From contig NZ_WUAG01000001.1 in assembly GCF_009828855.1 (NCBI RefSeq), positions 1,426,001 through 1,490,000 on the forward strand: a stretch of 64,000 nt of DNA, in the 5' to 3' direction. Below the pieces are notes generated by a model, which worked only from the letters and a program-made list of their open reading frames with translations, did no database searches and was not told where the DNA came from. Of the stretch, positions 1-64,000 are shown piece by piece. The stretch comes from Psychromonas sp. L1A2 (GTDB lineage: Bacteria; Pseudomonadota; Gammaproteobacteria; Enterobacterales; Psychromonadaceae). Every line of letters begins with the position of its first letter. The first letter of the stretch is position 1. The position numbers and the translations under genes are program-made.

Positions 1-807
1 TTCTGAGATGTTTGCATATAAATCACGTGTCATATGTTGTGTATCTGTTGATTGCACTGCTTTAACTTGATCTGCATCTAGGTTTTTAATGCCTTGATGA
101 CTCTTCCAATGGAATTTCACATAGTTAACATCGCCGTTATCATTGATCATTTTATAAGCATGAACACCAAATCCATCCATTTCACGGTAACTAGCAGGTG
201 TGCCGTTATCACTAAATACGCGTGTTAACATGCTTGTTGAACCTGGCTCATTTGAGAAGAAATCAAAAAAGCGATTTGGATCTTGAATATTAGTCACTGG
301 AGAAGGTTTCAATGAATGAACCATGTCTGGGAACTTAATAGCATCTCGGATAAAGAAAACGGGTAAGTTGATACCTACTAGATCCCAGTTACCTTCATCG
401 CTGTAAAACTTAGTGGCAAAACCTCTTGGGTCACGCAACGTTTCAGGGCTACCTAACGGGTGAATAACTGAAGAGAAACGTACGAATACAGGTGTTTCTT
501 TTCCTTTGCTTTCAAAAGGAGCTGCCGTCGTTACATCGCTGTAATCAGTCGAGGCTACAAATGTACCGTGAGCACCAGTACCGCGGGCATGTACAACACG
601 CTCTGGTATACGTTCACGAGCAAAACGTTGTAATTTCTGAATAAGATGAACGTCTTCTAATAAAACACTGCCATTTGGACCGGCAGTAAGTGAATTTTGA
701 TTGTCGCCGATAGCAGCACCATTATCTTTTGTAAGTACTTCAGCACCAACATTAAAAGCAGTTGCAAGACTTAATACTGGTACTAGGACCTTTAATTTAG
801 ATTTCAT
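1..807 (-). CDS. Periplasmic heme catalase, partial (3' end beyond the window)
   Basis: Decomposes hydrogen peroxide to water and oxygen. Reading the minus strand from an ATG at 807 gives an uninterrupted frame to the left edge. It starts with a signal peptide (MKSKLKVLVPVLSLATAFNV, then GAEV), so export to the periplasm is inferred. The clade-type catalase core follows: VVHARGTGAHGTF holds the distal catalytic His, then VRFSSVIHPLGSPETLRDPRGFATKFY and the NNLPVFFIRDA-like segment (here GINLPVFFIRDAIKFPD). An in-frame ATG two codons upstream (813) sits too close to the AAGGGA ribosome site; 807 has good spacing. About 269 residues are visible of roughly 500 expected. No neighbour to the left can be seen. 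I saw no clear OxyR site in the upstream gap. Confidence 0.9.
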   Translation of the reverse strand, partial: MKSKLKVLVPVLSLATAFNVGAEVLTKDNGAAIGDNQNSLTAGPNGSVLLEDVHLIQKLQRFARERIPERVVHARGTGAHGTFVASTDYSDVTTAAPFESKGKETPVFVRFSSVIHPLGSPETLRDPRGFATKFYSDEGNWDLVGINLPVFFIRDAIKFPDMVHSLKPSPVTNIQDPNRFFDFFSNEPGSTSMLTRVFSDNGTPASYREMDGFGVHAYKMINDNGDVNYVKFHWKSHQGIKNLDADQVKAVQSTDTQHMTRDLYANISE

Positions 808-1465
808 ATTCATTCCCTTTTAACTTGTTGTTTGTAATAAGTGATGAGGATAATAGGGGGAATCTCATGAAAAGAAAAAACGTTTATTCTAATCTTATTG
901 ATAGGTAAAACTGATTGATTGTGGTTTTTATATAGTTTTTATGTATTGAAGATATATATTTATCAAATTAATTTATAAGGAAAAATAAGTACTAATAATC
1001 TTTTTAATCAGTTGTTTAGTTATTTGATCATAGAATTACTTAACGAAAAGAAAGAGGCGGTATGTATTATGAAATAAGAAGCGTTAATAGTTTATTACGA
1101 ATAGATATTTATGGAAGTAAGTAAGGCCATGTATTTTAGATCGCTGTGTTAGTTGCATTATATTGCCGCTTTTATGCACTAAATATCCCTGATAAACTTA
1201 ATCTACTAGTGCCAATGAAATTTAAATCTATTAGTTTCAATACAATTTAAAGTCTGTATTCATCGTTTTAAGATTGCTGATTAACATCATCTTCCTGAAT
1301 TATTATTAAAAAATAAAATACAGCATAAATAAATATAAAGATGGCTTTATTTATCTTTTTTTATTTTTGCATTCAGTAATTTTTATGTGATTTTAAATTA
1401 GTTAAGCTATAATTCGCGCGCTTTGCTGTGCAATATGCAACTACAATTGAATTATTGAGAAAAGA
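808..1465. other. AT-rich divergent intergenic region
   Basis: This 658-base gap separates the divergently transcribed catalase and J-domain genes. It is very AT-rich and holds no credible open frame. A TATAAT hexamer at 1408-1413, followed by a GC-rich stretch, is a plausible -10 element for the gene at 1466. Nothing else is recognisable. Confidence 0.5.
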
Positions 1466-2329
1466 ATGTCAAAACGTGATTGTTATGAAGTATTAGGTGT
1501 TACTAAAACAACATCTGAAAAAGAAATTAAAAAAGCCTATAAAAAATTAGCGATGAAATATCACCCTGATAGAAATCCTGATAACCCTGTTGCACAAGAG
1601 AAATTTCGTGAAGTGAAAGCAGCTTATGAAATTTTAAATGATCCTGAAAAGCGCGAACAATACGATGACTTTGGGCATAGTGCATTTGAAAATGGTCAAG
1701 CACGTGGCCGTGGTGGATTCGGACAAGGCGGCGGTGACTTTAATGACATGTTTGGCGATATGTTTGGTCAACGCCAACAACATCAGCAACCTCCACGACA
1801 TCAACCACAGCCGGAAAAAGGCTCAGACATTATTCTACAAATCGAATTAACATTAGAAGAGTGTGTGGAAGGTTGTAACAAAGAAGTACGTTTACCTAAT
1901 ACAACAAATCCATTAGCAGTCGTTGTTCCTGCGGGTATTAATCAAGGTCAGCGTGTTCGTATTGCTGGTCAAGGTAACCCTGGTACGTTAGGCGCACCTC
2001 GTGGTGATTTGTTTGTTGAAGTCGTGTTATTAGAGCATGATTTCTTCACGCGTAAAGGCAATGACCTATATTGTGATTTAGTCACTTCTTTCCCTGTTGC
2101 AAGTGTCGGAGGTACCGCTAAAGCCTCTACGTTTACTGGGCACATTAATTTGAAAATACCTGCTGGCACACAAGTAGGGCGAAAATTTAGAATTAAAGGA
2201 CGTGGTGTTAAGGCCATGAACAGCGATCAAGTAGGCGATTTAATTTATACTGTTGTCATTCCAACACCGACAGAATTAACTGAACGTCAGCATGAATTAC
2301 TCACAGAACTAGCAGAATCGATGAATTAA
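1466..2329 (+). CDS. DnaJ/CbpA-type J-domain co-chaperone lacking the zinc finger
   Basis: Co-chaperone that stimulates DnaK ATPase and delivers unfolded substrate. J domain at residues about 4-70 with the HPD triad at 33-35. A Gly/Phe-rich linker follows at about 80-100 ([21 protein letters not shown]), then a Gln/His/Pro-rich stretch and the two beta-barrel C-terminal substrate-binding domains (about 118-285). The four CxxCxGxG zinc motifs of true DnaJ are absent, and 287 residues matches CbpA-type (type B) proteins rather than DnaJ (about 375). The beginning of the C-terminal domain ([22 protein letters not shown]) is DnaJ-like, so a DnaJ paralogue that lost its zinc finger is also possible. 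It stands 21 bases upstream of a VanZ-like gene in the same direction. Confidence 0.88.
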
Positions 2330-2350
2330 GAAATAATTGGACATTATTTT

Positions 2351-2707
2351 ATGAAGCTACTACTACAGTTAATAAGAGATTATTGGGTCATATTATCATT
2401 AATATTAGCCACAATAATTACGTTTTTATCACTTACGCCAATGGCACAGTTACCCGATGTACCTGGTAGTGATAAAAGTCACCACTTTATTGCTTATAGT
2501 GCTTTAATTTTTCCACTGATGTTAAAGAAGCCAAATTATTGGGTTGTTATCGTCATCTTATTTACTATGTTAAGTGGTGCTATCGAATTAATCCAACCTT
2601 ACCAAAACCGTTATGGTGAATGGTTGGATTTGTTAGCTAATATTGGCGGACTTACTTGTGGCGCAACGTTAGCTTATGTTACTAACCGTTTTTTTCCAGC
2701 TTATTAA
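2351..2707 (+). CDS. VanZ-like family small membrane protein
   Basis: A 118-residue integral membrane protein with about four hydrophobic segments (roughly 12-30, 43-60, 64-80 and 90-108). The motif PGSDKSHHFIAY followed by a GAIELIQPYQNRYGEWLDLLAN block is typical of VanZ-like proteins (PF04892), where a conserved acidic residue and D(L/I)xAN lie near the last helices. Function is not established for most chromosomal members; VanZ itself lowers teicoplanin sensitivity. It begins 21 bases after the J-domain gene, so the two are probably co-transcribed. Confidence 0.75.
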   Translation: MKLLLQLIRDYWVILSLILATIITFLSLTPMAQLPDVPGSDKSHHFIAYSALIFPLMLKKPNYWVVIVILFTMLSGAIELIQPYQNRYGEWLDLLANIGGLTCGATLAYVTNRFFPAY

Positions 2708-2833
2708 ACGTATCTATATTAAGTGTTAATAGATTAGAAAGTTTTTTTAAGAGTTTTTATAGACTTAAAAATATTTTCAGCTCTCTAACCTATTAACCTT
2801 TTTTAAATTTAATTTATTTTATGAAGGTCAATT

Positions 2834-3472
2834 TTGAATAAAAATCACTGTGTCGTTATCGCAATTGCAGGGGCATCAGCCTCAGGAAAGAGTTTAATTG
2901 CACATACAATTTGTAATGAGCTTCGACAAGAATTAGGGACTGATCAAATAGGCATTATTTCCGAAGATGCTTATTATAAAAATCAGTCACACATGCCAAT
3001 GGAAGAGCGTATACAAACCAATTACGATCACCCAAAAGCGTTTGACCATCAGTTATTAAGTCAACATATAGAATCATTACAAAATAACCAATCTGTTGAA
3101 ATCCCTGTTTATAGTTACACTGAACATACTCGAACTGATGAAGTTATTAATTTAACACCTAAAAAAATTATTATCATTGAAGGTATTTTATTACTAACAG
3201 ATTCGACATTGCGCTCACAAATTGATGCCAGTATCTTTATTGATACACCGTTGGATATTTGTTTAATGCGACGTTTAACACGCGATATTATGGAGCGTGG
3301 TAGAACGTTAGATTCAGTGATGGCACAGTATAAAAAAACAGTAAGACCGATGTTCTTGCAATTTATTGAGCCGTCAAAACAACATGCCGATATCATCATT
3401 CCTCGTGGTGGTAAAAATCGTATCGCTACTGATATTTTAAAAACACGCATTAAATATTTATTAAATAAATAA
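2834..3472 (+). CDS. udk: Uridine kinase
   Basis: Phosphorylates uridine and cytidine to UMP and CMP in pyrimidine salvage, in the cytosol. The P-loop GASASGKS lies at residues 13-20, followed by the ISEDAYYK segment, the YDHPKAFD motif and the nucleoside-binding region [10 protein letters not shown]; all are diagnostic of uridine kinase (PF00485). At 212 residues it matches E. coli Udk (213). The start is a TTG at 2834 preceded by GAAGG at good spacing; an ATG at 2821 is in another frame and stops after six codons. A hairpin (3502-3525) follows the gene. Confidence 0.93.
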
Positions 3473-3501
3473 TATTATTATTTATTTTCCAGTTTTAGTA
3501 A

Positions 3502-3525
3502 AAACGCTTTTGTATTGAAGCGTTT
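3502..3525 (+). terminator. Hairpin after udk, possible terminator
   Basis: AAACGCTT pairs with AAGCGTTT across an 8-base loop. The following bases are T-rich but not a clean U-tract, so terminator function is tentative. Confidence 0.4.
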
Positions 3526-3547
3526 CTACTTCTACTTCTACTTCTAC
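3524..3547. repeat. (TTCTAC)4 hexanucleotide tandem repeat
   Basis: Four perfect copies of TTCTAC follow directly on the hairpin after udk, in non-coding sequence. The length is a multiple of three but no gene spans it. Confidence 0.8.
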
Positions 3548-3765
3548 TTTAGCTTTACTCTTACTTTGACGCTTCTTCAAAACTTTGTCAGCCGCTATTT
3601 AAATTTTGAAATAAATCGGTACAATTAAATTCTCTCAGCAGATTAACACGCAAGTCACTGCTATTTATTATATCGCGACGATATAAGGTGACTGAGTAAT
3701 TGACCTTTTTAACTGCTTGTTAAATCCCTTTCTATCGTTCGCTCTATTTTTATATAGGTGAACAA

Positions 3766-5115
3766 ATGTCTACCAGTCTATGGATTAAAAAACCACTTTC
3801 AATTTTTACAGCTAATCAACAAGATGCAGGCAATGGCATTGTTATTAAAAATGGTGTCATCATTGAGCTTGTTGCGAGTAATCGCGAACCAATACAGCCT
3901 ATTGATGATATCTTCGATGCCAGTCAACACGTTATCTTACCTGGTTTAATCAATACACATCACCATCTTTACCAAACACTCACCAGAGCTTTTCCCGCCT
4001 CTTTAAATAAACGATTGTTTCCTTGGTTGCAGGCACTGTATCCAGTGTGGGCGAAATTACAGCCTGATATGTTACATGCTGCAACGGAGTTAGGGTTATC
4101 GGAATTATTACTGTCAGGTTGCACAACCGTTGCTGATCATCATTACCTTTTTCCTGAAGCATTAACTGAAGCGATTGATATCCAAGTGTCAGCAGCAAAA
4201 CTCATTGGTAATCGTGTCATGTTAACCCGCGGTTCAATGAGTTTAGGGCAAGATGATGGCGGTTTACCGCCACAATCTACAGTGCAAAGCGATGCTGAAA
4301 TATTAGATGACTGTCAACGTGTGATTACTCAGTTTCACCAAGAGGGCGAGGGCGCTATGGTGCAATTAGCATTAGCGCCTTGCTCTCCTTTTTCGGTAAC
4401 CACCGATTTAATGAAAGAAACAGCTAAGCTTGCCCGTGAAAATGGGGTGCGCTTACATACACATTTAGCGGAAACGGAAGATGAAAATAATTTCTGCTTG
4501 AGCACCTTTGGTTTACGTCCGCTTGATTATTTAGAATCCGTTGGTTGGCTGTCTTCTGATGTGTGGCTTGCACATGGTATCCATTTTAATGACCAAGAAA
4601 TTAAACGATTAGGTACAGCAAAAGTAGGAATAGCTCATTGTCCTTCTTCTAATATGATACTGGCTTCCGGCATTTGCCGAACCAAAGAATTAGAAGCTGC
4701 GGGGGCACACGTTGGTCTCGCAGTTGATGGCTCTGCTTCAAATGATGGTTCTAATATGATCCAAGAAGTTCGTCAGGCCTTAATGATTAATCGTTTACGT
4801 TATCAAGCGGATCAAGTCACTCATCTTGATGCTCTATTTTGGGCAACAAAAGGTTCTGCTCAAGTATTAGGTCGAGATGACATAGGAGAATTAGCGGTTG
4901 GAAAACAAGCCGATCTTGCATTGTTTAATCTTGATGAATTACGTTTTTCTGGATCACATGACCCATTGGCTGCATTAATTTTATGTGGTGCTCATAAAGC
5001 TGATTATGTAATGGTTGCGGGTCAATGGAAAGTTAAAATGGGACTGTTAATTGATAATGATATCGATGACATAAAAGCGCGACATGGTGAAGCTGCATCA
5101 AACCTTATTTTATAG
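3766..5115 (+). CDS. Amidohydrolase, probable 8-oxoguanine deaminase (ATZ/TRZ family)
   Basis: Zinc-dependent deaminase of the amidohydrolase superfamily, predicted to convert 8-oxoguanine to urate in cytosolic purine catabolism. The PGLINTHHHLYQTLTRAFP block carries the first metal ligands (His65/67). Further conserved motifs are LHTHLAETEDE, WLAHGIHF, AHCPSSN and VDGSASNDGSN, the last two typical of the 8-oxoguanine deaminase/SsnA group. A C-terminal LAVGKQADLALF segment closes the composite beta-sandwich domain. At 449 residues it fits the subfamily. The start ATG at 3766 follows a TATAGGTG ribosome site. Guanine deaminase or a triazine hydrolase-like activity is the alternative; substrate cannot be read from sequence with certainty. 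Confidence 0.82.
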   Translation: MSTSLWIKKPLSIFTANQQDAGNGIVIKNGVIIELVASNREPIQPIDDIFDASQHVILPGLINTHHHLYQTLTRAFPASLNKRLFPWLQALYPVWAKLQPDMLHAATELGLSELLLSGCTTVADHHYLFPEALTEAIDIQVSAAKLIGNRVMLTRGSMSLGQDDGGLPPQSTVQSDAEILDDCQRVITQFHQEGEGAMVQLALAPCSPFSVTTDLMKETAKLARENGVRLHTHLAETEDENNFCLSTFGLRPLDYLESVGWLSSDVWLAHGIHFNDQEIKRLGTAKVGIAHCPSSNMILASGICRTKELEAAGAHVGLAVDGSASNDGSNMIQEVRQALMINRLRYQADQVTHLDALFWATKGSAQVLGRDDIGELAVGKQADLALFNLDELRFSGSHDPLAALILCGAHKADYVMVAGQWKVKMGLLIDNDIDDIKARHGEAASNLIL

Positions 5116-5153
5116 CAACGTATAAAAACTATTTATAAAAAATAAAGAAAAAT

Positions 5154-5187
5154 GGGTTTGTTTATTATTAAATTAATAAACAAACCC
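5154..5187. terminator. Long perfect hairpin between the deaminase and rlmKL
   Basis: A 14-base stem (GGGTTTGTTTATTA with TAATAAACAAACCC) closes a TTAAAT loop. There is an A-rich tract on its left side and no U-tract on its right, so as a rho-independent terminator it reads best on the minus strand; on the plus strand it may instead protect the 3' end of the deaminase mRNA. Confidence 0.5.
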
Positions 5188-5303
5188 AGCAAAATATACA
5201 GATTAATAATAGACGATAAACAGCTGAAAATTCCATAGGGATAATCTCTTTTGCAAGGTATAATACGTGCTATTTTTTATTCAACAATTGCATGAGAGCG
5301 TCT

Positions 5304-7598
5304 ATGTTCAGTTATTTTATCCCCACCGCCAAAGGGCTTGCGCCTTTATTAGAAGTAGAACTTAAAGATCTTGGTATTGAAAATACCAAGCAAATTGCTG
5401 GTGGTGTTAGCTTTGACGGTTCTTTAGAGCAAGGTTACCAAGTTTGTTTATGGTCTCGTTTTGCCTCTCGTGTATTACTTAAATTAAGTGAATTCAAAGT
5501 AATTGACCCAATGGATTTATACCTCGGGTGTAGTAATATTCCATGGGAAACTCATTTTGATGTTGATAAAACATTCTCAATTGATTTCTCTGGTAGCAAT
5601 GATGAAATTCGTAATACCCAGTTTGGCGCCTTAAAAATTAAAGATGCCATTGTGGATCGCTTCCGTAAAAAGTTTGATGAACGTCCTAACGTTGAAAAAC
5701 GTGATGCAGATATCCGCTTTAATGGTCGTTTATTTAAAGATAAAGCATCAATCTATCTGGATCTTTCGGGGTCGCCATTACATCTTCGTGGATACCGTAC
5801 TATTGCAGGTGAAGCGCCATTACGTGAAACATTAGCTGCAGGTATTATTAAACGCAGTGGTTGGGCCGGAGAAGCCTTATTAGATCCTATGTGTGGTTCG
5901 GGTACCTTAATTATTGAAGCCGCGATGATGTCATTGAATATCGCACCGGGTTCTTTACGTGAAAAGTTCGGTTTTGAACAATGGAAAAAACACGACGCTG
6001 AAACGTGGAAAACATTAAAAACAACCGCACAAGTTTATGGTAAACGTGCTGTTAAAGATTGTTCTGCTCGATTTTATGCATCAGATTTAAGCAAAGATAT
6101 GATTGCGATTGCACGTCAAAATGCACAACGTGCTGGTGTTGCGGAATTAATTGAATTCAGCGTACAAGATGCCAAAAAAGTATTACCACCTGAAGAATTA
6201 AGTACAGGTATGTTAATTTCAAATCCTCCATACGGTGAACGTTTGGGTGGTTTCAGTGACACCATCAGTTTATATACTGAATTAGGCCATCACTTTAAAG
6301 AAGCTTTTGCAGGTTGGAATCTGAGCATGTTTGCAATGGATACTGAATTATTAAGCTGTTTAGGGATGCGTGCAGGTAAAAGCTTTAAATTCTTTAATGG
6401 TCCGATTGAGTGTGTTCTTAAAAATTACAGAATCTCACCTAAGCGCCTTGTTGAAGGAGCGGCTATCGTTGAAGAAGCAGCTAAGCCAATTAAACAGCCT
6501 AAGCAACCTAAACAAACTAAAGCAGCTGAAGTGGTTTATGTTGAATCAACAGATGACAATCCTTGGGGCACTATCACACCCACTCAAGACTTCCCAATGG
6601 CAGAAGAGTCTGAATCAGAAATCGTATTTAAAGCGGTTAAGCAAATTAAACCCGCTATTTATGCAGAAGATTTCGCTAACCGTTTATTAAAAAACATGAA
6701 ACGTTTAGACAAATGGGCTAAACGTGAAAACATTCAATGTTACCGTTTATATGATGCTGATTTACCTGAATATAACGTCGCGATTGATCGCTACAATGAA
6801 TATTTAATTATTCAAGAATATCGTGCACCTAAAGAAATAGACGCACAAAAAGTACGTCGTCGTTTCTTAGATATTGTTTCCACTACGCGCTACTTATTAG
6901 ATTTAACTGATGACCAGTTAATCATTAAAGTACGTGAGCGCCAAAAAGGGCGTCAACAGTACGAAAAATTAGACAGTAAAAAACAACGTTTAGTAGTACA
7001 AGAAGGGCCTGCAAAAATCATTGTTAATTTACAAGATTATTTAGATACAGGCTTATTCTTAGATCACCGTCCAACACGTTTACGCATTGGTAATATGGCG
7101 AAAGGCAAAGACTTTCTAAATCTATTTTGTTACACCGCAACTGCTTCAATTCATGCTGCATTAGGCGGGGCTAAATCAACTACCAGTGTTGATATGTCTA
7201 ATACCTACTTAAGTTGGGGCCAAGAGAACTTTGCAGAAAATGGCATCAAAGGTAATCATGAATTTATCCAACAGGATTGTATTAAGTGGTTGCAACATGC
7301 ACATGAGATGTATGATCTTATTTTCATTGATCCACCAACATTTTCAAACTCAAAACGTATGAGTGATGTGTTTGATGTACAGGATGATCATGTAGCATTA
7401 TTAACGTCAGCTAGTGAACGTGTTAACCCTAATGGAGAGATTATTTTCTCTAATAACAAACGTGGTTTCAAATTAGATATTGAAGCGATTAAAGCACTTG
7501 GGTTTTATGTTAAAGATATTAGTAAAGCATCAATACCTGAAGACTTTAAAGGTAACGAAAAAATCCATCAATGTTGGTTGCTAACTAAGCATAGTTAG
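5304..7598 (+). CDS. rlmKL: Bifunctional 23S rRNA methyltransferase RlmKL
   Basis: Methylates G2445 (m2G, RlmL half) and G2069 (m7G, RlmK half) of 23S rRNA during 50S assembly. An N-terminal ferredoxin-like/THUMP region (about 1-160) is followed by the RlmL Rossmann methyltransferase with DPMCGSGTLIIEAA and the NPPYGERLGG catalytic motif. A Lys/Gln/Pro-rich linker follows (KQPKQPKQTK, about 400-415), then the RlmK methyltransferase with FLNLFCYTATASIHAA and FIDPPTFSNSKR. The fused length (about 764 residues) is slightly longer than E. coli RlmKL (702), mostly in the linker. I prefer ATG 5304 over the in-frame ATG 5292 because GAGAG precedes 5304. It is followed by a glutaredoxin-like gene and uup, an order seen in related gammaproteobacteria. 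Confidence 0.95.
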   Translation: MFSYFIPTAKGLAPLLEVELKDLGIENTKQIAGGVSFDGSLEQGYQVCLWSRFASRVLLKLSEFKVIDPMDLYLGCSNIPWETHFDVDKTFSIDFSGSNDEIRNTQFGALKIKDAIVDRFRKKFDERPNVEKRDADIRFNGRLFKDKASIYLDLSGSPLHLRGYRTIAGEAPLRETLAAGIIKRSGWAGEALLDPMCGSGTLIIEAAMMSLNIAPGSLREKFGFEQWKKHDAETWKTLKTTAQVYGKRAVKDCSARFYASDLSKDMIAIARQNAQRAGVAELIEFSVQDAKKVLPPEELSTGMLISNPPYGERLGGFSDTISLYTELGHHFKEAFAGWNLSMFAMDTELLSCLGMRAGKSFKFFNGPIECVLKNYRISPKRLVEGAAIVEEAAKPIKQPKQPKQTKAAEVVYVESTDDNPWGTITPTQDFPMAEESESEIVFKAVKQIKPAIYAEDFANRLLKNMKRLDKWAKRENIQCYRLYDADLPEYNVAIDRYNEYLIIQEYRAPKEIDAQKVRRRFLDIVSTTRYLLDLTDDQLIIKVRERQKGRQQYEKLDSKKQRLVVQEGPAKIIVNLQDYLDTGLFLDHRPTRLRIGNMAKGKDFLNLFCYTATASIHAALGGAKSTTSVDMSNTYLSWGQENFAENGIKGNHEFIQQDCIKWLQHAHEMYDLIFIDPPTFSNSKRMSDVFDVQDDHVALLTSASERVNPNGEIIFSNNKRGFKLDIEAIKALGFYVKDISKASIPEDFKGNEKIHQCWLLTKHS

Positions 7599-7652
7599 GT
7601 TTAATCAAATATGGATAAAGAAGAATTAAGTATAAAGAAGAACCAATAAACA

Positions 7653-7880
7653 ATGAGTTTATGCATTCTATACCATACTGATGGTTGTCATCTTTGTAAC
7701 CAAGCAATGGCATTGTTAGCGCAATGCCAAGTTGAATATCAATTAGTTGATATCGTTTTTAAACAAGACTTGGTAACTTTATTTGGCACGCGTATTCCAG
7801 TATTAGAAAATGAAAAAGGCCAATTCTTAGATTGGCCTTTTGACTATTATAAAATTGAACAATTTTTATCCTGTAGATAA
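7653..7880 (+). CDS. Glutaredoxin-like protein (DUF836)
   Basis: A 75-residue thioredoxin-fold protein. The N-terminal strand and CxxC motif (YHTDGCHLCNQA, Cys12 and Cys15) and the cis-Pro region TRIPVLE are those of the DUF836/YruB-like glutaredoxin family (PF05768). Thiol-disulfide exchange is inferred; no partner is known. It lies between rlmKL and uup with short gaps, an order common in vibrios and relatives. Confidence 0.85.
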   Translation: MSLCILYHTDGCHLCNQAMALLAQCQVEYQLVDIVFKQDLVTLFGTRIPVLENEKGQFLDWPFDYYKIEQFLSCR

Positions 7881-7960
7881 CAGGAAGTATGTGGTTTATC
7901 TTAATCTTAATTTAACCCACAATTTAGTAAAATATGTACATTAAACAAGAGTGAGTCAAC

Positions 7961-9871
7961 GTGGCATTATTAACATTACATAACGCAGAACTAGCCTTTG
8001 GTGGCGGTGCATTATTAAATAAATCTAACATGGTTGTTGAACCGAATGAACGTGTTTGTTTAGTAGGCCGAAATGGCGCAGGTAAATCAACGCTATTAAA
8101 AGTATTAGACGGTCGTATTCAATTAGATGATGGCTCATTATTAATTAATAATGACGTAAAAGTCGCTCGTTTAGAGCAAGATCCCCCAACGGCGAGTACA
8201 ATGAGTGCTTATGATTTTGTCGCCTCTGGTATGGAAAATGCGGGTAAAGTATTAAGTCAATATCACGAACAATTAAGCATCATTGCAGAAGATTGCAGTG
8301 AAAAACAACTGAATAAATTACAAAAATTACAAGAACAAGTTGACCAGTTAGATGCATGGCAACTGGATTCTAAAATTAATCAAATCTTAGATCGTTTAGG
8401 CATTGACCCAGAAATAACATTAGATCAGTTGTCTGGTGGTTGGTTACGTAAAGTGGCATTAGCTAAAGCGCTGGTAAACGACCCAGATTTATTGTTACTT
8501 GATGAACCGACTAACCATTTGGATGTGGGTACTATCGAATGGCTTGAGCAGTTCTTAATCTCATTTCAAGGTTCAATCATCTTTATTAGTCATGACCGTG
8601 AATTTATTCGTCGATTAGCAACACGTATTGTTGATATTGACCGTGGTAAATTAAGTTCATGGCCGGGCGGATATGAAGAATACCTTATTGCAAAAGAAGA
8701 GGCATTACGTGTTGAAGACGAGCAAAATGCTGAGTTTGACCGTAAGTTAGCGATTGAAGAAACCTGGATAAGACAAGGTATTAAAGCTCGTAGAACACGT
8801 AATGAAGGACGTGTTCGTGCGTTAAAATCATTGCGTCAAGAACGTTCAGAGCGAACCAATGTTCAAGGTAAAGCTAAAATTATTGTTGATGAAGCCGCTC
8901 GTTCAGGAAAAATTATTTTCGAAACAGATGCATTAACATATAGCTACGATGACTTATTAATTGTACGTGACTTTTCAACAACGATCATGCGTGGTGATAA
9001 AATTGCATTGGTTGGCCGAAATGGTTGTGGTAAAAGTACATTACTTAAATTGTTACTAGGTAATATTGAACCTGACCAAGGCACTGTTAAATGTGGTACT
9101 AAATTAGAAGTTGCTTACTTCGATCAATACCGTGATGCATTAGATCCAGAAAAAACAGTGGTAGACAATCTTGCTGAAGGTAAGCAAGAAGTTGAAATTA
9201 ATGGTAATAAACGTCATGTTTTAGGCTATTTACAAGACTTCTTATTTCACCCAGATCGTGCTCGTACGCCAGTAAAAGCACTATCGGGTGGAGAAAAGAA
9301 CCGTCTTTTATTAGCTAAAATATTCCTGAAGCCAAGTAATTTCTTGATTTTAGATGAACCGACTAATGATTTGGATGTCGAAACACTCGAGTTATTGGAA
9401 GAATTATTAGCCAATTACCAAGGTACTTTATTGCTAGTAAGTCATGACCGTAGTTTCGTTGATAATACCGTAACGCATACTTGGTTCTTTGATGGCAATG
9501 GTAATATTCAACAATTTGTTGGTGGGTACAGTGATGCTGTTCGCCATAAGCAACAAAGTGAAGCGTCAACACAGCCAATAAAAGTAGATAAACCAACACC
9601 TGCTAAAGTTGAAAAATCGGTAGTTCAATCACCTAAAAAGAAAAAGTTATCTTATAAAGTGCAACTTGAACTAGATGGTTTACCGCTTGTTTTAGAACAA
9701 TTAGAAGAACAAGTAGAAAATTTACAGGCAACCATCAATACACCTGAATTTTTTACTAAAGACAAAAAAGAAGCTGACCAATTTTTAGCGCAATTAGCAG
9801 AAGCAGAACAAAAACTAGAAACTGCTTTTATGCGTTGGGAAGAGTTGGACGAATTACAAAACGGAGAATGA
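7961..9871 (+). CDS. uup: ABC-F ATPase Uup
   Basis: Cytosolic ABC-F protein with two ATPase cassettes and no membrane domain. The family acts on the ribosome and on branched DNA intermediates; loss of Uup raises precise transposon excision. Walker A GRNGAGKST at 36-44 and GRNGCGKST at about 352-360; signatures LSGGWLRKVALAKAL and LSGGEKNRLLLAK; Walker B LLLLDEPTNHLD and LILDEPTNDLD. The C-terminal Lys-rich region and coiled coil (about 550-632) is the DNA-binding CTD of Uup. At 636 residues it matches E. coli (635). The start codon is GTG at 7961 behind AAGAGTGAG. The next gene begins 7 bases after the stop. Confidence 0.95.
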   Translation: MALLTLHNAELAFGGGALLNKSNMVVEPNERVCLVGRNGAGKSTLLKVLDGRIQLDDGSLLINNDVKVARLEQDPPTASTMSAYDFVASGMENAGKVLSQYHEQLSIIAEDCSEKQLNKLQKLQEQVDQLDAWQLDSKINQILDRLGIDPEITLDQLSGGWLRKVALAKALVNDPDLLLLDEPTNHLDVGTIEWLEQFLISFQGSIIFISHDREFIRRLATRIVDIDRGKLSSWPGGYEEYLIAKEEALRVEDEQNAEFDRKLAIEETWIRQGIKARRTRNEGRVRALKSLRQERSERTNVQGKAKIIVDEAARSGKIIFETDALTYSYDDLLIVRDFSTTIMRGDKIALVGRNGCGKSTLLKLLLGNIEPDQGTVKCGTKLEVAYFDQYRDALDPEKTVVDNLAEGKQEVEINGNKRHVLGYLQDFLFHPDRARTPVKALSGGEKNRLLLAKIFLKPSNFLILDEPTNDLDVETLELLEELLANYQGTLLLVSHDRSFVDNTVTHTWFFDGNGNIQQFVGGYSDAVRHKQQSEASTQPIKVDKPTPAKVEKSVVQSPKKKKLSYKVQLELDGLPLVLEQLEEQVENLQATINTPEFFTKDKKEADQFLAQLAEAEQKLETAFMRWEELDELQNGE

Positions 9872-9878
9872 TTTTCAG

Positions 9879-11705
9879 ATGAAATATACTAAAAGTATCT
9901 CATTGGCTGCCTTATTATCAGCTAGTAGCGCTTATGCGACTACACTAACTTCTTATTATGAATATGAAATTATTGAACCTGATACAACAGGCAGTAATTA
10001 TGGACCTTATGCTTCTGGCATCACTGAAGATGATAACACATTTAGTGCCTACGCATTAAAAGCAAGGCTTGAACAAGATATCGATATTGGCTTGCCTTAT
10101 ACATTTAATCAAGAGTGTTTCTTGGATGATGAAGTCTGTGATGAAGTTTATGAAGGAAGTGAAAATTCTTCTAATTTAAGTTTTGAAAATGGTTATCAAG
10201 CGTGGCGCGCTGCGACCGCGAATATTAACCAAGGCGTTCTTGACCCTGAAAGCTACACATTAGGTGCTACGAGTAATGTTAAAATAGAAGGGTTTGCCGA
10301 AGACACCGAAGTTAAAATGACTGACGTCGTCAAAATCGATGATGAGCTATTTGCCGTTGGTTATGGCTCAGCGCCTTATAATGATGGTGAGCGTGAATTT
10401 GTACGACGTGGCTTTGTAACCGATCCAAGTACTAGCATTGTGTCAGTTTCGTTATTACCTGAGTTTGACGGCGATGAAGCTGAGGGTGTAGAAGGTGGTT
10501 TTTCTAGTGCTTATAAGATGCGTGAGGTCACTTACAATAATGGCACTGTAAAAAAATTAATCATAGGAAATTCAAGCGTGTCGTTAGCTGGTGGCGATAG
10601 TGATTATTTCGATGCTTGTTATAACGAAGGAAATATTGAAGATCTTGACACGCTTAGCGAGTTAACTTATTGCCCTGGTTTTGATACACAAGCATGGGCT
10701 TGGGAATATAGTGGAACGGATTTATTCACAGAATCAGAACTAACAGGGTTTACATTAGCAACTGAGTGGTTAGATGATAATGAAGAGCGTGACTCGGGTA
10801 GTGATGTTACTTACAGCGCAGCGGCATTTGATATTAACAATGTTGGTATTGCAGTTGGTGTCTCATCATTTGAATATTCAGATAATGTTGAAGGTGCACG
10901 TCAACGCGCGATTATCATGACGCCTGATGATGAAGGCAGTTATGGCGTGCCAACGGAGCTTACACAAGCGACATCAGGTGTTAGTAATCAAGATGATACA
11001 TTGTACAATACTTGGGCTAAAACCATTACCGATGATAATGTGGTGATGGGTAATCGTCAGTATGCTGTTTCTAAAAATATCAACAGACCAATTGAAATGT
11101 TTATTTATGATATTGATGATGACAGTGTGACTTTCCCATTTCTTGATAAAAAAGTATTAACAACCAAAGAACGTTTAGCAGGGACCAGTGCTGCTAATAC
11201 GGGGGCAAATAGTCGTGGTTATGACATGAATAATAACGGTCTTGTGGTCGGTAAAGCAGATGCATATGATGAAACGGATCCTGTCGTAGGTGGCAGTGCT
11301 CGTAATCAAAGTGCATTTTTATATGATAATACAACTGGCGATAGCTGGTTCTTAGAAGACTTACTGTGTACTCAAACTGTAGATGAAGATGGTGTTGTTG
11401 AAGTAACACATCCACTCATTCGTTTACAAAGTGCAACGGCGATTAATGATAATGGCGTTGTGCTAGCTGAAGGCTTTCAATACGGTAGTATTAGTGACTT
11501 TACTGACTTGGTTGGTGCAACGCGTATATTTATAAAATTAACGCCTGATTTAAACTCTACACCTGATGACAGCCCTAATTGTTGGGTCTCCGATGCATTG
11601 ATCAATAGCGATCAAAGCTTTGAACGTAGTGGCGGTGCAAGTTATTGGTTATGGATATTCGCTTTACCATTGATGTTAATACGTCGATTTAAAAGCAATA
11701 AATAA
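9879..11705 (+). CDS. DUF3466 family exported protein with GlyGly-CTERM-type tail
   Basis: A 608-residue secreted or surface protein of unknown function. The signal peptide is at residues 1-20 (ending SSAYA). The body is acidic (rich in Asp, Glu, Ser and Tyr) with repeated short INxNGxxVG-like turns such as INNVGIAVG, MNNNGLVVG and INDNGVVLA, typical of DUF3466 and suggestive of a beta-propeller or beta-helix. The C-terminus (from about 584) reads SGGASYWLW, a hydrophobic helix, then RRFKSNK. This is the tripartite GlyGly-CTERM pattern processed by rhombosortase and linked to type II secretion. It starts 7 bases after uup and ends at a good terminator, so it is probably the last gene of the rlmKL-uup transcript. 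Confidence 0.8.
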   Translation: MKYTKSISLAALLSASSAYATTLTSYYEYEIIEPDTTGSNYGPYASGITEDDNTFSAYALKARLEQDIDIGLPYTFNQECFLDDEVCDEVYEGSENSSNLSFENGYQAWRAATANINQGVLDPESYTLGATSNVKIEGFAEDTEVKMTDVVKIDDELFAVGYGSAPYNDGEREFVRRGFVTDPSTSIVSVSLLPEFDGDEAEGVEGGFSSAYKMREVTYNNGTVKKLIIGNSSVSLAGGDSDYFDACYNEGNIEDLDTLSELTYCPGFDTQAWAWEYSGTDLFTESELTGFTLATEWLDDNEERDSGSDVTYSAAAFDINNVGIAVGVSSFEYSDNVEGARQRAIIMTPDDEGSYGVPTELTQATSGVSNQDDTLYNTWAKTITDDNVVMGNRQYAVSKNINRPIEMFIYDIDDDSVTFPFLDKKVLTTKERLAGTSAANTGANSRGYDMNNNGLVVGKADAYDETDPVVGGSARNQSAFLYDNTTGDSWFLEDLLCTQTVDEDGVVEVTHPLIRLQSATAINDNGVVLAEGFQYGSISDFTDLVGATRIFIKLTPDLNSTPDDSPNCWVSDALINSDQSFERSGGASYWLWIFALPLMLIRRFKSNK

Positions 11706-11749
11706 TATAAATATTAATACGGTTGTTTAAATAATCAACTGACTGATTT

Positions 11750-11790
11750 AAAAGGCTTATTACTTAGATGTAATAAGCCTTTTTTATTTT
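11750..11790 (+). terminator. Rho-independent terminator after the DUF3466 gene
   Basis: AAAAGGCTTATTAC pairs with GTAATAAGCCTTTT around a TTAGAT loop and runs into a T-rich tract. Confidence 0.9.
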
Positions 11791-11820
11791 TATAATAAAA
11801 ACATGAATAAAATAATTCAC

Positions 11821-11838
11821 TTGTAATGAAAGTGTCAC
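11821..11838 (+). promoter_or_regulatory. Putative PhoB (Pho) box upstream of pstS
   Basis: TTGTAATGAAAGTGTCAC has the 7+4+7 layout of the Pho box consensus (CTGTCAT, A/T spacer, CTGTCAC). TTGTAAT matches five of seven half-site bases and GTGTCAC six of seven. The site lies 114 bases before the start codon of a phosphate-binding protein, where a PhoB site is expected. Confidence 0.5.
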
Positions 11839-11951
11839 ACTTAAGCTTCATATTAAGCAACATCGCTACGAAGCGTAATGAATATTTTGTTAAATTACAA
11901 ATTAATGAAATACAAAAAATTAAATTAACTTAGTAGAAAATGGAGTTTTGA

Positions 11952-12917
11952 ATGAAACTTAAAATGTTAGCAGCAGCGGTTACTTTAGGTACTGCGTCAT
12001 TAATTTCAACGCCTGTTCTTGCAGCAGATCATGCTTTACCGACTTACACTAAAGTAAGCGGTATTTCTGGTAATCTTTCATCTGTTGGTTCTGATACATT
12101 AGCAAACATGATGACATTTTGGGCTGAAGAGTTTAAACGCCAATACCCAAATATCAACATTCAAATCCAAGCAGCAGGCTCTTCAACTGCTCCACCATCT
12201 CTTACTGAAGGTACTTCTCAATTCGGCCCAATGAGTCGTCAAATGAAGTCTAAAGAAATTGAAGCATTCGAGAAACGTTACGGTTACAAACCAACCGAAG
12301 TACGTGTTGCTATCGATGCACTTGCTGTATTCGTCAATAAAGATAACCCAATTGAAGGTTTATCAATTAAGCAAGTAGATGCTATTTTCTCTTCAACTCA
12401 CAAATGTGGTAACGATAAAAATGCGACTCGCTGGGCTGATGTAGGTCTGGACGGTAACTGGGCGGAGAAAGATATCCAATTATTTGGTCGTAACTCTGTA
12501 TCAGGCACTTATGGTTACTTTAAATCAAAAGCACTTTGTAAAGGTGACTTTAAAAACTCTGTCAATGAACAGCCTGGTTCTGCTTCTGTAGTACAGTCTG
12601 TATCATCTTCACTAAACTCTATCGGTTACTCTGGTATTGGTTATAAAGTTGCTGGTGTTAAAGCGGTTGCGCTTTCTAAGAAAGGCGGTCCGTTCATTGA
12701 AGCAACAATGGATAATGCAATTTCTGGTAAATACCCATTATCTCGCTTCTTATACGTTTACGTAAACAAGCACCCAAACAAACCACTTTCTCCATTACAA
12801 GCTGAGTTCATTAAATTGATGTTATCTGAACAAGGTCAAGGAATTGTTGCAAAAGATGGTTACATTCCACTACCCGTTTCTGTAGTTGAAAAAGAGCTTG
12901 CTAAACTAGGCCTATAA
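11952..12917 (+). CDS. pstS: PstS-type phosphate ABC transporter substrate-binding protein
   Basis: Periplasmic phosphate-binding protein of the PstS family. The signal peptide covers residues 1-24 (ending PVLA). Binding-pocket segments are [27 protein letters not shown] with GPMSR, and [17 protein letters not shown]. At 321 residues it is of the shorter marine PstS type found in vibrios and relatives. The pstC, pstA and pstB genes are not beside it, and strong terminators lie on both sides, so it is a single-gene unit. The Pho-box-like element upstream suggests PhoB control. The codon use is notably cleaner and more C-rich at third positions than the neighbours, consistent with high expression (inference). 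Confidence 0.87.
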
Positions 12918-12952
12918 TTTCCCTAGGAAATGGTTAGTTAGTCAAAAATAAT

Positions 12953-12982
12953 AAAAACAGCGCTTAATAGCGCTGTTTTTGT
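12953..12982 (+). terminator. Rho-independent terminator after pstS
   Basis: AAAAACAGCGCT and AGCGCTGTTTTT form a 12-base perfect stem with a TAAT loop, followed by T residues. Confidence 0.93.
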
Positions 12983-13482
12983 TTATGGGTTAGATACGTA
13001 ATGCGGTTAAAAAGAGAATTCGGTTAGAAAGATGATGCGATTAGAAGCAGAATAACCTTAATGAAGTCTCTTCTAAATGGATAGCCAAGTCCTTTGAAGT
13101 AAAACTGGTTAATCGCATTTAAAAAATTTTTTACAAGTCACCCTTTAAAATCAATATATGCCCGTTAACATTCAAGGTGCAAAGTTCAGCAAGTAGATTC
13201 TAGGTTGAAAGAGGAAGATTTAATGAGTTAAATCGACACTTTCTAACAACGAAAGTGTTTGCTTTAAAGCTTGTCCTCTGGCTCGTTATACCAATGGAAT
13301 GATCACCTTATTAATTCTTTTGATATTAGTTTGAAAACCAACCCTGCTTGTAACCTGTAATAAGGACTAACCATTGTTATCATGTTGTGGCTTAATTTTG
13401 GATGGCTTAACACAGAAACACACAGAAGCAATGATGCGGTATCGATTTACTTATCTGGAATTGAGATAAGTATCCATACACT
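12983..13482. other. Gene-free stretch between convergent pstS and the diguanylate cyclase
   Basis: About 500 bases with no credible gene on either strand. A short stretch near 13411-13432 (AACACAGAAACACACAGAAG) weakly resembles the arm of the dispersed repeats described elsewhere, but it is too degenerate to assign. Confidence 0.4.
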
Positions 13483-13507
13483 AAAAAGCACCCAATGAAG
13501 GATGCTT
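13483..13507 (-). terminator. Terminator of the cyclase operon
   Basis: On the minus strand AAGCATCC and GGGTGCTT form an imperfect stem with a TTCATT loop, followed by a run of T. It lies 76 bases beyond the stop codon of the diguanylate cyclase. Confidence 0.65.
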
Positions 13508-13582
13508 GATTAACGTTTTTAATGATTAGCTATCTTATTCGATGCAGTAAGTTATTCTGTTAGACACGCTAAACTATTGCGT

Positions 13583-14539
13583 TTAATGTTTGCTAACTCC
13601 AATTTGATTACGACCATTATTCTTCGCAATATATAACCCTGAATCTGCCACTTCAATTAACTTTTCATGACCAGTAATAGAGCTTGTCATTTGCGCGATC
13701 CCAAAGCTTGCAGTCACTTTAACAACGGTTCCTTGAAACTCAAAGTGTATTGCTTCAATAGCTTTGCGAAGACGCTCTGCGACTAACTTTGCACCCTCTA
13801 AATTCGTATCAATTAATATTGATGTAAATTCTTCACCACCAAATCGACCTGTGATATCTTCTTTTTTACTATTATCTCGTATTGCATCAGCAATGCCTTT
13901 AAGCACTTCATCTCCAAACGTATGCCCATAGGTATCATTAACAATTTTGAAATGATCGATATCAAAAATTATCATTGAAGCTATGCGTCCTGATTTTTTA
14001 TGAATCAGGAACTCACTAGCGCATCTTTCTCGCCAATAACCTTGGTTATTGAGCTGAGTTAAAGTGTCTGTTTGGCTTAAACGGGTAAGCTTTGCATTTG
14101 CTTTTTGAGAGGTCTGCTTAGACAACGCAACATCAGTCACATCATGAACAATCATACAAATTTGCGTTACAACACCGACTATGTCGGTAAGTGGCAAAAA
14201 GGTTACATTTTGATACATGAATTCGGCATTACTAGTAATAGGACGGTAGCTCTTAAATTTGAATAAATAAGGGCGTTGCTCCCAAGTCGTAAACGCTTTG
14301 TTTTTTAATAAACAGACGCTTTTAACTTTCTGTTGTAACCAGTCTTCAGGAATACTGGTAAACACATCGGTAATTTTTTTATCCATCATGTGCGCAGTTA
14401 AAAAACCAGAATGGTTTTCCATGAAGCCATTCCAAACTTTGACATTGAAGTCTTTATCGATGATCACAATACCTACGTCTATGCTATGCACCATATCTAT
14501 AAGCCAATGGATATCTTTTAATTCTATTGTTGCACTCAT
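13583..14539 (-). CDS. PAS-GGDEF diguanylate cyclase
   Basis: Predicted to make cyclic di-GMP from two GTP. A PAS-like sensor occupies about 10-135 (GIVIIDKDFNVKVWN, then MIVHDVTD), followed by a short coiled linker and a GGDEF domain (about 150-315). The active-site loop is GGEEF at 234-238 and the metal-binding FDIDHFKIVND is intact. The inhibitory I-site, normally RxxD five residues before GGEEF, reads KKED (225-228), so Arg is replaced by Lys and product inhibition may be weak. No transmembrane segment is present, so it is cytosolic. Its ATG overlaps the stop codon of the upstream response regulator (TAATG), implying translational coupling and a shared task. Confidence 0.9.
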   Translation of the reverse strand: MSATIELKDIHWLIDMVHSIDVGIVIIDKDFNVKVWNGFMENHSGFLTAHMMDKKITDVFTSIPEDWLQQKVKSVCLLKNKAFTTWEQRPYLFKFKSYRPITSNAEFMYQNVTFLPLTDIVGVVTQICMIVHDVTDVALSKQTSQKANAKLTRLSQTDTLTQLNNQGYWRERCASEFLIHKKSGRIASMIIFDIDHFKIVNDTYGHTFGDEVLKGIADAIRDNSKKEDITGRFGGEEFTSILIDTNLEGAKLVAERLRKAIEAIHFEFQGTVVKVTASFGIAQMTSSITGHEKLIEVADSGLYIAKNNGRNQIGVSKH

Positions 14540-15537
14540 TAGTCTAAGAGGTATCCTATTTTATGTTGAATAACTTTGATTGATTCTTCAGTAAATAAAA
14601 GTAGTAGGTCACACTTGATGTCGTGATCTTGAATGCTATAACTAACTTCGATAGTAAGCGTTTTTTGCCAGTCTTTTTGGCGGCTTTTAATCAAGTCTTC
14701 TACTTTTCCATGTTGCCCTAAAACACTAGGCTGCCCTTGACTAAATTGAATATCTAACTGCTCTGCTAAACCATTTAAAAAAGCACCTACCAAAATGTTA
14801 GAAATATCATTCATGACCTCAAGTTCTAAATGGTCACTAATCATATTTTCATATTTAAGTAACTTAGTCATTTCATCAAAATTTGAATCGTGGAAAATAA
14901 CAATCGCTTCACCGCTGATACCAGAGCTAATAAACCCCTGAGTGACGGCTGAAACCGTATTATCTTTTGCGATATTCGTCAGCGCCATATGCAACTCGCT
15001 GCTTTCAAAGGTATTTACATTAGGGACTGGCAGTAAAATAAAAACATCTAATAGCCGTCCTAATAAATCACCCGCTCGACCCATTGCAATATTAGCAACT
15101 TCCTGCAGTGCTTCGCGAACGCTGACTTTTTCTAAACTTTCTGGGCTTGAAAGTGAGTTGTGACTGCCAGGCTTATAAATCCCATATTGCTCAAGGGTTG
15201 CAATCAGTTTGGGATTGTTGATGGGTTTTTCTATGAAATCCATCGCACCTAATTCTTTTACTCGACGATGAGCTTCAGGTTGAATATCTCCCGAGATAAC
15301 AATAACAATCGCTGGTAAATCATCTCGTTGAATTTCTTCTAATACTTGATATCCATCCATAATCGGCATATTCAAATCAAGGAATACTATATCGCCTTTC
15401 TTTTGGCGAATAGCTTCTAAGCCAATTTTACCATTCTCAGCAAAATTGACGGTAATGTCCCAATCTTTGGGTAATGAACGAGCAATTTGTTTTCTGGCTA
15501 ACGCAGAATCATCACAAATTAAAATGGGTAAAGGCAT
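14539..15537 (-). CDS. Response regulator with C-terminal CheC-like phosphatase domain
   Basis: Receiver domain at residues 1-120 with acidic pair Asp9/Asp10, phospho-acceptor Asp54 (FLDLNMPIMDG) and the EKP lysine (about 104). A CheC/CheX-like region follows (about 140-332). The first phosphatase motif is conserved as ExxxExxN then Pro 23 residues later (EALQEVANIA...LLPVP). The second reads EVMNDISN, with Asp in place of the catalytic Glu. Such REC-CheC proteins are thought to dephosphorylate receiver domains or sense phosphorylation. I chose ATG 15537, preceded by AGGA, over an upstream TTG. It is the first gene of a two-gene operon with the diguanylate cyclase, so it probably controls cyclic di-GMP output. 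Confidence 0.85.
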   Translation of the reverse strand: MPLPILICDDSALARKQIARSLPKDWDITVNFAENGKIGLEAIRQKKGDIVFLDLNMPIMDGYQVLEEIQRDDLPAIVIVISGDIQPEAHRRVKELGAMDFIEKPINNPKLIATLEQYGIYKPGSHNSLSSPESLEKVSVREALQEVANIAMGRAGDLLGRLLDVFILLPVPNVNTFESSELHMALTNIAKDNTVSAVTQGFISSGISGEAIVIFHDSNFDEMTKLLKYENMISDHLELEVMNDISNILVGAFLNGLAEQLDIQFSQGQPSVLGQHGKVEDLIKSRQKDWQKTLTIEVSYSIQDHDIKCDLLLLFTEESIKVIQHKIGYLLD

Positions 15538-15901
15538 GTTATTCCTATTATATGTCTGCAATAGTGCGAAGGCACAGAGATGGTTGCACTAGTTTAAAAT
15601 ACGTATCATTTTTCTACTACAATAAGAGTAGGCTAATAATGACAAAATAGAACTGATTTTAAATGCTTTTTTAGATTTATTGAGAAGTAGATTTAAAACA
15701 TAAAGAATAAAGTCGATGGATTACATAAAATAAGCCTGTGTTGCTCAATTATCTCTATAAAATTAAGTGATAATAGAGAATGGCTTAGTGTTACAGTCGT
15801 ACTGAGTTTAATGAAAGAATAGAGTGGTACTTCTTGCTCACTTTTATGCATCGCTTTATGACAGATCTTTATTGCTAAGCTTTTATTGTTCGTATTATCG
15901 C
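15538..15901. other. Intergenic region upstream of the REC-CheC gene
   Basis: About 360 AT-rich bases between the response regulator start and the dusC stop codon. It must hold the promoter of the signalling operon, but I see no clear -35/-10 pair, terminator or repeat. Confidence 0.4.
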
Positions 15902-16855
15902 TTATTTTTCAGACTCAACTTGTTGTGCTTGTTGTAATGACATTAACATTTCATCAGGGTTACGAATGGCTCTTACGGATTGTAAAAACGAGTCAGCTTG
16001 TACATGTTGCATTTTCATAAACATCAACCACTGCTTAATACGGCTAGGCATAAATTTTTCTTTATCTTCAATAACCCGTAACCATTGATAATATTGTTCC
16101 ATCATTTGTAAGTTTTGCAGCCAAGTATAAGGTGCTTCTAACCCTTTAAGTGCATTAGCAAGATTAGGAACCGCCATCGCACCTCGTCCAAGCATTAAAT
16201 GATCACAACCACTTATTTCAATACAGCGCTGCGCATCTTCAAAACTAAAAATATCACCGTTAGCAATTACTGGAATATCGATAGCGTCTTTTATTTTTTT
16301 AATCCAATGCCAATGAGCAGGTGGCTTATAACCTTCATCTTTAGTACGCGCATGGACTGCTAACTCGCTTGCGCCTGCTTCGGCAATCGCTTGTGCATTT
16401 TCAATCGCTAAGCTTTTATCTTCATAACCTAAACGGATTTTAGCACTGACCACATGCTCACTAGGCACTGCTTCACGAACCGTTTTTACTATTTGATATA
16501 ACGCTTCAGGATCTTTTAATAACACCGCACCTCCACGGCTTTTGTTGACTGTTTTAGCCGGGCAACCAAAGTTTAAATCAATTCCGTCAGAGCCTAGTCT
16601 AATAGCACGTGCTGCATTCATTCCTAAACATTGAGGGTCTTGACCGAGCAATTGAACACGAACAGGTGTGCCAAATTCAGTACGGCTGGCATTATGTAAT
16701 TCAGGGCATAAGCGATAAAAAACACGCGAAGGTAAAGGCAATTCAACAACACGAACAAACTCAGTAACACAACGATCGATCCCGCCAAGTTGGGTTAAAA
16801 ATTGGCGCATGTGGAAGTCCATCACACCTTCCATTGGAGCAAGCGTTATATGCAT
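15902..16855 (-). CDS. dusC: tRNA-dihydrouridine(16) synthase DusC
   Basis: FMN-dependent reduction of U16 to dihydrouridine in tRNA. It opens with LAPMEGVMD and RCVTEFVRV. The catalytic Cys lies in the GSDGIDLNFGCPAKTVNKSRGGA loop, and the FMN phosphate site is in VIANGDIFS and LMLGRGAMAVPNLA. The subfamily-specific helical C-terminal domain follows (to residue 317). The opening MHITLAPMEGV aligns with E. coli DusC rather than DusA or DusB. ATG 16855, with GAGA upstream, is preferred over a TTG 12 bases earlier. The gene is divergent from apt, and a long repeat array fills the space between them. Confidence 0.92.
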   Translation of the reverse strand: MHITLAPMEGVMDFHMRQFLTQLGGIDRCVTEFVRVVELPLPSRVFYRLCPELHNASRTEFGTPVRVQLLGQDPQCLGMNAARAIRLGSDGIDLNFGCPAKTVNKSRGGAVLLKDPEALYQIVKTVREAVPSEHVVSAKIRLGYEDKSLAIENAQAIAEAGASELAVHARTKDEGYKPPAHWHWIKKIKDAIDIPVIANGDIFSFEDAQRCIEISGCDHLMLGRGAMAVPNLANALKGLEAPYTWLQNLQMMEQYYQWLRVIEDKEKFMPSRIKQWLMFMKMQHVQADSFLQSVRAIRNPDEMLMSLQQAQQVESEK

Positions 16856-16983
16856 GAATGTTCTCAAATAGTTATGGAGAAATTAAAGAGCGCGGATTAT
16901 ACCTGCTCCCTTTATATAAGATAAGCAAAAATAAGTATAAGCAGAAATAAATGCCTTATTTCTCGTTGGAGTTTTGTGAGTAT

Positions 16984-17932
16984 TTAAAGTCAAAAGCAAT
17001 TAACCACGAAGGAATGAAGGGTAGAGAAGGTGAAGTCAAAAGAGCTAATGACTAAATTATATTGGTTTTCTTTCGTATCCTTAGTGAAGCGCAGCGCTTC
17101 GTGGTCGGCTGTGTTTTTTAAAATCAAAAGCAATTCACCACGAAGACACGAAGGGTAAAGAAGGTTAGGTCAAAAGCGTTAATGACCAACCATATTGTTT
17201 GTTATTGCTCTAGATGAAAATGTTTTGATCTTGGGACGCATGCTTCAGCTTGCATATGTTTATTATTTATTTTTCTTCGTGCCCTTCGTGGTCGACTGTG
17301 TTTTTTTAAAATCAAAAGCAATTAACCACGAAGGGTAGAGAAGGTTAAGTCAAAAGCGTTATTGGGTACATGTTTTGAAGCGAATTATCTTCTGACTCTA
17401 GGCACACGTTTTTATCTTTATTTTTCTTCGTGTCCTTCGTGAAGCGCAGCGCTTCGTGGTCGGCTGTGTTTTTTTAAAATCAAAAGCAATTAACTACGAA
17501 GACACGAAGGGTAGAGAAGATTAAGTCATAAGATCGTATCGCTATATGTTTTAGAAATTAGTTATCTTTGGAACTTGGGGCGTATGCTTCAGCTTGCATA
17601 TGTTTATTATTTATTTTTCTTCGTGTCCTTCGTGTAGCGCAGCGCTTCGTGGTCGGCTGTCTTTTTTAAAGTCAAAATCGATTAACCACGAAGATACGAA
17701 GGGTAGAGAAGATTAAGTCAAAAGATCGTATCGCTATATGTTTTAGAAATGAGTTGTCTTTTGAACTTGGGGCGCATGCTTTAGCCTGCTTGTTTTTACT
17801 GTTGTATTTCCTTTCACCGACTTGACGCTTGGATTCAAATAAGAAAGTAATGACATAACCTGTTTATTATTAAGTTTTCTTCGTGTAGCGCAGCGCTTCG
17901 TGGTTGCCCAATATTCTTTTAAATCCAAAGCA
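16984..17932. repeat. Array 1 of the CCACGAAG inverted-arm repeat family
   Basis: About five units. Each unit has a forward arm (TTAACCACGAAGACACGAAG), the trailer GGGTAGAGAAGGTTAAGTCA and a variable core. An inverted arm follows (CTTCGTGTCCTTCGTG, often extended by AGCGCAGCGCTTCGTGG), then a linker TTTTTAAAATCAAAAGC leading to the next unit. Forward arms lie near 17002, 17138, 17325, 17493 and 17684; inverted arms near 17078, 17273, 17425, 17618 and 17880. Three cores (near 17232, 17579 and 17769) carry a GCATGCTTCAGCTTGCATATG or GCATGCTTTAGCCTGC module resembling the second repeat family. Small open frames here are repeat artefacts. The array sits between divergent dusC and apt. Confidence 0.9.
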
Positions 17933-18156
17933 TATTATCAATATCTATTCCCGCTGCTTGTATAATCTTTAAGCTATGACTCACCATCTTTTTAGCCCTA
18001 AATAGAACTTCTTCAACTTCCAATACATCCACAAAAGTAAATCAGACGATTTTTCATGCAACAAATGAAAATAGTTACTCACTTTATGACAACACAACTT
18101 GCACTACGGCAAGCAACTATTTACCCTATGATATTAGATATTACAGGATAAAAAAG

Positions 18157-18702
18157 ATGAGCATGGAATCATTAGCATTAATTAAGAATAGTATTAAAAG
18201 CATTAAAGATTACCCATTACCAGGCATTGTTTTTCGTGACGTCACCAGCCTGATTGAAAATGGTGAAGCATTCGCCGCAACAATTGACTTGTTCGTAGAG
18301 CGTTATAAAACACAAAAGATAGATAAGATAGTTGGCACAGAAGCACGTGGTTTTATTTTTGGTGCGCCATTAGCCGCAGCGTTAGGCGCTGGCTTTATCC
18401 CAGTTCGTAAACCTAACAAACTGCCGCGTGAAACGATCCAAGAAAGTTACGAATTAGAATACGGTAACGACATTTTACAGATCCACAAAGATGCTATCAA
18501 AAAAGGCGAAAAAGTCTTATTGATGGATGATCTACTAGCAACAGGCGGCACAGCAGAAGCATCAGTTAAACTTATCGAACGCTTAGGCGGTGAAGTAATT
18601 GAAGCAGCTTTTGTTATCTCATTACCAGACTTACGTGGTGAAGATAAATTAAAAGCCATGTCTGTTCCTGTTTTCTCTTTGATTGAATACGCGGGTGAAT
18701 AA
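18157..18702 (+). CDS. apt: Adenine phosphoribosyltransferase
   Basis: Makes AMP from adenine and PRPP in purine salvage, in the cytosol. The type I phosphoribosyltransferase fold shows [16 protein letters not shown] (63-77), the flexible-loop region [19 protein letters not shown] (86-103), and the PRPP motif [14 protein letters not shown] (120-133). At 181 residues it matches E. coli Apt (183). The start ATG follows an AGGATAAAAAAG ribosome site. The apt-dnaX-ybaB order is conserved in enterobacteria and vibrios; the gap to dnaX is only three bases. Confidence 0.95.
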
Positions 18703-18705
18703 TTA

Positions 18706-21564
18706 GTGAGCTATCAAGTTTTAGCACGGAAGTGGCGACCACAGTCTTTTAAAGAAGTCATCGGTCAACCGCATGTATTAACCGCATTAGAAAATGGGTT
18801 AACACAAGATCGCGTACATCATGCTTATTTGTTTAGTGGTACCCGTGGTGTTGGTAAAACAACCATCGCGCGTATTTTAGCAAAAAGTTTAAATTGTGAA
18901 ACTGGCGTAACAGCAACTCCTTGTGGTGTTTGTGCTAACTGCCAAGCAATCGATCAAGGTCGATTCGTTGACCTATTAGAAATTGATGCGGCTTCTCGTA
19001 CTAAAGTTGATGACACACGTGAACTATTGGATAACGTGCAATATAAACCAGCGCAAGGGCGTTATAAGGTTTATTTGATTGATGAAGTGCACATGTTATC
19101 CAAGCACAGTTTTAACGCACTGCTAAAAACGCTAGAAGAGCCACCAGAATATGTGAAGTTCTTACTCGCAACGACCGATCCTCAAAAATTACCTATTACC
19201 GTTTTATCGCGTTGCTTACAGTTCCATTTAAAAGCCATCATGCCAGAGCAAATAGAACAACAACTGGCTGCGATTTTAGATCATGAAAAAGCAACATACG
19301 AACAACCTGCGTTAGGCGTTATTGCCAAAGCAGCAGATGGTAGTATGCGTGATGCCTTAAGCTTAACTGACCAAGCATTAGCGTTTGGCGCAGGCAATAT
19401 CAAATATGCAGCCGTATTAAAAATGCTAGGTACGATTGACCAATCGCACTTACATTACTTATTACATTTCATTGCATCGGGTAATAGCCAAAAAGTATTT
19501 GAAAAAATCCAAGAGTTTGTGCATTTAGGGGCTGACTTCTCAGCGTTACATCAAGAGCTAGCAAGCTTATGTCACCAAATTGCGTTAATGCAATTACAAC
19601 TCAACGCTAATGTCACTGAAAAAACGACCGTGCAATTATTAGCAGAACGTTTAACGCCAGAAGAAGTGCAGTTATTCTATCAAATTGCAGTACAAGGTTT
19701 TAAAGATTACGCCTATGCACCAAACGGAAAAGTAGCATTAGAAATGACTGTAATGCGTCTATTGGCTTTTAAACCTGCAAACTACATTGATATTGATGAA
19801 TCAATGCTAGCTAAAGCGCAACAAGTTGAAACGATTGCGCCCGTTGTGTCAGAAGTTAATACTGAGCAACAACCGCTTGCCGCAAGACCAGACGTTAGTA
19901 CATCGACTCAATCAAAACCTGAATCGGTTGCATCTCAAGCGCCATCTCAAGTGCCGCCGACAACAATTTCAACACCAGAGCCAGTTTCACAGCCTGCGCC
20001 CGTTTTACAGAAACAGAACACACCTATTTTACAGAAACAGAACACACCTATTTCACAGAAAGCGCCAAGTGACATTCCAGTACAGACGGCGCCAGCTCAA
20101 CCAGAAGTGAACCCAATAAAAGCGGGAACTCAGAGCGCACCTCAGCAGACTATGCCTGAACAGCAACTAACTCCAGAGCCGCCTAGCCATCAAGCGTCTG
20201 CTTATACTGCTACGGCGCCAGATACGACTCCGGAACCAGATACTACACCGGAAATGGCCCCTGAAGCTGGTTTTGAAAATGTCCCTGAAAATATCAGTGC
20301 ACCAGAGCAACATGTTGCTCCGACTCAATATGAACAAACAACAGCACAACCGGTTTCAACACCGCCAGTGCAAAGCGAACCTGCGCCTGCAAGCTTTGAT
20401 CTTGCTGCGACAACAAACTCACGTAACATGTTACGCAGCCATCGTTTAAAGCGAGAAGAACTAAAAAAGATTGAAGCGGCAACTGAGCAACAGACACCAA
20501 AAGCAAACGATCGGTTTGCCGCACCTGAAGTAACAGCCCAAGCAACACCAAGCGTTGACACGCTAGAAAAGAAAGTCGTTGAACCGTCAACTGTCAATCA
20601 TGCAGCGCCCAATATAACGACAGCATCAGTAGAAAAAACACCGATGCCTACAAGAAAAGTTGAAGCAAAAAGTAATGAAGGCTCAACTAACGAGCAAGAA
20701 TTACCGCCTTTAACAAGCTACCAAGAACAACCACATAATCAAAATAGCTATGATGATTATGGCGATGCTGATTATAGTAATGAACATAACGACTACTTTG
20801 ATAATCATGCTGAAGGTGTTGATGCAGCTACACCTCCGCCTCCAGCACCTGACAATCATGCTCAAAATGATTACTTCGAAGACACTAAATCTGTGCCAGC
20901 GAAAGTGGATGCTGCTCATTTAAATACAACCCACTTAAGTACTTCTGACTCAAGTGTTGCTAATTCAAGTAGTTCTAATTCAAGTAACTCTAGTCAAAAT
21001 GATCCTCAAGCATCAGCCAATGTACAAGCGAATAACGCTCAATTAGTAGTGGCTAAATCTGCAATAGCAAATCATGATATTTCAGCATTACATCATTCAG
21101 AAGTCGGTACGGAAGTACAACTAATGAATGATCCAAGCTTACAAAATCCTGAAATTGATATTGCCGCTTACGTTGAAGATAAAATGACAGACCCTTGGTT
21201 CTTAGCTATTAAAGCGATGGAGTTAGTGGGATTTGAAAAATTATTGGCAAAAAGTTGTGTTATACAGCAAAAAGATCAGTCTATAGACTTGAAATTACAT
21301 CAATCGCAAGCACATCTATTAAATAATCAAAGTTTGTGTGATGACTTAAAAAATAAACTGAGTCATTACTATGGTCAGCAATACACTATTACCATTGAGC
21401 AAGGTTCAATAGAAGGGAGCCACACACCAATGGAACTAGAGCAGATTGTATATCAACAATATCTTGATAATGCCAAAGCATCGATTAAAAACGACCCAAT
21501 TGTACAGACACTTGTGCGAGATTATGCTGCAAAAGTCTATGAAAATAGCGTAGTGCCGCTATAA
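18706..21564 (+). CDS. dnaX: DNA polymerase III subunits tau and gamma
   Basis: Clamp-loader ATPase (gamma) and replisome organiser (tau). Domains I-III occupy about 1-365: Walker A GTRGVGKTT, zinc-binding Cys cluster CGVCANC, Walker B DEVHML, and the sensor region LLATTDPQKLP. A very long Pro/Gln/Thr/Ser-rich linker follows (about 370-800) with an internal 24-base direct duplication (20003-20050, QKQNTPIL). The tau C-terminal domain begins near DPWFLAIKAMELVGFEKLLAKS. At 952 residues it is far longer than E. coli tau (643), nearly all in the linker. A programmed -1 frameshift heptamer at 20463-20469 would yield a gamma of about 589 residues. The start is GTG 18706, almost abutting apt; ybaB follows. 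Confidence 0.95.
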   Translation: MSYQVLARKWRPQSFKEVIGQPHVLTALENGLTQDRVHHAYLFSGTRGVGKTTIARILAKSLNCETGVTATPCGVCANCQAIDQGRFVDLLEIDAASRTKVDDTRELLDNVQYKPAQGRYKVYLIDEVHMLSKHSFNALLKTLEEPPEYVKFLLATTDPQKLPITVLSRCLQFHLKAIMPEQIEQQLAAILDHEKATYEQPALGVIAKAADGSMRDALSLTDQALAFGAGNIKYAAVLKMLGTIDQSHLHYLLHFIASGNSQKVFEKIQEFVHLGADFSALHQELASLCHQIALMQLQLNANVTEKTTVQLLAERLTPEEVQLFYQIAVQGFKDYAYAPNGKVALEMTVMRLLAFKPANYIDIDESMLAKAQQVETIAPVVSEVNTEQQPLAARPDVSTSTQSKPESVASQAPSQVPPTTISTPEPVSQPAPVLQKQNTPILQKQNTPISQKAPSDIPVQTAPAQPEVNPIKAGTQSAPQQTMPEQQLTPEPPSHQASAYTATAPDTTPEPDTTPEMAPEAGFENVPENISAPEQHVAPTQYEQTTAQPVSTPPVQSEPAPASFDLAATTNSRNMLRSHRLKREELKKIEAATEQQTPKANDRFAAPEVTAQATPSVDTLEKKVVEPSTVNHAAPNITTASVEKTPMPTRKVEAKSNEGSTNEQELPPLTSYQEQPHNQNSYDDYGDADYSNEHNDYFDNHAEGVDAATPPPPAPDNHAQNDYFEDTKSVPAKVDAAHLNTTHLSTSDSSVANSSSSNSSNSSQNDPQASANVQANNAQLVVAKSAIANHDISALHHSEVGTEVQLMNDPSLQNPEIDIAAYVEDKMTDPWFLAIKAMELVGFEKLLAKSCVIQQKDQSIDLKLHQSQAHLLNNQSLCDDLKNKLSHYYGQQYTITIEQGSIEGSHTPMELEQIVYQQYLDNAKASIKNDPIVQTLVRDYAAKVYENSVVPL
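20463..20522 (+). promoter_or_regulatory. dnaX programmed -1 frameshift site
   Basis: The heptamer A AAA AAG lies in the correct phase: the tau codons are CTA AAA AAG (codons 586-588). After slipping back one base the next codons are GAT and TGA, so gamma ends one residue after the shift, just as E. coli gamma ends with one Glu. A possible stem, GCGGCA (20476-20481) with TGCCGC (20517-20522), begins six bases after the heptamer. An alternative inner stem is GCAAAC/GTTTGC. A purine-rich GCGAGAAGAA lies just upstream, in the place of the E. coli Shine-Dalgarno-like stimulator. Confidence 0.8.
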
Positions 21565-21606
21565 TCTGCATAGTTTCATTAACTAATTAATATAAAGAGA
21601 GAAAAT

Positions 21607-21936
21607 ATGTTTAATAAAGGCGGAATGGGCGACTTAATGAAAAAAGCCCAAGAAATGCAAGAGAATATGCAAAAAGCACAAGCTGAAATTGCAAACACAG
21701 AAGTCGTTGGCGAATCAGGTGCAGGCCTAGTTAAAGTTACTTTATTAGGTAACCATAATGTACGTAAAGTTGAAATCGATCCAAGCTTATTTGAAGACGA
21801 CAAAGACATGATCGAAGACCTAGTAGCAGCCGCAATGAACGATGCAGTCCGTCGTGTTGAAGAAGTTAATAAATCTAAAATGAGTGGCTTAACAGGTGGT
21901 ATGGATTTACCACCTGGCTTCAAAATGCCTTTCTAG
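21607..21936 (+). CDS. ybaB: Nucleoid-associated protein YbaB/EbfC
   Basis: Small dimeric DNA-binding protein of the YbaB/EbfC family. The 109 residues begin with the Met/Gln-rich helix [21 protein letters not shown] and continue with the conserved [29 protein letters not shown] strand region; the tail is [11 protein letters not shown]. It lies 42 bases after dnaX with an AAAGAGAGAAAAT ribosome site, the usual position. recR, which follows ybaB in E. coli and many relatives, is not present here. Confidence 0.95.
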
Positions 21937-22110
21937 GCTTTGCGCCATAAAAGACATCATTAATACAAGCAACATCAATAGCTTGGCTTTGTATCGTTTA
22001 TTAAATAACGGAATGAAGACAAGCTTTTTTTGTCTCCGCATTTTGTATGTTTTACCTCAAGGTTAACCCTCTATTTTTATATCCCATACTTTTACCATCT
22101 ATATTTTTCT

Positions 22111-22137
22111 CATTATTCATTATTCATTATTCATTAC
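22111..22137. repeat. (CATTATT)3 heptanucleotide tandem repeat
   Basis: Three perfect CATTATT units plus a partial one lie in the gap between ybaB and the kinase-like gene. Non-coding. Confidence 0.75.
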
Positions 22138-22252
22138 TTATTGCTCATTTAACTCAATCTAAACCAATAACATTACCCATATTATTGAATTCATGACCGA
22201 GTGCGGTACCATCAACTACTTTGAGATTATTTATTCCATACAAGAAGCCACT

Positions 22253-23245
22253 ATGCCCATTTCATCTTCATTAAAAACAACCTTATTATCATTGACTGGC
22301 GCGCAAGCGGTAACTGATGTTCAGTTAATTCAAAGTGTGTGGGGCGGTTATGGAGAACTGTTTAGAGTAAGTTTGCAAGGTGGTGAAAATAGCTCAGTGG
22401 TCGTGAAATTAGTGAATACACCACAACCTAGCTCGCATCCCAAAGGGTGGAATACTACACTTTCGCATCAGCGTAAATTGCACTCTTATCAAGTCGAAGC
22501 AAATTGGTATACTCATTACACGGATTTAAATAATGATGACTGCTACTCACCACGCTGTATTGCAGTACAAAGTAACCAACAACAAAGCTTATTGATATTA
22601 GAAGATTTGGCCGCAGTCGGTTATCCCCTCGTTAAAACGGAAGCAACGCTCGAACAAGCCAAAACGTGCATTAAATGGCTTGCTAACTTTCATGCGTTAC
22701 ATCTTCAAAGAAAAGCCAATGACTTATGGGCAACGGGTACCTATTGGCACTTGGCTACTCGCCCCGATGAATTAGCCGCTTTGCAAGACAGTGAATTAAA
22801 ACATTCAGCACAACGTATCGATCACATATTGAGCCAATCACCTTTTCAAACATTAGTGCATGGCGATGCTAAATTAGCTAACTTTTGTTTCTCTGATGAT
22901 ACGACAAAAGTTGCAGCGGTAGATTTTCAATACGTTGGGCAGGGTTGTGGTATGAAAGACCTGATCTTATTTATCAGCAGTGCCATTTCTCCTGAAGATT
23001 GCGAACAGTTGCAAGTGGCGTTAATTGATCATTACTTTAAATGTTTAACCACAGCAGTTTCAAAAACACGACAAGATATTGATGCAATGCATCTAGAGCA
23101 AGCGTGGCGACCTTTATATGCCATTGCTTGGGCTGATTTTCAACGTTTTGTAAAAGGGTGGTCACCGAGCCATTGGAAGATTAATGAGTACACTGAACAG
23201 TTAACCAAACAAGCGATTGATTCATTAATACAATTCCCTAAATAA
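22253..23245 (+). CDS. EcKinase/choline-kinase-like phosphotransferase
   Basis: Protein-kinase-like small-molecule phosphotransferase. The N-lobe shows a Gly-rich WGGYGELFRV and Lys in SVVVKLV. The catalytic loop is LVHGDAKLANFCF (Brenner HGD form) and the metal-binding motif is AAVDFQYVGQGCGMKDL, both typical of the EcKinase/CHK family (PF02958). The substrate is unknown; ecdysteroid kinase is only the eukaryotic namesake. I prefer the ATG at 22253 (MPISSSLK) over an in-frame ATG at 22193, because the upstream extension has no family similarity that I recognise; this is uncertain. It lies 12 bases ahead of an IMPase-like gene, so the two probably form an operon. Confidence 0.75.
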   Translation: MPISSSLKTTLLSLTGAQAVTDVQLIQSVWGGYGELFRVSLQGGENSSVVVKLVNTPQPSSHPKGWNTTLSHQRKLHSYQVEANWYTHYTDLNNDDCYSPRCIAVQSNQQQSLLILEDLAAVGYPLVKTEATLEQAKTCIKWLANFHALHLQRKANDLWATGTYWHLATRPDELAALQDSELKHSAQRIDHILSQSPFQTLVHGDAKLANFCFSDDTTKVAAVDFQYVGQGCGMKDLILFISSAISPEDCEQLQVALIDHYFKCLTTAVSKTRQDIDAMHLEQAWRPLYAIAWADFQRFVKGWSPSHWKINEYTEQLTKQAIDSLIQFPK

Positions 23246-23257
23246 GGCCAAATAGCC

Positions 23258-24328
23258 GTGCGATTAACAACAGAGATACTCAATCAATTAAGCTTATTAG
23301 CCATTCAAGCAGCGGAGCAAGCCGGTGATTATATCCGTCAATTTGATCGTGCGTTATTAACCACACACTTTAAAGAAGCAGGCAGTAGTCAAAGTGCACA
23401 AGTGGTAACAGACGTTGATTTTGCATGCCAAGATATTATCTTAACCATTTTACAACCGACCTGTGAACAGTACGATTTAGCACTGCTTAGTGAAGAACAA
23501 GTAAACGAAAAACAACTAAGCGAAGATAGCACTAATTTAGAAGCTATTAATCTAGAAGCTATTAATCTAGAAAGCACTAACCAAGAAGGTAATAAAGAAA
23601 GGTGTGAAGAAAATACAAACAGTCATCCACGTTTAACAAAAGACTACTTTTGGTGTATCGATCCACTGGATGGCACCTTGCCCTTCATAGAAGGCGGAAA
23701 TGGTTATGCCGTATCGATTGCACTAGTCGCAGCAAATGGCGAACCCATATTGGCGGCTGTTCATCAACCTACGAGCAATACCACTTACCATACAATGATA
23801 GCCACATTGGGTATGACGCAAGGTTTTAAAAATAAACAGCCATTCAATAAATTAACTGAAAGCAGCACAAGTGGTATCAATACCCTCAAGAAAGTTAATA
23901 ACACATTTACTTTTTACAGCGACAGAAGCTTTCAGTTTAGTGAACACTATCCATTGTTAATTAAGCAGTTAACAATATTAGCCCATGAGTTAGGTTATGA
24001 AAAAGTCGTGATAAAAGAACAAGCAGGCGCGGTAATGAATGCAATCTCCGTGATTGAATGTGCTGTGATGGAAAAATGGAACTCTCAACATAATGCCGCT
24101 TGTTATATTAAATTACCTAAACCTCAGTTAGGCGGAGGCAGTTTGTGGGATTTCAGTGCAACAGCTTGTTTAGCCACCGCGACAGACACTTGGGTCAGTG
24201 ATATTCACGGCAATCCGCTTGATTTAAATCGACACGATTCAAACTACATGAACCATCAAGGTGTGCTTTACGTGTCAGAACAACACCTCGCACGAAGGCT
24301 CATTACTATGTGTAGTACATTGAAATAA
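23258..24328 (+). CDS. Inositol monophosphatase / CysQ-like phosphatase
   Basis: Metal-dependent phosphatase of the IMPase superfamily. VTDVDFACQ and the signature WCIDPLDGTLPFIEGGNGYAVSIAL supply the Mg-binding residues; the second signature GGGSLWDFSATACLA is near the C-terminus. At 356 residues it is longer than CysQ (about 246). Part of the excess is a low-complexity insert between the metal motifs (about 90-127) built from a 15-base direct repeat (23537-23551 and 23552-23566, encoding LEAIN twice). Substrate could be 3'-phosphoadenosine phosphate, an inositol phosphate or another sugar phosphate. The start is GTG 23258, following the kinase-like gene by 12 bases. Confidence 0.78.
   Translation: MRLTTEILNQLSLLAIQAAEQAGDYIRQFDRALLTTHFKEAGSSQSAQVVTDVDFACQDIILTILQPTCEQYDLALLSEEQVNEKQLSEDSTNLEAINLEAINLESTNQEGNKERCEENTNSHPRLTKDYFWCIDPLDGTLPFIEGGNGYAVSIALVAANGEPILAAVHQPTSNTTYHTMIATLGMTQGFKNKQPFNKLTESSTSGINTLKKVNNTFTFYSDRSFQFSEHYPLLIKQLTILAHELGYEKVVIKEQAGAVMNAISVIECAVMEKWNSQHNAACYIKLPKPQLGGGSLWDFSATACLATATDTWVSDIHGNPLDLNRHDSNYMNHQGVLYVSEQHLARRLITMCSTLK
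23537..23566. repeat. In-frame 15-base tandem duplication in the phosphatase gene
   Basis: Two copies of a 15-base unit ([CT]TAGAAGCTATTAAT) encode LEAIN repeated; a third, degenerate copy follows. The repeat keeps the frame, so it adds to a loop. Confidence 0.8.
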
Positions 24329-24661
24329 CGTCTCAATAATACCTTAATCGCTAAACTGATCAGCCATTTCAAAACATTAATTAACCAATCTACTGTTCAT
24401 CAATAAAGAGTGTTTCAGATTGAAATACTCTAAAAAAGTGAATAATAAGCAATATTCATCGTTTTTCTTATTAATATCAGCTATTTCAAACTCTTATCAT
24501 TCCTAAAATCACTTTTTTGTGATAAAACTGATTTAATAGCTGAACTTATCTAATGAACTTAGCTATTAAGGAATAAGCTCCTTTTTCCTATTTTGAGAAT
24601 CAAACCTTAAATATTTTCAATAACAAGATGAAATTAATGCGCAGGGAACTGAGTAAATAAA
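24329..24661. other. AT-rich gap before the accessory island
   Basis: 333 bases without a credible gene. AT content rises relative to the upstream genes. No terminator with a clear U-tract and no direct repeat marking an insertion edge was found. Confidence 0.4.
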
Positions 24662-25297
24662 ATGCCAGAGAGCTTTTACAATAAAAATGCAAAGCAATTA
24701 GTAGAATTGTATTTATCAAAATCTTTTGAGCAGGTGCATCAACCATGGCTTGAATATCTAACACCCATCTTAAACAAACCCGATACCCGCATGTTAGATT
24801 TAGGGGCAGGCGCGGGGCGCGATAGTAAATATATGGCGCAACAAGGCGCTAGCAATAATATCTCAGTTACCGCGATAGAGCCTGCTGCAATGCTTGCCGA
24901 ACTAGGCAAACAACATACCCAAGGTTTAAACGTTCGTTGGTTGCAAGACTCCTTACCCGATTTAACCACAGTCACCAAACAAGAAGTCAGTTTTGACTTG
25001 ATCTTACTCAGTGCTGTCTGGATGCATATTCCCGAGACACAACGCTCACGTTCGTTACGAAAATTAGCCAACTTACTTAAACCCGGTGGAAAATTAGTTA
25101 TCTCATTGCGTCATGGCCCAAGTGGCGATGAACGTAATATGCTTGATGTGTGCAGTGACCAGTTACTACACATGAGTAAAGAGTTTGGATTATCTCCATT
25201 ATTGGTCACTGATAAAAATGCAGATGTTATTGGACGAGAGTCAGTAACATGGCAAACGGTGGTGTTGCATACCAATTTAGAATCTAAGAGTAGGTAA
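24662..25297 (+). CDS. Class I SAM-dependent methyltransferase
   Basis: A 211-residue stand-alone Rossmann methyltransferase. Motif I is MLDLGAGAGRDSKYMAQQGA (44-63), motif II acidic VTAIEPAAMLAELG, and the motif IV region is FDLILLSAVWMHIP, followed by LLKPGGKLVISLRHGP. No target-recognition domain is present, so a small molecule or protein substrate is more likely than DNA. The stop codon is five bases before the HNH nuclease gene, so the two are probably co-transcribed. Whether it belongs to the defence-like island or is an older chromosomal gene is unclear. Confidence 0.8.
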   Translation: MPESFYNKNAKQLVELYLSKSFEQVHQPWLEYLTPILNKPDTRMLDLGAGAGRDSKYMAQQGASNNISVTAIEPAAMLAELGKQHTQGLNVRWLQDSLPDLTTVTKQEVSFDLILLSAVWMHIPETQRSRSLRKLANLLKPGGKLVISLRHGPSGDERNMLDVCSDQLLHMSKEFGLSPLLVTDKNADVIGRESVTWQTVVLHTNLESKSR

Positions 25298-25302
25298 AAA
25301 TA

Positions 25303-26430
25303 ATGCCATTAGATTTTTATTTAGAAAAATTTCGGAATCTTAACACTAACTCTCGAGGTGGCCGAAATAGCCCTCATAAAGTTTGTATGTTGCTATCAGT
25401 AATGGATCTCATTCAAGCAGGACATATTCATTCAAATAAAATTCAATTAAATGATGTATTGAAAGAGCGATTTTCATTTCATTTTAATGAAAGAAAACAA
25501 GGTAATGATCAAGACAAACCAGAGACTCCCTTTTATCATTTACAAACAGAGGGGTTTTGGGGGCTAGCTTATAATAGTAATGTTGATTCTGAAAAGGTTA
25601 CTCGATATTCAGCAAAATCAATTTCACATGCCTACTTAGATGATAACTTATTTGAATATTTTAAAAGTAGTATTGTGAGTAATGACCTTAAAGATGCATT
25701 GCTTGAAAATTTATCTGATTTACCTACATTGTATGTTCAATGGATGTTAGACCTTGGGAAATCAAATAATACAATAAAAAAATATTTACAAGCAATCCAA
25801 GGCTCAATTACCAATTGGCTTATAGAGGCGAATGTTATTCAAGTTCCATTAACTAGTGTTAATTCATTTAGTAAATTTAACTTATTAGCTGAGCAAGCAA
25901 AGAATCTTGATAAGTTTAAAGTTATCGATGCACGTGGTCATGGGATGTATAAGGCAGCTTTAAATTCATATTTACAATTTTTAAAAGATTTAGCCCAATT
26001 AGATATTAAATCGGATATACAAAAAATTGTACAAGATAATAAACTCACGGCAACAGAAAGATCGATAATGATAAGTGCTCGAATAGGGCAAGGAACTTTT
26101 AGAAGGCAACTTATAGATATGTGGAAAGGTTGTGCTGTAACGGGTTATAAAAATTCTCAGTTATTAATGGCATCTCATATAAAGCCTTGGCATGTATCAA
26201 ACAATGAAGAGCGGCTTGATAAATATAATGGTTTATTATTATTAGCAAATTTAGATAAAGCATTTGATCTCGGTTTTATTTCATTTGCAAATACAGGTGA
26301 AATAATACTTTCAAAACATCTAGAAAAACCACAAGTATTAGGTCTAAAGGATGGAATGCGTTTCGATGTGCATAAAGGCCATATGAAGTATTTAGATCAT
26401 CATAGAAATGAATTATTTAAAGGATATTGA
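25303..26430 (+). CDS. HNH endonuclease, probable restriction nuclease
   Basis: A 375-residue predicted nuclease. The C-terminal HNH_2 domain (about 276-345) shows GCAVTGYKNSQLLMASHIKPW, then RLDKYNGLLLLANLDKAFDLGFISF, with the metal-binding His in SHIKPW and the conserved Asn in YNGLLLL. The N-terminal region (about 1-110) resembles the helical N-terminal domain of HNH restriction enzymes (KVCMLLSVMDLI). A middle segment around 145-160 (NTIKKYLQAIQGSITNWL) looks like a recombinase-type helical DNA-binding stretch, though this is only a resemblance. It is five bases downstream of a SAM methyltransferase and 89 bases upstream of a cytosine-5 DNA methyltransferase, so a restriction role is inferred. 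Confidence 0.82.
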   Translation: MPLDFYLEKFRNLNTNSRGGRNSPHKVCMLLSVMDLIQAGHIHSNKIQLNDVLKERFSFHFNERKQGNDQDKPETPFYHLQTEGFWGLAYNSNVDSEKVTRYSAKSISHAYLDDNLFEYFKSSIVSNDLKDALLENLSDLPTLYVQWMLDLGKSNNTIKKYLQAIQGSITNWLIEANVIQVPLTSVNSFSKFNLLAEQAKNLDKFKVIDARGHGMYKAALNSYLQFLKDLAQLDIKSDIQKIVQDNKLTATERSIMISARIGQGTFRRQLIDMWKGCAVTGYKNSQLLMASHIKPWHVSNNEERLDKYNGLLLLANLDKAFDLGFISFANTGEIILSKHLEKPQVLGLKDGMRFDVHKGHMKYLDHHRNELFKGY

Positions 26431-26519
26431 CCATCAATTATAACCAATATATTAAACTTCTAGGTTAAATAAAATGGAGGATATATAATCCGGCGCTAAC
26501 TAAAAAGGTGTTATGAACT

Positions 26520-27707
26520 ATGTCTACGAATTTAACAGCAATTGATCTCTTTGCAGGGGCTGGAGGTTTCTCGCTTGCCGCACAAAAACAAGGGTTTGAA
26601 TTATTAGCTGCAGTTGAATTTGATGATAAAGCTTCTAGCACTTATAGCCATAATTTAGTGGATAAAGTTGATGGAAGAACAAAAGTTTTCAATCAAGATA
26701 TTAACGACGTAGATGTTCATAGTTTAATGAAATATCAGAATATTAAACAGGGAGAGCTTGATTTATTACTTGGTGGGCCACCTTGCCAAGGTTTTTCTAC
26801 TCATAGGATTAAAGGTGCTGGGATTTCGGATCCCCGTAATCAATTGTTAATCAGATATTTTGATTTTGTAAAAGCATTATTACCTAAAGTGTTTCTTGTA
26901 GAAAATGTTCCTGGTCTTTTATGGAAAAGACATGAGGAACATCTTAATAAATTTTTAAACTTAGCTAAATCTCATGGTTATCAAGTTATTAATGATGCTC
27001 CGATTATTGTTAATGCAAAAGATCATGGTGTCCCTCAAAATAGAAAAAGAGCTTTTATTCTTGCTGTTCGAAAAGATATTTGCATTAAAAAATTAAAGTG
27101 GCCTCCTGTCGCGACTCACTTTGATCCTAGATTGAAAACTAAACCTCACTGGAAAACCGCATCAACTGTTTTTGAAACACCTCCTAAGGAAATTTTAGAT
27201 AAACTGAAAGAAAGACTGGTAGAAAAAAAAATATTTGAGAAAAGTAAGGCTGAAAAGGTTGTTAATGATCTTGAATTTGGTTCTCCTTTTTTAGCTAATG
27301 ATCCTTGTGACCTTCATATGAAACATACTTCAGAAGTAAGTGAACGCTTTAGGGAGACTCCGCTTAATGGTAGTCGAGAAGACATATCCTTTAGATTGAA
27401 ATGTCACAGTAAGGGTTACAGAGGCCATAAAGATGTTTATGGGCGGGTATTTTTTCATACACCATCAAATACTGTTACTACTGGCTGTAATAACCCTTCA
27501 AAAGGTCGATTTGTTCATCCTTGGTTAGATCATGGTATTACTTTAAGGCATGCAGCTAGGCTTCAAAGTTTTCCAGATGATTTTAATTTTTTAGGTTCAT
27601 CAACAGAAAGGGCGAGACAGATAGGTAATGCGGTTCCAATAAAACTTGGTAAATCGCTTATTAAAACAATTAAAAGTCAAATATTAGATACTACGTCTGA
27701 GATGTAG
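26520..27707 (+). CDS. DNA (cytosine-5) methyltransferase
   Basis: Transfers methyl groups to C5 of cytosine within a recognition site. Motif I is AIDLFAGAGGFSLAA near the N-terminus, motif IV is GGPPCQGFST with catalytic Cys89, motif VI VENVPGLL, motif VIII QNRKRAFILAV, and motifs IX-X are RHAARLQSFPDDF and IGNAVPIKLGKSL. The target-recognition region lies between about 190 and 310; specificity cannot be read. At 395 residues it is of normal length. It sits between the HNH nuclease and the GHKL ATPase gene on the same strand. An AAAAAGGTG ribosome site precedes ATG 26520. It probably protects host DNA from the island's nuclease (inference). Confidence 0.93.
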   Translation: MSTNLTAIDLFAGAGGFSLAAQKQGFELLAAVEFDDKASSTYSHNLVDKVDGRTKVFNQDINDVDVHSLMKYQNIKQGELDLLLGGPPCQGFSTHRIKGAGISDPRNQLLIRYFDFVKALLPKVFLVENVPGLLWKRHEEHLNKFLNLAKSHGYQVINDAPIIVNAKDHGVPQNRKRAFILAVRKDICIKKLKWPPVATHFDPRLKTKPHWKTASTVFETPPKEILDKLKERLVEKKIFEKSKAEKVVNDLEFGSPFLANDPCDLHMKHTSEVSERFRETPLNGSREDISFRLKCHSKGYRGHKDVYGRVFFHTPSNTVTTGCNNPSKGRFVHPWLDHGITLRHAARLQSFPDDFNFLGSSTERARQIGNAVPIKLGKSLIKTIKSQILDTTSEM

Positions 27708-27782
27708 ATAGCTTTATACTGGTATATTTATTTTATTAAAAAGCATATTATTCACATAGTTAGCTAATCACTAGGAAATAAT

Positions 27783-30752
27783 ATGCGCTCTTCTGTTTCT
27801 TTTCAAACCCGTGCAAGAACAATAGATCACTTAGGTCGCGAACAAATTGCTGATTGCCCAACAGCAATATCAGAACTATGGAAAAATGCATACGATGCAT
27901 ATGCCCAAAAAGTTGAGCTACATCTGTTTGATGGCGATATATCAGTTGCAGCATTAGTTGATGATGGTCATGGAATGAGTCGTGATGAATTCGAAAGTAA
28001 GTGGCTAACGATAGGTACCGAATCTAAAACCTCTGAATTTGAAATCGCATTGGATGACCGAAATGGTCTTCAGCATAGAGCTAAACAAGGTCAAAAAGGT
28101 ATTGGGCGTTTATCAAGTGCCGCCCTTGGCTCTCTACTTCTTATAGTATCCAAACGAACTGACCATAAGTTTGTTGCCGCGTTGATCGATTGGCGTTTGT
28201 TTGAAAATCCATACCTTCTATTACAAGATATTAGAATTCCTATTACTGACTTTGAACTTTGTCATAATCTAATCGATGAATTACCTAACTTATTTGATCA
28301 GTTAATGGGCAACGTTTGGGGTGATGGTGATGATGAAGGGCGAGACAAAAGATTAAACGAAGCTTGGAAGCGTTTTGAAGAACAAGAATCATTAGATGGT
28401 AAAGAAAAATCAACGAAAGATGAAATAGTTAATACGCTAATTAGTGATGTTTTTAGTGAAAGGCATTTTGATAAATGGCCATTATGGAATAATGATACAG
28501 TTCAAGGTACAGCTATGTTTATGGCTAATCTGAATGATGATTTAAAGTATCAATTATCTAAAACGCCTATAAAAGATGCAGATGGTGCTGAAATACTCGC
28601 TCGTGATCGGTTTTTTCAAACACTATCGAATTTCACTGACCCATTTTCAAAAGAGGACGAACCTCAATCATATGATTTTATAAATTCAGTTACTGCTTGG
28701 CACGGTAAATTCCCAAAAGCACTTATTGATGAAGCTCGAGAGTTTGATATCGCAACTCTTGAATCACTAGAACATGTCATAGAAGGTCATGTTGATGCAG
28801 ATGGATATTTTAAAGGTAGAGTTAAAGTATTTGGCGAATGGTATGAAAATTATTTAGTCAAACCAAAAGTACCATATAAAACACGTCGAGATTCAGCGTT
28901 CGGTGAGTTTCATATCAGGTTAGGCACTTTTGAACTTCAGATTGGGAGTACATCATTACCAGATAATCTACATTCAACTTACGTTGAACAAGCAGAAAAA
29001 TATGCAGGATTTCGTGTATATAGAGATGGTTTACGTGTCATGCCATATGGTCGAGTTGATAGTGATTATTTTGAAGTCGAATTTCGAAGATCTAAACATG
29101 CAGGTCGTTATTTTTGGGCTAATCGCCGCATGTTTGGTCGTATAGCTATAACGCGAGAAGGCAATCCTAATTTAAAAGATAAAGCAGGTCGTGAAGGGTT
29201 TATAGAAAATAAGGCTTCAAAACTATTTAGAGAGATAGTGGAAAATATTCTTCTTGATGTCGCAGATAAGCATTTAGGAACAAAGTCTCCAAATAGGAAA
29301 GAAACGATAAACGATATTAAAGAGCAAAAAGAAATTGTTAAAGCTGAAGCTGACCGTAAAACATTACAAACCAAAGAGCGTAAACGTATACGCTCTTCTA
29401 TAGATAAAAATTCAACGGCTCTAATAACTCATGTATCTAACATAAAAAATATTTACGATACATATTCGCAGAGAGAAAGCCTTAATAGTTTAGATGAATT
29501 ACAAAAGCTAAAAATTGAAATTGATATTTTAATTGATAAAACACGATCTTACTCTTTAACACCAATCCCAAATAACTTGGGTAGGCTTGAAGAAGATTAC
29601 AGAGCTTACCGTAAACAAGAACTACAAGCTAAAGAGTATACTAACGAACTTAGTTTCTTCATAAATAAAGCAATTTCTGAAGCAACAGAAAAAACAGATA
29701 CAGAGAAAGCACAAGAAGCTTACCGTAGTAAAGTTGCGAGTATAAATGCAAGTATTACTAAGTATGCAAGTGATGGTAAAGCTATGCTTGCAAAGCAAAC
29801 TGGTGAATTTGATTCGTTAATTAAAGAGTGCCGTGAGAGGTATAAAGCTACAACTTTTGAGTATTTAGAAGACCTAAAATTAGAAAAAATAACATTAAAT
29901 GAAGTACTTGATAAGCTCGACGAAGACCAAGAAAAGATTGTTATTGAAAATAGTCAAAAGCTAAGTCCGTATGTCACCGCTCTTACTTTGATAAATGAAC
30001 AAATAGATTTAGAGGGCTTAGCAATATATAGCATGAATGAAACGATGAAATATCGTCAGGAAATCAATCGCTTACATGCTTTGGCTCAATTGGGTATCAC
30101 AGTAGAAATTATCGGCCATGAAATAGAAGGTTTAGACATGACGATTTCAAGGGGGGTTAATTTAATTGCAAGTGGTGAGTTAAGTGATAGACAAAGGCAA
30201 TCATGTGACGATGTCATTGTTGCACAGCAGTCGTTAAGTGATAAATGGAGATTCCTTTCTCCCTTGAAATTATCAGGAGATAAAACAAGTAAACAAATAA
30301 GTGGTAAAGATATATTTTCTTATACCAATACTTTTTTTAAAGATCACTTCACAACTCAACAAATTAATTTTACGGCTACAAACGAGTTTTTGTCTTTATC
30401 AATTTGGGAAAAGCCTTCCAACATATATCCTGTTTTTATCAATTTAATAAATAACTCACAGTACTGGGTTGAGCGGAATGAAGTTACAGAAAAGCAAATT
30501 AATTTAGATGTAAGAGATCAAGAGGTTATTATTTCTGACTCTGGACCAGGTGTTGATAAAGATGATTTGGAGCAGTTATTTACCTTGTTTTTTACCCGTA
30601 AACAACGAGGTGGAAGAGGGATAGGTCTTTATCTTTGTAAACAAAACTTACAGGCTGGTGGGCATAAAATTCGTTACGAAACATTACCAGAAAATAAGAA
30701 ACTATTAGGGGCTAACTTTGCGATTGAATTTAAAGGAATGAATAATGCCTAA
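27783..30752 (+). CDS. Large protein with N-terminal GHKL ATPase and C-terminal histidine-kinase-like ATPase
   Basis: A 989-residue cytosolic protein with no transmembrane segment. The N-terminal GHKL (Hsp90/MutL/MORC-like) ATPase has N-box ELWKNAYDAY (31-40), DDGHGM (60-65) and GQKGIGRLSSAALG (about 102-115). A long middle region contains a predicted coiled coil rich in Glu and Lys (about 500-750). The C-terminal part resembles a histidine kinase: IIGHEIEGLDM with His779 in the position of an H-box, then N-box FINLINNSQYWVE (from 885), DSGPG (about 919) and the G2-type loop GGRGIGLYLCKQ (about 943). Two ATP-binding folds in one chain is unusual. The next gene, a receiver-domain protein, overlaps its end by eight bases, suggesting a phosphorelay-like pair. 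Role in an R-M-type defence is inferred from neighbours. Confidence 0.8.
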   Translation: MRSSVSFQTRARTIDHLGREQIADCPTAISELWKNAYDAYAQKVELHLFDGDISVAALVDDGHGMSRDEFESKWLTIGTESKTSEFEIALDDRNGLQHRAKQGQKGIGRLSSAALGSLLLIVSKRTDHKFVAALIDWRLFENPYLLLQDIRIPITDFELCHNLIDELPNLFDQLMGNVWGDGDDEGRDKRLNEAWKRFEEQESLDGKEKSTKDEIVNTLISDVFSERHFDKWPLWNNDTVQGTAMFMANLNDDLKYQLSKTPIKDADGAEILARDRFFQTLSNFTDPFSKEDEPQSYDFINSVTAWHGKFPKALIDEAREFDIATLESLEHVIEGHVDADGYFKGRVKVFGEWYENYLVKPKVPYKTRRDSAFGEFHIRLGTFELQIGSTSLPDNLHSTYVEQAEKYAGFRVYRDGLRVMPYGRVDSDYFEVEFRRSKHAGRYFWANRRMFGRIAITREGNPNLKDKAGREGFIENKASKLFREIVENILLDVADKHLGTKSPNRKETINDIKEQKEIVKAEADRKTLQTKERKRIRSSIDKNSTALITHVSNIKNIYDTYSQRESLNSLDELQKLKIEIDILIDKTRSYSLTPIPNNLGRLEEDYRAYRKQELQAKEYTNELSFFINKAISEATEKTDTEKAQEAYRSKVASINASITKYASDGKAMLAKQTGEFDSLIKECRERYKATTFEYLEDLKLEKITLNEVLDKLDEDQEKIVIENSQKLSPYVTALTLINEQIDLEGLAIYSMNETMKYRQEINRLHALAQLGITVEIIGHEIEGLDMTISRGVNLIASGELSDRQRQSCDDVIVAQQSLSDKWRFLSPLKLSGDKTSKQISGKDIFSYTNTFFKDHFTTQQINFTATNEFLSLSIWEKPSNIYPVFINLINNSQYWVERNEVTEKQINLDVRDQEVIISDSGPGVDKDDLEQLFTLFFTRKQRGGRGIGLYLCKQNLQAGGHKIRYETLPENKKLLGANFAIEFKGMNNA

Positions 30753-32649
30753 TGTAACTTTAAGCACTGTTGATACTTATTCAGATTTAATTCGAGAAGC
30801 GTTCGTTAAACCAATCCGTACTGTGACTGTTATCGACGATGAATATCCAACTCTTAATAGCTTTTTAAATGTTCAAAGTAACATGCAAGCAAAAGAAAAA
30901 ATAGGACCTGAACCATTAGAAAAACAGCTTAAAATTGAAAATATTGAGCGATTAAAGTCCATTATAGATATGTGTAACAATAACTATAAATGGAGTATCG
31001 ATGTATATGATGGGCAATCCCCTAAACTTGGTGAAAATAGTGTTCTACCTGAGCATATTAACCATAGTGATTTGCTTATTTTAGATTATCATTTAGATGG
31101 AGATTCATCTGAAGATGATGGTGGCCGTTCAAGAAAAATTTTAAAGGCATTAGCTAAGAATAATCACTTTAACCTCATATTGGTGCATACAAAAGGGGAT
31201 GATGACGATATTCAGGAAGTATACAATGATATTTTAACTGACTTTTTAAAATTACAAAAATTTGAACGTCTCGAAAACTCAGCTAAACAGAAAATTAACG
31301 AATGGCTTGATGAAGAAGATCCTGATTTTGAAAAATATAAATTTATTTCAGATAAAGTAGATGTAAAAAGTTTAGTTAAACTTTTAGCTTCTTCAGAGCC
31401 TAAAGAAATAACTCAGGTCAGAAATCCAAAACATTTTTTGTCTCCCAATACCTCAGAAATTAATGAAATAAGCAAAGGTACTGGTTTATCTGTTGAAGTT
31501 ATTGTGAATTGGATTATTTCAGAAAAAATAAAACCATATTCGGCTTTATTTGAAGGTGATGAATTTCATAATTTAGCTTGGGAATGGGATTTTGAAACAG
31601 AGGTGAATTATATTTCTACAGGTCGAATTTTTATATCTGTGATTAGAAAGAAAAATACAGACCCTGCGGTCAAGCTACATGAAAAACTTTGTACTGCACT
31701 CAATATGCAAAATGCATCACCAATGTTTTTATTAATGTTATTGATGCGAAGTGAACTAGATGATAAAGGGTTAGGTCAAGCTAGTGAAATAATTAAAAAT
31801 CGCTTTGCTCAAGCAGGGTGGATGTTTGATCTTTTAGCTAATTCTGATGGTGACCAGACTAAGCACTATGATGCAATAGATAGGCACTGGGAGCAGTTAT
31901 CTGTGGTTTCGAAGAATTCCTTAGTAGATTTTTCTAAACGTATAGTAAAAGCATTGAAAGCTACAAACCAGTCTGATAAAGATATTGTTAAATTGTATTT
32001 TCCTGAATGTATTAATCAAGAATTTAAAGCTTTAACTAATCTAAATGCTTATGCCTGTACTCGTTCTATTTCTTCTCATCATTTAACTACCGGAACTGTT
32101 TTTAATTTAGTTGATAATGGGAGGGACACATATTGGTTATGTTTAACCCCTGCTTGTGATTTGGTGCCTTCACAAAGTCAAAGGAAATGGTCTGAAAGAA
32201 TTGGTGATGATCATTTATCATTTCAAGCTATAAAATTGCAAAATGATGGTGAAAGTGATGGAACAATAAAAAGTGAAATTAATTCGAATGAGAGAGTTTT
32301 TATTTCAATTAATAATGAAATAGTTAGTTTTAAATTTAAAAAAGATAAAAATGCGAGCCCAATTTGGGAAACTTTTTATGCAGTGCAACATGGGAAGTTT
32401 GATGACGCTAATTGTTTTAAACTTCAACATCTTAGAATTGTAAAAGGTAAAACCATAAAGCTTAATAACAGAATAAAAAATAAAAAACAGCAAGTAGCAA
32501 CAGGACCGGATGAACTAAAATTAACGGCCCCAATTAAAGTCGAAGTCATTTCTGAACTACGTTATGAATATGCATTGAATCTATTACAAAAATTTGGAGC
32601 AAATCAAACGAGAGTTGGATTATCTTTTGTTGATAAGCTTTGGAGTTAA
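30745..32649 (+). CDS. Receiver-domain protein with long C-terminal region, partner of the GHKL protein
   Basis: A 634-residue protein. The N-terminal part looks like a divergent response-regulator receiver: VTVIDDEYP with acidic pair Asp31/Asp32, SDLLILDYHLDGD with candidate phospho-acceptor Asp114, and LILVHTKG with the conserved hydroxyl residue. The loop between strand 1 and the phospho-acceptor is long (about 80 residues), as in the Response_reg_2 type. The rest (about 190-634) has no domain I recognise; TPACDLVPSQSQRKW near 470 is a striking conserved-looking stretch. It overlaps the upstream GHKL/kinase-like gene by eight bases (AATAATGCCTAA), implying tight co-translation. A phosphotransfer from His779 of that protein to Asp114 is a testable inference. 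Confidence 0.75.
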   Translation: MPNVTLSTVDTYSDLIREAFVKPIRTVTVIDDEYPTLNSFLNVQSNMQAKEKIGPEPLEKQLKIENIERLKSIIDMCNNNYKWSIDVYDGQSPKLGENSVLPEHINHSDLLILDYHLDGDSSEDDGGRSRKILKALAKNNHFNLILVHTKGDDDDIQEVYNDILTDFLKLQKFERLENSAKQKINEWLDEEDPDFEKYKFISDKVDVKSLVKLLASSEPKEITQVRNPKHFLSPNTSEINEISKGTGLSVEVIVNWIISEKIKPYSALFEGDEFHNLAWEWDFETEVNYISTGRIFISVIRKKNTDPAVKLHEKLCTALNMQNASPMFLLMLLMRSELDDKGLGQASEIIKNRFAQAGWMFDLLANSDGDQTKHYDAIDRHWEQLSVVSKNSLVDFSKRIVKALKATNQSDKDIVKLYFPECINQEFKALTNLNAYACTRSISSHHLTTGTVFNLVDNGRDTYWLCLTPACDLVPSQSQRKWSERIGDDHLSFQAIKLQNDGESDGTIKSEINSNERVFISINNEIVSFKFKKDKNASPIWETFYAVQHGKFDDANCFKLQHLRIVKGKTIKLNNRIKNKKQQVATGPDELKLTAPIKVEVISELRYEYALNLLQKFGANQTRVGLSFVDKLWS

Positions 32650-33045
32650 TATAATAGTTATGAAGTGACTTTTTTAATTTGGCATTTTATAAATTTTTTA
32701 ATCCGAGACAGTCAAATATTTACAAAACTTAAGTTGTTGACTTAATATGCATCAATATATTATTGCTGTTTCAAATAAAGTTTTCTACAAGTGCAAAGCT
32801 GATATTATTTTATCTATTTCATTGAAGTGCGTTTATTGATAGATATAGGTATTTTGATTCCATTGGTGTAATCAAATAAATTGATTTATTGATCTGCCAT
32901 TTTAACTGTTAGTTATTTTACGTCAGATCAGTGATAGGTCTTAATATTCACATAATGAGGCAATTATTTATATTAATTATTCGCCTCATAACATGAATCG
33001 AATAAAGTTTCTATTTGCACTATTAAAGCAATAGGAAGGGGCGTT
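32650..33045. other. AT-rich gap after the receiver gene
   Basis: About 400 very AT-rich bases between the last intact island gene and a decayed Fic gene. No terminator, repeat or open frame could be supported. Confidence 0.4.
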
Positions 33046-33219
33046 ATGTGGCTCTTGAAACAAACTAACTAGCCAATTTCACTTGGGATGAAAAAACAAT
33101 CTTGCCTCTTTTACGTCAAGTGCAGTTACATCAAGGTATTTTACTTGGCAAAATGCGAACTCAGGAGAGCCATGACTTATCAATCGACCTGAATACATTT
33201 TTTAATACCTGCGGGTAAT
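33046..33219 (+). pseudogene. Remnant of a Fic-family (DUF4172) gene
   Basis: Reading from ATG 33046 gives MWLLKQTN and a TAG. One base out of frame the text continues NFTWDEKTILPLLRQVQLHQ and GILLGKM. This matches the N-terminus of Fic proteins with a DUF4172 domain, where MW...NWPNFTWD...LLPLL..V...QG.LLGKM is typical. A nonsense change plus a one-base loss have killed it, and the frame ends at 33219. The Fic catalytic domain is missing altogether. Intact relatives are AMPylating toxins or regulators. It lies just before the IS element. Confidence 0.7.
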
Positions 33220-33280
33220 ATCTCTTGGGTTTTTAAACATTATTTTTGAATCAATTTAATAACTTATTAGGGTATTCTGG

Positions 33281-34171
33281 TCAAGCCCAACCGGACACCT
33301 GACTTTGTAAATTTTCATAATTAATCGGTGTTAAATCACCAAGTGTAGTATGCAGTCTTTCATGGCTGTAATAACGGATATATTCTTCAATATCCATCTT
33401 CATTGCATCACGTGTTAAATGAACAACATTGAATAACCATTCATTCTTTAAACTGCCAAAAAATTGCTCTACAACCGCGTTATCTAAGCAAGCACCAACA
33501 CTACTAATCGATGCGGTTATTCTATATTTGTTCAATAACGCACTAAATCGTCCACTCGTATATTGAGAGCCTCGATCACTATGGAACATTAGGCCAGGTT
33601 TTGGTCGCTTAATATTAATCGCCATCTGTAATGCTCGCTCAACCAAATCAACGGTCATAGGTTTTGATATTGACCAGCCAACGATCCTACGTGAGTATAA
33701 GTCCATCACAATAGCTAAATACATCCAGCCTTGATTCGTTCTTATCACCTGCCCACACTAAGTTTGCTTGAGCAGGATTGAATTGCTGAGCCAGTAAGTT
33801 ATCTGCAATGCTATCACTGTGTTTCCGTTTGGTTGTTACTTTGTATGCTTGGCGTTGCTTAACAACGAATTTCAACTTACGCATGATGCTACGCGTACGG
33901 TGACGGCCGACTTTAAATCCTGCTAGTCTTAAGTTCTTACACAGTTGCCGCGAGCCTAAACTGCCACGACTACGTTTAAATAGCTGTCGTGCAGTACGGT
34001 ACATATTCAATTCTTCTTCACTGATAATTTTAGCCGGTCGTTCTAGCCAATCATAAAATGCACTGCGACTCACTTGCAGTACATTACAAAGTAGTTTTAT
34101 GGGATATTTAGAGCGATACGATCGAATATATCGAAACTTTACTTCATTTCTTTTGCGAAGAAGGCACTGGC
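33281..34171 (-). pseudogene. IS3-family transposase OrfB, frameshifted
   Basis: DDE integrase-type transposase. The first part (SRSAFYDWLERP, then the HTH_21 region and NLVWAGD) and the second part (RTNQGWMYLAIVMDLYSRR, FHSDRGSQYTS, VVEQFFGSLKNEW) lie in different frames, joined near 33755. Compared with the family text WxGDITYIRT, the DNA lacks about 11 bases (ITYI codons) right after the first catalytic Asp. The second Asp (HSD) and Glu (SLKNE) codons survive. Translation normally enters this frame by a -1 slip in orfA at 34172. The stop codon lies within the terminal repeat. The element cannot make a working transposase by itself. Confidence 0.85.
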
Positions 34172-34432
34172 CTTTTTTAGTATTTCTTTCTCCATTCGGA
34201 GGGTTTTAACTTCTTTTCTTAGCGCTAATAATTCAGTCCGTTCATCAGAATTTACGGTTGAATTTGCATGCTCTTCAACTTTTTGTTTCCAGCTGTAAAG
34301 TAGACTAGTCGTAATGCCCAATGCAGATGCAGCTTCTTGAACGGTATAACCTTGTTCACTGACCAACGCTAATGCTTCTGCTCTAAATTCTGTGGTATAA
34401 GTTTTGTACTGACGTTTTGTATTCATGTTCAC
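34139..34432 (-). CDS. IS3-family transposase OrfA
   Basis: A 97-residue helix-turn-helix protein that binds the ends of the IS. YTTEFRAEALALVSEQGYTV and AASALGITTSLLYSWKQKV form the HTH_8/transposase_8 domain, followed by a leucine-zipper-like coiled coil (LLALRKEVKTLRMEKEILKKA). Within the ILKK codons lies the A AAA AAG slippery sequence for making OrfAB. This frame is intact, but its partner orfB is broken. Confidence 0.9.
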   Translation of the reverse strand: MNMNTKRQYKTYTTEFRAEALALVSEQGYTVQEAASALGITTSLLYSWKQKVEEHANSTVNSDERTELLALRKEVKTLRMEKEILKKASAFFAKEMK

Positions 34433-34488
34433 CTCTATAGTGGATAGTATTATCCAAAATTAAAGTGTCCAGTTCAATTAGACCAGAA

Positions 34489-34692
34489 TACTACTTCGTT
34501 CATTACGATCCTAAACAATGCCGGAGTCTTACTGTTCGTGAGGCTGCTAGATTACAAACATTTCCTGATAACTATATTTTTGAAGGAAATAGAACAGAAC
34601 AATATGTTCAAGTAGGTAATGCAGTGCCACCTTTTTTGGCCCAACAGATTGGATGTGTTGTACTTAAGTTGCTTTGTAAAAGCATAGACTGA
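34489..34692 (+). pseudogene. 3' fragment of a second DNA (cytosine-5) methyltransferase
   Basis: The frame emerges from the IS right end and encodes YYFVHYDPKQCRSLTVREAA, then RLQTFPDNYIFEGNR, YVQVGNAVPPFLAQQIG and a stop. These are motifs IX and X of C5 methyltransferases. It is clearly different from the intact enzyme at 26520-27707 (IRHAARLQSFPDDF there). Motifs I-VIII are not found on the other side of the IS, so the 5' part has been deleted. It is the scar of an older restriction-modification system. Confidence 0.85.
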
Positions 34693-34761
34693 TTTCATTG
34701 TCATTTTCTAATTTTCTAATTTTCTAATTTTAAAATTTAGATTAGAGCATAATATTAAAAC

Positions 34762-34791
34762 AAAAAAGCCGAACATAAGTTCGGCTTTTTT
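34762..34791. terminator. Bidirectional terminator between the island and rplQ
   Basis: AAAAAAGCCGAAC and GTTCGGCTTTTTT form a 13-base perfect stem with an ATAA loop; a T-run occurs on both strands. It ends the alpha ribosomal operon (minus strand), 20 bases beyond rplQ. Confidence 0.93.
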
Positions 34792-34810
34792 CTTGCAACT
34801 ATAAAGAAAC

Positions 34811-35191
34811 TTACGCTTCTTCGTCCGCTACAACTGGACGGTCTACGAACTGGATGTAAGCCATTGGAGCTTTATCGCCAGTACGGAAACCACATTTAAT
34901 GATACTAGTGTAACCACCAGGACGAGTCGCGTAGCGAGGACCTAGTTCATTAAACAATTTTGCTACTGTTGCATCATCACGAAGACGAGCAAACGCTAAA
35001 CGACGGTTAGCAACGCTATCCACTTTAGCTAGTGTAATTAATGGCTCAATTACACGACGCAATTCTTTTGCTTTCGGCACAGTCGTTTTAATAACTTCAT
35101 GCGTAGCAATAGAGATTGCCATATTACGAAACATAGCCTGACGGTGGCTGCTGTTTCGGTTAAGTTGACGTCCACTTTGACGATGGCGCAT
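34811..35191 (-). CDS. rplQ: 50S ribosomal protein L17
   Basis: Structural protein of the large subunit. The 126 residues open [20 protein letters not shown] and continue with [20 protein letters not shown] and [17 protein letters not shown], all diagnostic of bacterial L17. It is the last gene of the alpha operon, following rpoA by 35 bases, and ends just before a strong terminator. Confidence 0.97.
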
Positions 35192-35226
35192 AACCTAATC
35201 CTTATTATTCGTAAATCGGTTTTAGA

Positions 35227-36213
35227 CTAATCTTCGATTAAACTTGCTGGTGGCCAGTTTTCTAAGCGCATGCCTAGAGACAGTCCACGTGAAGCAAGTA
35301 CATCTTTGATTTCAGTTAGAGACTTCTTACCTAAGTTAGGTGTTTTTAGAAGTGCAACTTCAGTACATTGTACTAGATCACCGATATAGTAAATCGACTC
35401 TGCTTTTAAACAATTAGCAGAACGAACAGTTAATTCTAAATCATCTACTGGGCGTAAAAGAATTGGATCAAATGCAGGTTTTTCTTCTTCAACTGGCACT
35501 TGTACTTTTGTTCGTAAATCAACAAATGCGTCTAATTGCTCAGCTAAAATAGTAGCTGCGCGACGAATTGCTTCTTCAGGCTCAATAGTACCGTCTGTTT
35601 CCATATCGATAATAAGTTTGTCTAAATCGGTACGTTGTTCAACACGAGCTGATTCAACACTGTAAGCAATACGCTCAACAGGGCTAAAAGTCGCATCTAC
35701 TAAAAGACGACCAATTGGACGCTCATCTTCTTCGCTATGAATACGAGATGAAGCTGGAACATAACCGCGACCTGCTTCAATTTTAATACGCATGCTGATT
35801 TCAGCATTGCCCGTTAAATTACAGATCACATGTTCTGGGTTGACTATCTCTACATCACCATCATGAATGATGTCGCCTGCAGTAACAGGACCAGCGCCAG
35901 ATTTAGTTAAACTAACTAAAACTTCGTTTTTACCTTCAAGTTTTACAGCTAGCCCTTTAAGGTTAAGAAGAATCTCTAGGATATCTTCTTGCACGCCTTC
36001 TTTGGTGCTGTACTCATGTTGTACACCATCAATTTCGACTTCAGTTACCGCTGTGCCAGGCATAGACGATAATAAAATACGACGAAGCGCATTACCTAAA
36101 GTGTGGCCAAAACCACGTTCTAGTGGCTCAAGAACCACTTTAGCTCTAGTTGTTGAAATTTGTTCGATATCAACTAATCTTGGTTTTAGAAAATCAATTA
36201 CAGAACCCTGCAT
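35227..36213 (-). CDS. rpoA: RNA polymerase alpha subunit
   Basis: Assembles RNA polymerase and contacts UP elements and activators. The N-terminal dimerisation domain shows [20 protein letters not shown] and the beta-contact region. The C-terminal domain shows [20 protein letters not shown] and [20 protein letters not shown]. At 328 residues it is close to E. coli RpoA (329). It sits between rpsD and rplQ in the alpha operon as usual. Confidence 0.98.
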
Positions 36214-36238
36214 TTATGCCCTCTCTTAGCAGTTAACT

Positions 36239-36859
36239 TTACTTAGAGTAAAGCTCGATGATTAACTGTTCGTTAATCTCAGCAGATAAATCTGAACGTT
36301 CAGGTTGACGCTTAAATTCGCCTTCCATCTTCGTTGTATCAACTTCAACCCAAGCAAGGGCTTCACGTTGACCAGCGATTTCTAATGCAGCGCCAATACG
36401 TGTTTGCTTTTTAGCTTTTTCACGGATTGCGATAACATCGCTAGGTTTAACGTTGAATGAAGGGATATTTACAACTTTACCGTTCACTAGGATAGCTTTA
36501 TGGCTAACTAGTTGACGTGATTCAGCACGTGTAGCGCCAAAACCCATACGGTATACAACATTGTCTAAACGACCTTCTAATAAAAGAAGTAAGTTTTCAC
36601 CAGTGTTGCCCTGTAAACGAGCAGCTTCTTTGTAGTAGTTACGGAATTGCTTTTCTAATACACCGTACATACGACGTACTTTTTGCTTTTCACGTAATTG
36701 TAAACCGTAGTCTGATAGACGTGGTTTACGCGCACCGTGTACACCCGGTGCGTTTTCGATTTTACACTTAGATTCGATCGCTCGAACGCCTGATTTTAAG
36801 AATAAATCAGTACCTTCGCGACGGCTAAGCTTAAGCTTAGGACCTAAATATCTTGCCAT
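36239..36859 (-). CDS. rpsD: 30S ribosomal protein S4
   Basis: Primary 16S rRNA-binding protein and, in E. coli, translational repressor of the alpha operon. The true start is ATG 36859 ([20 protein letters not shown]), giving 206 residues as in E. coli; an upstream in-frame extension of 21 codons overlaps rpsK and is not needed. The S4 RNA-binding domain is at about 95-160 ([20 protein letters not shown]). It follows rpsK by 32 bases. Confidence 0.97.
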
Positions 36860-36891
36860 TGTTCTTTCTCCAATTACCTTAGAAGTTGCGA

Positions 36892-37281
36892 TTAAACGCG
36901 ACGTTTCTTTGGTGGACGACAACCATTATGTGGGATCGGTGTAACGTCAGTAATATTAGTTACACGGAAACCCGCCGCGTTTAGTGCGCGAATCGAAGAT
37001 TCACGACCAGGTCCTGGTCCATTTACAAAAACTTCTACGTTTTTAAGGCCATACTCTTTCGCTGCTTCAGCAGCACGTTCAGCAGCAACCTGTGCAGCGA
37101 ACGGAGTAGATTTACGAGAACCACGGAAACCAGAACCACCTGCAGTAGCCCAAGAAAGCGCATTACCTTGACGGTCTGTAATAGTGACGATTGTGTTGTT
37201 GAAAGAAGCATGGATGTGAGCCATACCATCTGCCACTTGCTTTTTAACGCGCTTGCGAGCACGAGTTGGTGTTTTAGCCAT
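36892..37281 (-). CDS. rpsK: 30S ribosomal protein S11
   Basis: Small-subunit platform protein. It contains [40 protein letters not shown] and the C-terminal [20 protein letters not shown] signature. At 129 residues it has the normal length. It lies 11 bases after rpsM. Confidence 0.98.
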
Positions 37282-37292
37282 GATCTCTTACC

Positions 37293-37649
37293 CTATTTCT
37301 TAATTGCTTTGCGCGGACCTTTACGGGTACGAGCATTCGTTTTAGAACGCTGTCCACGTACAGGCAAGCTGCGACGATGACGAAGTCCACGGTAACAACC
37401 AAGGTCCATTAGACGCTTGATGCTCATAGATACTTCACGACGTAAATCACCTTCAACGGCGAATTTAGCTACTTCTGTACGAAGCGCTTCGATTTGTGTT
37501 TCATCCAGATCTTTAAGCTTAGTATTTTCAGCAATACCTGACTCAGCACAAATAATTTGTGAACGAGTCTTGCCGATACCAAAAATAGCAGTTAATGCGA
37601 TAACTGCATGCTTATGATCAGGAACGTTAATGCCAGCGATACGGGCCAC
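37293..37649 (-). CDS. rpsM: 30S ribosomal protein S13
   Basis: Small-subunit head protein contacting tRNA. It opens [20 protein letters not shown] and contains [20 protein letters not shown]. It has 118 residues. The start codon is GTG at 37649 within the stretch AGGAGTGCATAGTGGCC, which is the same start context as the E. coli alpha operon, where S4 binds. Confidence 0.97.
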
Positions 37650-37745
37650 TATGCACTCCTTAAAGTTAACGATTTATTTGCGAAAAGCCCGAAAGGATGC
37701 TCTACAAATAATGATTATAAAATGCGATTCAAACTTGAATCACTA
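37650..37745 (-). promoter_or_regulatory. Probable alpha-operon leader (S4-binding mRNA structure)
   Basis: The rpmJ-rpsM spacer on the minus strand contains a GATTCAAGTTTGAATC hairpin, then CGGGCTTTTCGC and AGGAGTGCATAGTGGCCCGT running into rpsM. The GGGCTTTTC element and the start-site sequence agree with what I know of the E. coli pseudoknot through which S4 represses translation. A covariance-model search would settle it. Confidence 0.6.
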
Positions 37746-37764
37746 GGATTTTGATATCCAAACT

Positions 37765-37878
37765 TTAGCCTTGGCGTTGTTTATGCTTTGGCTCTACGCA
37801 GATAACTCGCACCACACCGTGGCGCTTGATTACTTTGCAGTTACGACAGATCTTTTTAACGGATGCACGAACTTTCAT
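37765..37878 (-). CDS. rpmJ: 50S ribosomal protein L36
   Basis: A 37-residue zinc-ribbon protein of the large subunit. Reading from ATG 37878: [20 protein letters not shown] then [17 protein letters not shown]. The Cys/His ligands (CRNC, C and H) are intact, so it is the zinc-binding C+ form. In most gammaproteobacteria rpmJ follows secY; here it is the first gene of the transcript and an independent promoter candidate lies upstream. Confidence 0.97.
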
Positions 37879-37962
37879 TGCAACACTCCGGTTAGTAAAT
37901 ATTAGCCTCTCAAAGGGCGAACAAATTAAAAGTAAACCTGCAACGCCGGAAAGGGGTGGTGG

Positions 37963-37991
37963 AATATAGCAAATATTAGATGTTTTTTCGA
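37963..37991 (-). promoter_or_regulatory. Candidate sigma-70 promoter for rpmJ and the alpha operon
   Basis: On the minus strand: TCGAAA (37991-37986), 17 bases, then TATATT (37968-37963), followed by a C-rich discriminator (CCACCACCCC). It lies about 85 bases upstream of rpmJ. A promoter is required here because secY and the spc operon are absent upstream. Confidence 0.5.
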
Positions 37992-38245
37992 GAAATACTT
38001 TAATGTAAATGAAGAATTATCAGCATATTAAGTAATTTAAAGTAATGCAGAGTCCCCCTAGTTTTAAAGTCATTTCATGGACTCAAATTTAGAAAGTAGT
38101 TTAAGGAGTAGTTTAAGGAGTAGTTTATTTCGTATTGTAGAGGAGCTGAACACGTTAAGTTTGATTTTAAAATAGTATTTTTAGCTGTATTTACTGACAG
38201 ATTATATTTGTAATATAACCTGTCAGTTGATCTACAAAATGCGCT
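37992..38245. other. Gap between the alpha operon and the chemotaxis receptor
   Basis: No secY or other ribosomal gene is present. A short tandem duplication occurs (AGTAGTTTAAGGAGTAGTTTAAGGAG region, near 38095-38124). Otherwise nothing is recognisable. Confidence 0.45.
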
Positions 38246-39804
38246 TTATATTTTGAAAGAGCCTACATGCTTATCTAACGTGTCTGCAAGTTCGGTTAAG
38301 TTTCTGCTGGTGACCTCTAATGCCTGACTAGCAGTTGCACCTTCTACTATTGAGTTATTCACTGTATCCATATTCATGTTAATTTCATTAGATACACTCG
38401 ATTGTTCCTCTGTTGCAGTGGCTACTTGAGTATTTAAATCTAATATTGCGATGACTTGATTTGATATTTTGACGAGTGCTTGTTGCGCTTCTTCAGTGGC
38501 TTTTGAACCTTCATAGGTTAACGATTTACTGATGTCCATTGCCTCTACTGCACTTTTAGCTTCAGTTTGAAGGTAGTCAATCATTTTTTGGATTTCACCC
38601 GTTGATTTAGCAGTTTTTGTTGCTAGGTTTCTGACTTCATCGGCTACTACTGCAAAACCTCTTCCGGCTTCTCCGGCGCGCGCTGCTTCAATGGCTGCAT
38701 TTAAAGCAAGCAGATTAGTTTGTTCTGAAATACTGTTAATAACTTCAAGAATTGATCCTATAGATTGTGTTCTATCGGCTAATGACGTAATCACTAGTGA
38801 AGTATTGTTGATTTCTTCAGATAGGTTTTGGATGGTGCTCGTCGCCTCCTGTAGTATTTTATTACCCTCTTGCGTTTCTTTGTTTACATCTTGTGCTGCA
38901 TCAGCCGCACCTGATGCATTTGAAGAAATTTCATTGATGGTTGCGATCATTTCGTTCATTGAGGTGACGACTAAGATAGATTGCTCACTTTGTTCTTCAC
39001 CTCGTGTTAATGAACGTAAAGCTTGGTCTCTAACATCGGTAGCTGACAGACCTAATTGCACGCCTGTTTTAACAACTTGAGTCACTATTTCATTAATATT
39101 GCTAGCAAAGGAATTGAAAGCGATCGAGATACGCGTGATTTCATCATTACCTTTAATAGGCAATCTTACGGTAAGGTCACCGTCACCTTTAGAGATATCT
39201 TCTAATGCAAGTTGTAATCCTGAAAGGGGTTTGAAAAGATGATTCATTACCCAAATAAGAATACAGATACAGATAATAAATATCCCTGAGATTGCAACTA
39301 ACTGAATCATTAATATGTCAGCAGCCGCTTTGCTGACTTCTGTAATTGGAATACCGATATCTACCGTTCCATAAAGCTCACCGTTGACATAGATAGGAGT
39401 CATGATGTCGTAAACCCACACTTTTTGTACGTCGGCATACCATTTAGAGTGTTGAGAAACCCCTTGGCTTGCACCTTTTACCGAATAACTGTCGTCGTAG
39501 ACTTTATTAAGCTTTTCTCTGTCACTGTGTGCAACCGCTTTTACTTGTTTATTAATGACAATGGCATAGGAAATATCAGGACGATTTTTAAGTGAAGTGA
39601 CCAAACTTTGTAAGTCGACCAATGGTTGTGGTGATTTTCTAGAATATATTCAACATTGGTAACCAGTAAAGAAGCCTGTTGCTGTGATTTTTTGAGAATT
39701 ATTTTATCTATTTCTTGGTTAGAAATATAAGAGGTTGAAGCAATGCTAGTAATTGCCGCAATAACAAACATTGCAAATACTACTATTAGTATTGTTTTTT
39801 TCAT
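38246..39804 (-). pseudogene. Methyl-accepting chemotaxis protein, interrupted by a frameshift
   Basis: Transmembrane chemoreceptor signalling to CheA/CheW. The N-terminal part (from ATG 39804) gives a membrane anchor (ILIVVFAMFVIAAITSIAST) and the start of a periplasmic Cache-type sensor ([12 protein letters not shown]). The rest is in another frame: [20 protein letters not shown], a second membrane segment (about [18 protein letters not shown]), HAMP ([21 protein letters not shown]) and the signalling hairpin tip [20 protein letters not shown]. The shift lies between 39620 and 39641, where a one-base loss would explain the break. Whether it is a real mutation or a sequence error cannot be told. 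No in-frame start other than a TTG at 39622 serves the second part. Confidence 0.85.
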
Positions 39805-40342
39805 TTTCTATTTCCTGAAGTTGTTAAATATTCCTTCTTAGATTCATATAAAAAGTGAAGGAGTTAGCCATAAAGGAGTATATACACTATAAATATTATC
39901 GAAAAGTGATTACTATTTAAATTAGCAATTATTGATCCAAAACTTATGTTGTAGTGTGTAGTTTTATTAATTAAGTTATTAACTATTTTATTCATTTTGA
40001 ATGGACAAAGAGAGTAGAAGTAAATTAAATATAAGCAAATGCATCTTAAAAAAATTAAGTTTTTAGCATTAGATTTGTATTTTAATGTTTGAGCTATGCT
40101 GTCGTATAGATATTAAGTTGCTTATATTTGATATGGGGGTTGGCCAACATAGTTGTAAATTCACTAAAGATCGCATCTTGTAGAAAGCGTTAATTAAATA
40201 AACGCCGTTTTGTGGTTAAACTGATTGTATTGTAAGTATTTTATTTAATTGTTTCTTGTCTGGATGTAATTAAGCTAATCTGTTGTTTATCAATAATATC
40301 TATCACTGAAGTGTTAGTGCTTGCTTAGAGGAATAACAGACA
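39805..40342. other. AT-rich divergent intergenic region
   Basis: About 540 bases between the divergent receptor gene and the MoxR gene. It must carry promoters for both. No convincing hexamer pair, repeat or small gene was found. Confidence 0.4.
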
Positions 40343-41251
40343 ATGCATAATAAGATTGCAAAAATATTGGCACAGCTGAATGCTGTTTTATTAGGTAAAG
40401 AGCGACAGACTAAGCTGGCGCTGGTTTGTTTATTAGCCGATGGTCACCTGTTGATTGAGGATTTACCGGGGATGGGCAAAACAACGTTAGCGGGTGCATT
40501 GGCTCGAACATTAGGGTTAGATTATCAACGCGTACAATTCACCAGTGATATGTTGCCTGCCGACATTTTAGGGGTGTCCATTTTTGATAAGCAATTGCAG
40601 CAATTCACCTTTCATCAAGGTCCTGTTTTTACACAAGTGTTATTAGCCGATGAAATAAACCGCGCCAGTCCTAAAACACAAAGTGCATTATTAGAAGCGA
40701 TGGAAGAGCGTAAAATATCTATTGATAAACATACCTACCCGTTAAGCGACCCTTTTTTTGTTATTGCGACACAAAATCCACAGGATCAAGCTGGCACGTT
40801 CCCATTGCCTGAGTCTCAGTTAGACCGTTTTATGATGCGTATCGAATTAGGTTTTCCTAGTAAGGACGCTGAGTTATTAATGTTAAAAGGGCAATATCAG
40901 CCACAATCAACCGAAGCCATTATTGACAGCCTACAATTAAATGAAATGCAAGCAGCCGTCCGAACAGTGCAAGCAAGTGATGCGGTATTACATTACCTGA
41001 TCCGTTTAATTGAAGAGAGCCGTTACGGTGCTGAATACACCAATGCCTTGTCTCCTCGTTGCTCAAAAGTGTTGTTAAGTGCAGCTAAAGCAATGGCTTT
41101 TATTGAACAGCGTGATTACGTGACGCCTGAAGATATTCAAGCGGTGTTTGCTGCTGTGGCAGATCACCGATTAAATGGAGTGAATGGTTTTAAGAAAGGC
41201 GGTCAAGCGTTGAGCCAAACACTGTTAAACAATGTTGATCCTCTGCAATAG
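40343..41251 (+). CDS. MoxR-family AAA+ ATPase
   Basis: Chaperone-like ATPase that usually works with adjacent DUF58/VWA proteins. Walker A LPGMGKTT (41-48), Walker B VLLADEINRA (99-108) and the sensor region FVIATQNPQDQAGTFPLPES are diagnostic of MoxR. At 302 residues it has the typical length. The three-gene set MoxR, DUF58 and transglutaminase-like protein (40343-44448) is a widespread conserved operon of poorly known function, often linked to cell-envelope stress. Confidence 0.92.
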   Translation: MHNKIAKILAQLNAVLLGKERQTKLALVCLLADGHLLIEDLPGMGKTTLAGALARTLGLDYQRVQFTSDMLPADILGVSIFDKQLQQFTFHQGPVFTQVLLADEINRASPKTQSALLEAMEERKISIDKHTYPLSDPFFVIATQNPQDQAGTFPLPESQLDRFMMRIELGFPSKDAELLMLKGQYQPQSTEAIIDSLQLNEMQAAVRTVQASDAVLHYLIRLIEESRYGAEYTNALSPRCSKVLLSAAKAMAFIEQRDYVTPEDIQAVFAAVADHRLNGVNGFKKGGQALSQTLLNNVDPLQ

Positions 41252-41444
41252 TTTTTCACTTAAAGGCTATAAGAACTTCACCATCAGTCGTTGTTATAGG
41301 TAAAAGGTATTGTTATAAGGCATTGTTATAAGGTGGTACCACAAGCTATCACTACATATGCAGACTAAAGCGACTGCTAAACATTATCTTTATAAACCAT
41401 CACTGAAACTGAAATAGCAAAAAAGATCGAGTAAAGGTAACGGA

Positions 41445-42452
41445 ATGACCGCAAAAAAAATTACTAATAAGTTTAAGACGCTGATAAATCAACGCTTCGA
41501 CCGTTGGCTTATTAAGCGTATTCCCGTGGTTGATAGTATTACCTTAAATCGAGGTAATAGTTTTATTTTCCCATCTCGTTTTGGCCTGATGTTTTTGGCG
41601 ACCTGTGTTATTTTATTTTTGGTTGGCACTAATTATCAAAACAACTTAATTCTATTTTTAGTATACTTTTTATTAAGCTTTATGATCACGTGTTTACTAT
41701 TAAGTTATCAAAACTTATCAGGTCTTGTGTTGACGGCGACCAATAGTGAAGATCAATTTGCTAATGAAAATTGTACATTCACACTTCGTTTAACCTTGCC
41801 AAGAAATGCCAAATCGAATCGTGCCCAACAAACGAGTTTTGCTTTTAAACAGGCTAGTTCAACTTTCCCTTCGAGCATCGCGCAACCTTTATCTGAACAA
41901 CAAAATATAACCTTGTTTGCAAAAAGTGCGAAACGAGGTTGGTTTAAACCTGGGCGAGTCACGGTTCAGTCTTATTATCCTTTTGGGTTGTTTAGAGTGT
42001 GGTCACATATCGATCTGGGTTTCTCAAGCTTGTTATACCCAAGCCCCATTGAAAATGCATTAAATGACGTGGTGCTAAGCGGTGAAGAAACTGATGTAGG
42101 CAACCAAGCAGCTAAAGTTGGTTTTGATACGTTTAGTACTTTAAAGCCATTTCAACAGGGCGAGTCCTTAAAATCGATCGCATGGAAACAAGTTGCTCAA
42201 GGCAAAGGGACTTTTACTAAGTTGTTTGAGGAAGAGCGAGGTGGCGATGTGTTTTTATCGCTATCTGCTTTTAATGGTGTGCCCACTGAAAAGCGGTTAT
42301 CCATGTTAGCTTATCAAGTGTTAACGTATGAACAGCAAGGCATTAGCTATGCATTAGATCTTGGAACAAGGGTTATTGACGTTGGCTCTGGTGCGGAACA
42401 TCAACAGTTATGTTTGCGTGCCTTAGCGTTATATGGAGATGAGCATGCCTGA
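41445..42452 (+). CDS. DUF58 domain protein
   Basis: A 335-residue membrane-anchored protein. Two adjacent transmembrane segments (about 45-65 and 67-86) are followed by a beta-rich region. The DUF58 core follows (GFDTFSTLKPFQQGESLKSI and AWKQVAQGKG, about 223-260), related to von Willebrand A domains. It follows the MoxR gene after 193 bases and overlaps the transglutaminase gene by eight bases, so it is part of the same unit. The MoxR protein is expected to act on it. Confidence 0.85.
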   Translation: MTAKKITNKFKTLINQRFDRWLIKRIPVVDSITLNRGNSFIFPSRFGLMFLATCVILFLVGTNYQNNLILFLVYFLLSFMITCLLLSYQNLSGLVLTATNSEDQFANENCTFTLRLTLPRNAKSNRAQQTSFAFKQASSTFPSSIAQPLSEQQNITLFAKSAKRGWFKPGRVTVQSYYPFGLFRVWSHIDLGFSSLLYPSPIENALNDVVLSGEETDVGNQAAKVGFDTFSTLKPFQQGESLKSIAWKQVAQGKGTFTKLFEEERGGDVFLSLSAFNGVPTEKRLSMLAYQVLTYEQQGISYALDLGTRVIDVGSGAEHQQLCLRALALYGDEHA

Positions 42453-44448
42453 GTTTCTAACACGTCAAAGCTTGTCGTTAATTGTGTTTAGTTATGCATT
42501 AGTTCTCGTGTTATTAGCTGATCAAGTCAATGCACTATTAATCATTTTTGGTGTGCTTTGTGCTGCGTGGCGTATTGCACTGTTTACTGGACGAGTGACG
42601 GCATTAAATAAAGCTATTACCAATAGTATATCGGTCGTTTGTATCGCGATTATTGTGTTGATGGTTTATAAATTAGGTGTGCTAAATATATTAGTACATG
42701 TCATTTTGTTAGGGTTTAGTCTTAAGTTTCTGGAATTAAAATCTGTTCGAGATGTGCACTTTTTTGTCAATACAGGTTTAGTGCTCGTCGCGGTTTTCCT
42801 TGTGTTTAATCATACTATATTGATGGCCAGTGCAGCTGCCATTGTGGCATGTCTGCTGCTAATGATTTTACTGTCAATACACGGTGCAGCTTTAAACACA
42901 AAACCCCAACTTAAAATACTGAGTAAGATATTAGTCTTAAGTTTGCCATTGGCGATTATTCTTTTCCTTGTGTTACCTCGCCTACCTTCTATGTGGCAAA
43001 TGCCATTACAAAATAAAGCAACGACGGGGTTAACGGATAGTGTCAGCCCGGGCAGTATTGCTGAGTTAAGTCAATCTTCTGCATTAGCGTTTAGAGCGAG
43101 TTTTAGTGGTGAGCCGCCGAAGGGGCAAGCGCGTTATTGGCGAGTGCTTACTTTAGATGAGTTTGATGGGAAAACATGGTCACAGAGTAGCAGCCTGAAA
43201 AGAGAAGAACGAAGGGTTAGAAGAGGACAACAGATTGAATACGAATTAATTGATAAACAAAGTAGTTATCAATTAATACTAGAACCTCATTATAAACATT
43301 ACGTACCGAGTCTAGATTTTGCCTATTCAAGTAATGACAGTACCTTGTTAAGTGACTTTAGCTTACGCAGTATCGATCCTGTTTATAAACGTCAAGCCTT
43401 TGAAATAGAGCAATATAAGCAAGTTGATGGTTTTGCTAATACCGCTAAATCATTACAAAAATATACGCAGTTACCAAATAAGATTGCAGCAATAGATAAC
43501 CCTAAAACAAGAGAGTGGATAGACAATAAGCTCGCTGCAGGTATTGATAAATATACGATATTAGAACAATTGTTAACGATGTTTAATAAAGGTGATTTTC
43601 GTTATACCTTAAAACCACCTTTATTGGGTGGGCAACAAATTGATGATTTTCTCTTTTCATCACAAGCAGGATTTTGTGTTCATTACGCGAGTACTTATTT
43701 GTATGTGGCTAGGGTATTGGATGTGCCTGCACGTATGGTCGCTGGTTATTTAGGAGGGGAATGGGATAACTCGAATGCGTTTTTGAGCGTACGCCAATAT
43801 GATGCTCATGCTTGGGTTGAAATTTGGAAAGATAAGCAATGGGTGCGTGTTGACCCAACGGCTTATGTTTCACCAGAACGCGTTGAGCAAGGTATCTTGC
43901 AAAGCTTGGATGATCAAAGTGAGTTTTTATCAGGGCAATACTTGTCACTTCGTCATTGGCAAAATAATCAATTATTCAATCAACTTACTAACTTTCTTGA
44001 TAGAGCTGATTATTTTTGGGCGGTTTGGGTTATAAATTATGATAATCAGAAGCAACTTGAAATACTGAAACGTTTATTGAGTAATATTCCTTGGTTAAAT
44101 TTATCAATGTTGATTCTGCTACTGTTATTTTTAGGCGCAACGATCACTGCATTATGGATATTTAAACCGTGGCAATCTGAAAAATTATCTATTGAAGATC
44201 GTCTGTTTAATCAGTTATATGAGAAAGTAACTGAAAAATATTTAACAAGAAGCAAAGGACAGACAGTTGTAGATTACTGTAAAACGTTAGGCGAGCTTAA
44301 GGTTAATGCGCAGCCTTCATTGCTAAAGTTTGCTACGTTGTATAACCAAATAAAATATCAGGCCAGTTTAACATCATCGCAAAAAAGCGTGTTGATTGCA
44401 GAGCTTGTCGTGTTGAAAAAAGCGATTAATAAGCAATGTAAGCGTTAA
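42445..44448 (+). CDS. Transglutaminase-like membrane protein (TgpA/DUF3488 type)
   Basis: Integral membrane protein with a periplasmic cysteine-protease-like domain. Several N-terminal helices (about 8-190, DUF3488) are followed by the transglutaminase core: SSQAGFCVHYASTYLYVARV with the catalytic Cys, YDAHAWVEIW with His, and RVDPTAYVSPERV with Asp. A further helix (SMLILLLLFLGATITALWIF) precedes a C-terminal DUF4129-like region. Length about 668 residues. The P. aeruginosa homologue TgpA is essential, but its substrate is unknown. I chose ATG 42445 because GGAG stands six bases before it; ATG 42433 is an alternative. Confidence 0.9.
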   Translation: MPEFLTRQSLSLIVFSYALVLVLLADQVNALLIIFGVLCAAWRIALFTGRVTALNKAITNSISVVCIAIIVLMVYKLGVLNILVHVILLGFSLKFLELKSVRDVHFFVNTGLVLVAVFLVFNHTILMASAAAIVACLLLMILLSIHGAALNTKPQLKILSKILVLSLPLAIILFLVLPRLPSMWQMPLQNKATTGLTDSVSPGSIAELSQSSALAFRASFSGEPPKGQARYWRVLTLDEFDGKTWSQSSSLKREERRVRRGQQIEYELIDKQSSYQLILEPHYKHYVPSLDFAYSSNDSTLLSDFSLRSIDPVYKRQAFEIEQYKQVDGFANTAKSLQKYTQLPNKIAAIDNPKTREWIDNKLAAGIDKYTILEQLLTMFNKGDFRYTLKPPLLGGQQIDDFLFSSQAGFCVHYASTYLYVARVLDVPARMVAGYLGGEWDNSNAFLSVRQYDAHAWVEIWKDKQWVRVDPTAYVSPERVEQGILQSLDDQSEFLSGQYLSLRHWQNNQLFNQLTNFLDRADYFWAVWVINYDNQKQLEILKRLLSNIPWLNLSMLILLLLFLGATITALWIFKPWQSEKLSIEDRLFNQLYEKVTEKYLTRSKGQTVVDYCKTLGELKVNAQPSLLKFATLYNQIKYQASLTSSQKSVLIAELVVLKKAINKQCKR

Positions 44449-44459
44449 TTTAACACTCA

Positions 44460-45250
44460 AAAATGGATTAACCTCGAAGGGGAAATAGGGGATAAGTTAA
44501 AAAATAGGTTAGCCTCAAAGGGTAGATATTTTGACCTTGGGACGCATGCTTCAGGCTGCTTGTTTTGCTTTTTGTGTTCACATTACACTTTTAAAGGTCT
44601 TTCTTCGAGGCTTTCGTGTAGTTCTGTTCTTCGTGGTTAGTTGTTTTTTTTAAAGTCAAAAGCCGATTAACCACGAAGGCACGAAGGGTGGAGAAGGTTA
44701 AATCAAAAAACATTTTAATCATGTTGGTGTTTCTTCGTGTCCTTCGTGAAGCGCAGCGCTTCGTGGTTAGTTGTGTTTTTAAAATCAAAAGCAGTTTGAC
44801 CACGAAGGCACGAAGGGTGGAGAAGGTTAAATCAAAAAATATTTTAATCATGTTGGTGTTTCTTCGTGCTCTTCGTGGTTGCTTAAGATCTTTACAGTCA
44901 AAAGCTAATTAACCACGAAGGCACGAAGAGTAGAGAAGGTAAGCTCAAAAGCAGCTATTCAATTTTAAAGGTTTTTCTTCGTGCCCTTCGTGTAGCGAAG
45001 CGCTTCGTGGTTGATTAAGATCTTTAAACTCAAAAGCGGATTAACCACGAAGGCACGAAGAGTAGAGAAGGTTAAATCAAAAGCTTAAAAAAATATTAAT
45101 GATGGTTTTTCTTCGTGTAGCGCAGCGCTTCGTGGTTAGTTGTGTTTTTAAAGTCAAAAGCGAATTAACCACGAAGGCACGAAGAGTAGAGAAGGTAAGT
45201 TCAAAAGCAGACATTCATTTTTAAAGGTGTTTTTCGTGGTTTGCTAAGTC
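44460..45250. repeat. Array 2 of the CCACGAAG inverted-arm repeats
   Basis: About six units downstream of the transglutaminase gene. Forward arms are near 44669, 44798, 44911, 45043 and 45166, with degenerate ones near 44469 and 44509; inverted arms near 44601, 44731, 44860, 44974, 45108 and 45228. Cores contain recurring text (ATTTTAATCATGTTGGTGTTTC twice). The first unit holds the GGGACGCATGCTTCAGGCTGC module at about 44541. Apparent open frames of 70-90 codons in both directions are made of repeat units. Confidence 0.9.
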
Positions 45251-45344
45251 TTTTTAAAGCAAAAACTTTACGATTAAATAGCATTAACAGATTATTTTAG
45301 TTAGTTAACTATACTAATTAATATTTGAAGTTGAGGATAATAAT

Positions 45345-45716
45345 ATGGAGTTTGATGATTTATCTTTTTAAGTTATTGGTTGTGCTATTGAAGTTCATAA
45401 AAACTTAGGTCCTGGATTACTAGAGTCGAGTTATGAAAAATGTTTAGCTTATGAATTATCCAATTTAAATATCCCATACAAGCAACAATTTTCCTTACCT
45501 ATAAGATATAAATCTATTGAGATTGATTGCGCCTATAGAATTGATCTACTCGTTGCTGATGAGATCATTATTGAACTCAAAAGTGTAAGTCAGTTAACAG
45601 CTATCCATGAAGCACAAATATTAACCTATATGAAATTAGCTAATGTGAAGACAGGTCTGTTAATTAATTTTAATACTGTTTTTTTGAAGAATGGTATTAA
45701 GCGTTTTAAAACTTAA
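45345..45716 (+). pseudogene. GxxExxY-family gene (PD-(D/E)XK nuclease-like) with an early stop codon
   Basis: Reading from ATG 45345: MEFDDLSF, then TAA at 45369-45371, then in the same frame VIGCAIEVHKNLGPGLLESS YEKCLAYEL... to TAA 45716. The total is 124 codons, the usual length of GxxExxY proteins. The signature G-LL-E-SS-Y is exact, and IDLLVADEIIIELKSV supplies the D...ExK pattern of the PD-(D/E)XK nuclease fold (PF13366). Only codon 9 is abnormal, where a sense codon such as AAA is expected, so decay is recent or the stop is bypassed. No usual start codon follows the stop. A ribosome site (GAGGATAATAATATG) precedes the ATG. The gene lies between repeat arrays 2 and 3. Confidence 0.82.
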
Positions 45717-45721
45717 TAACC

Positions 45722-46557
45722 AAAGCTATTTAACTACTAAGGTGTGAAAGGCGGAGAAGATTCAATTATTTTAATCATGTCGTTTTTTCTTCGTGCTCTT
45801 CGTGTAGCGAAGCGCTTCGTGGTTAGTTATGTTTTTAAAGTCAAAAGCGGATTAACCACGAAGGCACGAAGAGTAGAGAAGGTTAAGTCAAAAGCTTAAA
45901 AAAATATTAATGATGGTTTTTCTTCGTGAAGCGCAGCGCTTCGTGGTTAGTTGTGTTTTTAAAGTCAAAGCGAATTAACCGCGGAGGCACGAAGGGTAGA
46001 GAAGTTAAGGCCAAAATTAGAAACTCATTTTTAAAGGTTTTCTTCGTGCTCTTCGTGTAGCGAAGCGCTTCGTGGTTGATTAAGATCTTTAAAGTCAAAA
46101 GCGAATTAACCACGAAGGGTGGAGAAGATAAGGTCAAAAACAGCTATTCAATTTTAAAGGTTTTTCTTCGTGTCCTTCGTGTAGCGCAGCGCTTCGTGGT
46201 TAGTTGTGTTTTTAAAGTCAAAGCGAATTAACCGCGGAGGCACGAAGAGTAGTAAAGGTAAGCTCAAAAGCAGTCATTAACTTTTAAAGGTTTTTCTTCT
46301 TGTCCTTCGTGTAGCGCAGCGCTTCGTGGTTGATTAAGATTTTTAAAGTCAAAAGCAGATTAACCACAAAGGTAGATGTTTTGACTTTGGGGCGCATGCT
46401 TTAGCCTGCTTGTTTTGTTTTTTGTGTTCTCATTATACTTTTAAAGGTTTTTCTTCGTGCTCTTCGTGTAGCGCAGCGCTTCGTGGTTGATTAAGATTTT
46501 TAAACTCAAAGCGGATTAACCACGAAGGCACGAAGTGTAGAGAAGGTAAGGTCAAAA
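45722..46557. repeat. Array 3 of the CCACGAAG inverted-arm repeats
   Basis: About six units between the GxxExxY gene and btsS. Forward arms are near 45850, 45975, 46106, 46226, 46361 (degenerate) and 46517; inverted arms near 45788, 45918, 46038, 46164, 46297 and 46450, most extended by TAGCGCAGCGCTTCGTGG or TAGCGAAGCGCTTCGTGG. A GGGGCGCATGCTTTAGCCTGC module occurs at about 46391. The array ends about 93 bases before the btsS start codon. Confidence 0.9.
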
Positions 46558-46569
46558 AATTAATTATTG

Positions 46570-46598
46570 TTAAGACAGTATTGTGACATTGTTATAAT
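46570..46598 (+). promoter_or_regulatory. Candidate promoter of btsSR
   Basis: TTAAGA (46570-46575), a 17-base spacer and TATAAT (46593-46598) lie between the end of repeat array 3 and the GTG start of btsS at 46651. Confidence 0.55.
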
Positions 46599-46650
46599 AT
46601 GCGCTTCTATCGTTTTATGTTGTTATTGGCTTTGCTTATTAGGAGTTGTT

Positions 46651-48345
46651 GTGGAAGTTACTTTATTATTGTTACAGCAGCTTAGTGTGTATTTGGTGAT
46701 CACTTACTTATTGAGTAAAACACCGCTGTTTATGCCGCTTATTTTTATCTCCGGACGTAACTCTCACCGTATCGCTTGTTATCTATTGTTTAGTTCTTTT
46801 TGTATTTTAGGCACTTATTTCAGTCTCTCCATTGAAAATGCATTAGCCAATACTCGTGCTATTGGTGCGGTCATGGGCGGCTTACTGGGTGGTCCTTTAG
46901 TTGGGCTCGCGGTTGGTTTAACCGGTGGAATACATCGTTATTCGATGGGCGGATTTACCGATGTCGCTTGTATGATTTCAACGACCACAGAAGGCTTGAT
47001 TGGTGGTTTACTTCATCTTTATTATCTCCGTAAAGGTCGAATCGAACAGATCTTTAGACCGATGATCGCCTTAGGTATTACGTTGTTTGCTGAAATAGTA
47101 CAAATGCTGATCATACTCGCCGTCGCAGAACCTTTTGATCAAGCGTGGTTATTAGTTCAATCCATTGCATTACCGATGATCATTGCTAACTCTCTTGGTG
47201 CGGCTTTATTCATGAGTATTATTCAAGATAAAAAAGCCATTTTTGAAAAAAACTATAATGCCTTTTCTACTACGGCTTTGCGTATTGCACAGCGTGCCGT
47301 CGGTGTATTCAAGCATGGTTTTAATGCTAAAAGTTGTCAAAAAATTGCTGATATTATTTATCAAGAAACTGCGGTTGGTGCAGTCTCAATTACGGATAAA
47401 GAGAAGATATTAGCTTTTGTTGGGGTCGGTCAAGATCATCATTTATGCGGTACTGTGATTTCATCTGCTTATACTTTACAAGCCATTGAACAGGGCGAAA
47501 TAATGTATGTTGATGGGTATTCAACAAGTTATCAATGTTCATTAAATGACGGTTGTAAACTAGGTTCTGTGCTGGTTATCCCTTTACTAGAAGCGGATGG
47601 GCGTGTCTTTGGAACGGTTAAATTGTATGAGCCAAAGCAAAAACTGTTTTCTACACTGAATCGTAGTTTAGGCGAAGGTTTAGCTAAACTGATTTCTAAT
47701 CAAATTCTATTAGGGCGTTATATACAGCAGAAAAATCTGATTAATCAATCTGAAATTCGTTTATTACAAGCACAAGTGAATCCACACTTTTTATTTAATA
47801 CGTTAAACACGATCAGTGCGGTAACGCGTAAAGATCCAAAAAAAGCACGTGAATTGATTCAGCATTTATCGCATTTTTTCAGAAGTAATCTAAAACAAAA
47901 TATTGAACAGGTAACAGTCAAAGAAGAGCTGGAACATGTCCATTCTTACCTTGAGATAGAGTTGGCTCGTTTTGCCGATCGTTTAACGGTAAAAGAAGAG
48001 ATCGACGAACGTTTGTTATCGCTTAAAATTCCAACCTTTACACTACAACCGCTGATTGAGAATGCTATAAAGCATGGTACTTCTACATTAATTGGTAAAG
48101 GTAAGTTAACGATTAAAGGTTACTTTTTAGAGCAAGGTAAAGAAACTTTAGTGGTATTAGAGGTGATTGATAATGCAGGTAATTACCGTGAACCGAGTAG
48201 CAGTACTGGGTTAGGTTTGCAAATTGTTGATAAACGCATAAAGAACCAATATGGGCAGCAATATGGTTTAGTGATGACCTGTGAAACCAATCACTATTGT
48301 AAAGCGACCATCACTTTACCTTTACACAGTAGACAGGAAGCATGA
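46651..48345 (+). CDS. btsS: LytS-type sensor histidine kinase, BtsS (pyruvate sensor)
   Basis: Membrane histidine kinase; the E. coli counterpart BtsS (YehU) is a high-affinity pyruvate sensor. Multiple N-terminal helices form a 5TM-5TMR_LYT domain (LLLLQQLSVYLVITYLLSKTPLF, GAVMGGLLGGPLVGLAVGLTGG). A GAF-like region is in the middle (about 220-360), then the LytS kinase core QVNPHFLFNTLN with the phospho-acceptor His, N-box LIENAIKHG and G-box GLGLQIVDKRI. I start it at GTG 46651 because AGGAG precedes it at five bases and the first residues then align with E. coli BtsS; this gives 564 residues, close to E. coli (561). It overlaps btsR. Confidence 0.9.
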   Translation: MEVTLLLLQQLSVYLVITYLLSKTPLFMPLIFISGRNSHRIACYLLFSSFCILGTYFSLSIENALANTRAIGAVMGGLLGGPLVGLAVGLTGGIHRYSMGGFTDVACMISTTTEGLIGGLLHLYYLRKGRIEQIFRPMIALGITLFAEIVQMLIILAVAEPFDQAWLLVQSIALPMIIANSLGAALFMSIIQDKKAIFEKNYNAFSTTALRIAQRAVGVFKHGFNAKSCQKIADIIYQETAVGAVSITDKEKILAFVGVGQDHHLCGTVISSAYTLQAIEQGEIMYVDGYSTSYQCSLNDGCKLGSVLVIPLLEADGRVFGTVKLYEPKQKLFSTLNRSLGEGLAKLISNQILLGRYIQQKNLINQSEIRLLQAQVNPHFLFNTLNTISAVTRKDPKKARELIQHLSHFFRSNLKQNIEQVTVKEELEHVHSYLEIELARFADRLTVKEEIDERLLSLKIPTFTLQPLIENAIKHGTSTLIGKGKLTIKGYFLEQGKETLVVLEVIDNAGNYREPSSSTGLGLQIVDKRIKNQYGQQYGLVMTCETNHYCKATITLPLHSRQEA

Positions 48346-49070
48346 TGTTAAAAGCAATTGTTATTGATGATGAGTTATATGCGCGTGAAGAGCTTAATGA
48401 GCTATTAGTTGAAAGCCAACAAGTTGAAGTGATTGCGCAATGTAGCAATGCAATTGAGGGTTTAAAAGCGATTAACAGTTTAAAGCCCGATGTTATTTTT
48501 CTAGATATTCATATGCCGCAAATTACAGGGCTAGAACTGCTGAGTATGTTAGATCCTGTGAGTATGCCTAAAGTGGTTTTTGTAACAGCTTATGATGAAT
48601 ATGCTATCAAAGCCTTTGAAGATAATGCCTTTGATTATTTATTAAAGCCAGTTGAAAGCTCTCGTTTACATAAAACCTTACAACGCATTAAGTTGATTAA
48701 TGAACAGAAGTTGGAGCAACCTAATTATTCACCCATCATTAGTCAGAAATTAGAGTTAATCCCGTGTTCTGGGTTTAATCGTATTTTGTTATTAGAGCCG
48801 AATAACATCGAAATTGCGATGTCTGAACAAACAGGTGTGCATCTATTAACTGATAGTGACAAGTTTACGGCAAGCTTATCACTTAAAGTATTAGAGGAAA
48901 AAACTGACCTAATACGTTGTCATCGTCAGTATTTAATTAATCCAACGTGCATTAGAGAAATTAAACTCTTAGATAATGGCTCTGCAGAAATAGTGACTAA
49001 GTCAAACCATCATGCTCCCGTTAGTCGACGATACCTGAAAGTGATTAAAGATCGTTTTGGCTTGTTGTAA
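48345..49070 (+). CDS. btsR: LytTR response regulator BtsR
   Basis: Receiver domain (about 1-120) with phospho-acceptor Asp54 (VIFLDIHMPQITGLELL) and a C-terminal LytTR DNA-binding domain (about 135-240, LIRCHRQYLINPTCIREIKL). At 241 residues it matches E. coli BtsR (239). ATG 48345 has AGGA at a better distance than the adjacent ATG 48342; both overlap the btsS stop. The expected target is the transporter gene 280 bases downstream, whose upstream region carries the BtsR-type motif several times. Confidence 0.92.
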   Translation: MLKAIVIDDELYAREELNELLVESQQVEVIAQCSNAIEGLKAINSLKPDVIFLDIHMPQITGLELLSMLDPVSMPKVVFVTAYDEYAIKAFEDNAFDYLLKPVESSRLHKTLQRIKLINEQKLEQPNYSPIISQKLELIPCSGFNRILLLEPNNIEIAMSEQTGVHLLTDSDKFTASLSLKVLEEKTDLIRCHRQYLINPTCIREIKLLDNGSAEIVTKSNHHAPVSRRYLKVIKDRFGLL

Positions 49071-49158
49071 AGCGACCAATATTGAAAATATTTTGAAAGG
49101 ACTTTGATCATTAATGTTGTTAATTCAGCTTGTTCAGTCGTCACAAAAGTCGTCTAAA

Positions 49159-49273
49159 ACCGCTCAAAATCTATATAGAAAAGGCTGTTTTAAAAAAGTT
49201 ATGGCGATATTAAAAAACTGTTAAAACCACTTAACAAATATACCGACCGTTTAAATGCGTATTTGACCACTCA
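49159..49273 (+). promoter_or_regulatory. Cluster of BtsR-type motifs upstream of the CstA gene
   Basis: The E. coli BtsR (YehT) motif is ACC[G/A]CT[C/T]A in direct repeat. Exact matches occur here at 49159-49166 (ACCGCTCA), 49226-49233 (ACCACTTA) and 49266-49273 (ACCACTCA), with a 7-of-8 match at 49246-49253 (ACCGTTTA). The last three are spaced exactly 20 bases start to start, two DNA turns, close to the 21 bases reported in E. coli. Confidence 0.75.
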
Positions 49274-49350
49274 CGTAATCATTCACTGCTATTTTGAGTT
49301 GAAGGATTATAGTGCCACCATCAAATTCACTCATTTAAAAGGACTTGGCC

Positions 49351-50847
49351 ATGCTTTGGTTTCTATTCTGTTTAGCGTTGTTACTCGGTGGTTATTATAT
49401 TTACGGCACATTTGTTGAGAAAGTATTTGGCATTAAGAAACAACGCCAAACGCCTGCCTACGAAAAAGAAGATGGCGTAGATTACGTTGCCATGTCGACG
49501 CCTAAAGTTTACCTAGTACAGCTACTGAATATTGCCGGTGTTGGTCCTATCTTTGGCCCTATCATGGGCGCGCTTTACGGTCCCGCTGCTATGTTATGGA
49601 TTGTATTCGGTTGTATCTTTGCTGGTGGTGTTCACGATTACTTCTCTGGCATGTTATCAGTACGTAACGGCGGGGCGTCTGTTCCTTCTATTACGGGTAA
49701 ATACCTTGGTAATAACGCGAAACATTTCATGAATATCTTCGCGTTAGTTTTATTACTGTTAGTTGGTGTGGTATTTGTATCAGCTCCAGCGGGTATGATT
49801 ACGAACTTAGTTAACGAACAAACAGATATGAATGTGTCGTTAATGTCGATGGTTGCTATTATCTTCGCTTATTATGTTGTCGCAACGATCGTGCCGGTTG
49901 ATAAAATCATTGGTCGTTTCTACCCATTCTTTGGTGCGTTGTTAATCTTTATGTCTGTCGGTTTAATCACTGCAGTGGTTGTCTCTAGTGAGCATACGTT
50001 ATTAGGTGATTACGAGTTAAGCCAAATGTTCGTTAATATGAATCCAAATGATCTTCCATTATGGCCTGCACTGTTCATCACGATTGCTTGTGGTGCTATC
50101 TCTGGTTTCCATGCAACACAATCGCCTTTAATGGCGCGTTGTATTGAAAATGAAGAAAACGGTCGCTTTGTATTTTACGGTGCAATGATTGGTGAAGGTG
50201 CTATCGCCCTTATCTGGTGTGCATTAGCGTTATCATTCTTTGGTTCGGTTGAAGCATTGTCTGACGTAGTTGCAACGGGCGGTCCTGGTGCCGTGGTATA
50301 CGAAGCATCATTTGGTTTATTAGGTGTGTTCGGTGGTATTCTTGCTTTCTTAGGTGTGGTTATTTTACCTATCACTTCTGGCGATACTGCGTTCCGTTCA
50401 AGTCGTTTGATTCTTGCTGAATACTTCAATATGAATCAAAAAACAATGCGTAACCGTTTATTGATGGCACTACCATTATTCATTCTAGGTGGCATCTTAA
50501 CGCAAGTTGATTTCGGTATTATCTGGCGCTACTTTGGGTTTGCAAATCAAACAACTGCGGTAATGATGTTATGGACAGCAACGGCTTACTTAGCTCGCCA
50601 TAATAAATTCCATTGGATTGCGACTGTGCCAGCGATGTTTATGACGGCTGTTGTTATTACGTTCATTTTAAACAATTCATCATTAGGTTTTGGCCTAGCG
50701 ATGCAAACGTCAACAATTATCGGTATTTTAGCAACCGTTGTTATTACTGTTTATGTATTAACTAAATCTAAACGTGATTTATTTGTAAATGAAGATGGTA
50801 ACGCCATTGATGACGATGGTGTTGAAGTTGTAGCACAAGAGAGTTAA
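49351..50847 (+). CDS. CstA-family transporter (probable pyruvate or peptide uptake)
   Basis: Polytopic inner-membrane transporter of the CstA family (PF02554) with about 12-14 helices. It shows LLNIAGVGPIFGPIMGALYG, GCIFAGGVHDYFSGMLSVRN and GFHATQSPLMARCIENEENG, all typical. At 498 residues it is the short form; E. coli CstA (701) and BtsT (716) carry an additional C-terminal helical domain. BtsT is a pyruvate/proton symporter under BtsSR control, so the adjacent btsSR genes and BtsR motifs make pyruvate the likeliest substrate (inference). ATG 49351 follows AAAAGGA at seven bases; an upstream TTG at 49345 is less likely. A terminator follows. Confidence 0.88.
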   Translation: MLWFLFCLALLLGGYYIYGTFVEKVFGIKKQRQTPAYEKEDGVDYVAMSTPKVYLVQLLNIAGVGPIFGPIMGALYGPAAMLWIVFGCIFAGGVHDYFSGMLSVRNGGASVPSITGKYLGNNAKHFMNIFALVLLLLVGVVFVSAPAGMITNLVNEQTDMNVSLMSMVAIIFAYYVVATIVPVDKIIGRFYPFFGALLIFMSVGLITAVVVSSEHTLLGDYELSQMFVNMNPNDLPLWPALFITIACGAISGFHATQSPLMARCIENEENGRFVFYGAMIGEGAIALIWCALALSFFGSVEALSDVVATGGPGAVVYEASFGLLGVFGGILAFLGVVILPITSGDTAFRSSRLILAEYFNMNQKTMRNRLLMALPLFILGGILTQVDFGIIWRYFGFANQTTAVMMLWTATAYLARHNKFHWIATVPAMFMTAVVITFILNNSSLGFGLAMQTSTIIGILATVVITVYVLTKSKRDLFVNEDGNAIDDDGVEVVAQES

Positions 50848-50869
50848 ATAACTGTCTTGCTTATGTGCT

Positions 50870-50896
50870 AAGCCTGTCTTTTAGACGGGCTTTTTT
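50870..50896 (+). terminator. Terminator after the CstA gene
   Basis: AAGCCTGTCT pairs with AGACGGGCTT around a TTTT loop and is followed by a T-run. Confidence 0.85.
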
Positions 50897-50907
50897 GTAT
50901 CTGAAAA

Positions 50908-52245
50908 TTGTGGTCGACTGTGTTTTTAAAATCAAAAGCTGATTAACCACGAAAGCACGAAGAGCAGAGAAGGTTAGATCAAAAGAATTGGAAGTAATGA
51001 AAATGTATTTTTTGCTACTAATTTTACCCTTGGTTTTTCTTCGTGTTCTCTGTGTAGCGTAGCGCTTCGTGGTCGGCTTTGCTTTAAAGTCAAAAGCGTA
51101 TTAACCACGAAGGGTCGAGAAGGTAAGGTCAAAAGCATAAATTCACTTTTAAAGGTTTTCTTCGTGTCCTTCGCGTAGCGCCTCGTGGTTGCTTAAGATC
51201 TTTAAAATCAAAAGCTTATTTACCACGAAGGCACAAGGGTAGAGAAGGTTAGGTCAAAAGCGTTATTTAATAAGAGTATTCGTTTGTTTTGGTTTTTCTT
51301 CGTGTTCTCTGTGTAGCGTAGCGCTTCGTGGCCGACTGTGTTTTAAAGTCAAAAGCGTATTAACCACGAAGGCACGAAGGGTGGAGAAGTTAAGGTCAAA
51401 AGCATAAATTCACTTTTAAAGGTTTTCTTCGTGTCCTTCGTGTAGCGAAGCGCTTCGTGGTTGATTAATTTATTTAAAATCAAAAGCTGATTAACCACGA
51501 AGGCACGAAGGGTGGAGAAGGTTAGGTCAAAAGCAGATATTCATTTTAAAGGCTTTCTTCGTGTCCTTCGTGAAGCGCCGCGCTTCGTGGTTATTTATGT
51601 TTTTAAAATCAAAACCCGATTAACCACGAAGGCACGAAGGATAAAGAAGGTTAGATCAAAAGCTTTATTTAATAAGAATATTTGTTTATTTGGTTTTTCT
51701 TCGTGTCCTTCGTGTAGCGCAGCGCTTCGTGGTTGATTAAGTTCTTTAATACCAAAAGCGGTTTAACCATGAAGGCACGAAGGGCAGAGAGGGTTAGGTC
51801 AAAAGCAAAAAGCATTAAAACTAAACAACCTTATTAGTTGGGCTTGATTTTCTTCGTGTCCTTTGTGTAGCGCAGCGCTTCGTGGTTATTTATGTTTTTA
51901 AAATCAAAAGCTGATTAACCACGAAGGCACGAAGGATAAAGAAGGTTAGATCAAAAGCGTTATTTAATAAGAGTATTCGTTTGTTTTGGTTTTTCTTCAT
52001 GTCCTTCGTGTAGCGCTTCGTGGTCGACTGTGTTTTTAAAGTCAAAAGCTGATTAACCACGAAGGCACGAAGGATAAAGAAAGTTAGATCAAAAGCTTTA
52101 TTTAATAAGAGTATTCGTTTGTTTTGGTTTTTCTTCATGTCCTTCGTGTAGCGCTTCGTGGTTGATTAAGTTCTTTAAAACCAAAAGCAGTTTAACCACG
52201 ACTACACGAAGGATAGAGAAGGTAAAGCCAAAAAAAGACATTCAT
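50908..52245. repeat. Array 4 of the CCACGAAG inverted-arm repeats (largest)
   Basis: About ten units between the convergent CstA and DUF3622 genes. Forward arms are near 50944, 51099, 51219, 51360, 51493, 51622, 51764, 51916, 52052 and 52190; each is followed after 80-100 bases by an inverted arm. Cores recur in almost the same form: the TTATTTAATAAGAGTATTCG core appears near 51260, 51961 and 52100, with a variant near 51665. Some inverted arms carry TAGCGCAGCGCTTCGTGG, others TAGCGTAGCGCTTCGTGG, and some lack the palindrome (TAGCGCTTCGTGG). Both outer edges abut terminators. Confidence 0.92.
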
Positions 52246-52298
52246 TGTTAAACATTTTTTCATGTAGAACTGTGTTGATTACTTAAATTTTTTCCAAC

Positions 52299-52336
52299 AA
52301 AAAAGGCTAACCCATTTTCACAGGTTAGCCTTTTTT
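52299..52336. terminator. Strong terminator of the DUF3622 gene
   Basis: AAAAAAGGCTAACC and GGTTAGCCTTTTTT form a 14-base stem with a ten-base loop; T-runs on both strands make it bidirectional. It ends the minus-strand DUF3622 gene. Confidence 0.93.
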
Positions 52337-52376
52337 ATATTGCCGTTTCTATTAACAGAAACGACAGGAATCAGTA

Positions 52377-52742
52377 TTACTCTTCGTCGTAATCGAAGTC
52401 ATCATCTTCATCACTTTCTGCTGCAGCTAACGCTAGTGCGCGAGATTCAGCTCTTTTAGCTAAGAATGCTGCATTTGAAGCTTCTTTTGTTGCTGCTGCT
52501 TTTTCAGCTAACGCATTACGTTCAGTACGACGTTCTGATTTACGTGCGTTTGCTTGTTTTTGTTTCTCTAAAAAGCCTGCTAATTCAGCTGTAGCCCATT
52601 CAATGGCTAACGCTTCAGTGACAAAACCATCTTGTTTTTTTGAAACACTGCTTCTACGAGCACTAACACGACGGGTGATTTCTGCACTCCAGGTATTAGC
52701 GTCCTGTTTGATTTGGTAATCGAACTTTTTTTGTTGAGTCAT
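52377..52742 (-). CDS. DUF3622 family protein
   Basis: A 121-residue cytosolic protein of unknown function found in vibrios, Shewanella and relatives. It opens FDYQIKQDANTWSAEITRRV and then SARRSSVSKKQDGFVTEALA, a motif set I associate with DUF3622. A Lys/Arg/Ala-rich helical region follows, and the tail is strongly acidic (ESDEDDDFDYDEE). Single gene with its own terminator; the VF530-like gene lies 75 bases upstream on the same strand. Confidence 0.7.
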   Translation of the reverse strand: MTQQKKFDYQIKQDANTWSAEITRRVSARRSSVSKKQDGFVTEALAIEWATAELAGFLEKQKQANARKSERRTERNALAEKAAATKEASNAAFLAKRAESRALALAAAESDEDDDFDYDEE

Positions 52743-52817
52743 GAGCTATTCCTAGTTTAGACGTTGTTTATTTTAGGCGCGCGATAATAACACAGATTAA
52801 CTGGTTTATTGATAGCT

Positions 52818-53174
52818 TTATTTGTTGTTCATTTTAGCCCATTGAAATCCGTCATTACTTTTAATAACAGAGGGTTTTTTAGGCTTTTTTTCAATCGGTG
52901 CGTTTTGCGTATTATCCTGAGCTGCTAATATGCTACGTATTAGCTTTGTTGTTTCTGGATGTTTACTGCAAAAAGTCTTTAAATATAAAATCTCAACGCG
53001 GCTTCTCGCCCAAGGTGTTTGACGTAAAAATTTCAAACACGATTTTTGAGTTGGATTGTTTAAAAAGCATTTAATACCTAACTTGTCACCCATCTCTTTC
53101 CATGAATGTTTAGTTTGCAGGTCAGTCAGTATTTGTGCCAGTTTGATGCCGTATAAAGGGTCATTTGTTTGCAT
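52818..53174 (-). CDS. VF530-family (DUF2132) DNA-binding protein
   Basis: The first 75 residues match the VF530 family: DPLYGIKLAQILTDLQTKHS, then LGIKCFLNNPTQKSCLKFLR and QTPWARSRVEILYL. VF530 of Vibrio fischeri has a solved helical fold with double-strand DNA-binding character, but its biological role is unknown. A Lys-rich C-terminal extension (about 90-118, KKPKKPSVIKSND) may add to nucleic-acid binding. 118 residues. Confidence 0.82.
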   Translation of the reverse strand: MQTNDPLYGIKLAQILTDLQTKHSWKEMGDKLGIKCFLNNPTQKSCLKFLRQTPWARSRVEILYLKTFCSKHPETTKLIRSILAAQDNTQNAPIEKKPKKPSVIKSNDGFQWAKMNNK

Positions 53175-53396
53175 GTTTATGTGTCTTATTTAGATCGTGT
53201 TAGTTCGTGTCGTTATTAATGCGGTTACTATTACATTATTTACAGTGCAAGCTTACAGCAACTTAAAATTAATGTTTACTTAAATGAAAGTATCAAGGCA
53301 TTTTCAGTGTTTTAATACGCTATTTTAAACTGAATGTGTTCACTTATGGTGATTGAAAACATATCATGTGCTTGAAACTGATACATAGAGGTAGTG

Positions 53397-53729
53397 ATGG
53401 CTTATATTCCAAGTAATTATAAAAGTTTAGAACACGATTATCGTGATAAAGCATTAAAGTTATTTCCCTGGGTTTGTGGGAAATGTACTCGTGAGTTTGT
53501 TTACTCAAACCTTAAAGAGCTAACGGTACATCATATGGATCACGACCATAGTAATAACCCTTCTGATGGCAGTAATTGGGAGTTGTTATGTATTTATTGT
53601 CATGACCACGAACATGATAAATATACGCAAGCTGACTTGTACGGTAGCCATGTTGAAGCGGGAGATGAGAACGTAGCGACGGCGACTTATAATCCATTTG
53701 CTGATCTACTCTCTAAAATGAAAAAGTAG
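53397..53729 (+). CDS. yajD: YajD-family HNH nuclease-like protein
   Basis: A 110-residue HNH-fold protein. Zinc-ligand pairs CGKC (27-30) and CIYC (65-68) flank the HNH core LTVHHMDHDHSNNPSDGSNW (43-61), with a final HDHEH. E. coli YajD has the same plan; its in vivo role is unknown. ATG 53397 is preferred over the adjacent GTG 53394; GAGG lies just upstream. It stands alone. Confidence 0.85.
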   Translation: MAYIPSNYKSLEHDYRDKALKLFPWVCGKCTREFVYSNLKELTVHHMDHDHSNNPSDGSNWELLCIYCHDHEHDKYTQADLYGSHVEAGDENVATATYNPFADLLSKMKK

Positions 53730-54147
53730 TCACCTCCATTAGAGAAATAAAGTTAACTTCACTTCATTTGTAACTTAACTTATAAACAGTGCAATATTGA
53801 TGTCTATTAATATTGCATGATTATTTCACTTCAATATTACTTCACTCATGACTCTTAAATTTTCAATCAAATTATTCCTTATTTATTATGTGTCATACAA
53901 AATCGTTCAAGATCCTTCTTATAATCTGTCTATTTTTATTTTGCTTAAATTTCAAACAAATTTTAAATTTTTAATTAACATTAATATTATTAATGAGTTA
54001 GAAAATATTAAATCTTAAATTTTTTAGATAATAGAAGCGTTAAATTATTTACTTTTTTTGTCGCAGTGCTAGGTTAGTCAACTAGTCTGACTCTCTAGAA
54101 TGGGAATCTAATTACCCATTAGGTTATTTAATTTAAGGAAAGGTTTT
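53730..54147 (+). other. AT-rich upstream region of the amino acid symporter
   Basis: About 420 bases. Near its end are two small hairpins, AGTCA/TGACT (54075-54093 region) and AATGGG/CCCATT (54099-54104 with 54115-54120), just before the ribosome site. Neither has a U-tract. They may shape the leader of the symporter mRNA. No known riboswitch fold is recognisable. Confidence 0.4.
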
Positions 54148-55641
54148 ATGCAGGAAGTAATTGATTTTTTGAACAGTATTATATGGAGTCCAGCACTCAT
54201 TTATTTGTGCTTAGCTGCCGGGTTATTCTATTCAATTCAAACTAAATTTGTACAGGTACGTCTGTTTAAAGAAATGTACACATTGTTGTTATCGGGTAAA
54301 AATTCAAAGCACGGTATTTCATCGTTTCAAGCTTTATCTGTTTCATTATCTGGCCGTGTAGGAACCGGTAATATAGCGGGGGTTGCTGCTGCGATCGGTT
54401 TTGGTGGTCCTGGAGCTGTATTTTGGATGTGGATGGTTGCCTTTTTAGGTGCTGCCACTGCTTACATTGAATCAACGTTAGCGCAAATTTATAAAGAAGT
54501 CGATCAAGGCCAATATCGTGGTGGTCCAGCTTACTATCTTGAGAAAGTCACCGGTCAACGTTGGTATGCGGTCACCTTTGCCATCGCAACTATCGGAGCC
54601 TGTGGGTTTCTATTACCGGGTATTCAATCTAATAGTATTGGTAACGGAGTCGAATTAGCGTTTGGCACTGGGATGTTAATTGAAACAGGCATGGGCATAG
54701 TGAGTGAAGCTAAAATAATGACAGGTCTGCTAATTGTTTTAATGCTGGCTTTCATTATCTTTGGTGGCGTTAAACGTATCGCAAACTTTACGCAAGTGGT
54801 TGTGCCTTTTATGGCCTTTGCTTATGTATTGGTTGTTTTTGTTATTATTGCCTTAAATATTACAGAACTACCGTCTGTATTTATGATGATTATTGGTGAT
54901 GCATTTAGCCCAATGGCGGGTATCGGTGCTGCTATTGGTTGGGGGGTTAAACGTGGTGTTTACTCTAATGAAGCAGGTCAAGGTACTGGTCCACACGCTG
55001 CCGCGGCGGCCGAAGTTGAACATCCAGCACAACAAGGGTTAGTTCAAGCATTTTCAGTTTACATTGATACGTTATTAGTTTGTTCTGCAACGGCGTTTGT
55101 CATTTTAATTACCGGAGCTTACAACGTTCATGGGCTAGGGGATTCCTTCTTAGTACAAAACGTGGCAGCTGAAATGGCGGCAAATGGTCCTGCATTTACA
55201 CAACTAGCTGTTGAAAAAGTATTACCGGGTATCGGAAAGCCATTTATTGCAATGGCATTGTTCTTCTTCTCTTTTACGACTATTTTAGCGTATTACTATA
55301 TTGCTGAAACCAACGTCGCTTATTTACGTCGTACCTTAAAATTGCCTGATTTTACGTTCATTTTAAAAGTCGTGCTAATCACTGCTGCTTTTTATGGCAC
55401 AGTTAAAACCGCTAATTTAGCGTGGGGTCTAGGCGATGTTGGTGTTGGTTTAATGGCTTGGTTAAATATTGTTGGCTTATTGATTATTTTTTTCATGGGT
55501 AAACCTGCGATTAAAGCCTTAAAAGATTACGAACTACAACGAAAATCATCTCCAGAAGAGTACAGCTTTGATCCTCTTAAACTAGGTATTAAAGAAGCGA
55601 CTTTCTGGGAGAAAAGATTAGAAAAGAATAAAGCAAAATAA
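54148..55641 (+). CDS. Alanine/glycine:cation symporter (AGCS family)
   Basis: Sodium-coupled uptake of alanine or glycine across the inner membrane. It is polytopic with about 11 helices. Family motifs are LSGRVGTGNIAGVAAAIGFG and GPGAVFWMWMVAFLGAATAY near the N-terminus, and GVKRGVYSNEAGQGTGPHAA in the middle. At 497 residues it has the usual length. AAGGAAAGG precedes ATG 54148. It is a single gene with a strong terminator after it. Confidence 0.93.
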   Translation: MQEVIDFLNSIIWSPALIYLCLAAGLFYSIQTKFVQVRLFKEMYTLLLSGKNSKHGISSFQALSVSLSGRVGTGNIAGVAAAIGFGGPGAVFWMWMVAFLGAATAYIESTLAQIYKEVDQGQYRGGPAYYLEKVTGQRWYAVTFAIATIGACGFLLPGIQSNSIGNGVELAFGTGMLIETGMGIVSEAKIMTGLLIVLMLAFIIFGGVKRIANFTQVVVPFMAFAYVLVVFVIIALNITELPSVFMMIIGDAFSPMAGIGAAIGWGVKRGVYSNEAGQGTGPHAAAAAEVEHPAQQGLVQAFSVYIDTLLVCSATAFVILITGAYNVHGLGDSFLVQNVAAEMAANGPAFTQLAVEKVLPGIGKPFIAMALFFFSFTTILAYYYIAETNVAYLRRTLKLPDFTFILKVVLITAAFYGTVKTANLAWGLGDVGVGLMAWLNIVGLLIIFFMGKPAIKALKDYELQRKSSPEEYSFDPLKLGIKEATFWEKRLEKNKAK

Positions 55642-56091
55642 CCATGTTTAACCGTAATGTTAACTGTAGCAGTAGTTTTACTTTTAATAAGTAAGGCTTT
55701 GCGGTTTAATTTCTTGGTTTAGTAAAAAGCACCATTTAGTTTCGTGACTTAATGGTGCTTTTTTGTTTTATAGAGAAGTTAATAAAGTCTAAATTATTGA
55801 GCATAGATTACTTAGCATAAATCAAAAACAGCTTATACCAATCTGGATAAGTAAATGGTCTATTTAGGCGTTAGGGAAAATGGATGATAGCAAGGAGTTG
55901 ATTGCAGTAACTAGTTATTCTCATTACAAAATCAACAACGAAGCTAGGATTCATTTTAACAAGCATAAATGACTAGATAATTACTTAGATTGGTATTATT
56001 GATTAGGTGAACGACAACCGTTGAATATTAAAACGCAGAGCATTAAACTGAGTCTAAGCTACTTACATTATCAGAATAGGGTAAAAAAATT
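55642..56091. other. Gap between the symporter and the DUF1244 gene
   Basis: About 450 bases. Apart from the terminator at 55724-55765 nothing can be identified; no open frame of quality and no repeat arm. Confidence 0.45.
55724..55765 (+). terminator. Terminator after the AGCS symporter
   Basis: AAAAAGCACCATT pairs with AATGGTGCTTTTT across a 14-base loop; the T-run continues. Confidence 0.92.
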
Positions 56092-56388
56092 ATGGATAAC
56101 GCACAACAAGTTGAATTAGAAGCCGCTGCATTTCGCCGTTTATTAAAACATTTGGATAGCCGCAAAGATGTGCAAAATATAGAGTTAATGAATACGTCAG
56201 GATTTTGTCGTAATTGTTTGTCTAAATGGATGTTAGCTGAAGCGGAACAACGTGATATTGACATGACGCATGATCAAGCGCGTGAACATGTTTATGGTAT
56301 GCCATACAGCGAGTGGAAGGCTAATCATCAATTACCAGCAACGCCTGAACAGATGGCTAAGTTTGAACAATTAAACCCTAAGAAATAA
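56092..56388 (+). CDS. DUF1244 family protein
   Basis: A 98-residue conserved protein of unknown function. It contains AAAFRRLLKHLDSRKDVQNI and the invariant-looking GFCRNCLSKWMLAEAEQRDI, then the MTHDQAREHVYGMPYSEWK block typical of DUF1244 (PF06844). The CRNC pair could bind metal. It stands alone; repeat array 5 begins shortly after its stop. Confidence 0.85.
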   Translation: MDNAQQVELEAAAFRRLLKHLDSRKDVQNIELMNTSGFCRNCLSKWMLAEAEQRDIDMTHDQAREHVYGMPYSEWKANHQLPATPEQMAKFEQLNPKK

Positions 56389-56408
56389 TTCATTACCAAA
56401 GATTGGTT

Positions 56409-57140
56409 GATTGATTTTTTTAAAAGCAAAAGCTAATTAACCACGAAGGTATGAAAGGTAGAAAAGATTAGGTCAAAAGCTAATTAACCACGAAGGCACG
56501 AAGGGTGAAGAAGGTTAAATCAAAAGCTTAAAAAAATATTAATGATGTTTTTTCTTCGTGTCCTTCGTGTAGTCCAGCGCTTCGTGGTTGATTGGGTTTT
56601 TTAAAATCAAAAGCCGATTAACCACGAAGATATGAAGGGTGGGGAAGGTTAGGCAAAAAGCGTTAAAACTAAACAACCTTATTGGTTGGGTTTGATTTTC
56701 TTCGTGTAGCGCAGCGCTTCGTGGTTGATTGAATTTTTTAAAATCAAAAGCCAATTAATCACGAAGGTAGGAAGAGTAGAGAAGATTAGATAAAAAGCTT
56801 TATTGAATAAGAGTATTAGTTTGTTTTGGTTTGCTTTCGTGCCCTTCGTGGTTGCTTAGTTTTTTAAAAGCAAAAGCCGATTAACCACGAAGATATGAAG
56901 GGTGGAGAAGGTTAGGTCAAAAGCCTTATTTAAGGTTTTTATTGGTTTTCCTTCGTGCTCTTCGTGTAGCGCAGCGCTTCGTGGTCGACTGTGTTTTTAA
57001 AGTCAAAAGCTGATTAATCACGAAGGCACGAAGGGTAGAGAAGGTTAAGTCAAAAGCATTATTTAAGGTTTTTATTGGTTTTCCTTCGTGCTCTTCGTGT
57101 AGCGCAGCGCTTCTTGGTTGATTGAGTTTTTAAAGTCAAA
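56409..57140. repeat. Array 5 of the CCACGAAG inverted-arm repeats
   Basis: About six forward arms (near 56438, 56484, 56618, 56755, 56882 and 57013) and five inverted arms (near 56551, 56697, 56828, 56949 and 57081). Two successive units (about 56930-57000 and 57055-57115) share almost the same core, TTATTTAAGGTTTTTATTGG. The array lies between the convergent DUF1244 and BMT5-like genes. Confidence 0.9.
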
Positions 57141-57253
57141 TACAAAACATGTTTTTGAGTGTGTGCCGATAGGCTAGTGTCACGAGCGGAAGATCTCTGC
57201 GATTCCTTTTTACAAGCTTAGTAAAATTAACACAATTAAACGATACATCTTCT

Positions 57254-57391
57254 AAGGGGCGCTGGCTTTAGCCTGCTTTTTTGATTGTGTTGTTAGTTAT
57301 CAAATAATGGCTGTTCGTTCGCTTTGGTCATTGAGTCCAATCGTTGTATGCGATGGGCCGCATACTGGCAGGCTGAAGCTAGCGCCCCTTA
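57254..57391. repeat. Second repeat family: palindromic GGGGCGCTGGC element, copy a
   Basis: The left arm AAGGGGCGCTGGCTTTAGCC and the right arm GGCTGAAGCTAGCGCCCCTT are inverted repeats about 20 bases long. An internal hairpin TATGCG/CGCATA lies just inside the right arm. The outer left flank carries GTGTCACGAGCGGAAGATCT, shared with the copies near 61.7 kb. No open reading frame of note. Confidence 0.85.
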
Positions 57392-57428
57392 AATTAGACT
57401 CTGTCTAATAACTACCACTTACTTATTT

Positions 57429-57533
57429 TGATTGTGTTGTTCATTTTACTCATTGAATCCAATCGTTGTATGCGATGGCTCGCATACTGGCAGGCTGAAG
57501 CCAGCGCCCCTTAAATTAGACTCTGTCTGATAG
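57429..57533. repeat. Partial tandem copy (right half) of the GGGGCGCTGGC element
   Basis: Repeats the right half of copy a: GTATGCGATGGCTCGCATAC, GGCAGGCTGAAGCCAGCGCC, then TTAAATTAGACTCTGTCT. The left arm is missing, so this is a local duplication of the right half. Confidence 0.85.
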
Positions 57534-57581
57534 CTACAACGACTCGCTCTTTTGTGGGTTTAGTATTAATGAGTCGTTTGT

Positions 57582-58373
57582 TTATTCTTTATCTAATAAC
57601 AATTGCCATAACGCTTCATAATTCACCATATTAAGGTGTTTTCTAGTCGCTTGGTGCTTTAGTTTATCTTGCTCATTGTTATAAGGGCCAGTCGCACATA
57701 ATTGGCAATACAGTTCACCTTGATATAAAGCCTCGTTTAATTGCGCTTTGAGCTGATGCTCTTTGTTATCACTCCACACATAGGTGATGCCTTTAGTGTC
57801 TTTAACATGTTTATCTCGGTCAACATTTCGCACCTTATAACCTGGGAACGCGTTAATATCGAAATCATGCCAGCCTAAATAGTCAATATCTGTATTTCTA
57901 TGTAGCGCATTTTCAATATTCCATTCTTTATAAGGCTTCACATCTTTAGAAGTGATATAGCATAAACGTGCACCGTTTGGGTCTAAAAAATGCTTAAAAG
58001 AATGAATTAAAAAGTAACGTAACAATTGACGATTTAACGTATTGATATGGACTTCTTTGCATTTCTCTTGAAACTCAGCCTGTGATTTAAAAGCAGGAAT
58101 AAGTGGAAATTGAAAGATAACGACATCAAAGCTGTGCTTCTCTAGTTGTGACCAAGAGTCTGGGTTGGTTACATCAAATTCACACAAAACAGGGCAGTTT
58201 TGTTTTAATAAGGTTTGATAATCATTGTGCGCATATTTACTTAATAAAACCTCGCTAGTATCTAGCACTGTTGCTGTTAAACTCGCAGGCTGGTGGTGAG
58301 TGAGTAGCGAAGCTGAAAAGGATAAATCGCCATCTCCTACGGTTAATACTCGCCATGTCTTATCAATGATCAT
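57582..58373 (-). CDS. BMT5-like (DUF2431) methyltransferase with C-terminal zinc-finger-like motif
   Basis: Rossmann-type methyltransferase. VLTVGDGDLSFSASL (10-24) is the hallmark of DUF2431, the family of the yeast 25S rRNA m3U methyltransferase Bmt5. FDVVIFQFPLIP corresponds to the FPHxG motif region of that family, here with Pro-Leu instead of His. The C-terminus has Cys223-x2-Cys226-x13-His240-x5-His246 (CQLCATGPYN...KHQATRKH), a C2H2/U1-type zinc-finger pattern likely to bind RNA or DNA. 263 residues. An rRNA or other RNA substrate is inferred. Single gene on the minus strand, facing repeat array 5 and the GGGGCGCTGGC elements. Confidence 0.75.
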   Translation of the reverse strand: MIIDKTWRVLTVGDGDLSFSASLLTHHQPASLTATVLDTSEVLLSKYAHNDYQTLLKQNCPVLCEFDVTNPDSWSQLEKHSFDVVIFQFPLIPAFKSQAEFQEKCKEVHINTLNRQLLRYFLIHSFKHFLDPNGARLCYITSKDVKPYKEWNIENALHRNTDIDYLGWHDFDINAFPGYKVRNVDRDKHVKDTKGITYVWSDNKEHQLKAQLNEALYQGELYCQLCATGPYNNEQDKLKHQATRKHLNMVNYEALWQLLLDKE

Positions 58374-58563
58374 CTTTTATCCTGTGTAACAAATCTATAC
58401 CAAAAATCGCGCGCAGTATAACAAATAGGGCGTTGAATGTTTTCTTTAATTTTTCTTTAACTTTCACTGAGCAAAAGTCATTATTGATTGTCGAACAGTC
58501 TTTGATTCAGAATTGAAATACATGAATAAGACGTTCAAATAAAGACTTAAAAGAGGCGAAACC

Positions 58564-58962
58564 ATGAAATTAGTTACAGGTAGTATTATTGCAGGCAGTG
58601 TTGCCTGTTTGTTGAGTTTCACCACATTAATCGTATTGACCTTAAATCCGGCTAATGAAATAAACAACACATTCGACACTGAAGTCGTTAGTAAAAAGAA
58701 AACAGAACAACAAGTAATAGGCGAAATGGTTCAACAATTACAAATCGCAATAAGCTCTCCTGCAGATGACAATGCATTACAAACTATCTCTAAATTTGGC
58801 TCAGATAGTCGCTATTATTTAATGATAAGAGGGTGGTTAGTGCAAAAGATAAGTGGTATTGAAAGTAGGTTACAAGCACAAAAATCACAAAGTAAACGAG
58901 AGGTGTTAATGACTGAGGTTAATGCTTTAAAACAAGCCATACGAGCCATTGACTTAGAGTAG
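58564..58962 (+). CDS. Small membrane-anchored hypothetical protein
   Basis: I do not recognise a family. The 132 residues have one N-terminal membrane segment (GSIIAGSVACLLSFTTLIVL, about 6-26) followed by a mostly helical, charged periplasmic or cytosolic part with probable coiled coil near the end (about 95-130). AAAAGAGG precedes the ATG. A terminator follows. Codon use looks like that of its neighbours, so a real gene is likely. Confidence 0.6.
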   Translation: MKLVTGSIIAGSVACLLSFTTLIVLTLNPANEINNTFDTEVVSKKKTEQQVIGEMVQQLQIAISSPADDNALQTISKFGSDSRYYLMIRGWLVQKISGIESRLQAQKSQSKREVLMTEVNALKQAIRAIDLE

Positions 58963-58995
58963 TTGAAATCTAAGCTTTTATACTTAAAAAAGCTT

Positions 58996-59025
58996 AGAGC
59001 CTAATAGCTAATAGGCTCTTATTTA
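58996..59025. terminator. Terminator between the hypothetical gene and the TPR gene
   Basis: AGAGCCTA and TAGGCTCT form an eight-base stem with an ATAGCTAA loop, followed by T-rich text on the plus strand and preceded by an A-rich tract that serves the minus strand. Confidence 0.8.
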
Positions 59026-59122
59026 TTGAGTGCTTTTTAACTCTTGATTATTTAAAACCAACTCCCAGTAAAAGTTAACTGCCTGTTTAATTAACCATCA
59101 AAGCAATTAACTATCGTACAAG

Positions 59123-60040
59123 TTAACTATCAGTACAGGTCAATAGAGCATCGAACGCATCATTACCACGTAAGTTTTCGAAGTCATCTTCATCTGCTGC
59201 TAATTCTCTCAATGACGAACGGCCTTCAATAGCTTTTTCTAAGTCACTGATTGCTTGATCTTCCACACCTAAACACGCATAAGCACAAGCTCGTTGGTAA
59301 AATGCATCTTGGTTCGTATCATCCATGTCGAGTACACGATTACAAATGCTGAGTGCCCAATGGAATTCTTTCAGTTCCATTGCTGCATCCGCTTTTGAAG
59401 TTAACGCTTCTAAATCACCAGGGCGAATTTTCAAAATAGCATCGTAAGCGGCCATTTTTTGTTCTGGTGTTTGGCTTTTTTGAGCACGTAACCAGAGGTT
59501 ATGAATCTCATTAATTTTTTCGATTTCAATATGGTTATCGGCAATACGTAATGTTTTACGACGTAAGTCTTTTTCCAACGTTTGAAACTTTTCTTCGTAA
59601 GATTGTGCGATCATTTTAATTTGTGAATTAGCTTTCTTAGTGGTGTTAACACGGATTTCATGCAGTGATTTCCAACCAAATAAAGCCACTAATGATGCAA
59701 CACCGGCAATCACATAGAAGAAAAAGTTAACAGTTTGTTCTGCATAACTTAGTGATTTTTCAGCAACATCCAGCTCTCTATCGGTAATTTCAATGGTTAA
59801 TCTACGTTCTAAATCTTGTAAATCATGTCGCGTCGCTTTTAGTTCATCGAGAATATAACGCTCAACTAAAGGTTTCTCTGCAAAGCTAGCTGTTGCAATG
59901 TCATTTGTCTTTTTACTGACGGCTGCAGCGGTTTGTTCTTGAACTGACGCTGCTACTGATTCATCAGTCGTTTCTACATCGGCCCAAGTGAAAGATGAAA
60001 GCAGACTGAATAAGACGAAAATAATTGCTTTAATTAGCAT
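59123..60040 (-). CDS. TPR-repeat membrane protein
   Basis: A 305-residue exported protein. The signal peptide is at 1-20 (ending SSFTWA), a helical coiled segment at about 60-100, and one transmembrane helix at about 104-122 (VNFFFYVIAGVASLVALFGW). The C-terminal half has tetratricopeptide-like helices: AYDAILKIRPGDLEALTSKA, WALSICNRVLDMDDTNQDAF and AYACLGVEDQAISDLEKAIE. TPR domains mediate protein contacts; no partner can be named. Single gene, divergent from the S49 peptidase gene. Confidence 0.75.
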   Translation of the reverse strand: MLIKAIIFVLFSLLSSFTWADVETTDESVAASVQEQTAAAVSKKTNDIATASFAEKPLVERYILDELKATRHDLQDLERRLTIEITDRELDVAEKSLSYAEQTVNFFFYVIAGVASLVALFGWKSLHEIRVNTTKKANSQIKMIAQSYEEKFQTLEKDLRRKTLRIADNHIEIEKINEIHNLWLRAQKSQTPEQKMAAYDAILKIRPGDLEALTSKADAAMELKEFHWALSICNRVLDMDDTNQDAFYQRACAYACLGVEDQAISDLEKAIEGRSSLRELAADEDDFENLRGNDAFDALLTCTDS

Positions 60041-60293
60041 GTAATTGTGTTCCTTGTGGTGCTTAAGTAAATAGCCTCAGGTATGAATAAATAAAACGTG
60101 ATTGCGGTAGCACGGCCATTATCGCTAATGTCAGTGTTAACGGAGTTTGCACTTTTATTATTACAAGCTGAGTTTAAATAGGAAAGTATGAACGATGCCA
60201 ATATTATTACAACAGCAAAGCTAATATTTATACTTGATATTAAGATTAATTACGGGTTGAATGGTGAGCCTATTTTATAACTGAGAAATACCT

Positions 60294-61250
60294 ATGCAAG
60301 AGCCTGAAAGTAATCAAGAAAAGTGGCTGTCTGGTTTCATGAAAGAAACGTTTAGAGAGCAGAAAAGAACACGCCGTTGGGGCATCGTCTTTAAATTATT
60401 AACCTTTACCTACTTATTTGTTGCTTTGTTTTTATTCATGAACACAGGTTTACTTGATAAAGACACGTCAACTCAAGAAGCGCATACGGCAATGGTCGTG
60501 GTAAATGGTGTTATCGCCGCTGATGAAGAAGCCAATGCAAATAGTATCGTCAGTTCGTTAAGAGCCGCTTTTAAGAATGAACATTCAAAAGCAGTGATGA
60601 TGGTTATCAATAGTCCAGGCGGTAGTCCAGTTCAAGCAGGTTACGTAAATGATGAAATTAAACGTTTACGTGGTATTTACCCTGAGAAAAAATTGTATGC
60701 GGTGATTGCAGAGTTAGGCGCTTCGGGGGGTTATTACATGGCCGTTGCTGCGGACGACATTTATGCTGATAAATCGAGTTTAGTCGGTTCAATTGGCGTG
60801 ACCGCATCAGGTTTTGGTTTTGTAGATTTAATGGAGAAGGTCGGTGTTGAGCGTCGTCATTATACATCCGGTGAACATAAAGCTTTCTTAGACCCGTTTT
60901 CACCGGCTAAAACAGAAGAAGCATTATTCTGGCAAGGTGTGTTGGACAGTACTCATAAACAGTTTATTAAAGTAGTAGAAGAAGGCCGTGGCGACCGCTT
61001 AGTGAAAGGTAATAAAGATCTTTACTCAGGCTTAATCTGGAATGGCGAACAAGCTTTAGCACTTGGTTTGATTGATGGGCTAGGTAGCCCAGGTTACGTA
61101 GCAAGGGATGTTATTCAAGCTGAAGAAATTGTTGATTATTCAATTAAACCATCAAAACTAGAAAGTTTTACTAAAAGCTTAGGGTTGTCAATTGGTGAAG
61201 GTGTAGCAACCTTATTGAATCGCTCAGATACAGCAATGCAACTGAGGTAA
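60294..61250 (+). CDS. S49-family signal peptide peptidase (SppA-like)
   Basis: Membrane-anchored serine protease that degrades signal peptides or misfolded membrane proteins. One N-terminal membrane helix (about 33-52) precedes the ClpP/crotonase-like domain. The nucleophile is Ser144 in ELGASGGYYMA and the general base is Lys196 in TSGEHKAFLDPF; the 52-residue spacing equals that of B. subtilis SppA (Ser147/Lys199). At 318 residues it is the short, single-domain form, not the 618-residue E. coli SppA. It starts after a TGAGAAATACC stretch and has its own terminator. Confidence 0.88.
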   Translation: MQEPESNQEKWLSGFMKETFREQKRTRRWGIVFKLLTFTYLFVALFLFMNTGLLDKDTSTQEAHTAMVVVNGVIAADEEANANSIVSSLRAAFKNEHSKAVMMVINSPGGSPVQAGYVNDEIKRLRGIYPEKKLYAVIAELGASGGYYMAVAADDIYADKSSLVGSIGVTASGFGFVDLMEKVGVERRHYTSGEHKAFLDPFSPAKTEEALFWQGVLDSTHKQFIKVVEEGRGDRLVKGNKDLYSGLIWNGEQALALGLIDGLGSPGYVARDVIQAEEIVDYSIKPSKLESFTKSLGLSIGEGVATLLNRSDTAMQLR

Positions 61251-61289
61251 TCAGCTCACTGTTTTTTAGATCTCTAGTTAAAATAATTG

Positions 61290-61315
61290 CGCCTCTTTTA
61301 TCAGAGGCGTTTTTG
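61290..61315 (+). terminator. Terminator after the S49 peptidase
   Basis: CGCCTCT pairs with AGAGGCG around a TTTATC loop and is followed by five T. Confidence 0.9.
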
Positions 61316-61392
61316 TTTGTGTAGGTTAGCAAAGGTGGATGAGATAAGTTTTTATGAAAATTGCTCATATTAGTCAATTACGAAACATTTTT

Positions 61393-61547
61393 AAGGGGTG
61401 CTGGCTTTAGCCTGCTTGTTTTGACTTTGACTTTGACTTTGATTGTTGTTTTTGATGTTGAGAATCAATTTTTATTCACTTCACACATTATAGCTAATAG
61501 CAGTATGCGATGGACCGCATACTGGCAGGCTGAAGCCAGCGCCCCTA
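61393..61547. repeat. GGGGCGCTGGC palindromic element, copy c
   Basis: Left arm AAGGGGTGCTGGCTTTAGCC, a core with TTTGAC hexamers, inner hairpin TATGCGATGGACCGCATA, and right arm GGCTGAAGCCAGCGCCCCT. Confidence 0.85.
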
Positions 61548-61728
61548 ATATCAAGCTTTACTTAATAGCTGTCGCGACTAACTTGCGTTGTGTCTCCAAT
61601 CACCTAACACACTTGAATTGTTGCGTTGATTGAATTGGAAGGGAGGTTAGTGTCACGAGCGGAAGAGCTCTGTGAACCCTGTTTTTAGTCTGTTTAGTGT
61701 GATCATTTCAATTAAACGAAACATTTTT

Positions 61729-61871
61729 AAGGGGCGCTGGCTTTAGCCTGCTTGTTTTGACTTTGATTGTTGTTTTTGATGTTGATAATCGATTTTTTTT
61801 CACTTCGCTCATTATAGCTAATAGCAGTATGCGATGGCTCGCATACTGGCAGGCTGAAGCCAGCGCCCCTA
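61729..61871. repeat. GGGGCGCTGGC palindromic element, copy d
   Basis: Left arm AAGGGGCGCTGGCTTTAGCC, right arm GGCTGAAGCCAGCGCCCCT, inner hairpin TATGCGATGGCTCGCATA. The arms match better than in copy c. Confidence 0.85.
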
Positions 61872-61975
61872 ATATCAAGCTTTGCTTAATAGCTGTCGCG
61901 ACTAACTTGCGTTGTGTCTCCAATCACCTAACACATTTGAATTGTTGCGTTGATTGAATTGGCAGGGAGGTTAGT

Positions 61976-62372
61976 GTCAAAAAGTTAAAAACTAAACAAA
62001 CTTATTTGTTTGGGCTTATTTTCCTTCGTGCTCTTCGTGTAGCGCAGCGCTTCGTGGTTTATTAAGATTTTTAAAATCAAAAGCCGATTAACCACGAAGG
62101 CACGAAGGTGGAGAAGATTAGGTCAAAAGCAAAAAGTGTTAAAACTAAACAACCTTATTTTGTTTGGGCTTGTTTTTCTTCGTGCTCTTCGTGTAGCGCA
62201 GCGCTTCGTGGTTTATTAAGATTTTTAAAATCAAAAGCCGATTAACCACGAAGGCACGAAGGGTGGAGAAGGTTAGGTCAAAAGCTTAATAAAAGTATTA
62301 ATGATGGTTTTCCTTCGTGCTCTTCGTGGTTACTTAAGATTTTTAAAATTAAAAGTGATTAACCACGAAGGC
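61976..62372. repeat. Array 6 of the CCACGAAG inverted-arm repeats
   Basis: About three units directly joined to the second GGGGCGCTGGC duplication. Forward arms are near 62089, 62239 and 62356; inverted arms near 62021, 62171 and 62315. The core AAAAACTAAACAA.CTTATT is shared with array 5 (about 56660) and array 4 (about 51810). The last forward arm ends about ten bases from the pepD stop codon. Confidence 0.9.
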
Positions 62373-62382
62373 ATTTACATGC

Positions 62383-63840
62383 TTACTCAACTGCTTTTAA
62401 GGTGGCTTTCAAAAGCGCCCAATAATTATCAACGGATGCAATATGTACTTTTTCGTCAGGACTGTGTGGGAATTTAATAGTCGGGCCAAATGAAATCATA
62501 TCCCAGTGTGGGTATTTATCACTGAATAAGCCGCATTCTAATCCAGCGTGGATCACCATCGCTTTAGGTTTATTAGCAAATAACGTTTCATATTGTGTTT
62601 CCATAACTTTATATATTGCTGAGTTTGTATTCGGCGTCCAGCCTGGGTAGTTACCTTCTTTTGCTACTCGTCCATTAAATTGTTTGAAGTGAGTTGCAAT
62701 TAAATCTGCTTGAGCGTGTTTGTCAGCATCAACTTGTGAGCGCACTAATACTTGAATAGCAAACTGATTAATTGAGCCGCTTTGTTGAGTGATAACGCCT
62801 AAGTTACTTGATGTTTCAACAACATTAGGAAAGTTGTCATCCATTGCAAATACACCATTGCTACAATTTTCTAACGAGTTTAATAGATTGTTATGACTTG
62901 TGTGGGTTAATACTGAGCCGGGTAACGAACATGGAGTGATGTTTACTGAAAAGTTATTTTCACTGGCTCTGTACTTATCTTTAAGGCTAACTTCTAATGT
63001 ATTGATGACGGTTTTAATACTATTGTAATATTGTTCATCACACACAATGACGGCTTTTGCTTCACGTGGAATAGCATTACGTAAACTACCACCTGAAAGT
63101 GACGAGATTAAAAAAGGCGTGCCCTCTAAGTTAGTTAATACAGAGGCTAGCTCTTTAACAGCATTTGCGCGGCCTAAGTTAATATCAACGCCAGAATGGC
63201 CGCCTTTTAAACCTGAAATAGTAATTTCATAGGCATATTCAGAGATGTCAGATTCCATTTTTTCAAAAGGAAGCAGTACGTTAACATTCACACCGCCAGC
63301 ACAACCCACGTAAAGTTCGCCTTCTTGTTCTGAGTCGGTGTTGATTAAAATCTTGCCCTGTAAAGCATCCGCTTCTAAACCAAATGCACCGGTCATTCCC
63401 GTTTCTTCATCGGTAGTGATCAGGACTTCTAATGGACCATGTTCAATACTGTCATCATCTAAAATAGCTAAACATGACGCCATACCGATACCATTATCAG
63501 CCCCTAGCGTTGTATTATCTGCACGTAACCATTCACCATCAATAATAGGGGTGATTGGGTCAGTAACAAAATCATGCTCTTTATCATTGTTTTTTTGCGG
63601 CACCATATCAAGGTGACATTGCAATATAACGGGAGTTTTGTCTTCAAAACCGGTGGAAGCTGATTTTGTCAGCATTAAGTTACCTATTTTATCCTTAACA
63701 CAGGCGATATTTTTTTTAGCTGCCCAATTAATAATCCAATGAGTAAGTTGCTCTTCATGCTTTGAAGGATGAGGGATTGCGCATATTTTTTCAAAGAATG
63801 ACCAAACTGGAGCTGCTTGAAGTGATTGTAATTGTTGCAT
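62383..63840 (-). CDS. pepD: Cytosolic non-specific dipeptidase (aminoacyl-histidine dipeptidase)
   Basis: Zinc-dependent M20 peptidase that splits dipeptides such as carnosine and Xaa-His. Metal and catalytic residues are visible: His76 and Asp78 in QCHLDMVPQ, Asp115 in TTLGADNGIGMA, the Glu pair in ITTDEETGMTGA (145-146), and the C-terminal HAGLECGLFSDKYP. At 485 residues it matches E. coli PepD (485). It ends next to repeat array 6, and its 5' region is shared with a divergent gene and an FNR-type palindrome. Confidence 0.95.
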   Translation of the reverse strand: MQQLQSLQAAPVWSFFEKICAIPHPSKHEEQLTHWIINWAAKKNIACVKDKIGNLMLTKSASTGFEDKTPVILQCHLDMVPQKNNDKEHDFVTDPITPIIDGEWLRADNTTLGADNGIGMASCLAILDDDSIEHGPLEVLITTDEETGMTGAFGLEADALQGKILINTDSEQEGELYVGCAGGVNVNVLLPFEKMESDISEYAYEITISGLKGGHSGVDINLGRANAVKELASVLTNLEGTPFLISSLSGGSLRNAIPREAKAVIVCDEQYYNSIKTVINTLEVSLKDKYRASENNFSVNITPCSLPGSVLTHTSHNNLLNSLENCSNGVFAMDDNFPNVVETSSNLGVITQQSGSINQFAIQVLVRSQVDADKHAQADLIATHFKQFNGRVAKEGNYPGWTPNTNSAIYKVMETQYETLFANKPKAMVIHAGLECGLFSDKYPHWDMISFGPTIKFPHSPDEKVHIASVDNYWALLKATLKAVE

Positions 63841-63922
63841 AAACAGGCCTTTTGCCGCTTAAAAGAAGAATAACCTCAGTTTTACTTGGTTTGAATTCCA
63901 AGTCTTTTACGTTATTATGTAA

Positions 63923-63936
63923 TTGATCTAGATCAA
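63923..63936. promoter_or_regulatory. FNR-type binding site
   Basis: TTGATCTAGATCAA is a perfect match to the FNR consensus TTGAT-N4-ATCAA. It lies 83 bases upstream of pepD and 31 bases upstream of the GTG at 63967. A TATAAA directly after it could be the -10 of the rightward gene, in which case FNR would repress; for pepD the position could allow class II activation. Confidence 0.7.
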
Positions 63937-63966
63937 TTTATAAAAATAAACGTTAAGGAAGTTACC

Positions 63967-64000
63967 GTGTCAGAAGAAAACTTTAAAGACCCATATAGCC
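63967..64000 (+). CDS. Start of a rightward gene, truncated by the window
   Basis: GTG 63967 preceded by TAAGGAAG at good distance opens MSEENFKDPYS and runs off the right edge. Eleven residues are too few to identify it. The opening resembles ribonuclease R N-termini (MSxDPFxxREAE) but this is a weak guess. It is divergent from pepD across the FNR-type palindrome. Confidence 0.5.
   Translation, partial: MSEENFKDPYS

What the first reader, a model, noticed from the sequence alone, without database searches (positions are those of the whole stretch)
25303..32649. HNH nuclease, C5 methyltransferase, dual-GHKL ATPase and receiver protein in one unit
Four same-strand genes combine the parts of a type II restriction-modification system with what looks like a soluble two-component pair. 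MORC/MutL-like GHKL ATPases are known in prokaryotic R-M operons, but a GHKL protein that also has a histidine-kinase-like end and overlaps a receiver-domain gene is not a layout I can name. Signal-controlled restriction is a possible function. AT-rich composition, the adjacent IS and the gene scraps mark it as an acquired island.
Basis: partly seen in the sequence, partly recalled or inferred. Interest (0 to 1): 0.75.

Follow-up and report, generated by a model that had tools for sequence, protein, structure and literature searches.

The report
Methylase with DNA-clamp kinase and responder
Three of the four genes form a bacterial gene set that is already known but untested; it seems to mark the cell's own DNA, sense DNA with a clamp-shaped kinase and pass a phosphate to a responder with an unrecognised working end, probably as protection against viruses, while the fourth gene belongs to a neighbouring pair.

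Summary
All four genes are real. The last three (C5 methyltransferase, GHKL protein, receiver protein) form a conserved triad, published in 2021 as HEF_HK/Response_reg_2 beside C5 methyltransferases (PMC8011034). In 95 loci, the receiver gene follows the kinase gene in 94 and a C5 methyltransferase lies within five genes in 91. The HNH gene is not core: in two sister species it follows the 211-aa SAM methyltransferase gene, and those genomes lack the receiver domain; HNH or type IV-like nucleases are occasional neighbours. New here: (1) the GHKL protein is predicted as a MORC/Hsp90-type ATPase joined to a histidine-kinase core, with conserved ATP sites and phospho-histidine; (2) the receiver protein ends in an unrecognised domain with an invariant Cys, seen only in triads in the 9 of 10 other matching genomes checked; (3) the methyltransferase's recognition region is more conserved than in controls, suggesting one shared target; (4) the site is a defence hotspot holding DSR2, MZA or a type IV enzyme in sister species. 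Best reading: a methylation-guarded, phosphorelay-triggered anti-phage system; function untested.

The parts
24662..25297 (+). 211-aa SAM-dependent methyltransferase (not a DNA C5 enzyme); partner of the HNH gene, not of the triad
   Evidence: Methyltransf_25 56.1 bits; same gene followed by the HNH gene in sister genomes G388 and G391
25303..26430 (+). 375-aa HNH_2 nuclease; accessory neighbour of the triad
   Evidence: PF13391 37.4 bits; NCBIfam PT-DNA-binding restriction endonuclease 61 bits, far under its 180 cut-off
26520..27707 (+). 395-aa DNA cytosine-C5 methyltransferase, first gene of the triad; PCQ and ENV motifs present
   Evidence: PF00145 214.6 bits; motifs; adjacency
27102..27530 (+). 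target-recognition region of the methyltransferase (residues 195-337, limits chosen by me between motifs VIII and IX), unusually conserved among triads
27783..30752 (+). 989-aa MORC/Hsp90-like GHKL ATPase fused to a histidine-kinase core
   Evidence: Pfam, AF2 model pLDDT 84, Foldseek hits to MORC2-DNA, Hsp90, CpxA, HK853
27861..28193 (+). N-terminal GHKL ATPase domain HATPase_c_3 (residues 27-137); E31, N35, D38, D60, G62, G64, G103, G106, G108
   Evidence: each conserved in 90 or 91 of 91
30087..30269 (+). HEF_HK dimerisation/phospho-histidine domain (residues 769-829); H779 codon at 30117-30119
   Evidence: PF19191 24.0 bits; H779 in 91 of 91
30417..30689 (+). C-terminal kinase ATPase domain HATPase_c (residues 879-969); N891, G921, G944/946/948
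   Evidence: PF02518 54.8 bits; each 91 of 91
30745..32649 (+). 634-aa receiver protein, third gene of the triad; D31/D32, phospho-acceptor D114 (31084-31086), T149, K302 (31648-31650)
   Evidence: PF19192 61.7 bits; D114 in 92 of 92, K302 in 91 of 92; AF2 pLDDT 90
32020..32646 (+). unrecognised C-terminal domain of the receiver protein (residues 426-634) with G450, C466, P469, C471, D472, R623
   Evidence: C471, G450 and R623 in 92 of 92; no Pfam family over chance, no PDB sequence, no structure match at E<=0.001
33272..34491 (-). degenerate IS3-type element downstream (neighbour, not part of the system)
   Evidence: rve, HTH_21, HTH_Tnp_1 pieces; 35-nt inverted ends, 74% complementary
34492..34653 (+). 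remnant of another C5 methyltransferase (C-terminal motifs), abutting the IS end
   Evidence: PF00145 55.9 bits; translation; G380 alignment starts at 34492

Best explanation
The core is a three-gene, mobile, probably anti-phage unit. The C5 methyltransferase marks one fixed DNA target on the host genome (inferred from its conserved recognition region). The 989-aa protein is a MORC/Hsp90-like ATP-driven clamp (fold by prediction) that engages DNA lacking the mark or otherwise foreign DNA (inferred). Clamp closure is passed through the long helical region to the histidine-kinase core, which autophosphorylates H779 and hands the phosphate to D114 of the receiver protein (residues shown to be intact and conserved; reaction inferred). 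Phosphorylation frees the receiver protein's C-terminal Cys-x-x-Pro-x-Cys-Asp ... Arg domain, an effector of unknown chemistry that would damage foreign DNA or stop the infected cell (inferred). Separate nucleases (HNH, AspBHI-like, Mrr-like) and Vsr are optional neighbours. It works like a two-component system with a DNA-clamp input and a dedicated effector output.
For: Triad conserved: receiver next to kinase in 94 of 95 loci, C5 methyltransferase within five genes in 91 of 95. Protein distances correlate over 79 loci (HK-RR 0.93, HK-MT 0.63, RR-MT 0.57). Both ATP sites and H779 conserved in 90-91 of 91; D114 in 92 of 92. Foldseek: MORC2 with DNA (E 2.7e-8), MORC3, GRP94/Hsp90 and CpxA/HK853. 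Recognition region 0.22-0.28 identical against 0.06-0.09 in controls at core identity 0.25-0.40. Same chromosomal slot holds DSR2, MZA or a type IV enzyme in sister species; 12 loci from viral contigs.
Against: No activity has been tested, here or in papers found. Shared inheritance may reflect host history. Two intact-context loci differ or lack the methyltransferase (L044 none within five genes; L076 none upstream, contig ends downstream). One E. coli locus keeps a kinase C-terminal half and receiver gene without the methyltransferase (IS3-truncated). The recognition-region gap closes for close pairs (0.64 against 0.59 at core identity 0.6-0.8). The kinase model has pTM 0.65, so domain arrangement is uncertain. 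The receiver C-terminal domain has no recognised relative, so 'effector' is inference.
Confidence: 0.5

Rival explanations
1. The kinase/receiver pair is a regulator that switches expression or activity of an associated restriction-modification system (the speculation of the 2021 paper and, in essence, of the first reader).
For: Two-component residues are intact; R-M genes are enriched nearby in PMC8011034; type IV-like or HNH nucleases sit beside some triads.
Against: No DNA-binding output domain recognised in the receiver protein; few separate nucleases among immediate neighbours; the receiver C-terminal domain is found only in triads where checked.
Confidence: 0.2
2. The set is a repair or epigenetic-maintenance system: the MutL/MORC-like protein acts with the methyltransferase and Vsr on methylation-linked lesions rather than in defence.
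For: Vsr is the commonest neighbour: 16 of 78 downstream and 7 of 80 upstream neighbours; MutL/Vsr parallels are drawn in PMC2292703.
Against: Vsr is absent from most immediate neighbours; the receiver domain is patchy (over cut-off in 4 of 369 class genomes) and lies in viral contigs and a defence hotspot.
Confidence: 0.12
3. The four genes are one type II restriction-modification unit with the HNH protein as its nuclease.
For: Same strand, gap of 89 bp to the methyltransferase; HNH_2 is the best-represented nuclease domain near these receivers in PMC8011034; HNH_2 in 3 of 78 downstream neighbours; a PT-DNA-binding HNH enzyme follows the triad in E. coli Eco889.
Against: In G388 and G391 the HNH gene follows the SAM methyltransferase gene with 1-nt overlap, and those genomes have no Response_reg_2 match; HNH relatives in 6 of 101 loci, beside the methyltransferase only in the window.
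Confidence: 0.08
4. Variant of the best explanation: the receiver's C-terminal domain is a MazF/PemK-like ribonuclease released by phosphorylation.
For: MazF 1ub4 (probability 0.89, TM 0.59 by target) and viral PemK-type proteins (0.57 and 0.60) among weak structure hits.
Against: E-values 0.2-0.9; profile comparison with 30 PemK sequences gives probability 1.1 % and score 15.8, inside the range of 60 column-shuffled controls (highest 19.0).
Confidence: 0.08

Closest known systems
HEF_HK / Response_reg_2 two-component-like element (Bellieny-Rabelo et al. 2021, PMC8011034; parts 1-5 of 7 read)
   Same: Same two domain families, same domain order in the kinase, same linkage, same C5 methyltransferase neighbour, HNH_2 and Vsr as neighbours.
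   Different: Nothing places this member outside the family. Added here: three-gene core with the methyltransferase, MORC/Hsp90 fold match, conserved recognition region, the receiver's unrecognised C-terminal domain, the hotspot.
MORC / paraMORC GHKL ATPases in R-M operons (Iyer et al. 2008, PMC2292703; parts 1-2 of 4 read)
   Same: N-terminal GHKL ATPase with further domain matching MORC2/MORC3 and Hsp90 structures, next to C5 methyltransferase and Vsr genes.
   Different: Carries a complete histidine-kinase core at its C-terminus and a receiver partner; no helicase gene in the triad.
VcSduA, Shedu protein with GHKL N-terminus (PMC12137116, passages only)
   Same: GHKL ATPase domain proposed to control an attached defence effector; phage protection shown there.
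   Different: Its effector is a fused PD-(D/E)xK nuclease; no kinase, receiver or methyltransferase.
MZA system (name from PADLOC; its make-up and phage defence are recalled)
   Same: A C5 methyltransferase lies beside MzaB-E, at the corresponding slot in G380.
   Different: No Mza model matched the triad's proteins at E<=1 in PADLOC (the methyltransferase list was cut at 25 of 65).
Detocs defensive two-component system (recalled; only a search listing that counts the word was seen)
   Same: Phosphorelay with a response regulator carrying an effector (recalled).
   Different: Not compared by sequence; no methyltransferase is part of it (recalled).

Membership tests
HEF_HK/Response_reg_2 element | HATPase_c_3 + HEF_HK + HATPase_c in one protein | tested here: met
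   HEF_HK at 24.0 bits is just under its 24.1 cut-off, but H779 aligns in 91 of 91
HEF_HK/Response_reg_2 element | Adjacent Response_reg_2 gene with conserved Asp | tested here: met
   61.7 bits; D114 92 of 92; 8-nt overlap
HEF_HK/Response_reg_2 element | C5 methyltransferase in the neighbourhood | tested here: met
   26520-27707; 91 of 95 related loci
MORC/paraMORC ATPase | GHKL ATP-binding motifs | tested here: met
MORC/paraMORC ATPase | S5-type domain after the GHKL domain | tested here: inconclusive
   Foldseek aligns about 530 columns to MORC2, MORC3 and Hsp90, more than the ATPase domain alone, but prints no ranges
MORC/paraMORC ATPase | MORC-specific GhXhhpXXRhl motif | not tested
   motif named in PMC2292703; not scanned
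Two-component system | Histidine-kinase core and receiver with intact active residues | tested here: met
   kinase fold
Two-component system | Phosphotransfer from kinase to receiver | not testable with these tools
   needs biochemistry
Type II restriction-modification system | DNA methyltransferase | tested here: met
   PF00145, catalytic motifs
Type II restriction-modification system | Cognate restriction endonuclease as constant partner | tested here: not met
   HNH relatives in 6 of 101 loci, beside the methyltransferase only in the window; no nuclease domain recognised in kinase or receiver
MazF/PemK toxin (receiver C-terminus) | Sequence-profile similarity to PF02452 | tested here: not met
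   hhalign within shuffled range; no PemK hit in any of 89 members
Detocs | Homologous DtcA/B/C proteins | not tested
   no PADLOC model of any system matched the receiver protein at E<=1; no direct comparison made

The most novel reading that the evidence does not exclude
A self-contained defence machine without a classical nuclease: one methyltransferase with the same target across phyla guards the host; a MORC-like clamp fused to a histidine kinase reads the unguarded target on invading DNA; and a phosphate, not direct contact, releases an effector of a new enzyme class (the receiver's Cys-x-x-Pro-x-Cys-Asp ... Arg domain). It would be a restriction-like system in which recognition and killing are linked by a phosphorelay.
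Probability: 0.3. Interest if true: 0.85.

Novelty: new member of a known kind. Interest (0 to 1): 0.55.

Why it matters
MORC proteins are chromatin regulators in animals and plants, and how their ATP-driven clamp is coupled to an output is still poorly understood (recalled). Here a MORC-type ATPase appears to be wired to a histidine kinase, so clamp state would become a measurable phosphate. If the triad defends against phages, it would be a restriction-like system triggered by a phosphorelay with an effector domain of unknown chemistry. Near-identical triads occur in 205 of 5,426 complete E. coli genomes, which makes the family easy to study in laboratory strains.

Tried and rejected
HNH as core member: rejected on synteny. 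MazF/PemK homology of the receiver C-terminus: suggested by weak structure hits, not supported by profile comparison. Weak zf_CopZ hits in 7 of 89 C-terminal domains (best E 0.0076) were taken as chance from the cysteines. The first genome-contig scan, with the receiver protein alone, found nothing; the scan with the kinase alignment worked. A first PemK comparison was spoiled because minus-strand loci were read on the wrong strand; it was repeated correctly. The methylation target could not be named: the best PDB matches of the methyltransferase cover mainly its catalytic half.

Rows dropped before counts: 6 redundant loci (L021, L026, L092, L094, L105, L110) before the 95-locus tally; two further near-duplicates in the kinase (L037, L091) were kept. 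The 92-row receiver set omits 5 redundant and 3 short rows; the 92-row kinase set omits 8 redundant and 1 short row, and alignment A5 omits one more (L045, cut at a contig end). The distance test used 79 loci with an adjacent methyltransferase of at least 340 aa. The genome contigs listing holds the best 80 of 475 relatives, so the tally leans to close relatives of the window. Of 11 genomes matching the C-terminal domain one (G491, two fragment hits) was not examined in context. The neighbour scans used 78 of 90 downstream and 80 of 92 upstream neighbours (not C5 methyltransferases, within 700 bp, at least 90 aa; two listed downstream ones, the window's IS piece among them, also fell away).
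Full report
What is in the window. The third protein has HATPase_c_3 at residues 27-137, HEF_HK at 769-829 and HATPase_c at 879-969; the fourth has Response_reg_2 at 24-185. Their genes overlap by 8 nt. GC is 0.30-0.36 across 25-33 kb. Downstream lies a degenerate IS3-type element and directly beyond it a remnant of another C5 methyltransferase at 34492-34653. The receiver protein has one match in its own genome, itself.

Prior art. The pair was described in 2021 (PMC8011034; parts 1-5 of 7 read): 91.6 % linkage in 644 regions, C5 methyltransferases often upstream, HNH_2 the best-represented nuclease domain, Vsr often downstream, HATPase_c_3+HEF_HK+HATPase_c in 174 of 222 proteins, and a suggested link to paraMORC ATPases; in the parts read it is comparative and predictive. 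In the held library two other papers matched its reference; by title and abstract start neither tests it. A 2026 paper on defence prediction names HATPase and REC in the legend of a figure of predicted, not validated systems (PMC13092281, passages only); I cannot tell whether it is this set. My searches found no phage test of the set; subscription papers and preprints are mostly not in that library.

The core is three genes. Loci came mainly from searches with the kinase alone: 80 from species genomes (the best of 475 relatives) and 12 from viral contigs. With the window that is 101 loci; 95 remain after removing six redundant ones. The receiver gene is the next gene in 94; the exception, L072, ends at a contig edge. 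A C5 methyltransferase is immediately upstream in 72, immediately downstream of the receiver on the same strand in 10, downstream on the other strand in 3, elsewhere within five genes in 6, and not seen in 4 (L044, L045, L072, L076), three of which are cut by a contig end. A search with the receiver's C-terminal domain in 398 genomes of the phylum hit 11 genomes: the window's own, nine whose context I looked at, all triads, and one not looked at (G406). Distances of the three proteins correlate over 79 loci (HK-RR 0.93, HK-MT 0.63, RR-MT 0.57, p 0.001 each), which shows shared inheritance but does not separate it from shared host history.

The HNH gene is a neighbour. Relatives of this HNH protein turned up in 6 of 101 loci, beside the methyltransferase only in the window. 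In sister genome G388 the same chromosomal site, aligned on both sides, has the SAM methyltransferase (96 % identical over residues 1-203), then this HNH family with 1-nt overlap, then a 221-aa ORF and a 1203-aa protein, then the rplQ side. G391 has the same SAM-HNH pair; neither genome has a Response_reg_2 match. In six other sister genomes the SAM methyltransferase is part of a 581-596-aa ORF; the two scanned both end in HNH_4. So the HNH gene's usual partner is the methyltransferase at 24662-25297. Against a strict separation: HNH_2 genes recur near triads (3 of 78 downstream neighbours), a PT-DNA-binding HNH enzyme follows the triad in E. coli Eco889, and in L019 and L056 the gene upstream of the methyltransferase is AspBHI-like. 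Type IV-like nucleases are therefore occasional accessories.

The kinase protein. The AF2 model (pLDDT 84, pTM 0.65) matches two groups of solved structures at E about 1e-9 to 1e-7: histidine-kinase cores (CpxA, HK853, ZraS; about 250 columns) and MORC2 with DNA, MORC3, GRP94 and Hsp90 (about 530 columns; TM by target 0.35-0.49). I assign the first to the C-terminus and the second to the N-terminus from the Pfam positions, since the output prints no ranges. The ATP-site residues listed in the parts table and H779 are conserved in 90-91 of 91 sequences. The N-terminal domain also resembles BbrUII/HgiDII-type restriction enzymes weakly (64 bits, cut-off 550).

The receiver protein. The AF2 model is confident (pLDDT 90) but has no structure match at E<=0.001 and no PDB sequence match. 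D31 and D114 are conserved in 92 of 92, T149 in 89 and K302 in 91. A predicted strand (295-301) precedes K302, so I infer that the receiver's fifth strand and Lys lie about 110 residues beyond the end of the Pfam match, after a helical insert. The C-terminal domain has G450, C471 and R623 in 92 of 92 and C466, P469 and D472 in 85-89. MazF/PemK folds appear among weak structure hits, but profile comparison is no better than shuffled controls, so I do not claim it.

The methyltransferase. At catalytic-core identity 0.25-0.30, 0.30-0.35 and 0.35-0.40 the median recognition-region identity is 0.22, 0.26 and 0.28 among 79 triad enzymes and 0.06, 0.08 and 0.09 among 28 controls from the class; at 0.45-0.50 it is 0.35 against 0.11 and at 0.50-0.60 it is 0.55 against 0.30, while at 0.60-0.80 the difference is nearly gone (0.64 against 0.59). 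Pairs are not independent and indels lower the control values. I infer that triads probably methylate the same or nearly the same site, unlike ordinary R-M families, whose recognition regions diversify (general knowledge). The motif could not be read from sequence.

Context. Response_reg_2 is over its cut-off in 4 of 369 class genomes and 3 of 99 relatives, the window's own counted in both. A FastTree tree of 72 kinases needs 17 class changes (least possible 9, shuffled mean 30), so the label is clustered but not clean; this fits transfer without proving it. Loci sit in viral contigs, directly after a phage gene A (L103), beside integrases (L054, L064) and near a MobH relaxase gene. At the window's site sister species carry DSR2 (1183 bits, G388), MzaB-E plus a C5 methyltransferase (G380) or a type IV enzyme (757 bits, G371); G388 matches the window on both sides, G380 and G371 share the SAM gene and the rplQ side. 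This looks like a defence hotspot with the triad as one occupant. In E. coli 205 of 5,426 complete genomes carry one near-identical triad over at least 80 % of its length and 7 another. A further 774 match the Citrobacter kinase gene in part, none over 80 %; the one of these that I opened among the 62 %-coverage rows is an IS3-truncated kinase with a receiver gene and no methyltransferase.

Mechanism. Shown: gene set, co-inheritance, intact residues, predicted folds, conserved recognition region, hotspot. Inferred: DNA sensing, phosphotransfer, effector release, anti-phage role. The strongest rivals are regulation of an R-M system and a repair or epigenetic role with Vsr (16 of 78 downstream and 7 of 80 upstream neighbours).

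Verdict. The finding is real and worth testing, but the layout is published, so the novelty is 'new member of a known kind'. The open and interesting parts are the unrecognised C-terminal domain, the clamp-kinase fusion and the probably fixed methylation target.

Noticed in passing
24662-26430; L187 9874-11639; L192 4526-6291: A SAM methyltransferase followed by an HNH nuclease looks like a two-gene unit of its own; in six other sister genomes the methyltransferase is part of a 581-596-aa ORF, and the two scanned end in an HNH_4 domain. Possible separate defence pair.
   Followed up: partly
24662-34760; L187, L188, L189: The slot before the rplQ-rpoA operon is a defence hotspot: DSR2 in G388, MzaB-E plus C5 methyltransferase in G380, type IV enzyme in G371.
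   Followed up: partly
33272-34653: The IS3-type element abuts a C5-methyltransferase remnant; sister genome G380 has an intact C5 methyltransferase at the matching place, so an earlier R-M occupant was probably lost here.
   Followed up: partly
L228 5804-10586 (E. coli KSC1031): IS3 stands where the kinase N-terminus and methyltransferase would be, leaving a 572-aa kinase remnant plus receiver gene. PHROG 8137 is also 572 positions long and matches this half, so part of the published architecture without HATPase_c_3 may be decayed copies.
   Followed up: no
window receiver protein residues 186-302: The Response_reg_2 Pfam match seems to end before the receiver's last strand and Lys; K302 (91 of 92) is the better candidate for the canonical Lys.
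   Followed up: partly
L162 (MT837790.1, 6.2-kb phage record from human faeces): Three back-to-back ORFs of 422, 753 and 446 aa; the middle one matches the kinase profile, the third does not match the receiver profile. Possibly a relative with another effector.
   Followed up: no
16983-17937 (TRF array 17417-17789, period 192): A repeat-rich stretch upstream of dnaX, with many cross-matches to the same stretch in sister genome G388.
   Followed up: no
G000:C1:1846367-1846972 and 1851189-1851446 (own genome, outside the window): A second copy of the SAM methyltransferase (76 % identical, in a longer frame) with an HNH-like frame about 4 kb further on.
   Followed up: no
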